Part shown: piece after piece, positions 1-64,000 of the stretch
Layout of the letters: each line of letters begins with the position of its first letter
How positions within the stretch are numbered: position 1 is the stretch's first letter
Program-made: the position numbers and the translations under genes
NCBI RefSeq assembly: GCF_031082295.1
Contig: NZ_JAVHLD010000005.1
Coordinates: 1 to 64,000 of the forward strand
Source: Humidesulfovibrio sp.
GTDB lineage: Bacteria; Desulfobacterota; Desulfovibrionia; Desulfovibrionales; Desulfovibrionaceae
Length of the DNA: 64,000 nt
Direction of reading: 5' to 3'
Notes under the pieces: model-generated
Seen by the model: the letters and a program-made list of their open reading frames with translations, nothing else
The model's database searches: none
What the model was told of the DNA's origin: nothing

Positions 1-526
1 CCAGGGTGGACGGCTCGCCGCCCGCGGGCCAGGGTTCGGCGAGCAGCGCGCCTTCCGTTCCCGCGAGCAGGGCCGGGTCCAGCTGGCCCGGATCGGCCGT
101 GGCGGGCCTGCCGCTGACGTTGGCGCTGGTGGCGACAAGTGCGCCGCCGACGCGGCGGCAAAGCTCGGTGGCCAGGGGGTGCGGGGTGATGCGCACGGAA
201 CTTAGGCCCTGGGAGTCGCGCACCAGGGTCGGCAGCTCGGGCCGGGTGGGCAGCAGCACCGAGAGCGGACCGGGCCAGAAGCGCGTGGCCAAAAGCGCCA
301 GGTCGATCTCCAGGGGCTTGGGCAGCGGCGCCAGCAGGGCGCGCAGTCCTGCCATGTCGGCCACGATGAGCGGGAACGGCTTGGACTCCGGGCGGCCCTT
401 GAGCGCGGCCAGCCGGGCGCAGGCGCTGGCGTCGCGGGCGTCGCAGCCCAGGGCGTAGAGGGTCTCCGTGGGGTAGATGACCACCCCGCCAGCGCGAATG
501 CTAGCCGCTACCGACTCCATGTCCAT
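1..526 (-). CDS. tsaC: Threonylcarbamoyl-AMP synthase (Sua5/YrdC/YciO family), 3' end cut by the window
   Basis: The minus-strand reading frame encodes about 175 residues before leaving the window. It starts MDMESVAASIRAGG, then shows the family motifs YPTETLYALGCD, KGRPESKPFPLIV, FWPGPLSVLLP, SSVRITPHP and TSANVSGRPA. These form the YrdC fold that makes threonylcarbamoyl-AMP from threonine, bicarbonate and ATP, the first step of t6A37 modification of ANN-decoding tRNAs in the cytoplasm. ATG at 526 is chosen because AGGAG lies 6 nt upstream; an in-frame ATG 6 nt downstream is possible. It is divergent from the glycosyltransferase at 680. Whether a C-terminal Sua5 domain follows cannot be seen, so TsaC versus Sua5 naming is open. 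Confidence 0.9.
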   Translation of the reverse strand, partial: MDMESVAASIRAGGVVIYPTETLYALGCDARDASACARLAALKGRPESKPFPLIVADMAGLRALLAPLPKPLEIDLALLATRFWPGPLSVLLPTRPELPTLVRDSQGLSSVRITPHPLATELCRRVGGALVATSANVSGRPATADPGQLDPALLAGTEGALLAEPWPAGGEPSTL

Positions 527-679
527 GCACTTCTCCTGTGGGCCTGAGCCCTTGTCCATAACTCGGGCCGGGGACACCGGGCCGAGGTCGCGGTCTGCTA
601 AACGTTTGCCGGCCGCGCGCTTTTCATCCGCGCCCGGATGCCGTAGAAAGCTCCCAGACCTGGAACATGAGGAGGACCA

Positions 680-2389
680 ATGGCCCGTCCGCTCCCGTCC
701 GGCTTTCCGGCCCCATCCATAGCCCTCCCGGCCCTTGCTGACAAGCTCCGGCAGGCCCTGCCGCAGTGGTGCATGGGTCTGGAAGAGCCCGGCATGGCCC
801 GCCACCTGGCCGCCAGGGCGCTCCTGTCCGGCGATGCCGACCTCTTCGCCTGCGGCGCGGGCCTGGCCCTGTGGACCTGGCAGCGCGCCCCCCTTGAACC
901 GGAGCGCATGGCGCTGTTGCTCGAAGCCCTGGCCGCCTTCGGCCCGTCCTCCATGTCGGCCGCAAGCCCGCTGGGCGCCCTGTCCGAATTTTTGAACCGC
1001 CTCAAAGCGGGCCTGGAGGGGCAGCCCGACCCGGACGAGGTCGCCGCTCTCCTGGCATCGGGCGACACCGGCCTGGCCGTGCGCCTGCTGCTGCCGCGCC
1101 TGCGCGATCCGGCCCAGGGCCTGGGCTGGCTGGCCTCGGCCTGGGACGGCATGCTGCGCCTGGGCAGCCAGGACCTCTGCGCCGCCGCCCTCGCCGCCTG
1201 CCCCTGGCCCGAGGCCTTTCTGCCCCTGCGCGCCCGCCTGGAGGCGGAGCTGTCCTTTCTTTTCGACGCGCCCGAGACCGCCCTCGCCGCCCTGGACGAC
1301 GTGGACGACGTCCTGTTCGGGGCCTGGGCCGAGTATCTGCGGGCTGAGCTGCTCTTGCGGCTGGACCGCGGGCAGGCCGGTCGTGAGCTGTTGGCCGGGT
1401 GCTTCCAGGCCATGCCCTGGCACACGCACCTGGGCCTGAAGCTGCACGGCCTGGCCTTTCCCCTGCCGGTGGCCCCGCCAGAGGCCGCCAACGACGCCGT
1501 CATCCTCGTGTACTCCTGGAACAAGGCCGCGCTGGTGCGCCAGACGCTTGAAAGCCTGGCCCGCACGGACATCGCGGGCGCGCGCATCGTGGCGCTGGAC
1601 AACGGGTCGACCGACGGGACGGGAAATGGCGACGGGACGGGCGAGACCATGGAGCAGTGCAGGGCGTTGTTCGCGCCCGGGGCCATGAGCGTGGTGCGCC
1701 TGCCGGTGAACATTGGCGCGCCCGCCGCGCGCAACTGGCTGTTGTCCCTGCCCGAGGTGCGCGAACGGGCCTGGGCCGTGTTTCTGGACGACGACGTGCT
1801 CCTGCCGGAGCGCTGGCTCCTGCGGTTGCTGGGCGCTGGCCGGGCCGAGGAGCGGGCCGGGGCCGTGGGCTGCCGCATCGTCTCGGCCAGTCGGCCCGTC
1901 TGCCTGCAATCCGCCGACTATCAGCTCTTTCGGCCCGGCACCGGCGCGCGGACCTTCGAGGGCCGCCCGGACCTGGTCAACGTCTTCGACAACTGCTCGG
2001 GCGGGCTCGACTTCGGCCTGTTCAGCTATGCGCGCCCGGCGGCCCATGTGTCCGGCTGCTGCCACGCCCTGCGCATGAGCGTTTTGCCCGAGCTGGGCGG
2101 CTTCGACATCGCCTTCTCGCCCACCCAGTTCGACGACCTGGACCGCGACCTGCGCTCCGCCGTGGCCGGGCGCGGGGCGGTCTATTGCGGCGACGTTGCG
2201 GTGGCCCACGTGCAGCACTCCAGTCTGGCCAAGGCCAAGGGGACGGCGGCCATAGGCCAGGTCATGGGCAACAAGCTCAAGCTGGAAGGCAAGTACGCCC
2301 AGGCCGATCTTGAAGCCGTTTCCGAGGCCGGGATGAACGCCCTGTGGGCGGACCTGGCCGCCAAATGGGCGGCGTTGGCCGAAGTCTGA
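680..2389 (+). CDS. Family 2 glycosyltransferase with long N-terminal extension
   Basis: The protein has 569 residues. The first 270 or so are Ala/Leu-rich and probably helical, with no domain I recognise. A GT-A domain begins near residue 270: DAVILVYSWNKAALVRQTL, then the nucleotide-sugar-binding ALDNGSTDGT, then a DDD metal-binding motif in AVFLDDDVLLPERW near residue 370. A later VSGCCHALRMSVLPELGGFD resembles the acceptor/catalytic region of GT2 enzymes. It probably transfers a sugar from an NDP-sugar onto a surface glycan or protein; donor and acceptor cannot be deduced. The start is supported by GAGGAGG a few bases upstream. A small repeat encodes DGTGNGDGTG in the loop after the first motif. 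The next gene follows after about 80 nt. Confidence 0.85.
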   Translation: MARPLPSGFPAPSIALPALADKLRQALPQWCMGLEEPGMARHLAARALLSGDADLFACGAGLALWTWQRAPLEPERMALLLEALAAFGPSSMSAASPLGALSEFLNRLKAGLEGQPDPDEVAALLASGDTGLAVRLLLPRLRDPAQGLGWLASAWDGMLRLGSQDLCAAALAACPWPEAFLPLRARLEAELSFLFDAPETALAALDDVDDVLFGAWAEYLRAELLLRLDRGQAGRELLAGCFQAMPWHTHLGLKLHGLAFPLPVAPPEAANDAVILVYSWNKAALVRQTLESLARTDIAGARIVALDNGSTDGTGNGDGTGETMEQCRALFAPGAMSVVRLPVNIGAPAARNWLLSLPEVRERAWAVFLDDDVLLPERWLLRLLGAGRAEERAGAVGCRIVSASRPVCLQSADYQLFRPGTGARTFEGRPDLVNVFDNCSGGLDFGLFSYARPAAHVSGCCHALRMSVLPELGGFDIAFSPTQFDDLDRDLRSAVAGRGAVYCGDVAVAHVQHSSLAKAKGTAAIGQVMGNKLKLEGKYAQADLEAVSEAGMNALWADLAAKWAALAEV

Positions 2390-2471
2390 GTGAACCGCAA
2401 AAGGGGCCGGGGCTGGGCGGCACAGCCGGAAGGGCTTTGCATTTTCGGCCCCCTGTGCTAGGGCTGCAATC

Positions 2472-3014
2472 ATGGAACAGGTATTTCGATCTTCTCCGTG
2501 GCCCGCAGTCCGCTGGCCGTTGCGTTTGCCGTCTTTGGCGTTGTTGGCGCTGGCGGCGCTGACGCTGTGCAGCTGCGCGCCGGTGGCCCAGGACGTGGCG
2601 CACCTGCGCCGCGACGCCTGGTCCCTGGAAGAGCCCCGCTCCCTGAAGGTGAACTTCATTCGCTTCGACTACCAGATCCAGCCCGTGGGCGGCGAGGTGG
2701 CCGGGGTCAAGGGCTGGGCCTACCTGGATACCACCATGGTGCCGGACTGGGCCAAGTGGGTCGATTCCCTGGCCTTGACCGTCTACCTGAGCGACCCCGA
2801 GGGCCACGTGATGGCCCAGGATACGCGCGAGTTCCTGCCCCGTCCGGCCAGCGCCGCCGAGGGCGTCCCCTTTGAGTTCTCCCTGCGCCCGGAACAGTGG
2901 GGCAAGCGCGCCCTGTTCGTCACCTTCGGCTACAGGATTGTCCTGACCGAAGGGCGTGACGCGGCGGGCGGCAGCCAAACGTTTTTCGCAAGCGAAGACG
3001 CAATCACGAGGTGA
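2472..3014 (+). CDS. Predicted lipoprotein of unknown function
   Basis: The product has 180 residues. A basic N-terminus (RLPSLALLALAALTLCSC) leads to a lipobox-like LCSC with the modifiable cysteine near residue 35, so it is probably an envelope lipoprotein. The mature part is rich in beta-forming residues (SLKVNFIRFDYQIQPVGG, WVDSLALTVYLSDPEG, RALFVTFGYRIVLTEG) and resembles a small beta-sandwich; I recognise no named family. The stop codon is 3 nt before the cyclic-nucleotide-domain gene, so the two are likely co-transcribed and perhaps co-functional. The in-frame ATG at 2472 gives the signal sequence, which supports that start. Confidence 0.75.
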   Translation: MEQVFRSSPWPAVRWPLRLPSLALLALAALTLCSCAPVAQDVAHLRRDAWSLEEPRSLKVNFIRFDYQIQPVGGEVAGVKGWAYLDTTMVPDWAKWVDSLALTVYLSDPEGHVMAQDTREFLPRPASAAEGVPFEFSLRPEQWGKRALFVTFGYRIVLTEGRDAAGGSQTFFASEDAITR

Positions 3015-3017
3015 TCC

Positions 3018-3701
3018 ATGCCCCTTCCCGGCGGTCAAGACACAGTCGTCATGAAGCGCGTGAGCCAGGGCTCGTTCCTGCAGCGCACCGTGCTCAAGCA
3101 CAACGTCATCTTCACCGAGGGCAGCAAGGGCGACGAGGCCTATCTTCTGGTGGACGGCAAGGTGGAGATTTCCGGCGCGGTGGACGGCCGCAAGAAGGTC
3201 TTCGCCATCCTCCAGCCTGTGTCCATGTTCGGGGAGATGGCGCTGTTTCTGGATGATCGCGGGCGCACGGCCACGGCCATTGCGCTGGAAGACTCAAAGG
3301 TCGTGGTGCTGAACCGCGACGATCTGGAGGGTTTCATCCAGGCCGCCCCGCCCGCCATCTCGGCCATGCTGAACACCATGGTCGCCCGGCTGAAGAGCAC
3401 CACCAAGAAGGCCCTGCGCGCGCCCAACGTTCCCATGGGCATCGTCCGCATCCTGGACCTCATGGAGTCCAACGGTTGCAGCGAAATCGGCTATGACCAA
3501 CTGGTGCGGCACATGTCGGACATCTTCGTGTGCAGCCCGCAGACCATCGAGGGCTATATCCAGGGGCTCGCGTCCAAGCACCATGTCCTCGTGGACACCA
3601 GCGGCGGCAGCGGCCCGGCCACCAGCGGGCGGCGCGTGCTGCGCATCCTGACCCCGCAGCTGCTTCAGGAAGTGATGAACGCCCCGAAGCCGGAGGCCTA
3701 G
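3018..3701 (+). CDS. Crp/Fnr-like cyclic-nucleotide-binding domain regulator
   Basis: The protein has 227 residues. Residues about 20-130 form a cNMP-binding domain: GDEAYLLVDGKVEISG, then the phosphate-binding-cassette-like FGEMALFLDDRGRTATAIA, then KVVVLNRDDLEGFI. The helix after it (AISAMLNTMVARLKSTTKKAL) resembles the CRP dimerisation helix. The C-terminal 80 residues (IVRILDLMESN, YDQLVRHMSDIFVCSPQTIE) sit where CRP has its winged helix, but the recognition helix is not canonical, so DNA binding is inferred rather than seen. It is cytoplasmic. The stop codon shares a CTAG palindrome with the stop of the convergent UPF0280 gene. Confidence 0.82.
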   Translation: MPLPGGQDTVVMKRVSQGSFLQRTVLKHNVIFTEGSKGDEAYLLVDGKVEISGAVDGRKKVFAILQPVSMFGEMALFLDDRGRTATAIALEDSKVVVLNRDDLEGFIQAAPPAISAMLNTMVARLKSTTKKALRAPNVPMGIVRILDLMESNGCSEIGYDQLVRHMSDIFVCSPQTIEGYIQGLASKHHVLVDTSGGSGPATSGRRVLRILTPQLLQEVMNAPKPEA

Positions 3702-4450
3702 CCCTCCAGCGCCACCAGTTCCATCTTTCCCCACACCCCGAGCTTGCCCCCGGCCTGGGCGAACACGCCCTCCAGCCCGAGGGGCGCCATCTTGCGCGCG
3801 CTGGCGAGCACCAGGTCCAGGTCGTCGCCGCTGTCGATCAAGTTGGCCAGTGCCGTGGCCGCTGCGTCGGCAAAGGCTCCGCTCTTGGAGCGCACCACCA
3901 CCAGTTCGCCCTGGCCGAGGGACAGCGACGGTCCGATGGTGGCCGAGGACGCGCACAGGCTCACGGGGAATTCGTTCTTCTTCAGCCGCAGGCCCAGGCG
4001 CGCGCCGCTTTTGGGGTCGCCCAGAAGCGCCACCAGGCGCTCCCTGGTGGAGTGCATGGTGATGTCTCCGCCGTTCTCGACGATGATGTTGGGACTCACG
4101 CGGGCGAAATGGTCGGCCACAAGCTGGGCGAAGGTTCCGGCCACCGCAGCCATGGGGCCGACGTTGGCCAGGTCGGCGGCGCGGGCCATCTCCTGCGCGA
4201 TTCTGGGGGCGGTGTCCGGTGCGGGAACAGGGCGCAGGCTTTCGCGAAAGCCGGGAGTCAGGAGCATGAAGCTCTTGAGCTCCCCGCGCAGGGCGCGCAC
4301 CAGGTCGAGCATGGGCTCGCTCAAGTCCCGCTCGGCGGTGACGAAGAGGTCCGTCTGCTCCACGACGACCTGGAACGTCACCTCGCCGTGTTGCGGCGCA
4401 ATGGCCTCGCGATAGTTGCGGTGGGGCGAAAGGAAGGCTTGCTTCGTCAT
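3698..4450 (-). CDS. UPF0280 family protein (ApbE-like fold)
   Basis: The protein has 250 residues and is full length for UPF0280. Family features are the opening YREAIAPQHGEVTFQVVVEQ, the central MAAVAGTFAQLVADHF and IIVENGGDI, and the later SATIGPSLSLGQGELVVV with ADAAATALANLI. The family is structurally related to ApbE flavin transferases, but the substrate is unknown and no biochemical role is claimed here. It is found widely in sulfate reducers and methanogens. The gene is transcribed toward the Crp-like gene and overlaps it by 4 nt at the stops, so no terminator separates them. The rpmH promoter lies just upstream on the other strand. Confidence 0.85.
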   Translation of the reverse strand: MTKQAFLSPHRNYREAIAPQHGEVTFQVVVEQTDLFVTAERDLSEPMLDLVRALRGELKSFMLLTPGFRESLRPVPAPDTAPRIAQEMARAADLANVGPMAAVAGTFAQLVADHFARVSPNIIVENGGDITMHSTRERLVALLGDPKSGARLGLRLKKNEFPVSLCASSATIGPSLSLGQGELVVVRSKSGAFADAAATALANLIDSGDDLDLVLASARKMAPLGLEGVFAQAGGKLGVWGKMELVALEG

Positions 4451-4531
4451 GCGTTAGAGGGTACCAGAATCAAGCGGCGGCGAAAAGAGACAACTCTCGC
4501 TTCCGCCCGAGCCGGGCAGGCCGCCGGGGGC

Positions 4532-4560
4532 TTGACGAGCGCCGTCGACCCGGCTATAGG
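4532..4560 (+). promoter_or_regulatory. Sigma-70-type promoter for the rpmH-rnpA-yidD-yidC operon
   Basis: TTGACG (4532-4537) and TATAGG (4555-4560) are separated by exactly 17 bp, about 57 bp upstream of the rpmH start. This is a close match to a housekeeping promoter in the expected place for a ribosomal protein operon. No start site has been mapped. Confidence 0.65.
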
Positions 4561-4616
4561 GCTTGGTTCCGCATCGGCGGAGAAAAAAATAGACCGACAC
4601 TCCCAGGAGAAATAAT

Positions 4617-4754
4617 ATGAGCAAGCGTACTTATCAGCCCAGCAAGATCAGAAGGAAGCGCACCCACGGCTTCCTCGTCCGTTCCCGCACCAAGGGCGGC
4701 CAGGCGATGATTCGCCGCCGTCGCCAGAAGGGGCGCAAGAGATTAGCCCTTTAG
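4617..4754 (+). CDS. rpmH: 50S ribosomal protein L34
   Basis: The protein has 45 residues, [19 protein letters not shown] through QKGRKRLAL, and is a complete L34 with the expected very basic composition. It is a structural component of the large ribosomal subunit. The ATG follows AGGAG with a short A/T spacer. It heads the conserved rpmH-rnpA-yidD-yidC-jag-mnmE order seen near many bacterial origins. The rnpA reading frame stays open across the whole of rpmH in another frame, discussed under rnpA. Confidence 0.98.
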
Positions 4755-5131
4755 GCTGGCCAAGAAGCCGCCGCCTGCTTGCGAGCTCCGGATTCACGGC
4801 CTGCTACGAGCAGGGCCGGAAGTTTTACACCCGGCATTTCGTCCTCTTTGTTCTGTCCCGCGTAGACGCGGGCGAGGGCTTCAGGCTTGGGCTCACCGTG
4901 AGCCGGAAGGTCGGGCGGGCGGCGCGGCGCAACCGCATACGACGCGTGTTGCGCGAGTATTTCAGGCTGCACCAGGAAGATATCGACAGGCCCCTTGACA
5001 TCGTCGTTGTCCCGAAACGCAATCTGGACCCGAAGACCGTCGATTTGGCCCTGGTGGAACAGGAGTTCCCCCCCGTGCTCTCCCGCGTGCTGCGGGAGAC
5101 GCCGGCGGCGGCGCCCCACGAGAGGCCCTGA
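4742..5131 (+). CDS. rnpA: Ribonuclease P protein component, probable non-canonical start
   Basis: The frame encodes [49 protein letters not shown] and [11 protein letters not shown], the full RnpA core including the RNR-box basic helix. The protein binds RNase P RNA for tRNA 5' maturation. The first ATG/GTG/TTG in frame is GTG at 4898, which would delete about the first 45 core residues, so it is not credible. No standard start exists upstream, although the frame is open back to 4616. ATT at 4742, preceded by AGGGG at 8 nt, gives a 129-residue protein of normal length and is my preferred start; TTA at 4751 or CTG at 4775 are alternatives. The stop overlaps the yidD ATG (TGATG). Confidence 0.85.
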
Positions 5132-5415
5132 TGCGCATAGACCTGCGCTCTTCACTGCGCGTTCCGGCGCAATCCGTTCTGCTGGGGCTCATCTGGCTCT
5201 ACCAGCGGCTTCTCTCCCCCCTGTTCGCGGGCTCTTGCCGTTTTGAGCCCTCCTGCTCTGAATACGCCCGGCAGGCCGTGTTGATTCACGGTCCGGCCAA
5301 GGGCAGTCTGCTGGCAGCTGCGCGACTTTTGCGTTGCCAGCCCCTGTGCAAGGGCGGGTATGATCCCGTGCCGCCGCACATCGTACACAACGTCCCCGAC
5401 CCCTACGCGAGATGA
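5131..5415 (+). CDS. yidD: Membrane protein insertion efficiency factor YidD
   Basis: The protein has 94 residues and is a complete YidD (UPF0161). Family signature: [20 protein letters not shown] followed by [18 protein letters not shown] and [17 protein letters not shown], with the conserved cysteines. An amphipathic N-terminal helix attaches it to the inner face of the membrane, where it assists YidC-dependent insertion. The ATG overlaps the rnpA stop (TGATG), indicating translational coupling. The yidC start lies 4 nt after its stop. Confidence 0.95.
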
Positions 5416-5419
5416 CACC

Positions 5420-7033
5420 ATGGATACAAAACGCCTGATCATCGCCCTTTCCCTGTCCCTTGTCGTCCTTTTCGGCTGGAGCTACCTCTTCCCGCCTGCC
5501 GAGCCCGTCACCGCGCCCGCTCCCGCCGCCCAGTCCGATTCCAAGACCGCCGCTGGCGCCAGCGCCGCCGTTTCCGCCGCAGAGGCCGTTCAGGCCGTGG
5601 CCCCGGCCAGCCAGGCCCGCAAAATTTCCGTCAAGACGCCGCTGTTCTCCGCCCGCTTCAGCAGCCAGGGGGGCGTGCTGGAGCGTTTTGACCTGCTCAA
5701 GTTCCGCCAGACCATCGACCCCAAGTCCCCGCCCATCGACATGGTCGGCGACAAGGCCCGCGACCGTTCTGCCCTGGGCGTGATCCTCAAGCCCGCCGGC
5801 CAGGAGATCCACACCTGGAACAGCCCAAACTGGACCTCTGACGGCCAGGATATGGAGCTGAAGGCCGGCGAGAAGAAGACGCTGACCTTTACCGGAGAGG
5901 CCGGGGGAATGCGCCTGGAGCGCCGCCTGACCGTGAGCGCGGACTCCTACCTCATCACCGAGGAACTGCTGGTGACCAATCCAGGCCAGGACGCCATCGC
6001 CGGACACGTCGCCTTCACCGCCGCCTCCGAGGGGCTCTCTCCGAGCGAGGATGACAAGTACAATCCCACGCGCATCGCCTACGGCTCGGTCAAGACCGGG
6101 TTCGAGGAAGTGACCAGTGTGGACGACATGGAGAAGCAGGGCGTCGACTCCAAGGGCGCCGTCAACTGGGGCGCCATCGAGAGCAACTACTTCCTCTTCG
6201 CCATTCTGCCCGGCCAGGGCGAGTCGCAGCTGAACGGGCTGCTCAAGTCCGGCGTGTACAATCTGGCCGTGTCCCAGCCCGCCAGCATCGCCGCGGGCCA
6301 GACCCAGAGCTTCAAGTGCTCCTACTACATGGGCCCGGCCGATCGCGACATCCTGGCCGACATGCCCAACAAGCTCGCCGAGGCCGTGGATTTCGGCTGG
6401 TTCCACCTCATCGCCGTGCCGCTGCTCAAGCTGTTGAACTGGTTCTACAAGTACGTGCACAACTACGGCGTCGCCATCATCCTGCTGACCGTGCTCATCA
6501 AGATCATTTTCTGGCCATTGTCGCAGAAGAGCTACAAGTCCATGGACCAGATGAAGAAGCTGCAGCCCATGCTGACCAAGCTGCGCGAGAAGTATGCCGA
6601 CGACAAGGAGCGCATGAACCAGGAAGTCATGCAGCTCTACAAGACGTACAAGGTGAACCCGGCCGGCGGCTGCCTGCCCATGGTCGTGCAGATTCCCGTG
6701 TTTTTCGGCCTGTACAAGGCGCTGCTCGGCTCCATTGAGCTGCGGCACGCCGCGTTCATCAGCCATGTTCCTTTCACGGACCTGGTGTGGATGGCCGACT
6801 TGTCGGTGAAGGACCCCTACTATGTGACGCCCCTGATCATGGGGGCCACCATGTTCATCCAGCAGAAGATGACCCCCACCGGAGGCGACCCCACCCAGGC
6901 CAAGATCATGCTCCTCATGCCTGTGGTCTTCACCTTCATGTTCTTGAACTTCCCGGCGGGCTTGGTCGTGTACTGGCTGGTGAACAACGTTCTCTCCATC
7001 GCCCAGCAGTGGTGGATGATGCGCAAGGCTTAA
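5420..7033 (+). CDS. yidC: Membrane protein insertase YidC (Oxa1 family)
   Basis: The protein has 537 residues, typical of Gram-negative YidC. The start MDTKRLIIALSLSLVVLFGW gives TM1. A periplasmic beta-supersandwich of about 280 residues follows (LFSARFSSQGGVLERFDLLK, YLITEELLVTNPG). The conserved insertase core comes next: VDFGWFHLIAVPLLKLLNWF, YGVAIILLTVLIKIIFWPLS with the hydrophilic-groove arginine region, QIPVFFGLYKALL and the final YWLVNNVLSIAQQWW. It inserts proteins alone or with SecYEG. A longer in-frame start upstream lies inside yidD and lacks similarity. Jag follows after 37 nt. Confidence 0.97.
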   Translation: MDTKRLIIALSLSLVVLFGWSYLFPPAEPVTAPAPAAQSDSKTAAGASAAVSAAEAVQAVAPASQARKISVKTPLFSARFSSQGGVLERFDLLKFRQTIDPKSPPIDMVGDKARDRSALGVILKPAGQEIHTWNSPNWTSDGQDMELKAGEKKTLTFTGEAGGMRLERRLTVSADSYLITEELLVTNPGQDAIAGHVAFTAASEGLSPSEDDKYNPTRIAYGSVKTGFEEVTSVDDMEKQGVDSKGAVNWGAIESNYFLFAILPGQGESQLNGLLKSGVYNLAVSQPASIAAGQTQSFKCSYYMGPADRDILADMPNKLAEAVDFGWFHLIAVPLLKLLNWFYKYVHNYGVAIILLTVLIKIIFWPLSQKSYKSMDQMKKLQPMLTKLREKYADDKERMNQEVMQLYKTYKVNPAGGCLPMVVQIPVFFGLYKALLGSIELRHAAFISHVPFTDLVWMADLSVKDPYYVTPLIMGATMFIQQKMTPTGGDPTQAKIMLLMPVVFTFMFLNFPAGLVVYWLVNNVLSIAQQWWMMRKA

Positions 7034-7070
7034 GCCGGGTGGCCAAGAACGACCTGCTGGGAGGACAACC

Positions 7071-8432
7071 GTGAGCGACGCAAAAGAATTCCAGGGCAAG
7101 AACCTGGACGAGGCCATCGAGGCCGCATGCAAACATTATGATCTGAAACGTGACAAGCTGGAGATCGAGATCATCTCTGGCGGCTCCTCGGGCATCTTCG
7201 GCCTGGTGGGCGTCAAGAAGGCCACCGTGCGCGCCAAGCCGCGCGGCAGCTTCAAGGCCCTTGACGACCACGCAGAGCCCAAGCCCGAGCGCCACACTGA
7301 ACGGCAGGCAGAAAAGCCGCGCCGCGAAGACCGTCCGCGCCAGGAAGACCGTCCGGCCCGCACTGAGCCCGAGGCCGACGCAGCGCACGAGGTGCAGCCC
7401 ATCGTCCCCGGCCAGCCTTCCGCCCGCCCTGATGTGCCCGAAGGCCAGGACGCGCGCGGCGGCGAGCCCCGGCGCAGCGAACGTGGGCGCCGTGGCCGCG
7501 GCCGTGGCCGTGGCGACCGTCAGCCCGAGTGCGACGGCACCCGTCCGCCCGCTGGGCAGGATGAGCCCAACGGCAACCGCATCCCCGAGGAGAAGCCTCT
7601 GCCGCCCGACCGCGACGGCAACCGCATCGCCACGGAGCCCCGTTCCGGTCGCCAGTCCGAACGCCAGTCCGACAGAGGCCGTGGCCGTGGCCGCGACCGC
7701 GACCGTGATCGCGACCGTCCGCGCCGCGACTCCGGCGAGTCCCGTCCCCCGCGCCGCGACGCCCAGCCGGGCGACTTCGGCTCCGAGGAGGAGAATGGCG
7801 CTCCCCAGGGCATCGGACATCTGGACCAGGCCCTGCTTGAGCAGGTGGCCCTCGAGGTGACCCAGAAGCTGCTCCTGCCCCTGGTGGAGAACGCCCAGGT
7901 CAGCGTGACCCTGCTCTCCGACCGCGTCAGCGTGCGCATCGAGGACCCCGAGAATTCCGGCCTGCTCATCGGCCGCGAAGGCCAGACCCTGGCCAGCATC
8001 CAGTATCTCGTGAACCGGCTGGTCAGCAAACGCATGGACGCCTCCGTGCGGGTGCAGATCGACGCTGGCGACTACCGTGAAAACCAGGACGAGAGGCTGC
8101 GCCAGATCGCCCGGCACCTGGCGGACAAGGCCATGAGCACTGGCCGCACCCAGAGCACCCGGCCCATGAGCTCGTACCACCGCCGCGTGGTGCACCTGAC
8201 CCTGCAGGACGACGAGCACGTCTTCACCCGCAGCAAGGGCGAGGGTTCCATGAAGCGCGTGCTCATCATGACCAAGCGCAAGGGCAAGAACGGCGAGTAC
8301 ATCGAGGACGGCCCCGCGGATTCTTCCGAGCCCATGGGCCAGTCGAACCAGCCGAGCCAGCCGAACCAGATGGACCAGCAGGAACATCTGGATAAGATCT
8401 ACCAGGATTTGAGCGAGCCAGCCGCGGAGTAG
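7071..8432 (+). CDS. jag: RNA-binding protein Jag/KhpB with unusually long charged linker
   Basis: The protein has 453 residues; Jag proteins are usually 200-300. The N-terminal Jag_N domain (KEFQGKNLDEAIEAACKHY, GGSSGIFGLVGVKKATV) spans 1-52. Residues about 55-255 are a low-complexity Arg/Glu/Asp/Pro linker with RGRGRGRG-type and DRDRDRDR-type runs. The KH domain follows (LLIGREGQTLASIQYLVNRL), then an R3H domain (STRPMSSYHRRVVHL). KhpB pairs with KhpA to bind many RNAs and affects cell division and envelope stress in other bacteria. The start is GTG after GGAGG. The RGG-like linker suggests extra RNA contacts, which is inference. Confidence 0.93.
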   Translation: MSDAKEFQGKNLDEAIEAACKHYDLKRDKLEIEIISGGSSGIFGLVGVKKATVRAKPRGSFKALDDHAEPKPERHTERQAEKPRREDRPRQEDRPARTEPEADAAHEVQPIVPGQPSARPDVPEGQDARGGEPRRSERGRRGRGRGRGDRQPECDGTRPPAGQDEPNGNRIPEEKPLPPDRDGNRIATEPRSGRQSERQSDRGRGRGRDRDRDRDRPRRDSGESRPPRRDAQPGDFGSEEENGAPQGIGHLDQALLEQVALEVTQKLLLPLVENAQVSVTLLSDRVSVRIEDPENSGLLIGREGQTLASIQYLVNRLVSKRMDASVRVQIDAGDYRENQDERLRQIARHLADKAMSTGRTQSTRPMSSYHRRVVHLTLQDDEHVFTRSKGEGSMKRVLIMTKRKGKNGEYIEDGPADSSEPMGQSNQPSQPNQMDQQEHLDKIYQDLSEPAAE

Positions 8433-8515
8433 CCCCGGCCAGACCCGACACGCCGCCGCCGGGGCAGGGGACGCAGCTTCGCGTTCCCGCCCCGGCGATT
8501 TCTTTTGGAGGCCCA

Positions 8516-9946
8516 GTGAGCAATAGCGCCCGCGATACCGTCCGCGACACGATCGCGGCCATCGCCACGGCCCCTGGCCCCGGCGCGGTGGGCATCGTCC
8601 GCGTGAGCGGGCCACAGGCCCACGTCCTGGCCCACGCCCTGTTCCGCCCCAGCCACCCCGGCTTCACCGGCCTCAAGCCCCGCCGCCTGCACCACGGCAG
8701 CCTCCTTGATGCCGAAGGGCGCGTGCTGGACGAGGTCCTGGCGGCGTTCATGCCCGGCCCCGGATCCTTCACTGGCGAGGACACCGCGGAGTTTTTCTGC
8801 CACGGCGGTCCGGCCGTGCTGCGCGCCGTGCTGGAGGAACTGCTCGCGCGCGGGGCTCGGCTGGCGCGGCCCGGCGAGTTCACCCTGCGCGCCTACCTGA
8901 GCGGCAAGCTCGACCTGACCCAGGCCGAGGCCGTGGCCGAGGCAATCGCCGCGCCCACGCGGGCGGCCCTGCACCTGGCCCAGCTCAAGCTCTCGGGCGC
9001 GCTCTCGCACCGCATCGCGACTCTGCGCGAGGCCCTGGAGTCCCTGCGCGCTCGGCTGTGCCTGGCTGTCGATTTTCCGGAGGAGGACGTGGAGTGCCTG
9101 CCTCTGCCCGAGTTGCGGCAGGAGGCGCTGGCCGCCGCGCAGGACGTTGACCGCCTGCTGGCCGGAGTGGAGCGCGCCCGGGCCTGGCGCGAGGGCGTGC
9201 TGGCCGTGCTGGCGGGGCGCGTCAACGCGGGCAAGTCCAGCCTGCTGAACGCGCTTGTGGGCCGCCGCCGTGCCCTGGTTTCCGCAACGCCGGGCACCAC
9301 CCGCGACTACCTGGAGGAGCAGCTCGACCTCTCCGGCCTGCTGGTGCGGCTGGTGGACACGGCGGGCCTGCGCGGAGCCGCTTCGGGGTCGGGGCCGGAA
9401 GACGTGGACCCCGTCGAGGCCGAGGGCCAGGACTTGAGCCGCGACTTCATGGGCCGCGCCGAAGCCGTGCTCTACGTGCTCGACGCCTCCTGCCCGCTGC
9501 ATGGTGTCGATCGCGTGTCGCTTGAGGGGCTCGACCCCGCGCGGACCCTGGTGGTGCTGAACAAGTCGGACCTCGCCGCCAGCCGGGAGCCGGGCGACGA
9601 GTCGCAAGTCGTGGTCAGAGGCCTCGGGCTTGATTGCGTGCGTGTGTCGGCCAAGACCGGCGACGGGTTGGAGGAGCTGTGCGCACGGCTGCGGGAGCGG
9701 TTGCTGGGAACCTGCGCGGAGCCGGATCAGGACGAGGTGGCGCCCAATGCGCGCCAGGCCGCGGTGCTGCGGCTTGCGAGGGCGGAGCTTCAGGCCCTGG
9801 CCGCCGACGCCGAAGCCGGGCTGCCCTACGACATCCTTGGCGTGCGCCTGGAGGCTGCCTGTCGGCAACTCTCCGAACTCACCGGCGAGATTGCGCCGGA
9901 CGAGGTGCTGAACAGCATCTTCTCAAAATTCTGCCTCGGAAAATAG
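8516..9946 (+). CDS. mnmE: tRNA modification GTPase MnmE
   Basis: The protein has 476 residues. The N-terminal tetrahydrofolate-binding domain (DTIAAIATAPGPGAVGIVRV, GEDTAEFFCHGGPAVL, RPGEFTLRAYLSGKLDLTQA) is followed by a helical domain carrying an inserted G domain: P-loop GRVNAGKSSLLNAL, switch TPGTTRDYLEE, DTAGLR and NKSDL. The C-terminal CLGK is the catalytic-cysteine motif. With MnmG it makes the 5-(carboxymethyl)aminomethyl group on U34 of several tRNAs. GTG at 8516 follows GGAGG. It is the last gene of the rpmH-led block. Confidence 0.97.
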   Translation: MSNSARDTVRDTIAAIATAPGPGAVGIVRVSGPQAHVLAHALFRPSHPGFTGLKPRRLHHGSLLDAEGRVLDEVLAAFMPGPGSFTGEDTAEFFCHGGPAVLRAVLEELLARGARLARPGEFTLRAYLSGKLDLTQAEAVAEAIAAPTRAALHLAQLKLSGALSHRIATLREALESLRARLCLAVDFPEEDVECLPLPELRQEALAAAQDVDRLLAGVERARAWREGVLAVLAGRVNAGKSSLLNALVGRRRALVSATPGTTRDYLEEQLDLSGLLVRLVDTAGLRGAASGSGPEDVDPVEAEGQDLSRDFMGRAEAVLYVLDASCPLHGVDRVSLEGLDPARTLVVLNKSDLAASREPGDESQVVVRGLGLDCVRVSAKTGDGLEELCARLRERLLGTCAEPDQDEVAPNARQAAVLRLARAELQALAADAEAGLPYDILGVRLEAACRQLSELTGEIAPDEVLNSIFSKFCLGK

Positions 9947-10095
9947 CCCTGCTTGTGCCCGTTTCGGGCCGAGCCGCACGACTTCGACACGCATGGCAGC
10001 CGCATGGCCGCATGTCCCTTCCTCCGCGCCGACCGTCCTTCCGCAACTCCACAGGGAACTCCTGCTCTCCAGATGCAAAATACGAAAGCGCCGGA

Positions 10096-10124
10096 TTGTC
10101 AAAATGGAAATCGTATGATAAGCT
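10096..10124 (+). promoter_or_regulatory. Weak candidate promoter for the tetraheme cytochrome gene
   Basis: The 280-nt gap after mnmE contains a locally AT-rich patch. TTGTCA (10096-10101) and TAAGCT (10119-10124) are 17 bp apart, about 100 bp before the cytochrome start. The -10 match is poor, so this is only a candidate. Confidence 0.3.
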
Positions 10125-10226
10125 TTAAAGACTTTGGGGAGATGCGCCTGGGGCTGCGGGGCCGATGGGGTCGGCCGGATGCATGGGACGTGGCTCAACC
10201 CGGCGTGCAACATTGAGGGGGAACCT

Positions 10227-10883
10227 GTGAAGAGAGTATTTGCCTTGCTTGTCGCCGGACTTGTGGTGTGCCTAGCCGGAACCGCCTTGGCGGAAGGCCC
10301 GCACGACTTGAACTGCATGGACTGCCACACGACCCACTACGCCAAGGGTGACTATGCGTTCGGCGTTCAGCCGAAGGTCATGATGAATCCCGCGAGAACC
10401 AGAACCTCCGCGGACATCGACTCCCTCGACGCCCTCTGCCTCGGTTGCCACAACGATGAAACGGGCATCAAGCCCATCAAGATGCACACCACCCACCCGA
10501 CCAGCATCCGGCCCGTCTCCGCCAAGGTTCCGGCCAAGCTGCTCTGGGACGGCAAGCTGACCTGCGTGAGCTGCCACAATCCCCACCCGTCGAACGCCAA
10601 CAGCAAGTATCTGGTGGTTCAGACCAAGGGCGCGGGCATGGGCACGTTCTGCGCCGTGTGCCATCCCGATCAGTCGAGCCCCGAAATCATGAAGAAGATG
10701 TCCTCGGTGGTGATCCATTCTGACGCTGCCCAGGCTCCCATCGTGCAGGTGACTGGCGTCAAGGCCGCGCCCAAGGCGACCCCGGTCGTGAAGAAGCCTG
10801 CTCCGGCTCCCGCCAAGGCTCCCGCGCCCGCTCCGGCAAAGCCGACCGCGCCCGCGGCCAAGCCGGCCGACATGCCCTACTAG
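10227..10883 (+). CDS. Periplasmic tetraheme c-type cytochrome with Pro/Ala/Lys-rich tail
   Basis: The protein has 218 residues. MKRVFALLVAGLVVCLAGTALA is a Sec signal peptide with probable cleavage after ALA. Four CxxCH heme sites are visible at about residues 30-34 (CMDCH), 71-75 (CLGCH), 113-117 (CVSCH) and 142-146 (CAVCH), with extra histidines (HTTH) that can be distal ligands, so four bis-His hemes are likely. The last 50 residues are a low-complexity PAPAKAPAPAPAKPTAPAAK tail. It is likely a periplasmic electron carrier, but its partners are not in the window. It is not a classical cytochrome c3 by spacing. GTG follows GAGGGGG. A terminator follows directly. Confidence 0.88.
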   Translation: MKRVFALLVAGLVVCLAGTALAEGPHDLNCMDCHTTHYAKGDYAFGVQPKVMMNPARTRTSADIDSLDALCLGCHNDETGIKPIKMHTTHPTSIRPVSAKVPAKLLWDGKLTCVSCHNPHPSNANSKYLVVQTKGAGMGTFCAVCHPDQSSPEIMKKMSSVVIHSDAAQAPIVQVTGVKAAPKATPVVKKPAPAPAKAPAPAPAKPTAPAAKPADMPY

Positions 10884-10908
10884 TTCCGGGCGAACAAAAA
10901 ACGCACAG

Positions 10909-10947
10909 GACCCCGCGGCGAGAGCGCTCGTCGCGGGGTCTTTCGTT
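10909..10947 (+). terminator. Rho-independent terminator of the cytochrome gene
   Basis: A 14-bp stem (10909-10922 with 10927-10940, one G-U pair) with a 4-nt AGCG loop is followed by a short T-rich run. It begins 26 nt after the cytochrome stop. Confidence 0.85.
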
Positions 10948-10991
10948 GGTGTCGCACAGTCGCCCCGGGCATTCGCGCGACCGACCGGCGC

Positions 10992-11021
10992 AAAACAAAA
11001 CGGCCCGCAGAAGCGGGCCGT
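10992..11021 (-). terminator. Rho-independent terminator of gpsA
   Basis: A perfect 9-bp stem (11000-11008 with 11013-11021) closes an AGAA loop. On the minus strand it is followed by TTTGTTTTG, and it lies just past the gpsA stop at 11044. It separates the convergent gpsA and cytochrome units. Confidence 0.85.
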
Positions 11022-11043
11022 CCAGATTGCTCCCTGCACCGGG

Positions 11044-12036
11044 CTATTCGCCCTTCAACTCCCGGCTCATAAGGTCGCGCACGGCCTGGGAAGGATCCTT
11101 GTCCTCGTAGAGGATGCGGTAGACCTGCTCGGTCAGGGGCAGCTCCACGCCCAGGTTGCGCGCCAGAAAGTGCACGGACTCGGTGGTGCGCACGCCTTCG
11201 GCCACGGTCTTGGTCTCGGCCAGGATGTCCTTCAGCTTTCGGCCCTGGCCGAGCTTCATGCCCACCTGGCGGTTGCGCGAGAGGTCGCCGGTGCAGGTCA
11301 GCACCAGGTCGCCCATGCCGGACAGGCCCATGAAGGTCTTGGGCTTGGCGCCCATGACCTTGCCCAGGCGGCTCATCTCTGCCAGGCCGCGGGTGATGAG
11401 CGCGGCGCGGGCGTCGTGGCCAAAGCCGAGGCCGTCGCAGATGCCGGCCGCGATGGCCATGACGTTCTTGAGCGCCCCGCCAAGCTCCACCCCGAGGAAG
11501 TCCTCGTTGGTGTAGACCCGGAAGGAATCGGTGGAGAACAGGGCCTGCAGCTCCTTGCCGAGCTTCTTGTCGGCGCAGCCCAGGCTCACGGTGGTGGGCA
11601 TGCCCAGCGCCACCTCCTTTGCGAAGCTGGGGCCGGAGAGCACTGCGTAGCGCGGGGACAGCGGCTCCAACGCCTCGGCCACCACCTGCGACATGGGGGC
11701 CAGGGTGCCGTTCTCGATGCCCTTGCTGGCGCAGACCACGATGGGCTTCCTGGGCAGGATGTCGCGAAAGCTTGTGAGGGTGGAGCGCAGGAACTGGCTG
11801 GGCACCACCAGCAGGAACACCTTGGCGCCGGCAAAGGCCCGGGCCGGGTTGGCGTGCAGCGCCAGATCGGGAGAAAGCTCATGGTCCGGCAGGAACCATG
11901 TGTTGCGGCCCTTTTCCTTCATCTCGGCCAAGAGCTCGGGCTCGCGCACCCAGAGCGTGGTGGCCACGCCCTTTCGGGCCAGCATGTCGGCCAGGGTGGT
12001 GCCCCAGGCACCAGCGCCGACAACGGCGATCTTCAT
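11044..12036 (-). CDS. gpsA: NAD(P)+ glycerol-3-phosphate dehydrogenase
   Basis: The protein has 330 residues, normal for GpsA. It starts MKIAVVGAGAWGTTLADMLA, a Rossmann dinucleotide-binding motif, and contains VVCASKGIENGTL, AVLSGPSFAKEVALGMPTTV, VELGGALKNVMAIAAGICDG (with the catalytic lysine) and the substrate-binding GLSGMGDLVLTCTGDLSRNR. It reduces dihydroxyacetone phosphate to sn-glycerol-3-phosphate for phospholipid synthesis in the cytoplasm. It is a single gene with its own terminator, divergent from the ahbB-hemL pair. Confidence 0.97.
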   Translation of the reverse strand: MKIAVVGAGAWGTTLADMLARKGVATTLWVREPELLAEMKEKGRNTWFLPDHELSPDLALHANPARAFAGAKVFLLVVPSQFLRSTLTSFRDILPRKPIVVCASKGIENGTLAPMSQVVAEALEPLSPRYAVLSGPSFAKEVALGMPTTVSLGCADKKLGKELQALFSTDSFRVYTNEDFLGVELGGALKNVMAIAAGICDGLGFGHDARAALITRGLAEMSRLGKVMGAKPKTFMGLSGMGDLVLTCTGDLSRNRQVGMKLGQGRKLKDILAETKTVAEGVRTTESVHFLARNLGVELPLTEQVYRILYEDKDPSQAVRDLMSRELKGE

Positions 12037-12254
12037 GGATTATGCTCCTCGGCGGGTTTGATGCCCCGGTGCGTCAGGCGCCGGGACGGTGTGCCCTTCT
12101 ACCCCCACCGGGGCCTGTGACGCAAGCCCCTGGACGACGTACCCCCGCGCGGGCTGGTAGAGGGCCATCCGCGAGTTGCAAGCGCCCGCGCTTGCGGGTA
12201 CAAGAACCCGTCCTTGCCTTATGAAACGACTTGAACAAGCGAGCGCCACATCCC

Positions 12255-12755
12255 ATGAGCCACACCGCAGCCAAGAATCAAGCGCCAACATTCACCGAGA
12301 CCGAGCAGCGCATCCTGGCCCTTGCCGGGGCGGATCTGCCCGACGGCCCCGCGCCCTTCGCCGCCATCGCCGAGCAGGCGGGCTGCACCGAGGACGAGGT
12401 GCTCGCGCTCCTCGCCCGCCTGAAGGATGACGGCGTCATCCGCCGCTTCGGAGCCACCCTGCGCCACCAAAAGGCCGGGTACGGGCACAACGCCATGGTC
12501 TCCTGGCGCGTGGACGATCCCGAGGAGGCCCAGCGCGTGGGCAAGCTCATGGCCGAGCGCCCGGAGATCAGCCACTGCTACATCCGCCGCACCTACCCGC
12601 AGTGGAAGTACAACCTCTACACCATGATCCACGGCAAGGCCCCCGGCGACTGCATGGAGGTGGTGAACGCCATCTCCCGGGCCACGGGCGTCACCGACTA
12701 TCAGATTCTGCAAAGCGTGCGGGAGCTCAAGAAGATCTCCATGCGCTACTTCTAA
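12255..12755 (+). CDS. ahbB: Siroheme decarboxylase subunit, AhbB type
   Basis: The protein has 166 residues and belongs to the AsnC/Lrp-related siroheme decarboxylase family. An N-terminal winged-helix-like part (TETEQRILALAGADLPDGPA, VIRRFGATLRHQKAGYGHNA) precedes an AsnC-like fold (SHCYIRRTYPQWKYNLYTM, ATGVTDYQILQSVRELKKIS). The motifs fit AhbB rather than AhbA. With AhbA it removes two acetate carboxyls from siroheme to give 12,18-didecarboxysiroheme in the alternative heme pathway of sulfate reducers. No ahbA is in the window. ATG at 12255 is preferred over the in-frame TTG at 12231, though neither has a strong ribosome binding site. hemL lies 24 nt downstream, consistent with tetrapyrrole synthesis. 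Confidence 0.85.
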   Translation: MSHTAAKNQAPTFTETEQRILALAGADLPDGPAPFAAIAEQAGCTEDEVLALLARLKDDGVIRRFGATLRHQKAGYGHNAMVSWRVDDPEEAQRVGKLMAERPEISHCYIRRTYPQWKYNLYTMIHGKAPGDCMEVVNAISRATGVTDYQILQSVRELKKISMRYF

Positions 12756-12779
12756 CCGAAAAACGACGGAGAGCAGCAT

Positions 12780-14051
12780 ATGCCCAGCAAGTCCGAAGCA
12801 TTGTTCCAGCGCGCCGCCAACATCCTGCCCGGCGGCGTCAACAGCCCCGTGCGCGCCTGCAAGAGCGTGGGCTGCGAGCCCGTGTTCATCGACCGCGCCA
12901 AGGGCTCGCGCCTGTGGACCGTGGACGGAGAGGAACTCATCGACTACGTCATGAGCTGGGGGCCCATGCTCCTGGGCCACGCCGAACAGAGCGTGCGCGA
13001 CGCCGCCCTGGCCGCCATGGACAAGGGCGCCAGCTTCGGCGCGCCCTGCCCGGCGGAGGTGGAACTGGGCGAGCTGATCCGCCAGATCATGCCGAACATG
13101 GAGATGGTGCGCATGGTGAGCTCCGGCACCGAGGCCACCATGAGCGCCGTGCGCCTGGCGCGCGGCTACACCAAGCGGGCCAAGGTGCTCAAGTTCGACG
13201 GCTGCTACCACGGCCACAGCGACGGCTTCCTGGTGTCCGCAGGCTCCGGCGTGGCAACGCTCTGCATCCCCGGCACCCCGGGCGTGCCCGACGCAATCGC
13301 CAACCTGACGCTCTTGGCCCCGTACAACGACCTGAAGGCCGTGGAGGCCCAGTTTGCGGCGCACGGCGCGGACATCGCCTGCGTCATCATCGAGCCCGTG
13401 GCGGGCAACGTGGGCCTCGTCGAGCCCGCGCCCGGCTTCCTGGCGGGCCTGCGCGAGATTTGCACCAAGCACGGCGCGCTGCTCATCTTCGACGAGGTCA
13501 TCACCGGCTTCCGGGTGGCCCTGGGCGGCGCCCAGGAGCGCTATGGCATCAAGCCCGACCTGACCACCCTGGGCAAGATCATCGGCGGCGGCTTCCCCGT
13601 GGGCTGCTACGGCGGCAAGCGCGAGATCATGGAGCACATCGCGCCCAGCGGACCGGTGTACCAGGCGGGCACCCTGTCCGGGAACCCGGTGGCCATGGCC
13701 GCGGGCATCGCAACGCTCAAGGGCCTCATGAAGAGCGACTACGCCGCCCTGGAGGCCCGCACCAAGGCCTTCGCCTCGGAAATGGCCGACATCCTGCGCG
13801 CCAAGGGGCAGGCCGTGACCCTGAACCACCTGGCCAGCATCTTTACGCTGTTCTTCACGGCCACGCCGGTGACGGACTACGAGACCGCCAAGACCGCCAA
13901 CGGCGCCACTTACGGCGAGTTCTACCGCCAGATGCGCGCCCAGGGCGTGAACCTCGCGCCCTCGGGCTTCGAGTGCGGTTTTACCTCCTTCGCCCACACC
14001 GACGCGGACCTTGCCAAGACCCTGGACGCCGCGCGGGCGGTGAAGCTGTAG
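12780..14051 (+). CDS. hemL: Glutamate-1-semialdehyde 2,1-aminomutase
   Basis: The protein has 423 residues, full length. Class III aminotransferase features: [89 protein letters not shown] and the PLP lysine in [16 protein letters not shown]. It converts glutamate-1-semialdehyde to 5-aminolevulinate, the C5 route entry to tetrapyrroles. It is likely co-transcribed with ahbB, linking early and late tetrapyrrole steps. The spacing to the downstream acetyltransferase gene is only 15 nt. Confidence 0.97.
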
Positions 14052-14066
14052 GACGCAGGCCGCGTC

Positions 14067-14495
14067 ATGCAGTGGCGCAGGGGCGGGTACACCGTCACGG
14101 ATGACCGGGCGGCCCTGGACACGGAGGTTGTGTTCGGCTTCCTGAGCGAGTCTTACTGGGCCAAGGGCATCCTGCGCGAGACCTGCCTGCGCTCTCTGGA
14201 GAATTCGCTCTGCTTCATGCTGCTGCAGGGCGACCGACAGGTGGGCTTCTGCCGTGCAGTCACCGACCGCGCAACCTTCGCCTATCTTGCGGACGTGTTC
14301 GTGCTGCCGGAGCACCGGGGCCAAGGTTTGGGCAAGTGGCTGGTCGCCTGCGTCCTGGCGCACCCGGAGCTCCAAGGCCTGCGCCGCTGGATGCTTGCCA
14401 CTTCGGATGCGCACGGACTTTACTCCAGCCAGGGCTTCAACCCCGTGCGCGATCCGGCTGTTTTCATGGAGATCGTGCGCCCCTACAAGCCCTAG
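14067..14495 (+). CDS. GNAT family N-acetyltransferase
   Basis: The protein has 142 residues, one GNAT domain. It opens with YTVTDDRAALDTEVVFGFLS and LSESYWAKGI, seen in a subgroup of small GNATs. Motif A (YLADVFVLPEHRGQGLGKWL) carries the acetyl-CoA-binding Q/RxxGxG/A pattern as RGQGLG, followed by LRRWMLATSDAHGLYSSQGF, where Y/F contacts the cofactor. The acceptor substrate is unknown. It follows hemL by 15 nt and may be its operon partner. A GC-rich palindromic repeat block lies directly downstream. Confidence 0.88.
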   Translation: MQWRRGGYTVTDDRAALDTEVVFGFLSESYWAKGILRETCLRSLENSLCFMLLQGDRQVGFCRAVTDRATFAYLADVFVLPEHRGQGLGKWLVACVLAHPELQGLRRWMLATSDAHGLYSSQGFNPVRDPAVFMEIVRPYKP

Positions 14496-14518
14496 CAGGG
14501 CTCCGCTCCGGAACTCCG

Positions 14519-14612
14519 CCGGGGCTCTGCCCCGGAACCCCGCCGGGGGGAATGATTCCCCCCGGACCCCCTTTCGCTGGAAATGGGATTCCAAAGGGAC
14601 TCGTCCCTTTGG
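14519..14612. repeat. Cluster of three GC-rich palindromes (intergenic repeat element)
   Basis: Three hairpins are packed between convergent genes. One is a 7-bp stem with a TCT loop at 14519-14535. The second is a 10-bp stem CCGGGGGGAA/TTCCCCCCGG at 14543-14565. The third is a 9-bp stem CCAAAGGGA/TCCCTTTGG at 14591-14612. The text between them repeats CCGGAAC/CCCGCC units. The block looks like a REP/BIME-like intergenic repeat or a bidirectional terminator for the GNAT and DUF1566 genes; no U-tract favours the repeat reading. Confidence 0.6.
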
Positions 14613-14636
14613 CCGCAGGAGGCATATTCTCTTCCG

Positions 14637-15605
14637 CTAGGGCTTGGCCTCGCGCACGGGCCAGACGTGGAACTCCGCGCCGGGCTTGAAGCCCACGCCC
14701 ACGGCTCCCTTTTGGACGTAGAGCACGAAGGCCCAGGCCGGATCGAAGCCGCTGGTGGTGGCGGACCAGAATCCTTCCGCCGAGAGCGCCACGGGCAGGG
14801 CCAGCTCCGCGGCCAGTTCGAGCGGCAGAGCCGGGTTGGCGCGGTCCGCATCCACCAGGGACTCCAGCTCGTTGATGTTTGGCAGCCGCCAGCCCGAGCC
14901 GAAGGACGTGGCGACGCTAACGGCCTCGTGCCAAATGCGGATTCGTTCCGGCAGGAGTTGCGGGGCCAGCCAGCACAGGCCCGTGAGGCGGTCCAGCAGA
15001 CCCTCACCGCTGTGCGTGAAGCGGGGCGAGGGCCAGGCCTCCCCTGCCTTCAGGTCGGCGTCCTGGCCTGTGCCGGGGCAAGGGATGGCCTCGCCCCTGG
15101 CACCGAAGCAGGAGTTTTGTCCTGTCCTGGACAGGGTATCACTCGTGCCCCGCACGGGCCAAAGCAGGCGGAACTCGTCCTTGCGGCTGTAAAACAGGCG
15201 GCCGCCTTCGAGGTGGACATTCCAGGCGTAACCGGTTTGCCCGGCCTTGGTGGTGCTTGTCCAAACCCAACCCAAGAACACGTCGCGGAAGGGGTGGCCT
15301 GTGGGCAGGGCGGGCTGCTTCGCGCCGTGGCAGATGAGCGAGCGCAGTTCCCGGCGGTTCGGCATGCGCCAGTCGCGCGCGCCCAGGAATGCGTCCCGGT
15401 TGAACCCGGCCACGGCGTCCAGGGCTTCCTGCCAAGTCAGCGCCGCGCCCAGCGGGTTGGCCGAACGCGTCCAGATGAGCCCGGTGTCGGCGTCCAGCAC
15501 CACCTCGCCCTGTTCGATAAAGCGCGCGGCGGCACCCGGCGCGTCATTGCCTCCGGTCCTGTCGGCGGCGGTGCAGTCGTCTGGGTCGGGGATGCGGAAG
15601 GTCAT
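14637..15605 (-). CDS. DUF1566 (Lcl C-terminal) domain protein, two copies
   Basis: ATG at 15605 with GAGGA upstream gives 322 residues beginning MTFRIPDPDDC. Two repeats of the DUF1566 domain are visible. The first has LDADTGLIWTRSA, ALTWQEALDAV, DWRMPNRRELRSLI, WVWTSTT and LLWPVRG. The second has DRLTGLCWLAP, WHEAVSV, GWRLPNINELESLVD, GFWSATT and VWPVREA. The fold resembles C-type-lectin-like sulfatase-modifying domains and is usually extracytoplasmic, but no signal peptide is visible with this start. An in-frame extension to 15815 exists but has no coding character. Function is unknown. Confidence 0.8.
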   Translation of the reverse strand: MTFRIPDPDDCTAADRTGGNDAPGAAARFIEQGEVVLDADTGLIWTRSANPLGAALTWQEALDAVAGFNRDAFLGARDWRMPNRRELRSLICHGAKQPALPTGHPFRDVFLGWVWTSTTKAGQTGYAWNVHLEGGRLFYSRKDEFRLLWPVRGTSDTLSRTGQNSCFGARGEAIPCPGTGQDADLKAGEAWPSPRFTHSGEGLLDRLTGLCWLAPQLLPERIRIWHEAVSVATSFGSGWRLPNINELESLVDADRANPALPLELAAELALPVALSAEGFWSATTSGFDPAWAFVLYVQKGAVGVGFKPGAEFHVWPVREAKP

Positions 15606-15917
15606 GAGTCCTCGCTGCGGTTGGTGCCTGCCGACCATACACCCAGCGCCTAATTCTGCGCAAGGGCAGGTCAACTCATGCCGTGTTTCTTGGGAGCCGT
15701 AAACTGCTGTGATGTGTTCGGAATCAAATGCTTCGCCGCTGCTGCTGCAGCAAAATCTGATACAAGACGCGTCGGATATGATTAATGCTTGATGTCTGAG
15801 GGGCGAGAGTTTCAAGAAATGTGTGCTATCGGCTGGTCAGAGTTGATGTTCTATGGTAACGGTACTTGCAAGTTCGACGGATCCTTTGCACGCAACAATT
15901 AAACAAGGAGCATGGGA

Positions 15918-16442
15918 ATGAAACTGAGCAAGCTTTTCGTAATCATATTGATGGCTATGGCTTTGCTGCTTGGTCTTTGCGGTTTGGCTGGCGCCCAGAT
16001 GTACGGCCCGGGCATGATGTACGGCCCGGGCATGATGGGCGGTGGCGGCTGGGGGGGCGGTGCAGATTCTGGTCTCACCCAGGAGAAGTACGCAGCCGTG
16101 CAGAAGCTCTACAGCGAGCACTACCAGGTCACGGCGGAGATCCGCCAGCAGCTCTATGCCAAGTCCTCCGAGCTGAACGCGCAGCTTTACGGCGGCAAGA
16201 CAGACGACAAGCGCGTCCAGGCCCTGACCAAGGAGATCTCCGATCTCAACGCCAAGCTCTTCGCGGACCAGGTGAACCTGCGCAAGGAGCTGGTCAAGCA
16301 GGGGCTGCCCGTCGGCGGCATGGGGTACGGCGGTGGCATGATGCACGGCTACGGCGGTGGAATGGGTCACGGCGGGGGCATGATGATGAATGGCTATGGT
16401 GGCGGCATGGGCCCCGGCTGGGGCATGCACGGCGGCTACTAG
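15918..16442 (+). CDS. Small ZraP/Spy/CpxP-like periplasmic protein with Gly/Met-rich ends
   Basis: The protein has 174 residues. The signal peptide is MKLSKLFVIILMAMALLLGL through AGA. The mature N-terminus is MYGPGMMYGPGMMGGGGW, from an 18-bp tandem repeat. A helical core of about 85 residues follows (SGLTQEKYAAVQKLYSEHYQ, IRQQLYAKSSELNAQLYGGK, ALTKEISDLNAKLFADQVNL), the heptad-like layout of ZraP/CpxP metal-responsive chaperones. The C-terminal tail is GMGYGGGMMHGYGGGMGHGG with Met and His that could bind metal. ATG at 15918 has AGGAG at 7 nt; ATG at 15912 is too close to it. It is similar in plan to the protein at 25635-26132, but I see no sigma-54 site or TTGTGCA palindromes upstream. 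Confidence 0.82.
   Translation: MKLSKLFVIILMAMALLLGLCGLAGAQMYGPGMMYGPGMMGGGGWGGGADSGLTQEKYAAVQKLYSEHYQVTAEIRQQLYAKSSELNAQLYGGKTDDKRVQALTKEISDLNAKLFADQVNLRKELVKQGLPVGGMGYGGGMMHGYGGGMGHGGGMMMNGYGGGMGPGWGMHGGY
15999..16034 (+). repeat. 18-bp perfect tandem duplication within the ZraP-like gene
   Basis: Two identical 18-bp units (15999-16016 and 16017-16034) encode MYGPGM twice. The duplication lengthens the Met/Gly-rich segment just after the signal peptide and is a likely site of copy-number change. Confidence 0.9.
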
Positions 16443-16547
16443 GCCCCAGCGCCGGAGCACATCAATGACAGGGGGGGAGCGCACGCTACCCCCTGTGGAT
16501 GTGCCGGTACGAGATGTCGGCCGGGGCGGCGTTGGCGATTGCTTCGG

Positions 16548-17000
16548 CTATTGGCTCCGGGCCGCGCGGATGGCCCTGAGGGTGTCTCCAAAGGCGGGCC
16601 GCGACGGCTCGAGGCTTACGGCGCGTTCGGCCAGGGCCTCGGCCTCGGCGGGCGCCTTCTTGCGGGTGTGCAGCAGCCAGGCCAGGTTGTTCAGCACCTC
16701 GGCATTCTCCGGCAGCGCCTTCTGGGCCGCGCGGTATTCGTCCTCGGCGTCGCCGAGCTTCCCCTGTCCGAACAGCAGATTGCCCAGGTATAGATGGGCC
16801 AGTGGCTCCTGCCGGACGGCAAGGCGGTACTCGGCGTCGGCCCTGGATGTTTCGCCTTTAGCCTCGTAGGCCATGCCGAGCTTCAGGTGCTCCTTGGGCG
16901 TGAGCGGGTCGTCGTGGATCACGATGTGCGGCAGGGCGCAACCGCCCAGCAGGGCGAGGCAGACCGCCAGCAGCAGGGGCAGCAGGAGCCTGTAGCTCAT
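16548..17000 (-). CDS. Small TPR lipoprotein of the PA2778/PA2779-type cluster
   Basis: The protein has 150 residues. It starts MSYRLLLPLLLAVCLALLGG with the lipobox cysteine at about residue 21 (LGGC). Three TPR-like helical pairs follow: KEHLKLGMAYEAKGETSRAD, LAHLYLGNLLFGQGKLGDAE and AEVLNNLAWLLHTRKKAPAE. It is probably anchored in the envelope as a docking partner. The start overlaps the peptidase stop by 4 nt (17000 against 16997), so the two are translationally coupled. A longer in-frame ORF upstream is antisense noise within the peptidase gene. Confidence 0.85.
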   Translation of the reverse strand: MSYRLLLPLLLAVCLALLGGCALPHIVIHDDPLTPKEHLKLGMAYEAKGETSRADAEYRLAVRQEPLAHLYLGNLLFGQGKLGDAEDEYRAAQKALPENAEVLNNLAWLLHTRKKAPAEAEALAERAVSLEPSRPAFGDTLRAIRAARSQ

Positions 17001-17551
17001 GGCTTGTCCTTGCGGGCCACCAGCAGGGCCCAGTTGTCCGCGCCCTTCCAGGCTGTGAGGAACGCCTCCCAGGACATGGGCTGCTCCCTGCGGCGGCCGG
17101 AGTTCACCAGCACGCCCTGCGGCTCGTAGCCCACCACCACCATGTAATGGAAAAGGCGGATGCCGCCGAAGCCCTCGTCGACCATGACCAGGAGCGGGAG
17201 CCCGTCGTTCGCGGCGGAGACGACGTCGGCCGCGGTGCCGCGGAAGAAGCGCGTGGTGAAACCGCGCGTGCGGGGGTACAGGGCCAAGTCCAGGCTTACT
17301 GTGCCGCGCAAGTCCGAGCGGAAGATGTCCCGGGCGATGTCCTCGGGCGTCACCGGGTCGCCCAGGCGGTTCAGCACCATGGCCAGGGCCGCCGGGCCGC
17401 ACTGGTGGTCTTCCTGCGGGTGGAAGGGCATGTCCTGGAGCACCGCGCGCGTGTGCGGCGGCGTGAAGCCGGCTGGCAGGCTCCCGGCGCAGCCGGAAAG
17501 CAAGAGGCAGAGAGCGGCGCAAAGGACCGCCCGGACAAGCGGATGCGTCAT
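16997..17551 (-). CDS. PA2778-family C39-like cysteine peptidase lipoprotein
   Basis: The protein has 184 residues from ATG 17551. MTHPLVRAVLCAALCLLLSG plus Cys21 is a lipoprotein signal. The papain-like C39 domain shows DHQCGPAALAMVLNRLGDPV with the catalytic Cys, RDIFRSDLRGTVSLDLALYP, and RLFHYMVVVGYEPQGVLVNS with the catalytic His and a downstream polar residue. C39 folds cleave leader peptides or bind double-glycine substrates; the PA2778 family is uncharacterised and its substrate is unknown. It sits between the PA2779-like gene and the TPR gene. A TTG start at 17593 would remove the signal from the N-terminus and is less likely. Confidence 0.85.
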   Translation of the reverse strand: MTHPLVRAVLCAALCLLLSGCAGSLPAGFTPPHTRAVLQDMPFHPQEDHQCGPAALAMVLNRLGDPVTPEDIARDIFRSDLRGTVSLDLALYPRTRGFTTRFFRGTAADVVSAANDGLPLLVMVDEGFGGIRLFHYMVVVGYEPQGVLVNSGRRREQPMSWEAFLTAWKGADNWALLVARKDKP

Positions 17552-17589
17552 CCGTTCCAGGCGGTCCTGTCGCGTCGTGCGGTCGTGGC

Positions 17590-17988
17590 TCAATGGACGC
17601 TGACGGTCTTGTTGCTGAGCTTCAGGATGACCACCACCAGCAGCACGATGACCAGCAGCGTGACGACGATGCCCAGCCCGTCGCCGCCGGCGTCAAGGGC
17701 GTTGAGCTGCGAGGCCAGGCTGCTCAGCTCGTCGTTGGAAAGCAGGGACAGTTTGCCGGAGATTTCCTGGTCGGTGTAGCCGAGGGCGGAGAGCCTGGCC
17801 TTGACGGCCTTGTTCTCCAGCACCTTCTGGACTGTGGAGAGGTCCTGGTCGCGCGCCTCTGCGACCATGGTCAGGGATGTGGGCACCATGCTGGCCTCAG
17901 CCCTGGGCACGAAGGCCAGCGTCGACATCAGCATGATGAGCAGGAACGCTGTGTTGCGCATGACCATTGCACCGGGAAGTGTCGTCAT
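17590..17988 (-). CDS. PA2779-family small membrane protein
   Basis: The protein has 132 residues. The ATG at 17988 has GGAGGAGCTT immediately upstream and is clearly better than earlier in-frame starts. A hydrophobic N-terminal segment (FLLIMLMSTLAFVPRAEA) acts as signal or anchor. A helical central part (STVQKVLENKAVKARLSALG, YTDQEISGKLSLLSNDELSS) resembles the PA2779 family, and GIVVTLLVIVLLVVVILKLS is a C-terminal TM helix. It lies 39 nt upstream of the peptidase gene in the same direction. It may be the peptidase's substrate, since it ends its soluble part with DAGGDGLG before the TM helix; this is inference only. Confidence 0.82.
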   Translation of the reverse strand: MTTLPGAMVMRNTAFLLIMLMSTLAFVPRAEASMVPTSLTMVAEARDQDLSTVQKVLENKAVKARLSALGYTDQEISGKLSLLSNDELSSLASQLNALDAGGDGLGIVVTLLVIVLLVVVILKLSNKTVSVH

Positions 17989-18162
17989 AAGCTCCTCCAG
18001 TCGCTGAGTGTTGACCATGCCGACAAGCCGGGGCCGACGCACTGCCAACCGCCGCACCGACTCGTCATCGTATCTGTGTGTATAGCTCAAGGCCCAAGGG
18101 ATGGCAATATGGATGGGAATATAGTAGAGCGTTGCAGCGCCCGGTGAGAGACGGGCGCTCTC

Positions 18163-19248
18163 CTAGCCTGCCTGCGCCTCTTCCCGCACGGCCTTGGCGA
18201 ACTGCTCCACCTCGGCCTCGGTGGTGGCGAAGCTGGTCATCCAGCGCACCACGTTGGCCTCGTGGTTCCACACGTAGAAGGCGAAGCGGGCCTGAAGCCG
18301 CGCGATGGCCGCCGGAGAGAGCTGCGCGAACACGGCGTTGGTTTCGACGCCTTGGATGATGGCGACGCCGGGGATGCCCGCTACGCGCTCGGCCAGCAGC
18401 CGGGCCATGGCGTTGGCCCTGGCGGCGTTTTCGCGCCACAGGCCGCCCTGGCCGTCGTCGCGCAGCAGCTCCAGGAACTGCGCGGCGATGAAGCGCATCT
18501 TGGAGCAGAGCTGCATGCCCTGCTTGCGGATGAAGGGAAAATCGCCCACGAACTCCGGCCGGAAGAATACCACTGCCTCGCCGAACATAAGCCCGTTCTT
18601 GGTGCCGCCGAAGCTGAGCGCGTCCACGCCTGCGTCGGCGGTCATCTCGCGCAGCTCGCAGCCCAGGGCGACTGCGGCGTTGCCGAGGCGCGCACCGTCC
18701 ATGTGCAGCCACATGCCGTGCTCGTGCGCGAAGCGGGCCAGGTTGCGGATCTCGTCTAGGGAGTAGAGGGTGCCGAGCTCCGTGGCCTGGGCGATGGACA
18801 CCACGCGCGGCTGGTTGTGGTGCTCGTTGCCCAGGTGGTGCAGGAAGGGCAGCAGCAGCTCCGGCGTGAGCTTGCCGTCCGGCGTGTCCACGCTCATGAG
18901 CTTGCAGCCCAGGTGGGCCTCCGGGGCGCCGCATTCGTCCACGTTGATGTGCGCGCTGGACGCGCAAAGCACCGCGTGGTGCGGCCTGGTCATGGCCTGG
19001 AGCGCCAGCACGTTGGCGGCGGTGCCCAGGAACACGAAGAAGGCCTCGGCGCTGTCGCCCAGCAGCTCCTTGAACCGCGCGCGGGCGGCCTGGGTCAGCT
19101 GGTCCGCGCCATAGGCCGGGGCCGGGGCAGGGGTAATGCCGCCATAATCAGGGCCGCCATGTTCGGGGCAGTCGTTGGCGGCGGCCAGGGCGGCCATGAC
19201 GCGCGGATGCACGCCCGCGTAGTTGTCGCTGGCGAAGCAGGGCTGCAT
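18163..19248 (-). CDS. ltaE: Low-specificity L-threonine aldolase (beta-eliminating lyase family)
   Basis: The protein has 361 residues and is a PLP fold-type I enzyme. Motifs: FASDNYAGVHPRVMAAL at the start, ELLGDSAEAFFVFLGTAANV, SSAHINVDECGAPE, VVSIAQATELGTLYSLDEI, MWLHMDGARLGNAAVALGC and the PLP lysine in DALSFGGTKNGLMFGEAVVF. It cleaves L-threonine/allo-threonine to glycine and acetaldehyde in the cytoplasm. It is 18 nt downstream of gltX on the same strand, so co-transcription is likely. Stereospecificity cannot be read from sequence. Confidence 0.9.
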   Translation of the reverse strand: MQPCFASDNYAGVHPRVMAALAAANDCPEHGGPDYGGITPAPAPAYGADQLTQAARARFKELLGDSAEAFFVFLGTAANVLALQAMTRPHHAVLCASSAHINVDECGAPEAHLGCKLMSVDTPDGKLTPELLLPFLHHLGNEHHNQPRVVSIAQATELGTLYSLDEIRNLARFAHEHGMWLHMDGARLGNAAVALGCELREMTADAGVDALSFGGTKNGLMFGEAVVFFRPEFVGDFPFIRKQGMQLCSKMRFIAAQFLELLRDDGQGGLWRENAARANAMARLLAERVAGIPGVAIIQGVETNAVFAQLSPAAIARLQARFAFYVWNHEANVVRWMTSFATTEAEVEQFAKAVREEAQAG

Positions 19249-19266
19249 GTGGCTTACGCCCTCCGT

Positions 19267-20661
19267 CTACAGCGAAAGCGCGCGCTTGATGCGCGCCAGC
19301 GATTCGGCCTTGCCCAGCACGCACATGGTCTCGAACAGGCCGGGGCTGGCGGTCTTGCCGGTGAGGGCCACGCGCAGGGGCTGGGCCACGGCCTTGAACT
19401 TCAGCTCCCTGGCGTCCAGGAAGGCCTGGGTCGCGGTTTCCAGCGCCTTGTGGTCGGTGTAGTCGCTTGCCTCCTCGTAGATGGGCAGCAGTTCGGCCAG
19501 CAGCGCGCGCGCCTCGGGCTTCAGCTGGTCGGCCACGGCCTTCTCGTCGTACACCAGCTTGTCCGTGGGCAGCAGGAAGAAGCGGGCCATGTCGGCCATC
19601 TCCACCAGGGTCTTGGCGCGCGGCTGGAGCAGCGGGATGATGCTCGCCAGGTAGGCCGGGTCGAGGTTCAGGCCGTCCGTGTCCCCGAGGAACTCCGGCA
19701 GCAGGGCGGCCAGGCGCTCGGGCGCGGATTCCTTGATGTAGTGGGCGTTCAGCCACTCCAGCTTCTTCATGTCGAAGACCGAGGGCGAGTTGCCGAGGTT
19801 CCCCGCGGGGAAGAGCTTCACCAGCTCCTCGCGCGAGAAGATCTCCTGGTCGCCGCAGGCCCAGCCCAGGCGGGCCAGGTAGTTCACCAGCGCCTCGGGC
19901 AGGTAGCCGAGCTTCTTGTACTCCATCACGGAGAGCGCGCCGTGGCGCTTGGACAGCTTGGCCTTGTCCGGGCCGAGGATCATGGGCACGTGGCCGAAGG
20001 ACGGCACGTCCCAGCCAAAGGCCTGGTACAGCAGGATCTGGCGCGGGGTGTTGGCCACGTGGTCGTCGCCGCGCAGCACGTGGGTCACGCCCATGTCGTG
20101 GTCGTCCACAACCACCGCGAGGTTGTACGTGGGCGCGCCGTCGCTGCGGCGCAGGATCATGTCGTCAAGCTCGCTGTTTTGCACCGCCGTCGGGCCTTTC
20201 ACCTTGTCGACAAAGGCGGTGACGCCGTCCTGCGGGGTCTTGAACCGCACCACGCGGCCCGCCCCTGGCCCGAGACCGAGCTCGCGGCAGCGGCCGTCGT
20301 ACTTGGGCTTCTTGCCCTCGGCCCGCGCCTTTTCGCGCATGGCCTCGACCTCCTCGGGCGTGCAGGAGCACCAGTAGGCGCGGCCAGCGGCCAGCAGCTG
20401 GTCGATGTAGCTGTTGTAGAGGTCGAAGCGCTCGCTCTGGAACACCGCGGTGCCCTCGGCGGCAAGGTCCAGCCAGGCCATGGCCTCGATGATCGCGTCA
20501 GTGGCTTCCTGGGTGCTGCGCTCGCGGTCGGTGTCTTCCACGCGCAAAAGGAACGTGCCGCCTTGGCTCTTGGCCAGCAGCCAGCTGAACAGCGCGGTGC
20601 GCGCGCCGCCGATGTGCAGATAGCCAGTGGGGCTGGGCGCGAAGCGGGTGACGGTGGTCAT
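19267..20661 (-). CDS. gltX: Glutamyl-tRNA synthetase
   Basis: The protein has 464 residues, typical of bacterial GluRS. The class I signature HIGH appears as SPTGYLHIGGARTALFSWLL, and KMSKS as KAKLSKRHGALSVMEY. Other motifs are FLLRVEDTDRERSTQEATDA and GDDHVANTPRQILLYQAFGW. It charges tRNA-Glu, the substrate both for protein synthesis and, through the C5 route with HemL, for tetrapyrroles. The gene is followed by threonine aldolase after 18 nt. Confidence 0.97.
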   Translation of the reverse strand: MTTVTRFAPSPTGYLHIGGARTALFSWLLAKSQGGTFLLRVEDTDRERSTQEATDAIIEAMAWLDLAAEGTAVFQSERFDLYNSYIDQLLAAGRAYWCSCTPEEVEAMREKARAEGKKPKYDGRCRELGLGPGAGRVVRFKTPQDGVTAFVDKVKGPTAVQNSELDDMILRRSDGAPTYNLAVVVDDHDMGVTHVLRGDDHVANTPRQILLYQAFGWDVPSFGHVPMILGPDKAKLSKRHGALSVMEYKKLGYLPEALVNYLARLGWACGDQEIFSREELVKLFPAGNLGNSPSVFDMKKLEWLNAHYIKESAPERLAALLPEFLGDTDGLNLDPAYLASIIPLLQPRAKTLVEMADMARFFLLPTDKLVYDEKAVADQLKPEARALLAELLPIYEEASDYTDHKALETATQAFLDARELKFKAVAQPLRVALTGKTASPGLFETMCVLGKAESLARIKRALSL

Positions 20662-20727
20662 GGGGTATGTCTCCTGAATGTATGGTGAATAAAGAGGCGA
20701 GGGCGAGCGTTGCGGAGCGTTGTGGCG

Positions 20728-20958
20728 TTAGGCCTCGTCCACGGCGACGACGGCCTTGAGTCCGCGCACTTCGCGCAGGACGATGCGCTCCACGCTGCCC
20801 TGCAAGGTCTGCTGGGACATGGGGCAGGTCTTGCACCGGCCCGTGAGCCGGACCTTCACGATGCCCTTGTCCGTGACCTCCACCAGCTCGACGTCGCCGC
20901 CGTCTGCCTGGAGCATGGGCCGCACCTTGGCCAGGGCGGCCTCGACCTTTTCGCGCAT
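20728..20958 (-). CDS. NifU C-terminal-domain (Nfu-type) Fe-S scaffold
   Basis: The protein has 76 residues and is a stand-alone Nfu domain: VEAALAKVRPMLQADGGDVE then GIVKVRLTGRCKTCPMSQQT, with the CxxC that binds a [4Fe-4S] cluster. It acts as a carrier delivering clusters to apo-proteins in the cytoplasm. GGAGG precedes the ATG. It lies between gltX and the NifX-like gene, all on the minus strand, but a hairpin at 21067-21115 probably separates it from the latter. Confidence 0.93.
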   Translation of the reverse strand: MREKVEAALAKVRPMLQADGGDVELVEVTDKGIVKVRLTGRCKTCPMSQQTLQGSVERIVLREVRGLKAVVAVDEA

Positions 20959-21066
20959 GGGCCTTCCTCCCGAAATCGATGCGCGCAGAAGTACGGGGTT
21001 TGGCCTGGGCTGTCAACGCGAGCGGCCTTGGCGCGCGGGGACATAAGGGCCTCCGGACTCCCCAGT

Positions 21067-21115
21067 ACGCCGAAAGGGCTGCTCCAGGTTCCTCCTGAAG
21101 CAGCCCTTCCGGCGT
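21067..21115 (-). terminator. Strong hairpin, probable terminator of the NifX-like gene
   Basis: Arms 21067-21072/21110-21115 and 21074-21083/21099-21108, with an inner CAGG/CCTG, form a long imperfect stem just past the NifX-like stop. It is nearly symmetric and lacks a long U-tract, so efficiency is uncertain. Confidence 0.6.
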
Positions 21116-21130
21116 GAGTCTGTCCCGTGG

Positions 21131-21511
21131 CTAGTGGCCTTCGCCGTGGTGGCATTCGTGTCCGTCGCCGTGGGCCATGCACAGGATCTGCTTGTCGGCC
21201 AGCTTGCCGTCCTTCCAGGCCTGCAGGGCGGCATCCACGGGTCCGGCGGCGCCGCGGACGACCTTGATGCCTGCCTGGCCCAGGCGCACCACGGCGCCCT
21301 CGCCCATGTTTCCGGCGATGAGCTGGGACACGCCCATCTCCACCAGTGTGGGGATGAGGTTCGACTTGCAGCCGCAGGCCGGGGGAGGAGTGAAGCTCTC
21401 CTGGCTGGCCACGGACTTGTCGTCGTTCAGGCTGTAGATGGTGAAGGATTCGCAGTGGCCGAAGTGTTCGTCCACGGCCCCGCCGCGGGTGGGAATGGCG
21501 ATCTTGAGCAT
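21131..21511 (-). CDS. NifX/NifB-like dinitrogenase FeMo-cofactor-binding domain protein
   Basis: The protein has 126 residues. It opens MLKIAIPTRGGAVDEHFGHC with the HFGH motif typical of the MTH1175/NifX superfamily, continues ACGCKSNLIPTLVEMGVSQL and LIAGNMGEGAVVRLGQAGIK, and ends in a His-rich tail (MAHGDGHECHHGEGH) that could bind metal. Members occur far from nitrogenase in sulfate reducers and probably handle Fe/Mo-type clusters or other metals. It lies 18 nt downstream of the DUF134 gene and is likely in its operon. GGGAG precedes the ATG. Confidence 0.9.
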   Translation of the reverse strand: MLKIAIPTRGGAVDEHFGHCESFTIYSLNDDKSVASQESFTPPPACGCKSNLIPTLVEMGVSQLIAGNMGEGAVVRLGQAGIKVVRGAAGPVDAALQAWKDGKLADKQILCMAHGDGHECHHGEGH

Positions 21512-21529
21512 GATGAATCTCCCTTTGGG

Positions 21530-21994
21530 TTAGGCGTTGGTGTCCTTGGTCGCTGGGCCGCAGGCGGACGCGCCGTGGCAGCCTTTGCGCCGGAAATTCT
21601 CGCTGCCGCAGGCCGGGCAGGCGTCGGGCCGGCCGGTGCCGAAGGGCTCGGTCCAGGAGTGGGCGCAGGCGGCGCAGGCAAAGGCGCGCACCGTGGGCAG
21701 CTGCGCGGCCTCGGCCTCGGGCACCTCAATGCGCAGCACCAGCCCCAGCACCAGCGCCAGCGCGACCTTGCCGCGCGCGGCCTCGATGGTCCGGCCGAAG
21801 GTCTGGCGCGAGACGCCCATGCGTCCGGCCGCCTCCTCCTGGTAAAGCCCCTCGTAGTCCGCCAGGCGGATGGCTTCGTACTCGTCGAGGCTCAGCACCG
21901 CCTCCTCCACCGAGGACGCGGGCACCCCCATGGGCTTGAACAGTTTGCAGGCGGGTTGGCCGGAAACCTTCCGGCAGCATTTGGGTCGCGGCAT
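21530..21994 (-). CDS. DUF134 family HTH protein with C-terminal zinc ribbon
   Basis: The protein has 154 residues. Residues 1-100 are DUF134: MPRPKCCRKVSGQPACKLFK, LSLDEYEAIRLADYEGLYQE and the helix-turn-helix EEAAGRMGVSRQTFGRTIEA, related to sigma-70 region 4. The C-terminal part (FACAACAHSW then PDACPACGSENF) has two CxxC pairs forming a zinc ribbon. DUF134 genes are commonly next to MTH1175-like genes, as here. A palindrome inside the promoter at 22018-22044 suggests it represses its own operon, perhaps in response to metal or redox state; that is inference. Confidence 0.88.
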   Translation of the reverse strand: MPRPKCCRKVSGQPACKLFKPMGVPASSVEEAVLSLDEYEAIRLADYEGLYQEEAAGRMGVSRQTFGRTIEAARGKVALALVLGLVLRIEVPEAEAAQLPTVRAFACAACAHSWTEPFGTGRPDACPACGSENFRRKGCHGASACGPATKDTNA

Positions 21995-22017
21995 GAGAGC
22001 CCTCCGTGAGAGGGATA

Positions 22018-22044
22018 ATTATGGGCATATGCTCATAATGTCAA
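22018..22044 (-). promoter_or_regulatory. Promoter with embedded palindromic operator for DUF134-NifX
   Basis: On the minus strand TTGACA (22044-22039) and CATAAT (22023-22018) are 16 bp apart. The same stretch holds a 22-bp near-perfect palindrome (22018-22039, arms ATTATG and CATAAT around GCATATGC, one non-pairing position per arm). A repressor bound here would block RNA polymerase. It lies 24 bp before the DUF134 start. Confidence 0.75.
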
Positions 22045-22080
22045 CAGGGAAAATGGCGGCAGCCTGACTGGGGACGAAGG

Positions 22081-23477
<1,397 letters not shown>

Positions 23478-23481
<4 letters not shown>

Positions 23482-25451
23482 GCGTCGTCACCTCCGTCAT
23501 CAGGAGCGGAATTATCGGGGCAGTCCGGGAAGAACAGGCGCACGGTGGTGCCTTCGCCGGGGGTGGAGTCGATGAGGGCGCGGCCCTTGTGGGCGCGCAT
23601 GATGCCCTGGACGATGGCGAGCCCAAGGCCCGTGCCCTGGCGCTTGGCCGTGAAGAAGGGCTCGAAGGCCTGGTTGCGCACGGCCTCGTCCATGCCGTGC
23701 CCGTTGTCCGTCACGCTGACCCAGACGCCGGGTCCGTCCAGGACGCCGTCCGCCGGGCTGGAGCGCCGGGAGGCCAGGGTGAGGCTTCCGTCGTTTTCGG
23801 GGAGCGCGTCCAGCGCGTTGACCATGAGGTTCAGCAGCGCCTGCTTGAGGCCGTCCTGGTCGGCGCAGAGCCGCGTCTCGGCCAGGTCGAGCCTGGGCGT
23901 CACGCCCTTGGCCTCCAGGTCGAAGCGCAGCAGGCCGTGCAGGCTTTCCACCACCTGGGTCAGATCGATGGGGTCCGGGGCCAGCTCGCGCGGGCGGGCC
24001 AGGTACAGAAGGTCCGTGACAACGCGGTTCAGGCGGTCGGCCTCCTGGACCATGGTGCAGGCGTAGGACGACAGCGGCTCCTGGCCCTTGAGCTTGGTGG
24101 CGAAGAGCTGGGCGAAGCCGCGCAGGGACGACAGCGGGTTCCTGATCTCGTGCGCCACGCCTGCGGCCAGCGAACCGATGGCCGCCAGACGCTTGGCCTC
24201 GGCCAGGTCGTCCTCCAGGCTCTTCATGCGCGTGCGGTCACGCAGGAGCACCAGCTTTTCCTCGGTGGGGGCCGGGTGCTGGCCCGCCAGGGCGCATGGC
24301 GGCTGGCACGTCCCGTCCTCGGTCTGGAGCGGCAGGCAGAGCACCTCCAGCAAGCGCCCGTCGTGTTCGTACTGGCGCCACTGGTCCGGGCTGGTGCCGT
24401 CCGTGGCGGCCATCTCGGCAAAGGGGAAGTCGCGGAAGTTGCGGCCCGTGAGGTCTCCTTCCGCCCCGGCCTCGGCATCCGCGGCCTTGTCGCCCAGCAG
24501 CAGGCGCGCGGCAGAGCCGTTGGCCGAGAGGATCAGTCCGCCTGGGCCGAGGGTCAAAAGGCCGTCTGGCATGTTGTCCAGCAGCTTGGAGTGGAAGCGT
24601 TCCAGACGCGCGGCCTTGAGCGCCTGGTTGCGGCGGCTCAGATAGGCCAGGGCCAGGAACCAGAGCACGGCGGCCGCGCCGAGCACGTAGCCCGTCTGGA
24701 GCAGGGCCGCTCGGCGGTAGGCGTTGAACTGGGCCAAGTGCTTGGAGGGGCTCAAGGCCGCCACCAGGAACATGGAGGGCACCTCGGGCATGCGGGCGGT
24801 GCCGGGCTCGTCCGGCGGCGGCATCATCCCACGGCCGCCACCGGCGCCCATGCCAAGGCCCATGCCACCGCCGCGCCCGCGGCCCATGCCGCTTCCTGGG
24901 CCACGGCCAGGGCCGCGCTGGCGCATTTCCGGGGGCAGGATGGGGACGCCCTGGATCACGTCGGAGCAGATGCGCGAGAGGCTGGGGCGCGCGCGCAGGG
25001 CGGCGAACAAGGCTGTCTTGCCTTGGTAGCGCAGTGGGCCTTCCCAGTGGCCCCTTGTCTCCAGCTCGGCCAGAATCTCCTCGGGCAGGGCGATGGATTC
25101 CGGTGTGTCGTCCTTGGTCGAGGCCACGACCAGGGAGCCGTCATCGGCGAAGACGCCGAGGAACACGATGTCGCCGGAGGCGGTGATCTCCTGGAAAAAT
25201 TCCTTGATGGTGGGGAAGAGGTGGTTGCCCATGTCCGGGGAGCGCGCCATGGAGTGCATGATGCGCATGAGGTTGGCCTCGACCCCGTGCAGCACGGCCC
25301 CGGCCGAGAGCAGCAAGTGCTGGTCCACCAGCTCGCGCTGGCGGCGGATGTTCTGCCAGGTGAGGAAGATGCTGCCCGCGCCCAGAATCAAAAGCGCGAC
25401 CACCGCGGCAAGCAGCGGGCCTTTGTCTTTGTTGAAGGAGCGCAGTTCCAT
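23478..25451 (-). CDS. ZraS-like sensor histidine kinase with Gly/Met-rich periplasmic segment
   Basis: The protein has 657 residues. TM1 is about 12-32 and TM2 about 256-273, with a periplasmic loop of some 220 residues that begins with a helical/Cache-like part (ASGDIVFLGVFADDGSLVVA). Residues 178-210 of that loop are almost entirely Gly, Met and Arg (RGPGRGPGSGMGRGRGGGMG, GMGAGGGRGMMPPP). After TM2 come a PAS-like domain (LLDNMPDGLLTLGPGGLIL), a HisKA domain with His434 in AAGVAHEIRNPLSSLRG, and HATPase motifs (LMVNALDAL, VTDNGHGMDE, GTGLGLAIVQGI). It phosphorylates the overlapping regulator. The Gly/Met segment resembles the tails of the ZraP-like proteins. Confidence 0.93.
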
Positions 25452-25561
25452 GTTCCTGTACCCGTTGCCGCGGCGGTGTGTGGTGGTGGCCTGGATTTCA
25501 ACCAGGCTCGTTTGTGAATGGCCGCTTCAGCGGCGGCTGTCAACAAGCCTGGGGGATTTAT

Positions 25562-25601
25562 GGGAAAGGCGGCCCGGCTGGGGGGAGCCAACCGGACCGC
25601 C
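25562..25601 (-). terminator. Terminator between the ZraP-like gene and the kinase
   Basis: Arms 25568-25581 and 25588-25601 form a 14-bp stem in the minus-strand RNA (two G-U pairs) with a 6-nt loop, followed by UUUCCC. It lies 34 nt past the ZraP-like stop and would uncouple abundant effector from lower kinase-regulator expression by partial read-through. Confidence 0.75.
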
Positions 25602-25634
25602 TGAAGGGAAGGTCGTCGTAGAGGTAAAGTGGGG

Positions 25635-26132
25635 CTAGTAGCCGCCGCCCATCATGCCGCCACGGGGGCCGTAGCCGCCGCCAGCGCCCGGGCAGTCGCC
25701 GCTGGTGATGCCGGGGCAGCCGCCGCCAGCGCCGCCGCCGAAGCCCATGCCGTAGCCGCCGCGATGGTAGCCGCGACCGAAGGAGGTGATGCCGGTTTCC
25801 TTTTCGATCTCGGCGCGCATGGCGTCACGCTCGGCGTTCATGGTGGTGCGCAGCTTGGAAATGTCGCTGATCAGGGACTGGATGTCGTTCCTCTCGGCCT
25901 TGCCGGAGCGGCTCAGAGCCTGGAGCTCGGTCTGCTTGGCCCAAATCTGCTCGCGCAGCTCGACGAGCTTCACATGGTGCTTGTCAACGATCTTCTCGAC
26001 AGCGGCCTGCTTCTCGGGGGTCAGGGTGGGCTCGGCGTTGCGAGCGCGGTTGCCCTTTCCGGCGGCCATGGCGAAAGCCGACATGGAAACAAGGGCCAGG
26101 ACGGTCATGGCGATGATGATGCGCTTCTTCAT
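25635..26132 (-). CDS. ZraP-like periplasmic metal-stress protein
   Basis: The protein has 165 residues. MKKRIIIAMTVLALVSMSAF ending AMA is a signal peptide. The core (PTLTPEKQAAVEKIVDKHHV, KLVELREQIWAKQTELQALS, DIQSLISDISKLRTTMNAER) matches the ZraP/heavy-metal resistance helical hairpin. The C-terminus (HRGGYGMGFGGGAGGGCPGI, SGDCPGAGGGYGPRGGMMGG) is Gly-rich with two Cys, one His and Mets that may bind Cu or Zn. ZraP is a zinc-binding chaperone and repressor of its own two-component system in E. coli; the same loop is inferred here. AAGGAGA precedes the ATG. A sigma-54 promoter and upstream palindromes lie at 26217-26338. Confidence 0.88.
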   Translation of the reverse strand: MKKRIIIAMTVLALVSMSAFAMAAGKGNRARNAEPTLTPEKQAAVEKIVDKHHVKLVELREQIWAKQTELQALSRSGKAERNDIQSLISDISKLRTTMNAERDAMRAEIEKETGITSFGRGYHRGGYGMGFGGGAGGGCPGITSGDCPGAGGGYGPRGGMMGGGY

Positions 26133-26216
26133 GGGGGATCTCCTTAAGGTTGAGTTATGCTCTGTGCGTTTGTGCGGGCTGTCCGTGCCTCGCTCCGCGT
26201 GTGTTGTTTCCTGCTT

Positions 26217-26232
26217 AGCATCCTCCGTGCCA
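26217..26232 (-). promoter_or_regulatory. Consensus sigma-54 (-24/-12) promoter of the ZraP-like gene
   Basis: The minus strand reads TGGCACGGAGGATGCT, with GG and GC separated by exactly 10 bp. This matches TGGCACG-N4-TTGC except for one base. The -12 element is about 85 nt upstream of the start codon, and a sigma-54 activator is encoded a few kilobases downstream. Confidence 0.85.
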
Positions 26233-26282
26233 ACATTGAAATTTAGTAATATCAATATGTTGAATGTTTGAAACGAGAGGTT

Positions 26283-26338
26283 TTGTGCATCATGCTGCAC
26301 AACCATTGCACAAGTAGCCTTGCGCAAGCGCTGCACAA
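26283..26338 (-). promoter_or_regulatory. Upstream activator palindromes (TTGTGCA/TGCACAA)
   Basis: Two inverted repeats, TTGTGCA-N6-TGCACAA at 26283-26302 and TTGCGCA-N5-TGCACAA at 26320-26338, flank a lone half-site at 26307-26313. They sit 50-120 bp upstream of the sigma-54 promoter, the normal range for NtrC-class enhancer sites. Binding by the regulator at 22081-23481 is inferred. Confidence 0.75.
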
Positions 26339-26410
26339 GAGGTTGTGGTCTTGACAGCCCGCCCGCGAGGACACACCTTTCCGCAGAGGATTCGCCAAAA
26401 GGAGCACGCC

Positions 26411-26647
26411 ATGCCCATTTACGAGTATGCCTGCAAAAAGTGTGGGAAATTATTTGAGGAACTTGTGTTTTCGGCCTCGGACGAGTCCGGGGTGGTCTGC
26501 CCGGACTGCGGCGCGGCCAAGCCTGAGCGTTGCCTGTCGGCCTGCGCGGCGGTCATCGCTGGCGAGGGGGGCGGTGCCGGGGCGGGCGCACCGGCGCTTG
26601 GCGGGGGCTGCGGATCGACCAGCCCTGGCGGCGGCGGGTTCCGCTGA
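26411..26647 (+). CDS. FmdB-family zinc ribbon protein
   Basis: The protein has 78 residues. MPIYEYACKKCGKLFEELVF is the FmdB start with the first CxxC, and VVCPDCGAAKPERCL gives the second, forming a zinc ribbon. The C-terminal 30 residues are Gly/Ala-rich (GEGGGAGAGAPALGGGCGST). Members occur widely as small putative regulators; the name comes from a gene near formamidase, not a proven role. ATG at 26411 has GGAG upstream. A TTGACA at 26351-26356 could be a -35 element, but no good -10 follows. The ZraP-like regulatory region lies divergently upstream. Confidence 0.88.
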   Translation: MPIYEYACKKCGKLFEELVFSASDESGVVCPDCGAAKPERCLSACAAVIAGEGGGAGAGAPALGGGCGSTSPGGGGFR

Positions 26648-26691
26648 GGGGCGTAGATCCTGGCTTCGGTCCGAAGCCGTTCAGGTGAAAT

Positions 26692-28395
26692 TTACGATTT
26701 CAGCCATTTGTCCATGCCGCACAGGCCGCACGCCTCGCAGCCGCCCTTGGGGCAACCGGGGGTGTGCAGGGCGCGTCCGGCACGGGTCCATTCGCGCCAC
26801 AGGCTGGCGCGCGAAACGCCCGTGTCGATGACCTCCCAGGGGAAGGCCTCATCCTCGCCGCGCTGGCGGTCGAGAATATTCGCCGCCTGGTCGGCCCAGA
26901 GGCGCATGGCTTTTTTCCAGCCGCCTTCGCTCGCGGCCAGCTGCACAAGCTCGAAGGCTTCCTCCCCCCCGCGCGAAAGCACGCCCTGGAGCCGTGCCTG
27001 GAACGGCGCGTCCACCTGCAGGGCCACTCCGCGCAGGTGCCTGGTCATGTCCTTCAGGCGCTTTTGCGCTGCCAAAAGCGTCTCTTCAGACGCCATCCCG
27101 GCCCACTGCATGGGCGTCCAGGGCTTGGGCACCAGCGAGCTTGCGCCGAGGGTGATGCGCATGAACTCCTTGGTCTTCCTGCCGTGGCCCCGGTCTCTTG
27201 CCTCGCAGATGCGCGCCAGGAAGCCCTCCAGTTCGTCGTAGTCCTCAGGTCCCTCCCAGGGCCAGCCCAGAATCAGGTACACGCGCAGGTGGTTCACGCC
27301 CAGGCGCGCCGCGCGCTCCACGGCGGCCAGGAACACCTCGGCGTCGAGCTTCTTGTTTGCCGCGTGTCGCAGCCGTTCGCTCGCGCCCTCAAGGGCCAGG
27401 GTCACGGTGCGGATGCCGCACTCGCGCAGGAAACCGAGCAGTTCCTCGGTGAGGCCGTCGGCCCGGAGCGACGACAGCGAAAATTTTGTCTTGCGCGCAT
27501 GCAGCCAGCGTAGGAAGGCCAAGAGGTCCGGCCAGTCCGTGAGCGCCGTGCCCACTAGGCCCACCTTGGGCGGGTCGGCCTCCTGCACCAGGGCTTGCAG
27601 TGACTCGATGCTGGCGTGGCGCGGCGGGCGGTACACGAACCCGGCGGCGCAGAAGCGGCAGGCGTGGGGGCAGCCCCTGTTGACCTCCAGCAGCAGTGCG
27701 TCTGGGAAGGCGGCCTGCGGCCCGGTGAAGCACGACGAGGCTGGCGCGCCGAGAAGCCCGCAGTCGCCGGGGCTTATGTCGAGCACGCGGCGAACCGGGG
27801 TTTTCGAGAGCCCAGGCACGTAGATGCCCGGCATGTCCTTCACTGAGTGGAGGAAGTCCTGCTTGCTCACGCCGTCGAACACGGCCTCCTTGAGCTTCAG
27901 GCAGAAGTCTACGAGCCCGGCCTCGGCCTCGCCCACGAAGAAGGCGTCGGCCAGGGGCGCAAGGGGCGCGGGGTTCAAAAAGGCGATGGGTCCTCCCACA
28001 AGCACCAGCGGATAGTCCGGGCGTTCCGTCCGGGTGGACGGAACGCCCGCTGCGGCGAGCGCCCTAAGGAAGGGGAGGAAGTCCTCCTCAAAGGAGACGC
28101 TCGCCGCCATCAAGGGGAAGAGTCTGAGATCTCTCTGACTGTCCGCTGAGACGGGCGCATCGAAGCCCTTGCCGAGGAAGAAGCGTTCCACGGCGATCTC
28201 TGGCCTGGCCGCCAGCAGGCGATACACTGCCTGCCAGCCCAGGGCCGAGAGGCCCAAGCCTTCGTCGCCGGGAATCACAAGGGCCGCAGGGAGTCGGCCG
28301 CCGTGGTCCGGTGGCGCGGGCATGGACTTTCCGGGGCGGGTGGCGGGTGGGCGCCTGCGCTGGCGCTTCTCCTCCGCCCCGGAAGGGCGTCTCAT
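26692..28395 (-). CDS. Radical SAM protein at the end of the dcw cluster (TIGR03960-like)
   Basis: The protein has 567 residues. The N-terminal 230 residues (YPLVLVGGPIAFLNPAPLAP, DAFFVGEAEAGLVDFCL) resemble a B12-binding-type Rossmann fold without an obvious cobalamin histidine. The radical SAM CxxxCxxC is at 242-249 in NRGCPHACRFCAAGFVYRPP. A second cysteine set, C-x4-C-x2-C-x2-C, ends the protein (GCPKGGCEACGLCG) and could hold an auxiliary cluster. It shares this layout, and the motif PKPWTPMQWAG, with the 878-residue protein at 50160-52796. GGAGC precedes the ATG, 9 nt after ftsZ. Its reaction is unknown. Confidence 0.85.
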   Translation of the reverse strand: MRRPSGAEEKRQRRRPPATRPGKSMPAPPDHGGRLPAALVIPGDEGLGLSALGWQAVYRLLAARPEIAVERFFLGKGFDAPVSADSQRDLRLFPLMAASVSFEEDFLPFLRALAAAGVPSTRTERPDYPLVLVGGPIAFLNPAPLAPLADAFFVGEAEAGLVDFCLKLKEAVFDGVSKQDFLHSVKDMPGIYVPGLSKTPVRRVLDISPGDCGLLGAPASSCFTGPQAAFPDALLLEVNRGCPHACRFCAAGFVYRPPRHASIESLQALVQEADPPKVGLVGTALTDWPDLLAFLRWLHARKTKFSLSSLRADGLTEELLGFLRECGIRTVTLALEGASERLRHAANKKLDAEVFLAAVERAARLGVNHLRVYLILGWPWEGPEDYDELEGFLARICEARDRGHGRKTKEFMRITLGASSLVPKPWTPMQWAGMASEETLLAAQKRLKDMTRHLRGVALQVDAPFQARLQGVLSRGGEEAFELVQLAASEGGWKKAMRLWADQAANILDRQRGEDEAFPWEVIDTGVSRASLWREWTRAGRALHTPGCPKGGCEACGLCGMDKWLKS

Positions 28396-28403
28396 GAGCG
28401 CTC

Positions 28404-29648
<1,245 letters not shown>

Positions 29649-29707
29649 GACTTCCTCCTCCCTGGAGCTGTGATGATGCGTGAAAAACCCCTATGGCCAC
29701 ACCGCGC

Positions 29708-30946
29708 TTAGGCGATGTCCACAAACCATTTCTTCATCCGGCCGAGAATGCGGTTGAACACATTGTCGTCGCGGATGCGGAAATCACCCCCGCCGCTTTT
29801 CACGACCCGGTTTTCGGCTCCGTAGAGCAGAAGGCCGACGGCAGTGGCGTATTTGGGGTTGTTGACCATGTCGTGCAGGCCGCCCACATACTCGGGGTAG
29901 CCCACGCGCACCGGCAGGTCGAACACCTGCTCGGCCAGGTCCTGCATGCCGTGGATCAGCGAGGTGCCGCCCGTGAGGACGACGCCCGCGGCGATCTGGT
30001 TCTTGTAACCGCTCTTGATGAGCTCCTGGTCCACCAGGGCGAGGATCTCCTCGCACCGGGGCTCGCAGATCTCGGCCAGCACGCGTTTGCTCATGGCTCG
30101 GGAGTCGCGCCCGCCCACGCTCGGCACCTCGATGCCCTCGTCCACCTTGACCAGTTCGGCCAGGGCGCACCCGTGGTCGATCTTGATCTTTTCGGCGGCT
30201 GTCATGGGGGTGCGCAGGCCAAAGGCGATGTCGTTGGTCAGGTTGTTTCCGCCAAGGGCCAGCACGGCGGTGTGCTTGATGGAGTCCTTGGAGAAGATGG
30301 CGATGTCCGTGGTGCCGCCGCCCAGGTCCACCAGGCACACGCCGATCTCGCGCTCCTCTGCGGAGAGAACGGCTTTGCTGGAGGCCAGGGACTCGAGCAC
30401 GATGTCGGCCACGTCGAGGCCCGAGCGGTGGCACGAGCGCACGATGTTCTGGGCCGAGGTCACCGCGCCGGTGACGATGTGGACCTTCACCTCCAGGCGA
30501 ACGCCGGCCATGCCCAGCGGATCGGCGATGCCGCGCTGGTCGTCGACGATGAACTCCTGGGGCAGGGTGTGGATGACCTCGCGGTCCAGCGGAATGGCCA
30601 CGGCCTTGGCGGCCTCGATGACGCGGTCAACGTCCTTCTGGGTGACCTCGCCGCCCTTGACGGCGATGACCCCGTGGCTGTTGAAGCCCTTGATGTGGCT
30701 CCCCGCGATGCCCGCGTAGACCGAGTGGATCTCGCACCCCGCCATCAGCTCGGCCTCTTCCAAAGCCTTCTTGATGGACTGCACAGTCTGTTCGATGTTC
30801 ACCACCACGCCCCGGCGCAGTCCCGTTGACGGACTTGTGCCGATGCCGATGATGTCCACCACTCCGTCGTCCTTGGCTTCGCCCACCACGGCGCATATTT
30901 TCGTGGTGCCGATGTCAAGGCCGACAATGATGTCGCTCTTGGCCAT
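29708..30946 (-). CDS. ftsA: Cell division protein FtsA
   Basis: The protein has 412 residues from the ATG at 30946, which has GGGAGGAAAAC upstream; a start 27 nt earlier is in frame but has no such site. It is an actin-like ATPase: IIVGLDIGTTKICAVVGEAK, GCEIHSVYAGIAGSHIKGFN, CLVDLGGGTTDIAIF, and AGVVLTGGTSLIHGMQDLAE. The end KKWFVDIA suits the amphipathic helix that anchors it to the membrane. It tethers FtsZ to the inner membrane and recruits later division proteins. Its position between ftsQ and ftsZ is canonical. Confidence 0.97.
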   Translation of the reverse strand: MAKSDIIVGLDIGTTKICAVVGEAKDDGVVDIIGIGTSPSTGLRRGVVVNIEQTVQSIKKALEEAELMAGCEIHSVYAGIAGSHIKGFNSHGVIAVKGGEVTQKDVDRVIEAAKAVAIPLDREVIHTLPQEFIVDDQRGIADPLGMAGVRLEVKVHIVTGAVTSAQNIVRSCHRSGLDVADIVLESLASSKAVLSAEEREIGVCLVDLGGGTTDIAIFSKDSIKHTAVLALGGNNLTNDIAFGLRTPMTAAEKIKIDHGCALAELVKVDEGIEVPSVGGRDSRAMSKRVLAEICEPRCEEILALVDQELIKSGYKNQIAAGVVLTGGTSLIHGMQDLAEQVFDLPVRVGYPEYVGGLHDMVNNPKYATAVGLLLYGAENRVVKSGGGDFRIRDDNVFNRILGRMKKWFVDIA

Positions 30947-31001
30947 GTTTTCCTCCCTTGTTAGACTCGCCAAAGGGCCGGGCCTTCCCTATTCTTCCCC
31001 G

Positions 31002-31850
31002 TCAGGAAGCCCCGTGCTTCTGCCTCTTCTCCACCCAAACTTTTCCGCCGCTGGCCTCGATGGCCGCAACCTGCCCGGCTTCGCCGCGCAGCTTGAGGTC
31101 CCGCCAGACGGTTTCAATGCGATTAAAATGCGTCTCCCAGTCGACCAGTTCCGTGCGCACGCGGATGCGCAGCGCGTCCAGGTACATCTCCACCTGGCCG
31201 GAGTCCGTGAACTTCACCCAGGCCATCTGGCCCAGGGCGAAGGGCAGGTCCTGCTTGTTCATGCGCGCCACCATGGCCTCCACCACCTGCTGCTGGTCCG
31301 CAAGCTCCGGGGAGATGTCCAGCAGCGGCAGAGAGGCGGAGTCGCCTGGCGCCAGCTGCGTGATGATGGCTCCCTTGGCGTCGGCGAAGTAGAGCTGCCC
31401 GTCCTGGCGCACCCAGAAGGAGGGCTGGCGCTCCACCATGGTGATGAAGAGCTTGTCCGGCAGCTCGCGGCGCACGGTGACGAACTCCACCCAGGGGTTG
31501 CGCGAGAGCGAGGCCTCGACCCGGCTCACGTTGACGCCGAGGCTGTTCTGGCCCAGGCGCAGGCCCGCGATCTCCAGCACCTGCCCGTAGGCCAGGCGCA
31601 TGTTGCCGCTGACGGTGATCTCGGTCAGGCCCAGGGCCGGGGTGGTTGTCACGAAGCGGTAGCCGTAGATGAGCCCCGCGCCCAGGCTGCCCAGCACCGC
31701 CAGGGCTGCGAAGAACAGCATGACGTTCTTCACGGCCACTGCGGTGTCCATGACCAGCCCGGAGCCCACGTCCTTGCGCGGCCGGTTCAGCCGGACCGCC
31801 GGTTTGCGCGTCTCGCGCGGCTTGCGCTGCACTCCGCCGGGGCGAATCAT
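31002..31850 (-). CDS. ftsQ: Cell division protein FtsQ
   Basis: The protein has 282 residues. A basic cytoplasmic tail (RKPRETRKPAVRLNRPRKDV) precedes one TM helix (MLFFAALAVLGSLGAGLIYG). The periplasmic POTRA domain is next (LTEITVSGNMRLAYGQVLEI, SLSRNPWVEFVTVRRELPDK), followed by the FtsQ beta domain (LFITMVERQPSFWVRQDGQL). It links early and late divisome components with FtsL and FtsB. The ATG overlaps the murB stop by 4 nt, indicating coupled translation. No ddl gene lies between murB and ftsQ, unlike E. coli. Confidence 0.94.
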   Translation of the reverse strand: MIRPGGVQRKPRETRKPAVRLNRPRKDVGSGLVMDTAVAVKNVMLFFAALAVLGSLGAGLIYGYRFVTTTPALGLTEITVSGNMRLAYGQVLEIAGLRLGQNSLGVNVSRVEASLSRNPWVEFVTVRRELPDKLFITMVERQPSFWVRQDGQLYFADAKGAIITQLAPGDSASLPLLDISPELADQQQVVEAMVARMNKQDLPFALGQMAWVKFTDSGQVEMYLDALRIRVRTELVDWETHFNRIETVWRDLKLRGEAGQVAAIEASGGKVWVEKRQKHGAS

Positions 31851-32743
31851 GTGAGCACCACCACTTCGGTTTCAAGGTTCAGGCTGAAGCGGTCGAAGAC
31901 CATGGCCCGCCCGTGTTCCAAAAGCTCCAGGGCCTCGGCCGCCGTGCCGCCGCCCTCGTTGACCAGGAAATTCGCGTGCACCGTGGAGAAGGCCATGCCG
32001 CCCAGGCGCTTGCCCTTGCACCCCGCCTCGTCGAGCAGCCTGCCCGCGCCCATTCCCGCGGGCAGCCCCTGCGGGTTCTTGAACACGCAGCCCGCGCTTT
32101 TGGCGGTGACGGGCTGGGTGGCCTTCTTTCTGGCGTAGTTCTCCTCCATGCGCTTGCGAATGGCGAAGGGCTTGTCCGCGAGCAGGATGAACTCCGCCTC
32201 CCAGATGAGCCAGAAGCTGGCGCCCATCCGGGGATCGAAATGCCGGTAGCCGAAGGAGCAGTCCCTGGCCTCGCGCCAGGTGAGCCCGGTCTCGGGCGTC
32301 CAGATGCGCACCCGGGAGAGCCGCGCGCCCAGCTCCACGCCGTAGGAACCGGCGTTCATGGCCACGCTGCCGCCGATGCGGCCCGGCACGCCGGTGAGAC
32401 CTTCCAGCCCGGTGAGCCCGGCGCGCTGGCAGAAGCCCACCAGCCTGGGCAGGCGCAGACCAGCGCCCGCGCGGACGAGGGTTGTGCCGTCCTGCTGCTT
32501 GAAAATCTGTGCCGGGGCGTTGTTGGCCGCGCGCACCAGCACCAGCGCGTGGGGGGGGTCCGCCGCCAGCAGGTTGCTGCCCGCGCCAAGCGCCAGGGGC
32601 CGACCGCCCAGGCCGGGCAGGACGCGCGCCAGTTCGTCCAGCCCGGCCTCGCACGAGACCACGGCCTCGGCCAGGGCGGGGCCGCCCAGGCGAAGGGTGG
32701 TGCGCTCCTTCAGGAGCACGTCGCGCGTGAGGGTCAGGGGCAT
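31847..32743 (-). CDS. murB: UDP-N-acetylenolpyruvoylglucosamine reductase
   Basis: The protein has 298 residues, the type II MurB size. Features are TLRLGGPALAEAVVSCEAGL, the FAD-binding PLALGAGSNLLA, GLEGLTGVPGRIGGSVAMNAG, CSFGYRHFDPRMGASF and the substrate region KSAGCVFKNPQGLPAGMGAG. It reduces UDP-GlcNAc-enolpyruvate with NADPH to UDP-MurNAc in the cytoplasm. It follows murC by 6 nt and overlaps ftsQ by 4 nt. Confidence 0.96.
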   Translation of the reverse strand: MPLTLTRDVLLKERTTLRLGGPALAEAVVSCEAGLDELARVLPGLGGRPLALGAGSNLLAADPPHALVLVRAANNAPAQIFKQQDGTTLVRAGAGLRLPRLVGFCQRAGLTGLEGLTGVPGRIGGSVAMNAGSYGVELGARLSRVRIWTPETGLTWREARDCSFGYRHFDPRMGASFWLIWEAEFILLADKPFAIRKRMEENYARKKATQPVTAKSAGCVFKNPQGLPAGMGAGRLLDEAGCKGKRLGGMAFSTVHANFLVNEGGGTAAEALELLEHGRAMVFDRFSLNLETEVVVLT

Positions 32744-32749
32744 GTGCGT

Positions 32750-34195
32750 TTACGCCTCGCTCGAAATGGTTGCGTCGTCTTCGGGCTCGTTCAGCCAGAA
32801 CTCGCCGATCTTCCAGATGCTCCCGGCGCCCAGGGTCAGGAACAGGTCGCCCGGTTTCAGGATTTCCTTCAGCTGGCGCTCAATGCCCGCGAAGTCGGGG
32901 AAGAAGCGCACCTTGGTCTTGCTCACCTGCTTGATGCCCTGGGCCAGGGACAGGCCGTTGACGCCGGGGATCGGGGCCTCGCTGGCCGGGTAGATCTCGG
33001 TCAGGAGCAGCAGGTCGGCCTGTGAGAACACGGTGCAGAACTCGCCGAACAGGGCCTGGGTCCGCGTGAAGCGGTGCGGCTGGAAGGCAACGATGAGCCT
33101 GCGGTCGGGGTAGCAGGCCTTGGCGGTCTCCAGCGTGGCCTTGATCTCGGCCGGGTGGTGGCCGTAGTCGTCCACCACGAGCACGCCGTGGCGCTCGCCC
33201 TTGCGCTCGAACCTGCGGCCCACGCCGCCGAAATTCTCCAGCCCCTTCATGATGGCGTCCTTGGGCAACCCGGCCTCGATGGCCACGCCGATGGCGCCCA
33301 GGGCGTTCAACACGTTGTGCAGGCCCGGGTGGGCCAGGGTCACCTGCCCCCAGCTCTCGCCGTCCATGCTCACCTCGAAGATGCTGCGCAGGCTTGAGGC
33401 GGTGATCTGGCCGCGCAGGCGGTTCTTCTTGCCCAGGCCGTAGGTCAGGCAGGGACGCTTGATGAGGGGCAGCAGGCGCTGCACGCCCGGGTCGTCGCCG
33501 CAGACCACGTTGACCCCGTAAAAGGGAATGGCGTTCATGAACGTGGTGAAGGATTTGTCGATGGCGTCCATGTCCGCGTAGAAATCCATGTGGTCCTTGT
33601 CCACGTTGGTCACCACCGTCATGATGGGCGAGAGGCAGAGGAAACTACCGTCGCTCTCGTCGGCCTCGGCGATGAGGAACTCGCCCTCGCCCAGGCGGGC
33701 GTTGGAGCCGTAGGTGTTCAGCCGTCCGCCGATGATGACGGTGGGGTCCAGCCCGGCCTCGGTGAAGATGGTCGCCAGAAGCGAGGTGGTGGTGGTCTTG
33801 CCGTGGGTTCCGGCCACGGCGATGCCCGTGCGCATGCGCATGAGCTCGGCCAGCATCTCCGCGCGGGGGATGATGGGGATGGACAGCTCGCGGGCGCGCA
33901 CCAGCTCCGGGTTCGAGTCCTGGATGGCGGTGGACTTGACCACCACGTCGGCCTTGCCCAGGTTGTCGGCCCCGTGGCCGATGAACACCTGCGCGCCGAG
34001 CTTTTTCAGGCGGTGCACGGCGCTGCCTGCGGCCATGTCCGAGCCGGTGACGGTGAAGCCCATGTTCAGGAGCACCTCTGCGATGCCGCTCATGCCCGCG
34101 CCGCCGATGCCCACCATGTGCACGGTGGAGACGCGGCTGTACATTGCCGGGCTGGCGCTGCGGCCGGGGACTGCGATGGTTGTCGTCTCTGTCAT
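32750..34195 (-). CDS. murC: UDP-N-acetylmuramate--L-alanine ligase
   Basis: The protein has 481 residues. Mur ligase motifs are [20 protein letters not shown], the ATP-binding [40 protein letters not shown], and the C-terminal [20 protein letters not shown] with DYGHHP. It adds L-Ala to UDP-MurNAc. GAGGTGAAACC precedes the ATG. It lies between murG and murB, in the standard order. Confidence 0.97.
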
Positions 34196-34225
34196 GGTTT
34201 CACCTCTCTCTTTCGCCTGCCGGTG

Positions 34226-35317
34226 CTACCGCGCCGCCTGGCGGCACAGTTTTTCCAGTCCGTCGACTATGGCCGAGGCGGCGTCCGGCCGCGCAAAATC
34301 CTTGGCCGCGCGGCCCATGGACCCAAGCCGCGCCGCGTCGCCCAGCAGCCCCAGCACAAGGATCGCCAGGGTCGTGCCGTCGAGGCGCTTCTGGTCGGCC
34401 AGGATGGCCGCGCCCAGGGCCTCCAGGGCCTTGGCGTTGACGCGCTGGTGGTCGTGGGCGGCAAAGGGGAACGGCACCAGCACCGACGGGGTGCCCGTGG
34501 CCGCCAGCTCGAAAATTGTCGAAGCCCCGGCCCGGCACAGGGCAAGATCCGCCCAGGCGTATGCCCCGGCCATGTCCTCCACAAAGCCCTGCACCTGGGA
34601 GTCGTCCGCCCCGGCGGCGCGGTAGGCGGCGCGGATGCGCTCCACATCGGCCTTGCCCGCCTGGTGCAGGATGTTCACCCGCGCGGCCATGAGCTGCGGC
34701 AGGGCGGCCACCACCAGGTCGTTCAAGGGCTTGGCGCCCTGGCTGCCGCCCAGCACCAGCAGGTTGCGCCCGGCGCCCGGGGTGCGGTCCACGCTGGCGA
34801 TCTCGGCGCGCACTGGGTTGCCTGTGCGCAGCACCTTGGAGGCGGGGAAATTCTTGTGGCGGTCCTCAAAGGACACGAACACCTTGCCCACCAGCTTGCC
34901 CAGGATGCGGTTGGTGACGCCCGCCACGGAATTCTGTTCGTGCACGGCGCTTGGGATGCCAAGCAGCGCCGCGGCCAGCACCGGGCAGAAGCCCGCGTAG
35001 CCGCCGAAGCCGATGACCGCCTGGGGCTGGAAGCGCCGGAGCGCGCGCGTGGCCAGGATGACGCTTTTGCCCACCCAGACCGTGGCCAGCAGCGCCTTGA
35101 CGCCCTTGCCGAGCACGCCGCTGGCGGGCAGCGCCTCAAAGGACAGCCCGGCCTTGCGCGCCAGCTCGCCCTCCGGGCCGTTGCCGCCCAGGAAGAGCAC
35201 GCGGGCCTCGGGGGTGCGGCGGCGCACTTCGGCAGCCACGGAAAGCGCCGGGAAGATGTGCCCTCCCGTGCCGCCGGTGGTGACCACCAGCCGTGAAATG
35301 TGCTGCGCCGTGCTCAT
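34226..35317 (-). CDS. murG: UDP-GlcNAc--undecaprenyl-pyrophosphoryl-MurNAc-pentapeptide transferase
   Basis: The protein has 363 residues from MSTAQHISRLVVTTGGTGGH. The GGTGGHIFPALSVA loop binds the lipid phosphate, and the C-terminal domain has GGSQGAKPLNDLVVAALPQL, FVEDMAGAYAWADLALCRAG and STIFELAATGTPSVLVPFPF, which bind UDP-GlcNAc. It converts lipid I to lipid II on the inner membrane face. The ATG overlaps the ftsW stop by 4 nt; a longer in-frame ORF upstream is noise in ftsW. Confidence 0.96.
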   Translation of the reverse strand: MSTAQHISRLVVTTGGTGGHIFPALSVAAEVRRRTPEARVLFLGGNGPEGELARKAGLSFEALPASGVLGKGVKALLATVWVGKSVILATRALRRFQPQAVIGFGGYAGFCPVLAAALLGIPSAVHEQNSVAGVTNRILGKLVGKVFVSFEDRHKNFPASKVLRTGNPVRAEIASVDRTPGAGRNLLVLGGSQGAKPLNDLVVAALPQLMAARVNILHQAGKADVERIRAAYRAAGADDSQVQGFVEDMAGAYAWADLALCRAGASTIFELAATGTPSVLVPFPFAAHDHQRVNAKALEALGAAILADQKRLDGTTLAILVLGLLGDAARLGSMGRAAKDFARPDAASAIVDGLEKLCRQAAR

Positions 35318-36423
35318 GTGCGGTTCCTCGAAAGGTTGAGGAGGATGCCCACGCAGATGAAGGACACGATGAGCGAACTGCCGCCGTAGCTGATGAAGGG
35401 CATGGGCACGCCTTTGGGCGGCACGGTGCCGAGCACCACCGCCAGGTTCATGCACGCGCCCAGCGCCAGCACGATGGTCATGCCGAAAGCGGTCAGCCTG
35501 TCCATGAGGTCCTCTTGCAGGAAGGCCACGCGGAAGGCGCGCAGGAACAGGAAGCCCATGAGCAGCAGCACCAGCGACAGGCCGAAGAAGCCCAGCTCTT
35601 CGCCCACCACGGCCATGATGAAGTCGTTGTGGGCCTCGGGCAGGAAGAGCAGCTTCTGCTTGCCCGCGCCAAGCCCGGCCCCGAAGAACCGGCCCGAGCC
35701 GAAGGCGTAGAGCGACTGCACCAGCTGATAGCCGGTGGTCTTGGCCGTGGCGAAGGGATCAAGGAAGGCGGTCCAGCGCTTGAGGCGATAGGGAGAGGAG
35801 GCGATGAGCAGCCAGCCGCCCCAGCCGCCCGCCAGCATTGCGCCCACCAGATAGATGATGCGGGTGCCGCCGGCCAGGCACATGAACATGAGCAGGATGG
35901 CCAGGAGCATGGCGCCGCCGAAGTCCGGCTGCATGAGCAGCAGCAGGCTCAGGATGCCCGTGGCCGCGAAGGGCGGGATGAAGCCGACGCTGAAGGTCTT
36001 GACCTGCATGATCTCCTGCTTGCGCGAGAAGAAGTAGGCCAGGTAGAGCACCAGCGCTGGCTTGGCGAACTCCAGCGGCTGCAGCGAGATCGGCCCGAGG
36101 GAGATCCAGCGCCGTGCGCCGCCTGCCGTGGTGCCGATGACCAGGCACAGCCCCAGCAGCGCCACGGCCAGGAACATCCACACGTAGGTCAGGTCGTAGA
36201 AGAATTTGCGGTTCACCCGCGCGCAGAAGATCATGGCCGCGATGCCCACGACGCAGAACACCGCCTGCTTTTTGAAGAACAGGTACTTGTCGTGGTAGAA
36301 GCGCTCGGCCATCATGCCGGAGCTGGAAAAGACCATGATCAGCCCGAAGCCCGCCAGCAGCACGGCGGCGAACAGGAGCCAGTAGTCCATGGGATAGTAC
36401 TGGGTGCCGCGGCGCTGGTTCAT
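35314..36423 (-). CDS. ftsW: SEDS-family peptidoglycan glycosyltransferase FtsW
   Basis: The protein has 369 residues and about ten TM helices. SEDS motifs include YWLLFAAVLLAGFGLIMVFS, SLQPLEFAKPALVLYLAYFF, LLMQPDFGGAMLLAILLMFM with the catalytic-region Asp, and the C-terminal TVPPKGVPMPFISYGGSSLI. It polymerises lipid II at the septum with FtsI. It overlaps murD and murG by 4 nt each, so this stretch is translationally coupled. Confidence 0.96.
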   Translation of the reverse strand: MNQRRGTQYYPMDYWLLFAAVLLAGFGLIMVFSSSGMMAERFYHDKYLFFKKQAVFCVVGIAAMIFCARVNRKFFYDLTYVWMFLAVALLGLCLVIGTTAGGARRWISLGPISLQPLEFAKPALVLYLAYFFSRKQEIMQVKTFSVGFIPPFAATGILSLLLLMQPDFGGAMLLAILLMFMCLAGGTRIIYLVGAMLAGGWGGWLLIASSPYRLKRWTAFLDPFATAKTTGYQLVQSLYAFGSGRFFGAGLGAGKQKLLFLPEAHNDFIMAVVGEELGFFGLSLVLLLMGFLFLRAFRVAFLQEDLMDRLTAFGMTIVLALGACMNLAVVLGTVPPKGVPMPFISYGGSSLIVSFICVGILLNLSRNRT

Positions 36424-37760
36424 GAGCGCACCTCCGCGGCAAGGGCCGCCGCCACGCGGGCGAAGTCGCGGCCGCGCTCGGTGTAGCCGGAGTAGGCGTC
36501 GAAGCTGGCCGTAGCCGGGGAGAGCAGGATCGCGTCGCCGGGCTTTGCCAGGCTGAACTGGCGGCGCACGGCGGCCTCCAGGGTCTGGTCCCAGCTAACG
36601 GGGAAGTGCGGGGCCAGGGCGGGCTCGAAGACCTCGCGGCTGGCGCCGAACAGGCCCACCGACACCACGCGTTCCTTCAGCGCGGGCAGGATGTCCTCCA
36701 CAACGCCGCCCTTGAACACGCCGCCCATGAGCAGACGCACTGGCCTGTTGAAGCTTTTCACCGCCGCGGCGACGGAATCAAGGGTGGTTGCCTTGGAGTC
36801 GTTGACGAAGACCACGCCGGCTGCCTCGCCCACAGGCTCGATGCGGTGCGGCAGGGCCTTGAAGGCGGCGATGGCCGCGCGGGCCTGGGCTTCAGTCACG
36901 CCGAAGGGGCGCACCATGCGCCAGGCGGCGGCGATGTTCTCGCGGTTGTGCTCGCCCGGCAGGCCCGGGCAGTCGAAATCCGTATCGGCGGAGAAGTAGT
37001 CGCGTTGGGCCTTGGTGAACCCGCGCGCCTCAAGCTCCTCGCGCATGGCCGCGGGCGCGATGGCCAACGCGCCATGGTCCTGGCGTGCGAAGAGGTTCAG
37101 CTTGGCCGAGAGGTACTCCTCCATGTCCAGGTGGTAGTCCAGGTGGTTGGCGGAGAAGTTGAGCAGGGCCGCCACTCTGGGGGCGAAGGTCCGGCAGTTC
37201 TGGAGCTGGAAGCTCGAAATCTCGATGACCAGCACGTCGGCGGCGGCGTCCCGCATGAGGTAGTCGCACAGGGGCGTGCCGATGTTGCCGCCGACAAACG
37301 GCGTCAGGCCCGCGTGCTCCAGGATGTGCCCGACGAGGGTCGTGGTGGTGGTCTTGCCGTTGGTGCCGGTGATGGCGATGACCGGCTCGTCGAGGAACCA
37401 GGAGGCGAACTCCATCTCCGCCACCACGCGCCAGGGCTCCACTCCCGCCAGCACAACCGCGAGTTTCTTCACCGGCACGCCGGGGGAGAGCACCACCAGG
37501 TGCGCATCGCTGAACTGCTCCGGCCGGTGCGGGCCGACTTCAAGGGTCAGGGCGGCTGCGGCCGGGTTGTCCGTCACCTTCAGAAGAACGTCCTGCGAAA
37601 GGTCGGCCTTGGCATCGACGAGGCGCACGCGGGCGCCCATGGACAGCAGGAAACGGCAAGCGGCAAGCCCGGAAACGCCCGCGCCGACGACGACGACGAG
37701 ACGGTTCTCGAAAATCTTTAGACTTTTCAGGCTGTCACGTTTCCTGTCCATGCCGGCCAC
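36420..37760 (-). CDS. murD: UDP-N-acetylmuramoyl-L-alanine--D-glutamate ligase
   Basis: The protein has 446 residues. Motifs are LVVVVGAGVSGLAACRFLLS, VIAITGTNGKTTTTTLVGHI (P-loop), VLVIEISSFQLQNCRTFAPR, ANHLDYHLDMEEYLSAKLNL, and VVFVNDSKATTLDSVAAAVK. It adds D-Glu to UDP-MurNAc-L-Ala. The start is GTG directly after the mraY stop; an ATG 9 nt further in (37751) is equally possible. Order mraY-murD-ftsW-murG is conserved. Confidence 0.96.
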   Translation of the reverse strand: MAGMDRKRDSLKSLKIFENRLVVVVGAGVSGLAACRFLLSMGARVRLVDAKADLSQDVLLKVTDNPAAAALTLEVGPHRPEQFSDAHLVVLSPGVPVKKLAVVLAGVEPWRVVAEMEFASWFLDEPVIAITGTNGKTTTTTLVGHILEHAGLTPFVGGNIGTPLCDYLMRDAAADVLVIEISSFQLQNCRTFAPRVAALLNFSANHLDYHLDMEEYLSAKLNLFARQDHGALAIAPAAMREELEARGFTKAQRDYFSADTDFDCPGLPGEHNRENIAAAWRMVRPFGVTEAQARAAIAAFKALPHRIEPVGEAAGVVFVNDSKATTLDSVAAAVKSFNRPVRLLMGGVFKGGVVEDILPALKERVVSVGLFGASREVFEPALAPHFPVSWDQTLEAAVRRQFSLAKPGDAILLSPATASFDAYSGYTERGRDFARVAAALAAEVRS

Positions 37761-38837
37761 CTAGCGCAATTTCAGAGTGCTCAGGGCCATCAAGGCCATG
37801 AGGATTGAGAGGATCCAGAAACGGATGATGATCTTCGACTCGGGGATGCCCTTGAGCTCGAAGTGGTGATGCAGCGGGGCCATGCGGAAGATGCGCTTGC
37901 CGCCGCTCATCTTGAAGTAGCCAACCTGCAGGATGACCGACAGGGTCTCGAACACGAACACGCCGCCCACCAGCGCCAGCACCAGCTCCTGCTTGGCCAG
38001 CACGGCGATGAAGCCCAGCGTGCCGCCCAGGGAGAGCGAGCCCACGTCGCCCATGAACACCTGGGCCGGGTAGGCGTTGAACCAGAGGAAGCCCAGGCCC
38101 GCGCCCACAAGCGCTCCGCAGAACACCGTCACCTCGCCCACGCCGGGCACCGGGGTGATGTTCAGGTACTGGGAAATGACCGCGTTGCCCGCGGCGTAGA
38201 TGAACAGTGCGAAGCAGGCCGTGGCGACGACCATCGGCCCGATGGCGAGCCCGTCGAGGCCGTCGGTGAGGTTGACGGCGTTTGACGCGCCCACCAGCAC
38301 CAGCACGGCGAAGGGCAGGTAGAACAGCCCCAGGTCCGGGTGGAAGTGCTTGAAGAAGGGCACGGCCAGGGTGGTGGAGTATGCGGGCTGGAAGATCAGA
38401 AGGGCGATGGCGGATCCCGCCACGGCGATCTGCCCGGCCAGCTTGGCGCGCGGGGAGATGCCCTTGTTCTGCTTCTTGACCACCTTGGTGTAGTCGTCCC
38501 AGAAGCCGATGGCCCCGAAGCCCACGAAGACGAGCAGCGTGAGCCAGATGTACACGTTGGTCAGGTCGCCCCAGAGCAGCACGCTGGTGACCAGCGACAC
38601 GGCGATGAGCAGGCCGCCCATGGTCGGAGTGCCTTCCTTGGCCTGGTGGCACGCCACTTCCTCCAGAATGTGCTGGCGGCAGCGCAGGGCCTTCAGCCAC
38701 TCGATGAGCCGGGGGCCGAGGAGGATGGAGATGACCAGCGCCGTCAGCAGCGCGTACACGCTGCGGAAGGTGATGTAGCGCAGGACGTTGAACAGCGTGA
38801 ACTTGGCCGCGAGGGGGAAGAGCAGGTGGTAGATCAT
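37761..38837 (-). CDS. mraY: Phospho-N-acetylmuramoyl-pentapeptide transferase
   Basis: The protein has 358 residues and ten TM helices. Family motifs are ARSCRQ-equivalent [40 protein letters not shown] with the catalytic aspartates, [40 protein letters not shown] and [20 protein letters not shown]. It transfers phospho-MurNAc-pentapeptide to undecaprenyl phosphate to form lipid I. It overlaps murF by 4 nt. Confidence 0.97.
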
Positions 38838-40240
38838 GCGCGGCCTCCGTTCGTGGTCTCGGCGAGCCCGTCAAGCAGGCCCTTGGCGTAAAGCTCCATG
38901 CGGCAGGATCGCGAGCCCTTGACCAGCACGACGCCGCGGGCAGCGGCCTTGGAGGCGTCCAGAAGCGGCATATGGGCCAGCACCTGGGCGGGCTCGGAAA
39001 TCTTTGTCACGGCGATGGCGCTCCCGGCGCCCTTGGCGACCGCGGCGGCGAACTCGCCCTGGAAGAACACGGCGGCGGGGGCAAGCTTCGGCAGCAGCGC
39101 GCCCAGCTCTTCGTGGGCCTTCTCGGCCCCGGCGCCCAACTCCTTCATGTCGCCCAGCACCAGCACCAGCGGCGCGCCACCGGCCAGAAGCCTCGCGGCC
39201 TCCATGCTGCGGCGCATGGACAGCGGGTTGGCGTTGTAGGAATCGTCCACCACGCACCAGCCGCCGACCTCGGAGCAGCAGAAGCGCTGTCCGGGCAGCT
39301 CGGCCTTGCCAAGCCCCTCGGCGATCTGGTCCGTGCTCAGGCCCAGCATGTGGCAGGCTCCGGCCACGGCGGCGGCGTTCTCGGCGAAGTGTGCGCCGCA
39401 GGCAGGCAGCTCGGCCCAGAAGGACTCGCCGTCAACGATGATTTCGTACAGGCCGCGCCCGCCGGACAGGGCTTCCTCAAAACGGGCGTAGTAGGTGGCA
39501 AAGCTGTTCTGAGCGGAGAAGCCGACAACGCCCGGGAACACCTCAAGGGCGGCGTCCCAGAGTTCCGGGTAGTCCATGCTGCACAGCCCCAGGCCGCCCT
39601 CGCGCACATGCGCCAGCAGCGAGGCCTTGGCCTCGGCCACGCCCTCGATGCTGCCCAGGCCCTCCAGGTGCGCAGGTCCGATGTTCAGAACCAGCGCCAG
39701 GTCCGGGGCGATGATGACGCCCAGCTCGGCCATGTCGTGGGGTTTGCTGATGCCCACTTCCATGACCCAGGCGTCCTCCTGCCCGCTCGCGGCGAGCATG
39801 GACAGGGGCAGGCCCACCTGGTTGTTGAAATTCTTGTGGTTCTTGGCCACGTTCTTGCTGTGCGCCAGGGTCTGCGCCAGCAGCTCCTTCACCGTGGTCT
39901 TGCCCGCCGTCCCGGTTATGGCCACCACCTTCGCGCTGGTCATGTCGCGCCAGGCGCGGGCGAGACGCCCCAGGGCCAGCAGCGTGTCGTCCACCAGGAT
40001 GACCGGGCAGGCGACGTCGGCCAGGGCGTGCGCGGCCACGATGGCTGCGGCGCCGGCCTGGGCCACCTGCGCGGCGAAATCGTGGGCGTCGAAGTTTTCG
40101 CCCTTGAGGCAGACGAACAGGTCGCCGGGCTTCACCTCGCGAGAGTCCGTGCGCACGGTCGTGACAACGCGCGCTCCTTCCGGTCCCGGCAGTCCCGTGC
40201 CGGTGAGGGCGCGGGCGATGGCGTCAAGGGTCATGTTCAT
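38834..40240 (-). CDS. murF: UDP-N-acetylmuramoyl-tripeptide--D-alanyl-D-alanine ligase
   Basis: The protein has 468 residues from [14 protein letters not shown] at 40240. Motifs are [40 protein letters not shown] (P-loop), [38 protein letters not shown], and [20 protein letters not shown]. It adds D-Ala-D-Ala to the UDP-MurNAc tripeptide. The ORF remains open upstream across murE in another frame for about 2 kb, but that part is antisense-frame noise. It overlaps both murE and mraY by 4 nt. Confidence 0.95.
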
Positions 40241-41721
40241 GCCCGCACCCCGCCATGCACTTCGCGGATGGCGCGGCCCACGGCCTCGACATCGGAGAAG
40301 GGGTGCTTCACGCCGCCGATGAGCTGGTAATCCTCGTGTCCCTTGCCCGCGACGAGCAGGACGTCGCCCGGGCGCATGAGGCCCACGGCCTTGCGCAACG
40401 CCTCGTAGCGGTCCGGCTCCTCGATGATGACGAGGTCCGCCGGGCCGTTTTGCAGGCCTGGGCGGGCGTCGGCGATGATCTGGAGCGGGTCCTCGAAGCG
40501 CGGGTTGTCGCTGGTCAGCACTGCCACGTCGGAAAGCTTTGCCACGGCCTGGGCCATGAGCGGGCGCTTGGTGCGGTCGCGGTCGCCGCCGCAGCCGAAC
40601 ACGGTGATGACGCGGGAGAACTTGAGCGCGCGCAGGGCGCCGAGGACGTTGATGAGCGCGTCCGGGGTGTGCGCGTAGTCCACGAAGATGTCCAGGCCCT
40701 GGTCGTTCAGCACGCGCTCCAGGCGGCCGGGAACGCCGGTGAAGGGCTTGAGCGCCTGCATGTCGGCGGGGCCGAGGCCGAGGCCGAGCCCAACGGCCTG
40801 GGCGGCCATGAGGTTGCTGGCGTTGTGCGCGCCCACCAGCCCGGAGTCGAGCGTCCAGCACTTGCCCTCGAACTCCATGCGCAGGGACACGCCCTTGCCC
40901 GTGCAGGAAACGAGCTCGCCGTAGAGCATGCGGTTGCCGGAGGCCTTGGCGCGGCACAGGGTGAAGCCCACGGCGTCGGGCTGCTCTGAGAGCAGGCGCA
41001 GGCCGAAAGCGTCGTCGGCGTTGGCGGCCTTGAACTTGTCCTGGCGCGGGTAGCTTGCGAACAGCATCTTCTTGGCCTGGTAATACTCCTCGAAGTCGCC
41101 GTGATAGTCGAGGTGGTCCTGGGTCAGGTTGATGAGCACGGCCGCGTCGAATTCCAGGCCCGCCACGCGCTTCTGGTGCAGGGCGTGGGAGCTGGTCTCC
41201 ATGACCACGGTGTCCACGCCGTCGGCGGACATGCGCGAGAAGAGCTCGTGCAGACGCCAGCAGCCGGGGGTGGTCAGGTTGGCCTCGATGGTCGTGCCGG
41301 GCCAGCGGTAGCTCACGGTGCCGAGCACGCCGACCTTGCGGCCCGCGGCTGTGAGCAGGCCTTCCAGCAGATAGCTGATGGTGGTCTTGCCGTTGGTGCC
41401 GGTGATGGCGACCGCCTGCATGCCCTGTTCGAGGGTCCGGAAATGCTTTGCGGCCAGCTGGCCAAGGGCCTCGGGCACGTCGGGCACGGTCATGAGCCTG
41501 GCCTTGGCGCTGTTCGGCAGGACGACGCCCGTTCCCGCCACGATCCAGGCCGCGCCCTTTTCCAGGGCCTGGGCCAGGTAGGTCGCGCTTTTGTCGCCAG
41601 CGGCGGGCATGAGGGCGAAGACCTCGCCGGGGCTCACCTCGCGAGAGTCCGTGCGGACCATGAGTCCGCGGCCGACCATGGCCAGCAGCTCGTTCCAGCG
41701 TGCCTTGCGCGCGGCGGGCAT
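40237..41721 (-). CDS. murE: UDP-N-acetylmuramoyl-tripeptide synthetase (meso-DAP-adding type)
   Basis: The protein has 494 residues from the ATG at 41721, which overlaps the ftsI stop (TAATG) and has GAGGGGGG upstream. Motifs are [40 protein letters not shown] (P-loop), VMETSSHALHQKRVAGLEFD, VDYAHTPDALINVLGALRAL, and LTSDNPRFEDPLQIIADARP, where DNPR is the meso-diaminopimelate-recognition motif. It adds meso-DAP at position 3 of the stem peptide. A longer start at 41745 lies inside ftsI. Confidence 0.96.
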   Translation of the reverse strand: MPAARKARWNELLAMVGRGLMVRTDSREVSPGEVFALMPAAGDKSATYLAQALEKGAAWIVAGTGVVLPNSAKARLMTVPDVPEALGQLAAKHFRTLEQGMQAVAITGTNGKTTISYLLEGLLTAAGRKVGVLGTVSYRWPGTTIEANLTTPGCWRLHELFSRMSADGVDTVVMETSSHALHQKRVAGLEFDAAVLINLTQDHLDYHGDFEEYYQAKKMLFASYPRQDKFKAANADDAFGLRLLSEQPDAVGFTLCRAKASGNRMLYGELVSCTGKGVSLRMEFEGKCWTLDSGLVGAHNASNLMAAQAVGLGLGLGPADMQALKPFTGVPGRLERVLNDQGLDIFVDYAHTPDALINVLGALRALKFSRVITVFGCGGDRDRTKRPLMAQAVAKLSDVAVLTSDNPRFEDPLQIIADARPGLQNGPADLVIIEEPDRYEALRKAVGLMRPGDVLLVAGKGHEDYQLIGGVKHPFSDVEAVGRAIREVHGGVRA

Positions 41722-43706
41722 TACTTGCCCCCCTCTTGCAGCCACAGGACGAAACCGCCGTCCTTGGCGCTGCTCTTGGCCTCGGGCCAGGCTTCGCCGG
41801 GCAGAGGCTTCTGGTGGTCCACGACCATGCCGGAGCCCTTGAGGGTGGGCACGATCCCCTTCTTGCCCAGGACCTCCAGCGCACGTCGCACAGGCAGCCC
41901 GGTGAGGTCGGGCACGTTGGCCCCGGCCTGGGCCGAGGGCGCGCGCGTGGCCTTTTCATGCATGGATGACTCCGAAGGCTCGGCCTTGGGGTCGGCGGCC
42001 TTGGCCTCGGGCAGGCGGTTGTAGTAGGAGAGCGTCTTGATGGCGATTTCGCGCACGGCGGGGGCGCAGACGATGCCGCCCAGGGCCACGGGCGAGGGCT
42101 CGTCCACGATGGCCATGATGAGGAACTCCGGCTTGTCGCCGGGGAACAGGCCCACGAAGGAGGCCACGTTGCCGGTGCCGTAGCCTTTGCCGGTGGCGGC
42201 GGCCTTCTGCGCGGTGCCGGTCTTGCCCGCCACAACCACGCCGGGGATGCGCGCCAGCTTGCCGGTGCCGTCCTCTTCCACGACTTCGCGCATCATGGCC
42301 AGCACGGTGTCCACGGTCTGCTCGCTGAACACGCGCTCGGACGGCGGCGGCGGGGGGCCTGCCGGTTCGAGCACGAGCTTGAGCGGCTTGGTGACGCCCT
42401 TGTTGGCCAGGACCATGTACGCATTGGCCATCTGCAGCCCGGTGACGCCGATGCCCTGGCCGAAGGAGATGGTGGCCAGGTCGAACTCGCCCCATTCTTT
42501 GGCCGGGCGCAGCAGGCCCGCGGATTCCGAGGGGATGTTCAGGCCGGAGCGCTCGCCGAAGCCCAGCTTGCGAAGGGTGTTGTAGTAGGGCTGCGCGCCC
42601 AGGGCCAGGCCGATCTTGGCCGTGCCGATGTTGCTCGAATAACGCAGGATCCGGTTGGCCGAGAGCCAGCGGTAGGGGTGGGTGTCGCGGATGGTCTTGC
42701 CGCGCAGGACCCACTTGCCGTTTTCGCAGTCGAAAATCTTGTTGGCGTCGATGACCTTCTGGTCCAGGGCCGCGGCAAAGACGAAGGGCTTCATGGTTGA
42801 GCCGGGCTCGAACATGTCGAGCGCCGCGCGGTTGCGCCGGGCGGCGGGCTTGGAAAGGCCGGCGGCGTTGGGGTTCAGGAAGGGGAAGTGCGCCAGGGCC
42901 AGGATCTCGCCGCTGCTGACCTTGACCACTATGGCCATGCCGGAGCGGCCGTTGTACTTGGTGACCGCCTCGGCGAGGGCCTGCTCCGCGGCGTCCTGGA
43001 TCACTGTGTCCAAGGTCAGCTGCACGTCGGCCCCGCGGATGTCCATCTCGCGGCCCTGGTCGTCCAGGTAGAGCCTGCGGCCGGTGGCGTCGCGCTGGAC
43101 CACGTACTTGGCCTGGCGCCCGGCCATGCGCTCCTCGAAATGCTTCTCCATGCCCTCCAGCCCCACGCCGTCGACGCCGACAAAGCCGAGCACCTGCCCG
43201 GCGGAGTGGTGGTTGGGGAACATGCGGCGATACTCGCTGGTCAGGAACACGCCCGGCAGCTTTTCGGACTCGAGAATCTGCGCCTCGCGGTCGCCGATCT
43301 GCCGCTTGATCCAGACGAAACCCTTCTTCGTGCCCAGTTCGCGTTCGATGTTCTTCTGGGGAACATCGAGCGTCTGTGCCAGAATCTGGGCGGTCTGGGC
43401 CGCATTGTCGACCTTGATGGGCGAAACGTACACGGACTTGCTCTCCACGCTTGTGGCCAATATGGAGCCGTTTCTGTCATAGATGCGGCCCCGTTCACCC
43501 AATTCAAACCCAGTGGCCAGGCTCTGCTTCTCGGCGCCCTTCTTGAGCTCCGGCCCGAGATAGAGCTGGACGTATGCGGCCCGGCCCCACAGCGTCACCC
43601 AGATGCCCGCGAAGAGCAGGCCCACCAGCAGGAGCTTGAGCTTGCCGGTGTCCGTCTTGGCCCTGGCGGGAGAACCCTCCCGGCTGCGTGACACGCGCTT
43701 GGTCAT
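41721..43706 (-). CDS. ftsI: Peptidoglycan transpeptidase FtsI (PBP3) with PASTA domain
   Basis: The protein has 661 residues. A short cytoplasmic tail and one TM helix (LKLLLVGLLFAGIWVTLWGR) are followed by the PBP dimerisation module (ARGRIYDRNG-like ELGERGRIYDRNGSILATSV) and the transpeptidase domain: catalytic Ser in MFEPGSTMKPFVFAAAL (STMK), the SSN motif in RYSSNIGTAKIGLAL, and KTGTAQKAAATGKGYGTGN. A single C-terminal PASTA domain ends it (NVPDLTGLPVRRALEVLGKK). It crosslinks septal peptidoglycan with FtsW. C-terminal PASTA in a Gram-negative FtsI is notable but known in this group. Confidence 0.95.
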   Translation of the reverse strand: MTKRVSRSREGSPARAKTDTGKLKLLLVGLLFAGIWVTLWGRAAYVQLYLGPELKKGAEKQSLATGFELGERGRIYDRNGSILATSVESKSVYVSPIKVDNAAQTAQILAQTLDVPQKNIERELGTKKGFVWIKRQIGDREAQILESEKLPGVFLTSEYRRMFPNHHSAGQVLGFVGVDGVGLEGMEKHFEERMAGRQAKYVVQRDATGRRLYLDDQGREMDIRGADVQLTLDTVIQDAAEQALAEAVTKYNGRSGMAIVVKVSSGEILALAHFPFLNPNAAGLSKPAARRNRAALDMFEPGSTMKPFVFAAALDQKVIDANKIFDCENGKWVLRGKTIRDTHPYRWLSANRILRYSSNIGTAKIGLALGAQPYYNTLRKLGFGERSGLNIPSESAGLLRPAKEWGEFDLATISFGQGIGVTGLQMANAYMVLANKGVTKPLKLVLEPAGPPPPPSERVFSEQTVDTVLAMMREVVEEDGTGKLARIPGVVVAGKTGTAQKAAATGKGYGTGNVASFVGLFPGDKPEFLIMAIVDEPSPVALGGIVCAPAVREIAIKTLSYYNRLPEAKAADPKAEPSESSMHEKATRAPSAQAGANVPDLTGLPVRRALEVLGKKGIVPTLKGSGMVVDHQKPLPGEAWPEAKSSAKDGGFVLWLQEGGK

Positions 43707-43721
43707 GGCCGCCCCTGCCGC

Positions 43722-44012
43722 TTACTTTCCCTGATCCTGCCCCGTCATGAGGCGCATCTGCCCCGGCCCCACAGGCCCAAGCCCGTAGGTGGCCGCCAGG
43801 CGCTTGAGACGGTATGGCGAAATCAGGTTGTTGCGCTCAAGCTCAAGCTTGGAAGCCAAGGCGGTGCGGTTGCTCAGCTCCTTCTCCAGCTTGTTCACGT
43901 CGTAGGCCAGGTCCATGCGCTCAATGTTCAGCCACACCGACGAGAGGCTCAAGAGCATCACGCCGCCGATGGCGAAGAAAAACGACAGCAGGGTTCCCCT
44001 GAGCGCGCTCAT
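43722..44012 (-). CDS. ftsL: Cell division protein FtsL
   Basis: The protein has 96 residues. MSALRGTLLSFFFAIGGVML plus LSLSSVWL is a single TM helix, followed by a heptad-repeat coiled coil (IERMDLAYDVNKLEKELSNR, TALASKLELERNNLISPYRL). This is the normal FtsL plan; identity rests on structure and on its position between rsmH and ftsI, because the family is poorly conserved. Its ATG overlaps the rsmH stop by 4 nt. It forms the FtsQLB complex that activates FtsWI. Confidence 0.88.
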   Translation of the reverse strand: MSALRGTLLSFFFAIGGVMLLSLSSVWLNIERMDLAYDVNKLEKELSNRTALASKLELERNNLISPYRLKRLAATYGLGPVGPGQMRLMTGQDQGK

Positions 44013-45001
44013 GACCGGCCGCCCTTGGCGGTTTCGCCGCCCGGCTTGTCCAGGCGCTCCGCCACGCGCAGCTTGGCGCTGCGGCTGCGGGGGTTGCGGT
44101 CCATCTCGAGCTGCGTGGGCAACTGCGGCTTCTTGGTCAGGATGCGCGCCAGCGGGGCGCGGTCGCAGGTGCAGATCTGCTGCTCCAGGGGGCAGCGGCA
44201 GCCCTTGGCCCAATGCTTGAACGCCTCCTTCACCACGCGGTCCTCCGCGGAGTGGAAGGAGATGACGGCCAGGCGGGCTCCGGGTTTCAGATACTGCACT
44301 ATGCGCTCCAGAAAATCTTTGATCTCGCCGAGTTCGTTGTTCACCGCCATGCGCAGGGCCATGAAAGTGCGCGTGGCCGGGTGGTTGCGGGCTTCCCTGC
44401 GGCGGTCGGGGGGATACGCCTTGGCCACGATCTCCGCAAGTCTTGACGTGGTCCGAATCTCTTCCTGCTCCCGTACCCGCACGATCGCCCTGGCGATTTT
44501 CCCACCCAGGGGCTCGTCGCCAAGGTCGCGGATGATCTGCTTCAGGTCATCGAAATGCAGCCTGTTCACCAGCACCCGGGCCGAGTCCATGCCGCTGGTG
44601 GCGTCCATGCGCATGTCCAGCGGGCCGTCGGCCATGAAGCTGAACCCGCGCTCGGCCTCGTCCAGCTGGAGCGAGGAAACGCCAAGGTCCAGCACCGCTC
44701 CGTCCAGCATGTCCCAGCCTGCCTCCGCAAGTGCCGACTCGAAGTCGCTGAAGGCCGTGTGGAAGGTTCTGGCCCGGCCCGGAAATTCCTTGAGGCGCTC
44801 TTGCGCCAGGGCCAGGGCCTGCTCGTCGCGGTCCAGGCAGACGAGCTGTGCCTCGCCGCCGGAGGCGCGCAGCAGCCCCAGGCTGTGCCCGGCCAGGCCC
44901 AGTGTGCCGTCGAGGTAGCGTCCGCCCGCCCTGGGGGCGAGATAATCGACGATCTCGTCGAGCATGACCGGGATGTGGGGGACCTCCTGTGCATCGCTCA
45001 T
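44009..45001 (-). CDS. rsmH: 16S rRNA (cytosine(1402)-N(4))-methyltransferase
   Basis: The protein has 330 residues. Motifs are HIPVMLDEIVDYLAPRAGGR, YLDGTLGLAGHSLGLLRA (SAM-binding), VCLDRDEQALALAQERL, AVLDLGVSSLQLDEAERGFS, RAIVRVREQEEIRTTSRLAE, and LAVISFHSAEDRVVKEAF. It methylates N4 of C1402 in 16S rRNA in the decoding centre. It is 12 nt downstream of mraZ, the conserved start of dcw clusters. Confidence 0.97.
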   Translation of the reverse strand: MSDAQEVPHIPVMLDEIVDYLAPRAGGRYLDGTLGLAGHSLGLLRASGGEAQLVCLDRDEQALALAQERLKEFPGRARTFHTAFSDFESALAEAGWDMLDGAVLDLGVSSLQLDEAERGFSFMADGPLDMRMDATSGMDSARVLVNRLHFDDLKQIIRDLGDEPLGGKIARAIVRVREQEEIRTTSRLAEIVAKAYPPDRRREARNHPATRTFMALRMAVNNELGEIKDFLERIVQYLKPGARLAVISFHSAEDRVVKEAFKHWAKGCRCPLEQQICTCDRAPLARILTKKPQLPTQLEMDRNPRSRSAKLRVAERLDKPGGETAKGGRS

Positions 45002-45013
45002 GCCTGCACCCGC

Positions 45014-45466
45014 CTAGAAGGGCAGGGCGATGTTCGCCCTGGCCATTTCCTCGGACACATCAACATGGCTCTGCTCCAGCAGCGCCTCAAAGCGGTCCTT
45101 GTCCCAAATCTCAAAGCGCTTGCCCACGCCGGCCAGGACGATGTCCCGGTCGATGCGGCCGCTTTTGCGCAGGTGTGTGGGCAGCTGGATGCGGCCCTGC
45201 TTGTCCAGGGCGACCTCGACGTATCCGGCGTAGGCCACGCGGCGCATGTCCTGCAGCATGCTTGAGGGGGCGGCGAGCTTGGTCTCCAGCTCCAGCACGA
45301 AGGCTTCCCACTGCGCCGGGGTGATGCCGATGATCTGGCCCTGGAAAAGGGTCAGCACCACAGTGCCCCCGGGCGATTCCGCCAGGAGCTGATCTCTGAA
45401 CTCCGGGGTCAGCATGAGCCGTCCCTTCGGGTCCAGACTGCGGTGGGCATGACCAAGTAGGCGCAC
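45014..45466 (-). CDS. mraZ: Transcriptional regulator MraZ
   Basis: The protein has 150 residues from GTG at 45466, preceded by GGGGGAAAT. It has two AbrB-like SpoVT domains: VRLLGHAHRSLDPKGRLMLT with LDPKGR, and YVEVALDKQGRIQLPTHLRK with LDKQGR. MraZ assembles into rings that bind TGGG-type repeats and control the dcw operon. Four such repeats lie just upstream (45482-45516), so autoregulation is likely. An in-frame extension to 45517 would translate through these boxes and is unlikely. Confidence 0.95.
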   Translation of the reverse strand: MRLLGHAHRSLDPKGRLMLTPEFRDQLLAESPGGTVVLTLFQGQIIGITPAQWEAFVLELETKLAAPSSMLQDMRRVAYAGYVEVALDKQGRIQLPTHLRKSGRIDRDIVLAGVGKRFEIWDKDRFEALLEQSHVDVSEEMARANIALPF

Positions 45467-45481
45467 ATTTCCCCCTATTCG

Positions 45482-45545
45482 TACCACTAATTTCCACGTA
45501 TTTCCACTTCGCCCCACCTTTTTATGAATTCCAGGGGAAAGTCAA
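45482..45545 (-). promoter_or_regulatory. dcw promoter region with four MraZ boxes
   Basis: On the minus strand four TGG boxes recur at exact 10-bp spacing: TGGGG (45516-45512), TGGAA (45506-45502), TGGAA (45496-45492) and TGGTA (45486-45482). This matches the 10-bp-spaced MraZ repeat layout. A TTGACT -35-like element (45545-45540) lies just upstream; the -10 is AT-rich but weak (TAAAAA). Confidence 0.75.
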
Positions 45546-45782
45546 CACAAAAAACATTTTCATCTGCTCGAAATGAGGGTAGTGCTCAGTCCAGACCTCA
45601 AGGCGGCACCGGGATCGCTCGGAACAGTGAGCGATGCGTGCTGGTTACGGCACCGGCTTCGAAGCAGTCAGTTTTTGGGCTGTAAAAAAAATATCGGCGT
45701 CTGGGTCGGGCGGGAATCATTCTGCGTCCGGGCTGGGGGCGGGTTCTGGCCCGCCGGAGCCTCAAAGCGGGAACCAACAGGC
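45546..45782. other. Divergent intergenic region between mraZ and the HD-GYP-like gene
   Basis: Together with the MraZ-box region this gap is about 316 nt. It is less GC-rich next to the dcw promoter. An in-frame extension of the HD gene runs back to 45573, but it has no family similarity and a poor start. I see no RNA gene or clear promoter for the HD gene. Confidence 0.5.
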
Positions 45783-46796
45783 ATGGCAGAAAAAAAGAAA
45801 GTCGACATCCCCGATGCCCTGGACGAGGAATATTACCAGATCAACCTGGATATCCTTGAGAGCTTCAGCAAGTACCGCCCCCCGCTCGACCTGTTCCGGT
45901 TCAAGGAGGATGTGGCGCGCATCGTGCCCTTCTGCCGGGGCGGGGAACGGCTGACCAACGAGCAGGTGGAGCAGTTGGCGTTGATGGTGGAGGAGGGGCT
46001 CATCTTCGTCTCCCGCGCCGACCATCCCATCTACGTCAAGCACATCAGCTACCAGCTGGATCTTGTGCTGGTGGACAAGAACCTGCACGAGACCGAGATC
46101 GCCGACATCTTCACCCAGGCCCTGACCCGGCGTTTGGCGGAGTTCTTCGACCAGCCCGTGCCCATGGTCCTCGCCAGGCTCTGGACCGACGTCATGGTGC
46201 TGACCGAGTATCTGTACCACGACATCCACCGCATACGCGCCCTGACCCGGCGCCTGCATAGCGTCCACAGCCTGGAGAACCATTCCTTCAACACGGGCAT
46301 CATGGGCCTGGCCATCCACTCCAAGGTCAAGGCCGCCCAGTACGAGGCCGGAGACATCAAGCGCAAGGTCTTCGATCACCTGGCCGCGGGCCTCTTCCTG
46401 CACGATCTGGGCATGACCAAGGTTCCGAACTTCATCCGCGAAAAGGACAAGCCGCTGATGCCGGACGAGCGCACCAAGCTCCAGCGCCACACCCAGACCG
46501 GGTACGAGATGCTGGCCAAGCTCGACCTCAAGTTCCCGGAGGTCGAGGAATGCGTCACGGATCACCACGAGCGCGTCAACGGCAGCGGCTACCCGCAGAA
46601 GAAGATCGCCCTGGGCGATGTGGGACGTTTGTGCGCCCTGGCCGATTCCTATTGCGCCATGACCGTCAAGCGGGTCTACGCAGAGGCTCTGGAACCCATG
46701 AAGGCCGCCGCCGCCCTGGTCCAGGATCCCGGCTACGATTCCGAGATGTCGCGCGCGCTCCAGGGCATGCTGGTCACCATCGGCAAGCACAAATAG
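45783..46796 (+). CDS. HD-GYP-like domain protein (putative c-di-GMP phosphodiesterase)
   Basis: The protein has 337 residues. The N-terminal 150 residues are helical and unrecognised. The HD part begins near 165 with ENHSFNTGIMGLAIHSKVKA, then AAGLFLHDLGMTKVP (HD at 207-208), LQRHTQTGYEMLAKL, and DHHERVNGSGYPQKKIALGD with HH at 261-262 and GSGYP at 267-271. ADSYCAMT follows, as in HD-GYP enzymes. Most metal ligands appear present, so hydrolysis of c-di-GMP is plausible but untested. Two PilZ genes lie directly downstream, supporting a c-di-GMP role. It is predicted cytoplasmic. The frame continues upstream without a better start. Confidence 0.85.
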   Translation: MAEKKKVDIPDALDEEYYQINLDILESFSKYRPPLDLFRFKEDVARIVPFCRGGERLTNEQVEQLALMVEEGLIFVSRADHPIYVKHISYQLDLVLVDKNLHETEIADIFTQALTRRLAEFFDQPVPMVLARLWTDVMVLTEYLYHDIHRIRALTRRLHSVHSLENHSFNTGIMGLAIHSKVKAAQYEAGDIKRKVFDHLAAGLFLHDLGMTKVPNFIREKDKPLMPDERTKLQRHTQTGYEMLAKLDLKFPEVEECVTDHHERVNGSGYPQKKIALGDVGRLCALADSYCAMTVKRVYAEALEPMKAAAALVQDPGYDSEMSRALQGMLVTIGKHK

Positions 46797-46912
46797 TCCA
46801 CCGCCCGAAGAGAACTACGTAACGTGCCTCGTTGGCTTTAGTTTTTTGTTCCCGCCCGTCCCTGTGTCGTGCTACGGTGCAGGCTGATCGCAGATTAAAG
46901 CGGGAGGATATG

Positions 46913-47599
46913 ATGGGCGGAGACAACAGCCGGGCCGTCTTGGTGCTTACGGAGCGGCCCGATGACTACAGTCGGGACCTGGGCCGCCTTGGCCTCAAAC
47001 CGCATTTCGCCAACAAGGTGTCTGGCCTGCTTGACCGCTTGCAGGAAGTTCCGGCCTGCGGTTTCGTGCTGGAGGTCGACCGCGTCATGCACGCTCATCG
47101 GGTGGAGCGTGATCACCTGCTCAAGCTCGTGGGCTCCTTCCCGCTGCTCAGAACCATGCGCAAGGGCGAGGAGAGCGCTCTGTCCTATCTGGACGACCCC
47201 TCCTGCTTCGCCGCCAACGTCAAGGGGTTCAGCCCGCGCCGGGTGCGCAGCCACGCCCGCGTGCCGGTGCGCCTGAACGCGCTTCTGGCTCTGGAGGACG
47301 ACTTGGCTCTGGCAAATGGGTATCGCACCAATCTGCTGGACCTCTCTGCAAGCGGCGGTTTTGTTTACAGCACCCACGATTTTGCCGGGCACGAGCTGTT
47401 GCGCGTGCGCATCCTTGAGCTTTCCGACCCCACTCCCATCGTGGCCCACATCCGCTGGCGCAAGCCGTGGGGCGCTGCGCACGTCCTGCCGGGCCTTGGG
47501 CTGCTGTTTGTCGACATGCGCCCCGGCCAGTTGGACGAGCTGGTGACCCGCTTCATCGCGCCTCCAGAGGACGATATTCTGCTGAAAACAGTCTCCTGA
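46913..47599 (+). CDS. PilZ-domain protein with receiver-like N-terminal domain (paralog 1)
   Basis: The protein has 228 residues from ATG 46913, which has GGAGG at 5 nt; the adjacent ATG 46910 is too close. Residues 1-100 (AVLVLTERPDDYSRDLGRLG, GFVLEVDRVMHAHRVERDHL) resemble a degenerate receiver fold without the phospho-acceptor pocket. The C-terminal PilZ domain has RSHARVPVRL (RxxxR) and NLLDLSASGGFVYS (D/NxSxxG), the c-di-GMP-binding residues. It is 152 nt upstream of a second copy with the same architecture. It probably binds c-di-GMP in the cytoplasm; the partner is unknown. Confidence 0.85.
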   Translation: MGGDNSRAVLVLTERPDDYSRDLGRLGLKPHFANKVSGLLDRLQEVPACGFVLEVDRVMHAHRVERDHLLKLVGSFPLLRTMRKGEESALSYLDDPSCFAANVKGFSPRRVRSHARVPVRLNALLALEDDLALANGYRTNLLDLSASGGFVYSTHDFAGHELLRVRILELSDPTPIVAHIRWRKPWGAAHVLPGLGLLFVDMRPGQLDELVTRFIAPPEDDILLKTVS

Positions 47600-47751
47600 A
47601 GCGTTTTTTTCGATCAATAGGCGCAACCCACCGGATTCTCCTGGCATTAGTTTTAAGTGCCAGAGCTGTCATTTCAGGCGTCCTCGCTTCCTTTTATCAC
47701 GAAATCTGCTATGACGTATTTTGAATCGTCAGGGGATGAGAGGAGGACGCC

Positions 47752-48432
47752 ATGGGGAATGAGACGAGCCAGGGAAGGAACGTGTTCGTTCTGACCGACA
47801 AACCCTGGGACTACGACCAGGACATGCGGCGGCTGGGGCTGACGCCAATCTATGCGCCTTCTTCGGCCCGCCTGTTGGAGCAATTGCAACAAGAGCTTTC
47901 CAGCGGCCTCGTGCTTGAGGTGGACAAGGTCATGCGGTCGTCCGGACCGGAGCGTGAACAGCTCTTCCAACTGGCCGACGTGTTTCCGGTGCTGCGCGTG
48001 CTGCGCCGGGGCCTGGACCGGGAGATGGTCTACCTGGACGACCCGGACGGGTTTTCGACGAAGGTCGAGGCTTTCCTCCCGCGTGAGGTGCGCCACAGCG
48101 GGCGCGTTCCGGTGCTGCTGCATGGGGTCATGGCCTCTGGAGCGGACGGCGACTTCTCTACGCCTTTGCAGGCGAGCATCCTTGATCTCTCTGACTGCGG
48201 CGGCTTCGTCAGCTGCAATGGCGACATCGGTGACGGCAACCAGGTGCTGCTTCGGATCGCGGAGATGGACGACCCCACGCCGGTGCTGGCGGGCATCCGC
48301 TGGCGCAGGACGAACGGCACGCGTGCGCGCCGAAACGGCATGGGTCTGCGATTCCTGAGCATTCGCTCCGGCCAGTTGCGCGAGTTGGCGGCCCGCTATC
48401 TTGGATCGCAGTCTGGCGCGTGCATGGCTTAG
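47752..48432 (+). CDS. PilZ-domain protein with receiver-like N-terminal domain (paralog 2)
   Basis: The protein has 226 residues and aligns end to end with the previous gene: NVFVLTDKPWDYDQDMRRLG, GLVLEVDKVMRSSGPEREQL, YLDDPDGFSTKVEAFLPREV, then the PilZ motifs RHSGRVPVLL and SILDLSDCGGFVSC. The pair arose by tandem duplication and has diverged mainly in loops. GAGGAGG precedes the ATG. Its stop overlaps the stop of the convergent hemerythrin gene (TTAG shared). Confidence 0.85.
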   Translation: MGNETSQGRNVFVLTDKPWDYDQDMRRLGLTPIYAPSSARLLEQLQQELSSGLVLEVDKVMRSSGPEREQLFQLADVFPVLRVLRRGLDREMVYLDDPDGFSTKVEAFLPREVRHSGRVPVLLHGVMASGADGDFSTPLQASILDLSDCGGFVSCNGDIGDGNQVLLRIAEMDDPTPVLAGIRWRRTNGTRARRNGMGLRFLSIRSGQLRELAARYLGSQSGACMA

Positions 48433-48893
48433 GCTGGCTTTCCTTTGCGCTCGCGCAGGAACTGGGCGTAGTCCTGGTCGGCGGTCAGAATGTGCTCGCC
48501 CCACCAGGTGGCGAGATACTCGTTGATGTGGGTGGCGCAGGCCAGGAAGCCTTCCTGCCCGGCCTTGTCGGCCTTGGCCAGCTCCACGTGCAGCTCCGCG
48601 GTGAACTGCTGCAGGCTGCGCAGGAAAAGGTCGTGCTGGCTCATGTGTCCGTATATCCGGGGATACCCGTACTTGAGCAGCAGGGTCTCCTCAGTGTGGA
48701 AATGCTTGAACGCGTAAGCGCGCATGTCGTAGATCAGATGAATGACGTCCGCCAGCTTGATGGGCTTGTTTCGAGCTGACTCGCAGAGCGTGGCCGAGTT
48801 GAGGCAAAGGTCGAAGAAGCCTTTGTGCTGCTCGTCGATGACGTCGACATCGAGCAGGTACTCCGGTTTCCACAGGTTCACTGGCGTGTCCAT
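48429..48893 (-). CDS. Bacteriohemerythrin
   Basis: The protein has 154 residues from ATG 48893 with GGAGGGG upstream. Ligands of the non-heme diiron site are visible in order: His in VDVIDEQHKGFFDLC, HFHTEETLLLKYGY (His and Glu), MSQHDLFLRSLQQF, and HINEYLATWWGEHILTADQD (His and Asp). Stand-alone hemerythrins bind O2 reversibly in microaerobic or oxygen-stressed anaerobes. It is cytoplasmic and transcribed alone; the longer in-frame ORF upstream is noise within the deacetylase region. Confidence 0.93.
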   Translation of the reverse strand: MDTPVNLWKPEYLLDVDVIDEQHKGFFDLCLNSATLCESARNKPIKLADVIHLIYDMRAYAFKHFHTEETLLLKYGYPRIYGHMSQHDLFLRSLQQFTAELHVELAKADKAGQEGFLACATHINEYLATWWGEHILTADQDYAQFLRERKGKPA

Positions 48894-49052
48894 CTGTCCC
48901 CTCCTTCCGTGCGGTTGCAAGCGGTCGTGAGAGTGTAATGCAACACTCTCAGCGTGCTGACAAGCCGCAAGCGGCCTTTGCCGTTGCCTTGACTGGCTGT
49001 TCCTGAGAAGGTGGAGCGCCTCAGGCCCCGCACCACCCAGGAGCTTTGCCAA

Positions 49053-50147
49053 ATGAAAACACCCGCCCTTGCCCTGAAGTGTGTCCTGTCCCTGCTCCTC
49101 TGGGGAGCGCTGGCCGCAACTCCCGCCGCGGCGGCGGAACCTGCCGCAAGTTTCGGCTCCGCCGCGCTGCTGCACGGCCTCTGGACGTCCGCCCAATTGG
49201 CCGGGACCGAGGCCGACCGGAGCATCGGCGCGGTGACGGCCCCGGACACCACCCCGCCGCCCACGCTGCCGCCGGAACAGATGGACCAGCTGGCCCTGCC
49301 GCCGGTGCGGCCGGAACTGCGCGGGGTCATCCGCCGGGTGAGGGTGAGCCCCGATGGCCCGGGAGGCGGCCGCAAGGTGGTGGCCCTGACCTTCGACCTC
49401 TGCGAGCGCGCCAACAACGTGGCCGGGTACGACAACCGCATCATCAACCTGCTGCGGGCCGGGGGGCACAAGGCCACCTTCTTCGCGGGGGGCAAGTGGA
49501 TGCGCTCGCACCCGGAAAAGGCCATGCAGCTCATGGCCGACCCGCGCTTTGAGCTGGGCAGCCACACCTGGACCCACGGCAACCTGGCGCTCATGGACCA
49601 GGCGCAGATCCGCGCGCAGATGGAGCCGACCCAGGTCCAGTACGCGCTGCTGCGCCAGGAGCTCGGCCGCCGGGCCGAGGCCAGGGCTTTAGGCGCCCAG
49701 ATGGCCCTGGTGCCGAAGGCCCTGCCCTTCATGCGCCTGCCCTATGGCCGCAGCTCGGCGCTGGCGCTGGAGGAACTGGCGCGGTCCGGGTACCCGGCCA
49801 TCCAGTGGGATGTTGAGGGGGAGCGCGACGAGGAAGTGCACTCCCCGGCGAGCATCGCGCGCACCGGTCTTTCGCTCATCCGGTCCGGCTCCATCGTGCT
49901 CATGCACGCCAACGCCGTGCCGGAGAAGACCTTCGCGGTCCTGCCCCGGGTGCTGAAGGGACTGCGCAAGCGCGGTTTCGAGCTGGTGACGGTGAGTGAG
50001 CTTTTGCGGCTGGGGCCGGTGGAAACGGTGGCGGAAGGGTATTTCAGCGAACCGGGCGACAACCTGCAGTACGACGCGCTCTTCCCGGGCAAGGGCACGC
50101 TCAAGCCCGATCGCACCCGGCCCTTCACCACGGTGCCGGTGCCCTGA
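49053..50147 (+). CDS. Secreted polysaccharide deacetylase (NodB homology)
   Basis: The protein has 364 residues. MKTPALALKCVLSLLLWGAL ending AAA is a signal peptide. The NodB domain shows VVALTFDLCERANNVAGYDN (motif 1, with TFD but Leu-Cys instead of the usual second Asp), GHKATFFAGGKWMRSHPEKA, FELGSHTWTHGNLALMD (motif 2 HxxxH), FMRLPYGRSSALALEELARS (motif 3) and IVLMHANAVPEKTFAVLPRV. It is likely a periplasmic or exported deacetylase acting on an N-acetylated glycan. Because motif 1 has one Asp instead of two, activity is not certain. AGGAG lies 9 nt before the ATG. Confidence 0.87.
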   Translation: MKTPALALKCVLSLLLWGALAATPAAAAEPAASFGSAALLHGLWTSAQLAGTEADRSIGAVTAPDTTPPPTLPPEQMDQLALPPVRPELRGVIRRVRVSPDGPGGGRKVVALTFDLCERANNVAGYDNRIINLLRAGGHKATFFAGGKWMRSHPEKAMQLMADPRFELGSHTWTHGNLALMDQAQIRAQMEPTQVQYALLRQELGRRAEARALGAQMALVPKALPFMRLPYGRSSALALEELARSGYPAIQWDVEGERDEEVHSPASIARTGLSLIRSGSIVLMHANAVPEKTFAVLPRVLKGLRKRGFELVTVSELLRLGPVETVAEGYFSEPGDNLQYDALFPGKGTLKPDRTRPFTTVPVP

Positions 50148-50159
50148 GGCCGGAGCGGT

Positions 50160-52796
50160 CTACCCGGCCGGGAACTCCTGCCCGACCTTGATCAGGTGCG
50201 CGGCGAGCGGTGAGATGGGCTCGTTCACGGCGCGCACCAGGTTCACCGGGCTCATGTACTCGTTCGACCAGTCAAAGGTCAGGCGCACGCCGTTCTGGCC
50301 TTCCAGCACGGCCTCGGCCAGCAGCTTGCGCACGTCGGTGGGCTTGGGGCCGTTCTTGCTCTTGCGCTCCACCACGCAGGTGTCCTTCCGCAGCAGCTCG
50401 GCCCAGTGGCCCAGCCAGCGCGACACGTCCTCGGACTCGCCGGTGTAGCGCACCAGGAAGCGCTCGCGCACGGGCTGCTTGCTGCGCTCCGTCACGCCCA
50501 TGGGCTCGATGCGGATGGGCATGAGCCCGTCGGGCATCTGCGCGGCCAGGGTGTCCAGCACGAATTCCGGCGCCAGCTTCTCGCGCAGGGTCAGGGTGAA
50601 CCACTCGGCCATGCTCTCCACGCCCACGGGCAGGGCGCGGCCAAAGGAGATGCGCGGCATGGGGTGGAAGCCCGCGCTGAAGGACAGGGGGAAACGCGCG
50701 CGGCGCAGCGCCCGTTCGAGGATGCTCTGCAACTCGAGCTGGCTCAGGTACGCGGCCTCGTTCAGCTTCTCGTACCAGATGCGGTACTGGGCCTGGCGCT
50801 CAGACAGGTCGAGCTTGCGCTCGGCGTCCTCGGCCACGAGGCTCGCCGTTTCCGCGGCAGCCGCGGCCTTGCGCTCGGCCTGTTCCGCCGGGGTTTCCGA
50901 GGCCAGGCTCGCGGCCTCTTCCTGGTCGCGACGGGCAAAGACCAGGCGCGGGCGGATGTCGTCGCCCCCGCCCTGTCCCGCCAGGCGCGACACGCGGCCC
51001 TCGTGCCCGCACACGCCGCAGTTGCGGCAGGCCCCGTAGCGGCAGTCCTCGGTGAGCTTTCCGGCCAGGGCGCGCCCAAGCTCGGTGCGCAGAAAGTCCT
51101 TGGACACGCCGCAGTCCAGGTGGTCCCAGGGCAGGGGCGCGCCCGGGTCGCGCGGGGCCTGGTATTCCTCGGGCGTCAGGCCGTGCTCGGCCAGCGCCTC
51201 TAGGTACGGCTCAAGCCGCAGGTGGTCGCGCCAGCTGGAGAACAGCGCGCCCTTGCGGTAGGCGCTCTCGATGACCGGGCCGAGGCGGCGGTCGCCGCGC
51301 GAGAACACGCCCTCAAGGTAGCTCATCTCCGGCTGGTGGAACTTCAGCGTGATGCGCTTGTGCGGCCTGAGCGCGTCCTTGATGCGGTAGACGCGGCGGC
51401 GGATCTCGTCCATGCCGATCTGCCCGGCCCACTGGAACGGGGTGTGCGTCTTGGGCACGAAGGGCGACACCGCCGCCGTGACCTGCAGGCGCTTCACGTG
51501 GCGTCCGGCGGCATCGCGCACCTTGACGCAGAGGTCGGCGATGGCGTCCAGGTCCTCGTCGGTTTCGGTGGGCAGGCCGATCATGAAATAGAGCTTCACC
51601 TGCTGCCAGCCGTGCTCGAACAGGGTGCGCACGTGCTCGATGAGCGCCTCTTCGGTGACGCCCTTGTTGATGACGTCGCGCAGGCGCTGGCTGCCCGCCT
51701 CGGGCGCGAGGGTGACGCCGGTGCGGCGGATGCTGGCCATGCGGCCCATGATGCGCTCGGACAGGGAGCCAACGCGCAGGCTCGGCAGGGAGATGGTGAC
51801 CTGCTCGGCGGCGCAGCGCGAGAAGGTGGTTTCGAACAGCGCCTCCAGGGCGGAGTAGTCACCCGTGGACAGCGAGAGCATGGACACTTCCTCGAAGCCC
51901 GTGGCGCTGATGGCCTCCACAAGCTGGACGTCCAGGCGCTCCGGGCTCTTCTCGCGCACCGGGCGGTAGACCATGCCCGCGTGGCAGAAGCGGCAGCCGC
52001 GGGTGCAGCCGCGCGCCAGCTCCAGGGTGTAGCGGTCGTGGATGGCCTGGCCGAAGGGCACTGCCGGGGAGGTGGGGAAGGGCGCGTCGGCGATGTCGGG
52101 CACCAGGGCCTTTCGCACGCGCTCGTAGCCGGGCAGCAGCGGGCGCAGCGGCTGGTCCGGGCCGTCCCACGCGAACAGGCTCGGCACGTAGACGCCGGGC
52201 AGGGCGGTGAGCTGGCGCAGCAGCTCGGCCTTGGGGGTTCCGGCCTGGCGGGCGGCTGCCACGGCTTCCAGAATCTCCGGCAGCGCCACCTCGCCGTCGC
52301 CCAGCACAAGCAGGTCCATGTACTCGGCGATGGGCTCGGGGTCGAAGCAGGCTCCGCCCCCGGCCATGATGAGCGGCCAGTCTCCGCCGTCCTCCTTGGC
52401 AGCGAGCCTTTCGGCCGCGCGCAGCGGAATCTGCGCCAGGTCGAGCATGTACAGGATGTTGGTGTAGCAGAGCTCGTGGGTCAGGCTGAAGGCCACCGCG
52501 TCCATCTGCGTGAGCGGCGTGTCGGTCTCCATGGTGGCGAGCTTGGCGTTGTGCTCGCGCAGGATGGCGGCCGTCTCCTGGCAGGGGGCGTACACGCGTT
52601 CGGCCTGCATGCCTTCGCGCTCGTTCACAGCCTGGGTCAGGATCTTCTGGCCCAGGTAGCTCATGCCGACCTCGTAGAGGTCCGGGAAGGCCAGGGCCGC
52701 GCGAACGCGAAGGCTCGCCGGGTCCTTGCGCACGGTGCCCCACTCGTTGCCGAGGTAGCGGCTGGGACGGGGCAGCAGAGGCAAGAGTTCCTTCAC
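50160..52796 (-). CDS. TIGR03960-type radical SAM protein fused to DUF2344
   Basis: The protein has 878 residues. The N-terminal 250 residues resemble a B12-binding-type domain (AALAFPDLYEVGMSYLGQKI, WPLIMAGGGACFDPEPIAEY). The radical SAM motif CxxxCxxC is at 264-271 in ARGCTRGCRFCHAGMVYRPV. A C-x4-C-x2-C-x2-C set near residue 600 (EDCRYGACRNCGVCG) may bind an auxiliary cluster. The C-terminal 230 residues are DUF2344 (YRIWYEKLNEAAYLSQLELQ, FPLSFSAGFHPMPRISFGRA). The fusion is typical of many anaerobes, often near RNase E/G genes, but the reaction is unknown. It converges with the deacetylase gene with 12 nt between the stops. Confidence 0.9.
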   Translation of the reverse strand: MKELLPLLPRPSRYLGNEWGTVRKDPASLRVRAALAFPDLYEVGMSYLGQKILTQAVNEREGMQAERVYAPCQETAAILREHNAKLATMETDTPLTQMDAVAFSLTHELCYTNILYMLDLAQIPLRAAERLAAKEDGGDWPLIMAGGGACFDPEPIAEYMDLLVLGDGEVALPEILEAVAAARQAGTPKAELLRQLTALPGVYVPSLFAWDGPDQPLRPLLPGYERVRKALVPDIADAPFPTSPAVPFGQAIHDRYTLELARGCTRGCRFCHAGMVYRPVREKSPERLDVQLVEAISATGFEEVSMLSLSTGDYSALEALFETTFSRCAAEQVTISLPSLRVGSLSERIMGRMASIRRTGVTLAPEAGSQRLRDVINKGVTEEALIEHVRTLFEHGWQQVKLYFMIGLPTETDEDLDAIADLCVKVRDAAGRHVKRLQVTAAVSPFVPKTHTPFQWAGQIGMDEIRRRVYRIKDALRPHKRITLKFHQPEMSYLEGVFSRGDRRLGPVIESAYRKGALFSSWRDHLRLEPYLEALAEHGLTPEEYQAPRDPGAPLPWDHLDCGVSKDFLRTELGRALAGKLTEDCRYGACRNCGVCGHEGRVSRLAGQGGGDDIRPRLVFARRDQEEAASLASETPAEQAERKAAAAAETASLVAEDAERKLDLSERQAQYRIWYEKLNEAAYLSQLELQSILERALRRARFPLSFSAGFHPMPRISFGRALPVGVESMAEWFTLTLREKLAPEFVLDTLAAQMPDGLMPIRIEPMGVTERSKQPVRERFLVRYTGESEDVSRWLGHWAELLRKDTCVVERKSKNGPKPTDVRKLLAEAVLEGQNGVRLTFDWSNEYMSPVNLVRAVNEPISPLAAHLIKVGQEFPAG

Positions 52797-52845
52797 GCGG
52801 GCTCCTTGGGCTTTTTTGGATGCTGTGTTTCTGGAAACAGGAAAC

Positions 52846-52876
52846 GGGGCGGCAGGACCGTTTGGCCCACCGCCCC
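52846..52876 (-). terminator. Hairpin, probable terminator of the small minus-strand gene
   Basis: A 7-bp GGGGCGG/CCGCCCC stem (52846-52852 with 52870-52876) has an inner 5-bp stem and is followed on the minus strand by GTTTCCTGTTTCC. It lies between the 103-residue gene and the radical SAM gene. Confidence 0.6.
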
Positions 52877-52914
52877 GGTCATGGACGAGAAGCGTTCAGG
52901 CTGGTGTGCCGAAC

Positions 52915-53226
52915 CTATTTGAGCAGGCTGGAGATGCTGCCGCCGCCGGGAGCGGAGAGCGTCAGGCTGCTCGCGGCCTCCAGGTACTTGGTCTTCAGCT
53001 CCTCCGGGGCTTTCTTGTACTCGTAGAGCACGTGGGCCGTGGAGATTTCGCCGGTGATCTCCTGCTCAAAGGGGTAGCCGAAGGGAAGCAGCATCATCTG
53101 CACGCCCTGCTGGCTGGGGACGGTCTGAAGCACGGCAGGGTCGGTGATGGTCTTGCCGTCCGCGCTCCACTTGCCGATGACGGATTCGCCGTTGATGAGC
53201 TTCACGAGCCGGATATCGTAGGGCAT
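52915..53226 (-). CDS. Conserved small protein of unknown function
   Basis: The protein has 103 residues and no signal or TM segment. The first half (YDIRLVKLINGESVIGKWSA, TITDPAVLQTVPSQQGVQMM, LLPFGYPFEQEITGEIS) suggests a small beta-barrel such as an Sm-like fold; the second half is helical (VLYEYKKAPEELKTKYLEAA). I cannot name a family with confidence. A ribosome binding site (AAGGAGTC) precedes the ATG, and codon use matches its neighbours, so it is a real gene. It is transcribed away from the lipoprotein gene at 53332. Confidence 0.75.
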   Translation of the reverse strand: MPYDIRLVKLINGESVIGKWSADGKTITDPAVLQTVPSQQGVQMMLLPFGYPFEQEITGEISTAHVLYEYKKAPEELKTKYLEAASSLTLSAPGGGSISSLLK

Positions 53227-53331
53227 GGAATGACTCCTTGGTTTTGGTGAGGCGGAAGGTAGGGGCTCGGGCCTGCCCTGTCAAGGGATGCGCCCTTGCC
53301 AGGAACCCGCGACCAAGGGTAGGGTGGAGGC

Positions 53332-54024
53332 ATGTATCGCCTGAAAACGCACGTTCCGCTTCGCCTGGCCACGCTGGCGCTGGTGTTGCTGTTGCCGCTG
53401 CTTCTGCAGGGCTGCTGGACTTTGGAGCACTACATGGTGCGGGTGCGCATCGAGGTCGATGGCAGCTACAAGTATTTTGCGGAGGGCTCGGCCTCGCACT
53501 CGGAGACGGTCTTCGCCCTGCGGCGCGCGCAGTATGAGGCCAAGGCCGGCAAGACCAAGGCTGGCGAAGCCAAGGGGGGCGGCCACAAGTCCGAGGAGCC
53601 CAACAAGGCGCAGAACGAGTCGGCGACTTCCTTCGCCAAGGACCTGGCCCAGGCGCGCAAGGACCCGCGCGTGCATGACCTGGTGGACATCGGGGGGGGG
53701 CGCGTGCGCTTCGCGATCTCCGGCAAGGGAACCATCTCCGGCGGGGAGATTATATTTATGGAGCGCGAGTCACCCTTGTCCTACGCGCAAGGTCCGGGCG
53801 GCACCCTGAGCGTGCGGCTCAAGGACGCCGTGGTGGGGCGCAACGCGGAGGCCCTGGGGATCAAGTCCGTGGGCGACGTGAGCATCAAGCTTGCCGAAGG
53901 CATCCAGGTGCTGGAAAGCAACGCCGACAAGTCGCCCAGCGGCCCCGGCGGGGCGTACCGCTGGCATATCGAGAAGCCGGACCAGCCCGCGCCGCACCTT
54001 GTCTTGCGTCTGCCGAAGCAATGA
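53332..54024 (+). CDS. Predicted lipoprotein of unknown function
   Basis: The protein has 230 residues. LRLATLALVLLLPLLLQGCW is a lipoprotein signal with the lipid-modified cysteine near residue 28 (LLQGC). The mature part starts WTLEHYMVRVRIEVDGSYKY, has a Lys/Ala/Glu-rich linker (EAKAGKTKAGEAKGGGHKSE), and ends in a beta-rich region (RVRFAISGKGTISGGEIIFM, LSVRLKDAVVGRNAEALGIK). No named family is recognised. It may work with the divergent 103-residue gene. The next feature is the tRNA-Ala gene 88 nt downstream. Confidence 0.75.
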   Translation: MYRLKTHVPLRLATLALVLLLPLLLQGCWTLEHYMVRVRIEVDGSYKYFAEGSASHSETVFALRRAQYEAKAGKTKAGEAKGGGHKSEEPNKAQNESATSFAKDLAQARKDPRVHDLVDIGGGRVRFAISGKGTISGGEIIFMERESPLSYAQGPGGTLSVRLKDAVVGRNAEALGIKSVGDVSIKLAEGIQVLESNADKSPSGPGGAYRWHIEKPDQPAPHLVLRLPKQ

Positions 54025-54112
54025 TTCCTGTGTCGGGCGGCCTAAAAAAGTCTTGTCCGCCGGAAGGAAACGCGCTAAACGACTTTTCCGCGCCCGGCAA
54101 CGGGACGGCTTC

Positions 54113-54188
54113 GGGGACGTAGCTCAGCTGGGAGAGCGATGCGTTCGCAACGCATAGGCCAGGGGTTCAATCCCCCTCGTCTCCACCA
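54113..54188 (+). tRNA. tRNA-Ala(CGC), integration target of an island
   Basis: The 76-nt cloverleaf includes encoded CCA. The acceptor GGGGACG pairs with CGTCTCC and contains the G3-U70 pair that marks alanine tRNA. The anticodon stem ATGCG/CGCAT encloses TTCGCAA, giving anticodon CGC (decodes GCG). The T arm AGGGG/CCCCT surrounds TTCAATC, and the discriminator is A. Its 3' half from 54144 is repeated 7.9 kb downstream. Confidence 0.97.
54144..54173 (+). repeat. Left attachment repeat (attL) inside tRNA-Ala
   Basis: These 30 nt, from the anticodon loop to the T loop of the tRNA, are identical to 62051-62080. Both copies are in the same orientation, which fits site-specific integration of an element that restored the tRNA at its left junction. 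Confidence 0.9.
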
Positions 54189-54997
54189 AAGAAAACAATG
54201 GTTTACGGCAAAATGCTGTAAACCATTTTTTCGTTTTGCTACCTTATTGCTACCGGTGCAAAATGCATATGTGCCGAATGACCAAGCATGAGCGACCACG
54301 CTTTATCCCAAGAGGAGCTTACTCCTACTGCTTCGTGCGCAATGGTGACCGCTTTTATCCTTCAATCTAGCACAGCCTTGTCCATAATCCGGGGTGAAGA
54401 ACCCTTTGCGGGTTAACTTCTGGCGCTGGTCCATTGTCTTCCTGATGGCTCCTTGCTTTTCGACAGGCTTGTCGGACGACAAGGACGACCTCAAGGCCCA
54501 GGTTTAGGGGGGCAGGTCACTTTGAATGGGCCAGATTCCGGTGGACAGCTCAACCACGTCTTCTCCGTGGACCACGCGGAGTTAGTATTCAGTGAGATCT
54601 TTGCCCTGGAAACCCTCGATGTTAAATTCCGAAGGCAGATGGCTGTCAAGGGCCAGGGCCGAAGCCCACCGCCTGGGTCAGGCCTTGGAGAAGTGTCAAC
54701 CGCGAGACTCGCTACCCACTGGCTTCCCCACCAGGAGTCGACGTCCCTCAATGGATGTTGCGCCCTTGCCCTTACGGCCTGTCAACTCGAAGACCATCGA
54801 AATTTGGGGCTTTCCCCCATGTTCGGGACATACTCCCAATGTGCGCCATCCATTCTCCGCAACAAATCAGTGCATACCCCTATTTACCCGACAGGACTCC
54901 ACGCATACACGACACCATCATGGGAATCTCACCTAACGATACGGTTGCATCTTCCCTCTGCTGATTGGCGAGGATGCGGCACTTGGAGGGGGGCAAT
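54189..54997. other. Degenerate left end of the island, no intact gene
   Basis: Directly after the tRNA the text has two GCTACC-containing TTGCTACC-like words (54236-54257), a pattern often seen next to tRNA-targeting tyrosine integrases. A short frame from 54264 encodes MCRMTKHERPRFIPRGAYSY and stops after 34 residues; it could be the remnant of an integrase N-terminus, but this is weak. Other short frames on both strands show no recognisable protein. Codon use is not like the host's. I interpret the stretch as decayed mobile-element DNA. Confidence 0.5.
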
Positions 54998-55192
54998 ATG
55001 TCACGCGATGCTGAGTACGCGCAGAAGCAGTTCCATGCGGAAAAGGCCGAGCGAGCCAAAAGCGAGCAGGTAGACAATGAACTGCGCACATTGCGCAGCA
55101 AGGTGAAGGCCCTTGAGGAAAAGGTCTCCAAACTCTCAACGGAGCTTACAACGAGAAGGGTCATTGGAGAGAACAAGCGAGGCTTTTCCTGA
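54998..55192 (+). CDS. Small coiled-coil protein of unknown function
   Basis: ATG at 54998 has GGAGGGGG 5 nt upstream and gives 64 residues: MSRDAEYAQKQFHAEKAERA followed by heptads with VDNELRTLRSKVKALEEKVS and KLSTEL. The whole protein is probably one alpha-helical coiled coil, cytoplasmic. It is the first intact gene of the island and lies about 130 nt upstream of the glutamate-synthase-like gene. It may be a regulator or adaptor; no family is recognised. A longer TTG start at 54965 is possible but lacks a site. Confidence 0.55.
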   Translation: MSRDAEYAQKQFHAEKAERAKSEQVDNELRTLRSKVKALEEKVSKLSTELTTRRVIGENKRGFS

Positions 55193-55320
55193 ACGCAATA
55201 TGAGTGATGAAGAGCACTAGCGGTGCACTACATAGGGGGGCATTGCTCGGTTAATCACAGGAGCACGTGCCAAGGGCAAGGGCAAGATTATCTGACGGTA
55301 TCATTGTAACGGGAGGAAGT

Positions 55321-56961
55321 ATGTCTCAGTGGTCCAAAAACAACGACGTTCTGAACACTGTTAACCGGGGCAACCCTTGTGAATCCGGCCTGTGCACCCT
55401 GTGCCGCGCCGACTGCTCCGGCAAGTGCGAAACCTGGCTCTCCAGCCTCAAGGGCCGCAGCCTGCTCTACCCCCGCGATTTCGGCACCGTCACTGCGGGC
55501 AGCAACAACACCTGCCATGTCGGCGTAAGCTACAATGCCCTGCGCATCCAAGGCTACAACTACGGCGCAGATGGCATGGCCCAGAACATGTCCACCTCTC
55601 CGGACAACTGCCTGTTCACCAAGGTCAACCTGGAGACGAGCTTCGGCAATGAGGATCCGGTCAAATGCCGTCTCCCCCTCATGACGGGCGCATTGGGTTC
55701 CACCTTCATCGCAGCCAAGTATTGGGACTCCTTCGCCATCGGCGGATCCCTGGCGGGCATCCCCGTTGTAGTCGGCGAGAATGTCGTCGGTGTGGACCGC
55801 CAATCCAAGCTCACCGCGAAGAAGATCACCAAGGCTCCTGAACTGGACCGCCGCGTGGAGACCTACCTGCGCTATCACGACGGGTATGGCGCCATCATCG
55901 TGCAAATGAACGTGGAGGACACCCGCAACGGCGTGGCCGAATATGTCATCAACAAGTACGGCGACAAGGTCTGCCTGGAGTTGAAGTGGGGCCAGGGCGC
56001 AAAGAACATCGGCGGCGAGATCGAGGTGGACAACCTGGACTACGCCCTGTTCCTGAAGGGACGCGGCTACCTGGTTGACCCGGATCCGGAGGATCCCAAG
56101 GTCCAGCACGCCTTCCACAGTGGCGCCATCAAGAGCTTTGCCCGCCACAGCCGCCTTGGCTACACCGATCTCACCTCCGAGGCCCAGGTCCGCGAGAGCT
56201 TCATGCAGTCCGTGGCCTACCTGCGCAAGCTGGGCTACAAGCGCATCTCGCTCAAGACCGGCTCCTACGGCATGGAAGCCCTGGCCATGTCCATCAAGTA
56301 TGCCAGTGACGCCAACCTCGACCTGTTGACCATCGACGGCTCCGGCGGCGGCACGGGCATGAGTCCTTGGAACATGATGGAGACCTGGGGCGTGCCGAGC
56401 ATCCTGCTGCACGCCAAGACCCGCGAATACGCGGCACTGCTGGCGGCACGTGGCCGCAAGGTGGTGGACATCTCCCTTGCCGGCGGCTTCGCACGCGAGG
56501 ACCACATATTCAAGGCCATGGCCCTGGGTGCGCCCTTCACCAAGCTTATCTGCATGGGCCGCGCCATCATGATCCCCGGTTTCCTGGGGGCCAACATTGA
56601 GGGCGTGCTCCATCCCGAGCGCAAGGCTCAGGTCTTCGGCAACTGGGACATCATGCCCAAGGCCATCAGCGACCTCGGAAAATCCCCCGAGCAGATCTTC
56701 GCCTGCTACGAAGACGTCAAAAAGAAGGTTGGCGCCAAGGAGATCAAGAACATTCCCTTCGGGGCAATCGCCTTCTGCACGTTGGCCGACAAGCTCGCCG
56801 CCGGGCTGCAGCAACTCCTGGCCGGAGCGCGCAGGTTCTCCCTGTCCGAACTGTGCCGCAACGACATCGCCTCAGCCAACCGCGAGACCGAGTTCGAGAC
56901 GGGCATTCCCTTCATTACCACTGTGCAGGATGAGACTGCCAGGAAGATCCTGGAGTCCTGA
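55321..56961 (+). CDS. Stand-alone glutamate-synthase-like FMN protein (GltB central-domain family)
   Basis: The protein has 546 residues; GGAGG lies 4 nt before the ATG. An N-terminal cysteine cluster (C20, C25, C28, C32, C36 in GNPCESGLCTLCRADCSGKC) is followed by the FMN-binding TIM barrel: VKCRLPLMTGALGSTFIAAK, VCLELKWGQGAKNIGGEIEV, LDLLTIDGSGGGTGMSPWNM, SLAGGFAREDHIFKAMALGA. No amidotransferase domain is present, and the CxxxxxCP [3Fe-4S] loop of classical GltB is missing; only GAPFTKLICMGRAIMIPGF remains. It might oxidise or reduce an amino-acid-like substrate with electrons from another donor. Exact reaction unknown. A 12-bp hairpin follows the stop. Confidence 0.85.
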   Translation: MSQWSKNNDVLNTVNRGNPCESGLCTLCRADCSGKCETWLSSLKGRSLLYPRDFGTVTAGSNNTCHVGVSYNALRIQGYNYGADGMAQNMSTSPDNCLFTKVNLETSFGNEDPVKCRLPLMTGALGSTFIAAKYWDSFAIGGSLAGIPVVVGENVVGVDRQSKLTAKKITKAPELDRRVETYLRYHDGYGAIIVQMNVEDTRNGVAEYVINKYGDKVCLELKWGQGAKNIGGEIEVDNLDYALFLKGRGYLVDPDPEDPKVQHAFHSGAIKSFARHSRLGYTDLTSEAQVRESFMQSVAYLRKLGYKRISLKTGSYGMEALAMSIKYASDANLDLLTIDGSGGGTGMSPWNMMETWGVPSILLHAKTREYAALLAARGRKVVDISLAGGFAREDHIFKAMALGAPFTKLICMGRAIMIPGFLGANIEGVLHPERKAQVFGNWDIMPKAISDLGKSPEQIFACYEDVKKKVGAKEIKNIPFGAIAFCTLADKLAAGLQQLLAGARRFSLSELCRNDIASANRETEFETGIPFITTVQDETARKILES

Positions 56962-56968
56962 TCCGAAA

Positions 56969-57004
56969 GAGGCCCCTTCCTTTTGGTGAGTGGGAAGGGG
57001 CCTC
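56969..57004 (+). terminator. Hairpin after the glutamate-synthase-like gene
   Basis: A perfect 12-bp stem (56969-56980 with 56993-57004) closes a 12-nt loop, starting 8 nt past the stop. There is no U-tract, so it may attenuate rather than fully terminate transcription into the kinase gene. Confidence 0.6.
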
Positions 57005-57082
57005 CCCCAAGCTTGGCTCGGCACGTCGGGCATGCTAGTGTCTGAACGTATCCCGATATGGATCAGGCATCAGGCGGAGTTT

Positions 57083-58249
57083 ATGCACGACATGCGCAGA
57101 ACCAAGTCCCAACTCATCGAGGAACTCAAACGGTTCCGACACAAAGAGGCGCACACCGACGCCCTTGCCAGAGAGCATGAGCGAGTCGAACGCGCCCTGC
57201 GCGAGCGTGTAAAAGAGCTGAATTGTCTCTATGGCATTTCGCACCTGGCGCAAAACAGGGAACTGCCAATGGAGGAGTTGGTCAGGCAGGTTGGAGAGTT
57301 GGTCTGCGCCTCCTGGCAGTACCCAGAAATTACTTGCGCCCGCATCCGCATCGAAGCCCACGACTGCACCACCCGAAACTATCGCAATAGCCCCTGGAGC
57401 CAATCAAGCCCCATCAACATCCAAGGGGAACACCTTGGGGAAATCGAGGTGCGCTATCTGGAAGAACGCCCGGAGAGTGATGAGGGGCCGTTCCTGCGAG
57501 AGGAGCGCAACCTGATTGACGCCGTGGCCCACAAGCTGGGCCGCTTGGTGCAGGCCAACCGCAGCGAGGCCCACATGCGAGTTCTCTCACGCGAACTCAT
57601 CAAGGCTCAGGAGAATGAACGCCTGCGCATCGCCACGGAACTGCACGACCATCTGGCCCAGGACCTCGCCGCGCTCAAGCTCGACCTGGGAGAACTCATG
57701 GAGCATCCACCGGCGCCTGGCCTTCCCATGCAGAACCGTTTGGCTGAACTCACTGAAAGGCTCTCCGGGGCCATCTCGTCCATTCGCAACTTGGCCTACG
57801 ACCTGCTTCCCCCGGGCCTGGAAGACCTGGGCCTCGTGCGGACCCTTAGGCGCTACTGCACGGACTTCGCCAACCGCAGCGGGCTTGCAGTGGACTTTTT
57901 CGCCGATGGCATGGAGGGTGTGCACCTCGGCTTCGAGACCCAGATCAACATCTACCGGCTGGTCCAAGAGTCCCTGACGAACGTTCGCAAGCACGCCCAG
58001 GCCAGCTGTGCCACAGTGCGGATCATCCGCTCTTACCCGAGCGTTATCGTACGCATTGAGGACAACGGGCAGGGGGTTGACCTTGAGCACCGCCTGGACG
58101 AGTTCTATCAGAGCAAGAAGATGGGCATATGGGGCATGCGCGAGCGGGCCAGGCTCCTTGGCGGGCACATCACCCTGCGCTCACGCCCAGGCCGAGGCAT
58201 GCGCATCCACATTGAAATCCCCCTGGAGAACATGAACAATGGTGCATAA
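57083..58249 (+). CDS. Soluble NarX/DegS-type sensor histidine kinase (HisKA_3)
   Basis: ATG at 57083, with AGGCGGAG 3 nt upstream, gives 388 residues; ATG at 57032 is an alternative. A coiled-coil start (RTKSQLIEELKRFRHKEAHT) leads into a GAF-like domain (LNCLYGISHLAQNRELPMEE, WQYPEITCARIRIE). The HisKA_3 motif ERLRIATELHDHLAQDLAAL carries His188, and the ATPase part shows NIYRLVQESLTNVRKHAQAS, VRIEDNGQGVD and MGIWGMRERARLLGGHITLR. There is no TM segment, so it senses a cytoplasmic signal. It overlaps its regulator gene by 11 nt. Confidence 0.88.
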   Translation: MHDMRRTKSQLIEELKRFRHKEAHTDALAREHERVERALRERVKELNCLYGISHLAQNRELPMEELVRQVGELVCASWQYPEITCARIRIEAHDCTTRNYRNSPWSQSSPINIQGEHLGEIEVRYLEERPESDEGPFLREERNLIDAVAHKLGRLVQANRSEAHMRVLSRELIKAQENERLRIATELHDHLAQDLAALKLDLGELMEHPPAPGLPMQNRLAELTERLSGAISSIRNLAYDLLPPGLEDLGLVRTLRRYCTDFANRSGLAVDFFADGMEGVHLGFETQINIYRLVQESLTNVRKHAQASCATVRIIRSYPSVIVRIEDNGQGVDLEHRLDEFYQSKKMGIWGMRERARLLGGHITLRSRPGRGMRIHIEIPLENMNNGA

Positions 58250-58913
58250 ACACAAGATTCTGGTCATCGACGATCACCCGATGTTCCGTGATGGTGTGAA
58301 GACCATTGTCCGGGCCAACCCAGCCTATGACATCGTCGCCGAGGCCGGGACCTGTGCCGAGGGCTTGGCCCTGGCAAGAAGCCTCCAGCCTGATCTCGTC
58401 ATCGTGGACATCTCCCTGCCTGACGGCAACGGCATTGACCTAGCGCGCGACATCCTGACTTACGCCCCGGAGAGCAGGGTGCTCATGCTCAGCATGCACT
58501 CCAAGGTCGAATTCATAGCCACGGCCTTCCAGGCTGGTGTCTCGGCCTACCTAGCCAAGGACTCCAGTCGAGACCAACTCCTGCAGGCCTTGGATGCTGT
58601 GTTGGCAGGCAAGCAGTACCTTGACGGCTCCCTCTCACCCAGGGTGCTCAGCGAGTTGCTCTTGCGCACCAACTCGGAAACGCGCATGGCTGACGCTTCC
58701 TACGGCAAGCTCTCACGACGGGAACAGCAGGTGCTGCGGCTCTTGGCCGAGGGACAGGCCCCGGCAGCCATCGCCGAGCGGCTGTTCATCTCCCGTAAAA
58801 CCGTGGAGAACCACCGCACCAACATCCTGCAAAAACTCGGCATCAAAAGCCCCGTGGCCCTGGTGCGCTACGCGGCGCGCATGGGTCTCATCGACCTGGA
58901 CACACAAGAGTAA
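58239..58913 (+). CDS. NarL/FixJ-type (LuxR HTH) response regulator
   Basis: The protein has 224 residues. The receiver has DDHPMFRDGV with DD at 11-12, the phospho-acceptor Asp57 in PDLVIVDISLPDGNGIDLAR, and Lys in AYLAKDSSRDQLLQAL. The C-terminal LuxR HTH is KLSRREQQVLRLLAEGQAPA, AIAERLFISRKTVENHRTNI, LQKLGIKSPVALVRYAA. The overlap with the kinase gene marks them as partners. Likely targets include the upstream glutamate-synthase-like gene; this is inference from position. Confidence 0.93.
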   Translation: MVHKHKILVIDDHPMFRDGVKTIVRANPAYDIVAEAGTCAEGLALARSLQPDLVIVDISLPDGNGIDLARDILTYAPESRVLMLSMHSKVEFIATAFQAGVSAYLAKDSSRDQLLQALDAVLAGKQYLDGSLSPRVLSELLLRTNSETRMADASYGKLSRREQQVLRLLAEGQAPAAIAERLFISRKTVENHRTNILQKLGIKSPVALVRYAARMGLIDLDTQE

Positions 58914-59251
58914 TGACGAATCATGCGGGCTTTCCGCGCCAAGCTCGCGGCATTGACAGTGCCCCCCCGCCTTGCAGTCCGCACAGGCTCGCAACAAAGC
59001 ATTCTTGTTGCCTGGTGGCGATTTGTCTCCTGATGACCACGCACCGGCACGGCAAATATGGTTACAAGCTGGTAGATTCCTGCCACCGAAGACGGAAGGA
59101 CCTCTTCCGCCGAAGAAGGGATCAACGGTTGCTCCTGCCACCTTATGGTCGGTATGGACGGCACAGGCCGAGCTGTCATGTTGGCCGAAACGGTTCTGTG
59201 CAGCCTTTTCCTTGTACCCAATCCCCTGGTGTGATTTCAGAAGCAAAGCAC
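58914..59251. other. Intergenic gap between regulator and GGDEF genes, nothing recognised
   Basis: These 338 nt separate the convergent regulator and diguanylate cyclase genes. Short frames exist on both strands, but none has a ribosome binding site or recognisable protein. No clear terminator was found. Confidence 0.5.
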
Positions 59252-61213
59252 CTAGGTGAGGTGGTTCTGCACAACCGTGACATTGCGGCCTTTGGATTTA
59301 GCAAGATAGCACGCCTCATCTGCGCAACGCATAAGTATATCAATACTATGCGCTCCGTTGTCGCAGGTGGTGACGCCGACACTTACAGTTAAACGCAGCG
59401 CATTTCCATCCACCCAGAAAAAGTTGTCTTCAAAAAAAAGGCGAATTTTCTCGGCAAGGCGAAAGGCTGATGCCGAATTTGTGTTTGGGGCAAGAATTCC
59501 AAATTCTTCACCGCCAATGCGGCCAATGGTGTCAGTTGTCCTCAACATGCTGGTCAAGGAATCTGCAAGAAACTGTAATGCCCGGTCACCGGCAGCATGT
59601 CCGTATGTATCATTAATGCTTTTAAAGTAGTCGATATCGAGGAGGATTAGGGATAGCGGGAGACAGTTGCGTTTTGCCTGGTTGATCTCGGATTCCGCTT
59701 GGTCCATGAAGTATCTTCTGTTACGCAATCCGGTCAGGCTGTCGGTTGTCGCAAGCTGGGTCAATGTCTTTTCTGCGATCATCTTATCCGTAATATCTCT
59801 GTAGCTCCAAAGCCTTCCAGAAATATTTCCTGCGTCCACCAAGGGACAGGAATATTGCTCCAGTACAGAGCCGTTTTTCAAATGGATCAAGTCCAGTCTG
59901 CATCCTTCGCCTGAGCAAAGCTCATGCATATTCAGTAGGTGCTCAGACTCGGGGGAAACAGATCCGACCATGCCGGACAGCACAAATTCTCTTATTGTAC
60001 TCTGTTCGAGATGGGGATCCAGATTCCATACTTTCAAGAATTGAGTGTTGTAGTGTATGATTTTAGAGTTGACATCCAGCACAATGATGCCATCGCTTGT
60101 CGATTCCAATATTAATTTCAGCTCGTAAGCCTTTTTGCTTAAGGACGTCTCCGTCATTTCTTCGATTTTTCTGGCTATTGTAGCAATCTCGTGGTTTGAG
60201 AATCTACTTGTCGGCATGGGAGAGTGCTTGCCATCTGTAATGTCGGCAATGCGCTTGCCAAGCGAAGTCAAGGGACCGACAAACCGTTTCTCGTATATTT
60301 TGACCTGTGCCAACCCCAAGGCTATCGCCATCAGGATTAAAAAAAGCACGAACAGGGAAAGTTTTACGCGTATTGGTGTTGTTATTTCGGAGCTGTCTAT
60401 TGCAGAGACGATGGTCCAGTCCGTTGACTTCAATTTTTTGTAGACTGCCATCCGGTTTCTTCCAGATAGTGTGTATTCAATGTATCCAGAATTTTCTGTA
60501 AGTAATTTGCTTAAACCAGGGACAATCGTGTCCATATCCTTTTGTATATATTCCTCGTTCTGATGCACCAAGATTGTGCCCTTGCTGTCCACCACAAAAT
60601 TTGCTTGAGAATCGTAGTATTTTGCGGAATTCAGCAGGCTGTTTGCGTACTCGAGCGAACAGTCAAGTGAAATGACACCCGAAATATTGGAATGAGCATC
60701 GACGAGTGTCTTGGATATCGATAGAAGCCATTCTCCTGTTTGAATTTCGCGGTATGGGATACCTACGGACAGGTCTGGGAACTTTTTCATCGCAGAAGTA
60801 TACCACGGTCGTGTCCTAGGGTCATAATTTGCGACCGGCGTATAGTCGTTGATCAGCAGATCGCCATTAGTGTACCCAGAGTAGCAATACTTAATATTTG
60901 AATTTGCATTTGTTATTGATCTGTATCGATTTAGTACGGTTTTCTCCATCGTTTTGTTGTGATTTATGAAGTTTGCAACATCTGAATCGTCCGCCAGTAT
61001 TTTTGCTGTAACAATAAGACCTTCTAGAGTGGCCTCAGTGTATGTTGAAATTCTAAAGTTAGAGCTAATGATCTTTTGACGCGCTTCGTTCATGCCCAGC
61101 ATATATATGCTTGTAGATAGTATTGCTATAAATACTGCAGACATCATCATCGAGCTTGCCAGCTCAATGAAGAAGAATTCGTTCTTCAATGTTAATTTAT
61201 ATTTAGAAAACAC
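59252..61213 (-). CDS. dCache-HAMP-PAS-GGDEF diguanylate cyclase, probable amino-acid sensor
   Basis: The protein has 653 residues and markedly AT-rich codons compared with its neighbours. TM1 is about 16-40 and TM2 about 284-304. The periplasmic dCache_1 domain between them contains YDPRTRPWYTSA at 130-141 and ISLDCSLEY at 181-189; the spacing of Tyr130, Arg135, Trp137, Tyr138 and Asp184 fits the amino-acid-binding dCache motif. A HAMP linker (RFVGPLTSLGKRIADITDGK), a PAS domain (LILESTSDGIIVLDVNSKII) and a GGDEF domain follow, with the active-site RIGGEEFGIL at 566-574 and TDSLTGLRNRRYF. It makes c-di-GMP, and the sensor side probably responds to an amino acid. Confidence 0.9.
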   Translation of the reverse strand: MFSKYKLTLKNEFFFIELASSMMMSAVFIAILSTSIYMLGMNEARQKIISSNFRISTYTEATLEGLIVTAKILADDSDVANFINHNKTMEKTVLNRYRSITNANSNIKYCYSGYTNGDLLINDYTPVANYDPRTRPWYTSAMKKFPDLSVGIPYREIQTGEWLLSISKTLVDAHSNISGVISLDCSLEYANSLLNSAKYYDSQANFVVDSKGTILVHQNEEYIQKDMDTIVPGLSKLLTENSGYIEYTLSGRNRMAVYKKLKSTDWTIVSAIDSSEITTPIRVKLSLFVLFLILMAIALGLAQVKIYEKRFVGPLTSLGKRIADITDGKHSPMPTSRFSNHEIATIARKIEEMTETSLSKKAYELKLILESTSDGIIVLDVNSKIIHYNTQFLKVWNLDPHLEQSTIREFVLSGMVGSVSPESEHLLNMHELCSGEGCRLDLIHLKNGSVLEQYSCPLVDAGNISGRLWSYRDITDKMIAEKTLTQLATTDSLTGLRNRRYFMDQAESEINQAKRNCLPLSLILLDIDYFKSINDTYGHAAGDRALQFLADSLTSMLRTTDTIGRIGGEEFGILAPNTNSASAFRLAEKIRLFFEDNFFWVDGNALRLTVSVGVTTCDNGAHSIDILMRCADEACYLAKSKGRNVTVVQNHLT

Positions 61214-62050
61214 AGTTGTGGTCTCCGCTTAGCCTTGCATGCCGGAATCTAAAGTGCCCGCGAATATTCTTGCGACGGAAGCTGAACACACTGTAGCACG
61301 CGGTTGGCTCTGAACACCCAGGCCATTGGGGGGGGTAGCCTTTTGCCTGTCCTGCGCTGATAGGCCTCGGAACATATCAAGATTTAAAACATTAACACTT
61401 TACTTCAATTAGCTCAACAAACATTGATCCAAAGTCTCACACGTTTTTGTGTCCAGCCATCAGCTGAGCACTCAGCTGAGCACCCCGCGGGTAAGGGGTG
61501 GCATTTCCTCTGATCGCACAATTCCTGAATGTGGCCTCCTGGAATTCGGCTGTATATGTCGTCAGAGCCATTCTTCTGCGCTCACCAGGCTATTCCAAAT
61601 TTGCAAATCAACGTGACAGGTTGCATGTTGTTCATCGTTCCAGCCCTGGACAGCCCCACCTGTGGTGTATTCCCATCTCCATCACATGCCGTCCAGCCGC
61701 TCAATCGCCGCAAATGAGGCTCGGATTCTTGCATGCGTCTCGTTAGTGCTTTTACAGGTCTGATGATGCGGCGTGAACGCGCTACAGGGCTATCCCACTT
61801 GGCCTGCGAGGCCACCGGATTCGATCCCAGTTCGCGCATGGCTCACTTTAGGCACAGGGCTTAACGCTTGCCCCTTGTTTCGTTTGACAGATCCTTCATT
61901 TCTGGCGGCAGGAGAAAGGGTCGCGCTATGCAGAGGTCATCACGAACCGCGGCACGCTTGAGGTGTGTGAACTCCAATGACAGCAGCATGCGGAATGCCC
62001 AAGGCCTAAAAATGTATTATGGATTCGAAGCATGTGCTGTGGTCAGCGCC
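61214..62050. other. Right part of the island without recognised genes
   Basis: About 840 nt of mixed composition. The first 150 nt presumably hold the promoter of the GGDEF gene on the minus strand. Frames of 60-85 residues exist (for example 61498-61746 and 61582-61839) but have no ribosome binding site and no recognisable product. A tRNA T-arm-like word at 61790-61840 does not fold into a tRNA. Nothing else supported. Confidence 0.5.
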
Positions 62051-62080
62051 TTCGCAACGCATAGGCCAGGGGTTCAATCC
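62051..62080 (+). repeat. Right attachment repeat (attR)
   Basis: This is an exact 30-nt copy of tRNA-Ala positions 54144-54173. The following 15 nt resemble the tRNA 3' end (ACTCGTTTCCATCA against CCTCGTCTCCACCA) but with changes, as expected for a decayed displaced end; no full tRNA can form here. Confidence 0.9.
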
Positions 62081-62304
62081 AACTCGTTTCCATCAAGAAA
62101 ACAACTGGTTGCAGCAGAAATGCCGCAGCCCGTTTCTTGTCATTTTCTCTCCGCCTGCCGCCGCGGCACCTCCTGCGCACTCCCCGCGCCCATCAACACA
62201 TGGCCATTTGTGCCCGTCATTCGAAAAATCGGTTGCCCCTTCCCCGTTTTAATGTGTATGTTCTCGTTATTCTGGAGATATCGCATCCATTCCGGGAGCT
62301 GCCC

Positions 62305-64000
62305 ATGCAGGAGTTCGCCCGCATTATCGCCGCCAGCGAAGATTGGCTTATGGAGCGCGTGCTGTCCTACGCCCTGAGGCAGGGATACACAAAGTACACA
62401 TCCACCCAAGCCGAGCCTTGGCGCCTGTCCATCCGCGGACTCTCCGGCGCGCTGCTGAACGCATTGCCCGGCTCTCAAGCGGGTCTGGAGTTCGGGCCGG
62501 ACGACACCTTTTCCGAGGATCCGGCGTCGGTCTTCGCGGTCCAGGAGGCGCGCCTGCACAGGGCCAGGGGCATCAGCCTGTCCATGTTCCTCGGCCTGCT
62601 CAAGTACTACCGCCAGGCTTACCTGGACCTCACGGATGAAGCCGACCCGGTCGACGAGCGGCCCCTGACCCGGCCTTTCGTGGAGCGTTTTTTCGATCGC
62701 GTGGAGGTGGGCATCGCCTCGGAATGGTGCGCCATCTCGGAAACCGTGCAGCACGGGGAGCTGCGCGAAGCCAACAGGCTCATCGTCAACGAAAAGAACC
62801 GCTACCTGACCGTATTCAAGAGCCTGGCCGCACCGGTGGTCTACATCGGCAAGGACGGGCTCGTTCAAAACATCAATGCGGCGGCAACCGACTGGCTCCA
62901 GAAGGTGTCTGGCTTCGGCGGCGCCTGTTCCCCCGCCGGGACGCCTCAGGCCAGCGGGTCCGCTGACGGCGCAACCTATCGCGGGCGGGCGGCGAAGGAG
63001 CTGTTCCCCTGGCTGGAAGAACCGCTCATGCGTGTGCTCCGGGGCGACGACGCCAGAGTGACCCTTGAACATCGGCTCGGAGAAGGCGGGACCGTCTGCG
63101 ACATCAGGGTGACGATTTCGCCAAGCCTGGACATGAGCGGGAGATTCGAAGGCGCCGTGCTGGTCCTTCAGGATGTGACGGAGCTCCGCAAGGCGCAGGA
63201 GCTCCTGAGCAAGTCCAACCAAGTTTTGCAATCTGAGGTCCAGATGCGGACCAGCGCGCTCGAGGAGGCCAACCGCCGCCTCAAGAGCGAGGTGCGCGAG
63301 CGCGAGCTTTACCAGCAGGCCCTTACCGAGAGCGCCGCCCTCTACCGAGCCGTGGTGGAGGATCAGGGCGAGCTGATTTGCCGTTTCAAGCCCGACGGCT
63401 CGATCCTCTTTGCCAACAAGGCTTACATGCGCATATTTGAAGGCAGCTCTGTGCCGCTGGCCGACGGAGCGGGCCTGTTCCTGTACGACGGCAAACAGCG
63501 GTCCATCGGGGAACTGCTGGCCATGGTCACCGTAGATGCCCCGGTAATGAGCATTGAGCAGCAGGCCGTCACGCCCTCCGGCCAGCGTGTGTGGTACGTC
63601 TGGACCTGTCGGGGCATCTTCGACGATGCCGGCCAGTTGGATGCCTACCAACTGGTGGGCGGAGACGTCACCCGGGCGCGGGAGGCCGAGCAGGCCCTGC
63701 GCGAGCTCAACGAGTCCCTGGAGCGGACCGTTCGGGAGCGCACGGATACGCTCGAGGAGCGTGCCTTGAGCTTCGAGCGCATGAACAAGACCCTGACGAC
63801 GCAGGTGGAAAGCCGGCGGCAGGCGGAGCTGGCCCTGGCCAAGGCCGCGGCCGAGCAACAGGCCAAGGTGCGCCAGATCACGGCGCTGTATGGCTTGTCC
63901 GAGGTGCTGGGCAAGCGCTGGGACAGCGAGCTGGAGATGCTGGACCATGCGGTGAGCGCGCTTCAGGGGGGATGGCGCGACCAGGACGGCACGGAGGTGG
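62305..64000 (+). CDS. Multi-PAS sensor protein, probably a histidine kinase, 3' end cut
   Basis: The frame runs 565 codons to the window edge from ATG 62305 (GGGAG at 6 nt). The first 150 residues (EDWLMERVLSYALRQGYTKY, SLSMFLGLLKYYRQAYLDLT, VEVGIASEWCAISE) form an all-helical globin-like or unknown sensor domain. PAS domains follow (LTVFKSLAAPVVYIGKDGLV; YRAVVEDQGELICRFKPDGS with the PAS signature), separated by coiled coils such as SEVQMRTSALEEANRRLKSE and RERTDTLEERALSFERMNKT. No TM segment is visible. The kinase domain, if any, is beyond the window. It lies outside the island, 225 nt past attR. Confidence 0.8.
   Translation, partial: MQEFARIIAASEDWLMERVLSYALRQGYTKYTSTQAEPWRLSIRGLSGALLNALPGSQAGLEFGPDDTFSEDPASVFAVQEARLHRARGISLSMFLGLLKYYRQAYLDLTDEADPVDERPLTRPFVERFFDRVEVGIASEWCAISETVQHGELREANRLIVNEKNRYLTVFKSLAAPVVYIGKDGLVQNINAAATDWLQKVSGFGGACSPAGTPQASGSADGATYRGRAAKELFPWLEEPLMRVLRGDDARVTLEHRLGEGGTVCDIRVTISPSLDMSGRFEGAVLVLQDVTELRKAQELLSKSNQVLQSEVQMRTSALEEANRRLKSEVRERELYQQALTESAALYRAVVEDQGELICRFKPDGSILFANKAYMRIFEGSSVPLADGAGLFLYDGKQRSIGELLAMVTVDAPVMSIEQQAVTPSGQRVWYVWTCRGIFDDAGQLDAYQLVGGDVTRAREAEQALRELNESLERTVRERTDTLEERALSFERMNKTLTTQVESRRQAELALAKAAAEQQAKVRQITALYGLSEVLGKRWDSELEMLDHAVSALQGGWRDQDGTEV

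Follow-up and report, generated by a model that had tools for sequence, protein, structure and literature searches.

A probable decayed remnant of a mobile island beside tRNA-Ala(CGC) in Humidesulfovibrio sp.

Introduction

When the 3' part of a tRNA gene is repeated several kilobases downstream, it is natural to ask whether the DNA in between is an integrated island, where that island ends, and whether its genes were imported. We addressed these questions for the DNA next to tRNA-Ala(CGC) in a window of 64,000 nucleotides (the whole stretch analysed) from Humidesulfovibrio sp. A sequence-only reading had proposed a decayed but clearly bounded island that had lost its integrase and kept its cargo. 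We compared the locus with congeners that are probably Humidesulfovibrio. We suggest that the ~8 kb beside the tRNA gene is probably what remains, after decay, of a mobile island that used a much-visited insertion site.

Results

The 3' half of tRNA-Ala(CGC) is repeated at the far end of the interval

We found that the 30-nt sequence TTCGCAACGCATAGGCCAGGGGTTCAATCC is present exactly, on the + strand, in the tRNA gene and again about 8 kb downstream (Table 1). With up to 3 mismatches allowed, these were still the only two sites in the window, confirming the exact same-orientation repeat claimed earlier. Ungapped extension gave a direct repeat of 91 nt (54141-54231 and 62048-62138) that was 76% identical, and BLAST gave 84% identity over 62048-62123. 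No match was found in 100 shuffles, which makes a chance origin extremely improbable and agrees with the earlier judgement that such identity is hard to get by chance. A degenerate third copy lies elsewhere in this genome, on contig C27 (22550-22603, 83% over 54 nt by BLAST), 1.4 kb from a C-terminal fragment of an integrase. On the contig of the window (C55), an exact-word search and a 45-nt scan with up to 16 mismatches, both run to 100 kb, found only the two known copies of the tRNA end and no native terminator, and no outer edge of an island was found over the same distance.

Table 1. Features of the tRNA-Ala(CGC) locus, in window positions unless noted
Feature	Position	Strand	Basis or remark
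tRNA-Ala(CGC), intact, integration target	54113..54188	+	ARAGORN; Rfam RF00005, 67 bits
30-nt exact repeat, left copy (tRNA 3' half)	54144..54173	+	
Element-type left arm	54189..54256	+	Hairpin with T-run plus CTACCTTATTGCTACC motif
Decayed left margin	54257..54726	.	ORF scanned without family match
Cassette	54727..59015	+	DNA homology to G013 C42 and G002 C3
Small ORF, 64 aa	54998..55192	+	
Glutamate-synthase-like (Glt-like) protein, 546 aa	55321..56961	+	PF01645
Histidine kinase, HisKA_3 + HATPase_c	57083..58249	+	NCBIfam matches (such as NarQ, NarX) below cut-off
Response regulator, LuxR-type HTH	58239..58913	+	NarL-like matches below cut-off
Candidate relic of ORF adjoining G005 Mob_Pre relaxase gene	59088..59198	+	
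dCache-GGDEF diguanylate cyclase, 653 aa	59252..61213	-	GGEEF present; PAS match below cut-off
Decayed segment	61631..61913	.	69% to second tandem unit of G002
Right arm	61969..62050	+	Homologous to sequence left of first downstream G002 copy
30-nt exact repeat, right copy	62051..62080	+	Likeness to tRNA 3' end spans 62048-62096
Hairpin after right copy, grouping with element arms	62097..62138	+	Arm comparison
Host-type DNA resumes	62256..64000	+	Homologous to G002 C8 from 62256
Sensor kinase gene	62305-66744 (contig numbering)	+	In resumed host-type DNA

The interval differs from its host in composition and has no detected integrase

One mark of an island is that its far end repeats the 3' part of the tRNA directly. 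Composition that differs from the host is another, and here the contrast was greatest for the diguanylate cyclase and the two margins. The GC content of the interval (54189-62050) was 0.546, compared to 0.672 for positions 1-54112 (mean of 1-kb tiles over 1-53000, 0.672, sd 0.030), as expected from the lower GC noted before. It was uneven: 0.600 in the cassette, 0.441 in the diguanylate cyclase, and 0.526 and 0.529 in the two decayed margins. None of the ORFs scanned belonged to a housekeeping family, also in line with the earlier reading.

The loss of the integrase, likewise proposed, was supported. No integrase was present among the ORFs scanned, and tblastn of the margins (54190-55330 and 58900-62320) with the called proteins of 19 loci from relatives gave weak rows at E<=0.1, about 30 in all, and integrases accounted for none of them. 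The best matches in this genome to two integrase families found beside the relatives' copies were 41% and 44% identical, and none was inside the interval. Transfer genes were absent from the ORFs scanned, and relaxase proteins had no match in the margin searches. A stretch of at most 37 codons at 59088..59198 weakly matches an ORF that adjoins the relaxase gene in G005 and has a homologue in G002; the match is no more than suggestive of a relic. An IME carries its own integrase plus a relaxase or oriT, and neither integrase nor relaxase was found. The interval, with neither integration nor transfer genes, is best classed as a remnant resembling a CIME (cis-mobilizable element).

tRNA-Ala(CGC) is filled in several congeners

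In G002, G005, G010 and G013, the contig that carries the tRNA also has copies of its 3' half further downstream. In the first three, a tyrosine integrase gene ends less than 0.3 kb from a copy: PF00589 integrases adjoin the copies in G005 and G010, and a 97% homologue lies 0.23 kb from the third G002 copy. A partial homologue (74%) is found at the G001 copy, and another PF00589 protein adjoins the G013 tRNA. The G005 unit also encodes a Mob_Pre relaxase, with a clustered homologue in G002. G009 has a lone tRNA, and its right-hand genes occur beyond a copy in G008 and, after another gene, in G001. Judged from these sequences, tRNA-Ala(CGC) is an integration hotspot in this genus. The repeat, the congener copies with adjoining integrases and the G009/G008 comparison together indicate that the interval is most likely island-derived; integration at this tRNA and decay, as first proposed, are supported.

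The sequence-only reading had called for alignment of the locus across relatives, where shared content with no empty site would have told against an island. That check was borne out in part. In the congener stretches fetched, the interval's gene content was never beside the tRNA (tblastn rows below 35% identity in one search, or 40% in another, were left out). Contigs of G001, G004, G008, G012 and G014 end within 2.5 kb of the tRNA and were uninformative. G009 has a lone-tRNA site whose right-hand genes lie past a copy in G008; among the congeners, none of them a close strain of this genome, its exact empty site was not seen and its own native flank was not identified. Several of the relatives' assemblies are fragmented.

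DNA at both ends of the interval resembles element arms

The left arm contains a hairpin (-20.4 kcal/mol, z -7.4) with a T-run that is the probable tRNA terminator. Over 68 nt the arm matches the G002 tRNA flank at 91% identity; a G013 copy matches it at 97% over 65 nt, and G005 at 77% over 64 nt. At the DNA level, the decayed left margin matched nothing in the congener loci that were compared. On the right, homology to G002 was 76% over 61969-62123, and the G002 stretch matching the decayed segment (C3, about 295.7-296.0 kb) has no called genes. Both ends resemble G002 unit 1, which carries other contents and in which neither integrase family gave a match.

We compared arms and terminators using 27 of 28 sequences, the G034 sequence being left out. 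When three clusters were formed, the two window sequences, one following the tRNA and one following the right copy, grouped with element-type arms; the element and native-like classes separated only at three clusters, not at two. The hairpin after 62096 scored 25.0 to G010a and G005t and 23.0 to G013a and G001a, compared to 15.0 for the best native-like sequence (G005a) and 8.5 for G009t. The 17-mer GGTTGCAGCAGAAATGC that follows the right copy also follows the G010 copy. The motif CTA(A/C)C..TATT, present in 12 of the 27 sequences, is absent after the right copy, and the sequence there could therefore be diverged native DNA. The two-class scheme is imperfect, since G010 and G001 are arranged the other way round, with native-like sequence following the tRNA and element-like sequence following the copy, and the single copy in G012 has a native-like hairpin plus the motif.

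The cassette is shared with some congeners, and the diguanylate cyclase looks foreign

We found that the main genes of the interval occur elsewhere in relatives. The cassette is 83% identical to G013 C42 along its whole length and 88.5% to G002 C3 over 54850-58905, in neighbourhoods different from that in the window. The Glt-like enzyme, which had no match to a solved structure at E<=0.01, is present in 7 of 14 congeners in other neighbourhoods, and the small ORF upstream of it is also found in G001, G002, G006, G009, G013 and G014 (dN 0.041, dS 0.464 against G002). The start of the histidine kinase was set by its G002 homologue (388 aa). Across eight genomes the cassette sits in five different neighbourhoods, with one common context in G001, G006, G009 and G014. 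The gene to its right in G002 has matches in 5 of 15 genomes; the fetched loci were too short to include the left neighbour, even in G002. Another neighbour gene (c31) has matches of at least 65% only in G006, G009, G010 and G014, with a best match of 45% in this genome.

Synonymous divergence was calculated for 22 loci (clusters at 55% identity or more, with 60 codons or more per pair). In the comparison with G002, dS of the four cassette genes was 0.33-0.61, within the range of other genes (0.19-0.71), giving no sign of recent lateral exchange. Against G001, G009 and G014, the kinase and regulator had dS of 0.79-1.04, above the other genes compared (0.39-0.74), so these values do not establish purely vertical inheritance throughout the genus. 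Based on occurrence and divergence, we suggest that the cassette was probably not imported, and the earlier view of the main cargo as having arrived with the island found no support.

Within the interval, only the diguanylate cyclase looks imported, on the grounds of its 44% GC and the lack of a close congener match (none at E<=1e-60 in 14 congeners, with at most 12 candidates scored per genome).

Discussion

Our results are most consistent with the following account, which as a whole we consider likely. An element of the IME/CIME kind would have entered the 3' half of tRNA-Ala(CGC) by tyrosine-integrase recombination, at a target filled repeatedly within the genus. The element's own copies would replace the tRNA 3' half and terminator, so that the tRNA stays functional. 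Elements would stack in tandem, and integrase and transfer genes would decay afterwards. What follows the 62051 copy is more like element arms than like the terminators of lone tRNA genes, so the copy probably marks a junction inside a former tandem and not the outer edge. The island had been called clearly bounded: the repeat copy at its far end is real, but is doubtful as an edge. A later rearrangement would have removed both the following unit and the tRNA's native flank, joining host DNA at about 62.14-62.26 kb. The cassette would have been brought inside by rearrangement, and the diguanylate cyclase imported. The unit is probably fixed, and its two att-like copies, identical over the 30-nt core, might still serve an integrase supplied from outside.

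Other explanations account for part of the evidence. A repeat of chance or dispersed origin with no tie to integration might leave something like the degenerate copy on contig C27, but the shuffles, and the relatives' copies at the ends of integrase-bearing units, make this extremely improbable. An unlikely though more serious alternative is a single complete insertion from the tRNA to 62080, with native flank from 62097, the integrase lost and the cargo imported together, as in the sequence-only reading. The exact same-orientation repeat and lower GC would fit, as would a right copy changed in its acceptor part, like an attR free of selection, and followed by sequence that lacks the element motif. 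However, the hairpin there scores closest to element arms, and the cassette was probably not imported.

We regard as somewhat less probable still that the cassette belongs to long-standing host DNA on the right-hand side of the tRNA and is not island content, with the repeat copy placed beyond it by rearrangement; element-derived margins are compatible with this. In G009 the cassette stands ~25 kb further downstream, oriented relative to the tRNA as it is here, its dS against G002 and G013 is like that of other genes, and four genomes keep it in one context. However, the cassette lies elsewhere in G002 and G013, which are nearer relatives of this genome (G013 by most of the genes compared), element-type DNA directly follows the tRNA, and the 25 kb that intervene in G009 are absent here. 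More doubtful again is the idea that the att copies at tRNA-Ala(CGC) serve as a hub for recombination through which gene sets that are not themselves mobile, and are inherited vertically, change place, the cassette having been captured between copies. Its starting point is that the module diverges from its closest relatives much as other genes do, yet occupies five neighbourhoods in eight genomes.

The preferred account, an IME/CIME-kind remnant of a former tandem, has parallels. CIMEs and tandem accretion are set out in an IME review (PMC5704250). Like the CIMEs described there, the window unit lies between two att-like copies, is decayed, has no integration or transfer genes that we found, and occupies a site where related elements stand in tandem; unlike them, more than half of it is a cassette common to congeners and not recognisable element DNA. 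Among the Dehalococcoides ssrA islands, one report (PMC3146451) describes tandem units marked by direct repeats of the RNA gene's 3' end, with and without an integration module, and its authors suggest that the integrase-less ones are CIMEs. Those units involve a serine recombinase and ssrA, whereas here tyrosine integrases (in relatives) and tRNA-Ala(CGC) are involved. A further parallel is the IME-like unit of G005, which encodes a tyrosine integrase together with a Mob_Pre relaxase (G002 has homologues of these genes) and shares the tRNA gene, the core repeat and a similar left arm; the window unit has neither enzyme and at most the 37-codon candidate relic.

The kind of element is ordinary and its filling is unusual: a foreign-looking signalling gene together with an enzyme and regulator set common to relatives. 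This is a caution that a tRNA gene with a direct repeat need not mean that the genes between were imported. Under the tandem reading, isolates of the same species could show the tRNA running into a GGCACTTG-type terminator, with different host DNA beyond it. If the hub reading is true, an incoming element could carry the captured Glt-like/kinase/regulator module away. The locus represents a tandem-island hotspot in an environmental sulfate reducer, where one genus brings together units that carry an integrase, others in which none was detected, and tRNA genes that stand alone.

The two copies of the tRNA end

The window covers bases 1-64000 of contig C55 in this genome (G000; 3.45 Mb in 73 contigs), and we found its tRNA-Ala(CGC) gene intact. 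The sequence-only reading had described a 30-nt repeat of its 3' half, and this held: the two copies are identical, run in the same direction and greatly exceed what chance would give. They are the best portion of a 91-nt repeat that also spans a strong hairpin with a T-run. The hairpin folds from the DNA directly 3' of the tRNA and is probably the tRNA terminator. Elsewhere in the genome (contig C27, 22550-22603; L055:7551-7604) there is a third, degenerate copy of the tRNA-Ala 3' half, with a C-terminal integrase fragment 1.4 kb away and uncharacterised ORFs around it.

Features of contig C55 at and beyond tRNA-Ala(CGC)
Feature	Positions	Remarks
tRNA-Ala(CGC)	54113-54188	
Element arm	54189-54256	
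No match	54257-54726	
Cassette	54727-59015	small ORF, glutamate-synthase-like (Glt-like) protein, histidine kinase, response regulator
Small ORF	54998-55192	64 aa; precedes the Glt-like gene
Possible relic	59088-59198	
Stretch resembling G002 tandem unit	61631-61913	69%; no genes called in the G002 stretch
Sequence left of far copy	61969-62050	
Far copy, 30 nt	62051-62080	
Start of homology to host-type DNA	62256; 62267; 62294	G002; G005; G013, respectively
Sensor-kinase/regulator block	62305-71431	62305-64000 within the window
Response-regulator gene	72.3-74.2 kb	

An integration hotspot in the genus

We searched 59 genomes with 641 bases around the window tRNA. The query matched in 52, including all 15 members of the genus (G000 and congeners G001-G014). 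ARAGORN called tRNA-Ala(CGC) in the fetched loci of 11 congeners. The G014 gene is cut by contig ends, and the sole match in G011 is a 78% partial copy. The G002 gene (contig C3, ~313.6-313.75 kb; L056:17605-17746) lacks its first five bases and ~90 upstream bases and abuts the stop codon of a neighbouring gene; no intact second gene in G002 matched the query, and the truncation is either a true loss or an assembly error.

Some congeners carry further copies of the tRNA 3' half downstream of the gene on its own contig: G002 (at 11.5 and 29.4 kb), G005 (~19 kb), G010 (~17 kb) and G013 (partial, ~11 kb). Copies on contigs other than that of the tRNA were found in G001, G003 (77%), G004, G006 (76%), G008 and G013. 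PF00589 integrase genes end at most 0.3 kb from copies in G005 and G010, the third G002 copy has a 97% integrase homologue 0.23 kb away, the G001 copy has a 74% partial homologue beside it, and one PF00589 protein adjoins the G013 tRNA-Ala(CGC). On G013 contig C47 (15035-15132; L078), a copy of the att region is followed by tRNA-Met and then a PF00589 integrase gene. Because this copy adjoins tRNA-Met with the integrase gene on the other side, related elements may also integrate at a second site.

The contents of the units differ. Those of G002 unit 1 include a heavy-metal ATPase, a multicopper oxidase and a protein kinase, and the G010 unit encodes a protein with a FokI-type cleavage domain; G005 has a Mob_Pre relaxase, with a clustered homologue in G002. 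A cas2-like gene lies ~0.9 kb past the far G010 copy (contig C23; L061, 18434-19775), which may place this junction at the edge of a CRISPR locus.

Lone sites were also found. In G009 no second copy matched the query, and an HD-domain gene, a gene resembling an ABC ATPase by eye and further genes lie right of the tRNA. The G008 copy precedes the same genes minus the HD gene at that place; in G001 one additional gene separates the copy from them. The terminator behind the far G005 copy clusters with the ones that follow the lone tRNAs in G009 and G007. The G005 response-regulator gene 0.7 kb past this terminator has a counterpart on C55 at 72.3-74.2 kb, here called the tmc-side regulator gene. 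The sensor-kinase block, one large kinase and several response regulators, adjoins that gene in G000 and G013; parts of it sit away from it in G002 and G012.

The far end of the window unit

We clustered 27 flanks, each being the 48 nt that follow a tRNA or a copy. At three clusters, 8 were native-like (behind the tRNA of G001, G007, G009, G010 and G012 and behind copies in G005, G008 and G014), 18 element-like and 1 alone; at two clusters, native-like and element-like flanks did not separate. Both window flanks fell in the element-like group at three clusters. The flank behind 62096 scored 25.0 with those behind the G010 copy and the G005 tRNA and 23.0 with those behind the G013 and G001 copies; its best native-like score was 15.0 (G005 copy), and some element-like flanks scored 10.5 or less. 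G010 and G001 speak against the two-class scheme, being native-like behind the tRNA and element-like behind the copy, as does the G012 flank, with signs of both classes. A more recent element that entered between the tRNA and an arm already present could account for the reversed order in G010 and G001.

To the left of the far copy, the sequence is similar to the left-hand arm at the first downstream G002 copy. Taken together with the element-like flank behind 62096, this suggests that the site reads arm-core-arm, like a tandem junction. No outer copy of the tRNA end was found on C55 up to 100 kb.

Origin of the cassette and other contents

Eight of the 15 genus members (G000, G001, G002, G006, G007, G009, G013 and G014) encode the Glt-like protein at no less than 85% identity, with the G006 and G007 sequences cut by contig ends. 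The kinase and regulator accompany it in all eight, and also in G030 and G042, which belong to other genera; the stretches fetched from G016 and G018 did not show them beside it at a cut-off of 40% identity. The protein matches PF01645. The usual iron-sulfur site of glutamate synthase has a CPVG motif, which is absent here, so it cannot be taken for granted that the protein acts as a glutamate synthase. The small ORF is conserved in relatives; a longer, 75-aa reading had no match in Pfam or NCBIfam.

The sequence-only reading took the cargo to have arrived with the island. For the cassette, divergence from G002 and G013 makes entry by rearrangement more probable than import. Against G002, the four cassette genes gave dS of 0.33-0.61 and other genes 0.19-0.71; dN/dS was ~0.10 for the three larger cassette genes. 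A live rival explanation is that the cassette is an old neighbour of the tRNA: in G009 it lies ~25 kb downstream, in the same relative orientation. Its context is common to G001, G006, G009 and G014 and separate in each of G002, G013, G007 and G000. A simple vertical history is weakened because dS of the kinase and regulator against G001, G009 and G014 (0.79-1.04) exceeds that of the other genes compared (0.39-0.74). Third-position GC of the window cassette (0.75-0.85) is below both the mean for 34 other genes (0.90) and the values for the cassettes of five relatives.

The stretch 59088-59198 may be a relic of an ORF neighbouring the relaxase gene. It matched at 29.6 and 28.5 bits (27.7 for the second query on re-run), and the best of 400 shuffles reached 24.3 bits; the match is only suggestive because it was picked among the called proteins of 19 loci. 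An intact diguanylate cyclase gene (44% GC) had no match at E≤1e-60 in any of the 14 congeners and matched in 2 of 84 other genomes searched (46% and 39%).

A tRNA-associated remnant

We conclude that the interval is a real, decayed, tRNA-associated remnant. A tyrosine integrase would recombine in the tRNA 3' half, the tRNA would be reconstituted with a terminator carried by the element, more elements would stack at the site, and mobility genes would then be lost. Across the genus there are integrases beside copies, successive copies in a row, and both lone and occupied sites. We infer that the window arose in this way, as a former tandem whose outer unit was lost later. What makes the locus noteworthy is the tRNA-Ala(CGC) hotspot together with genus-shared genes sitting within an island.
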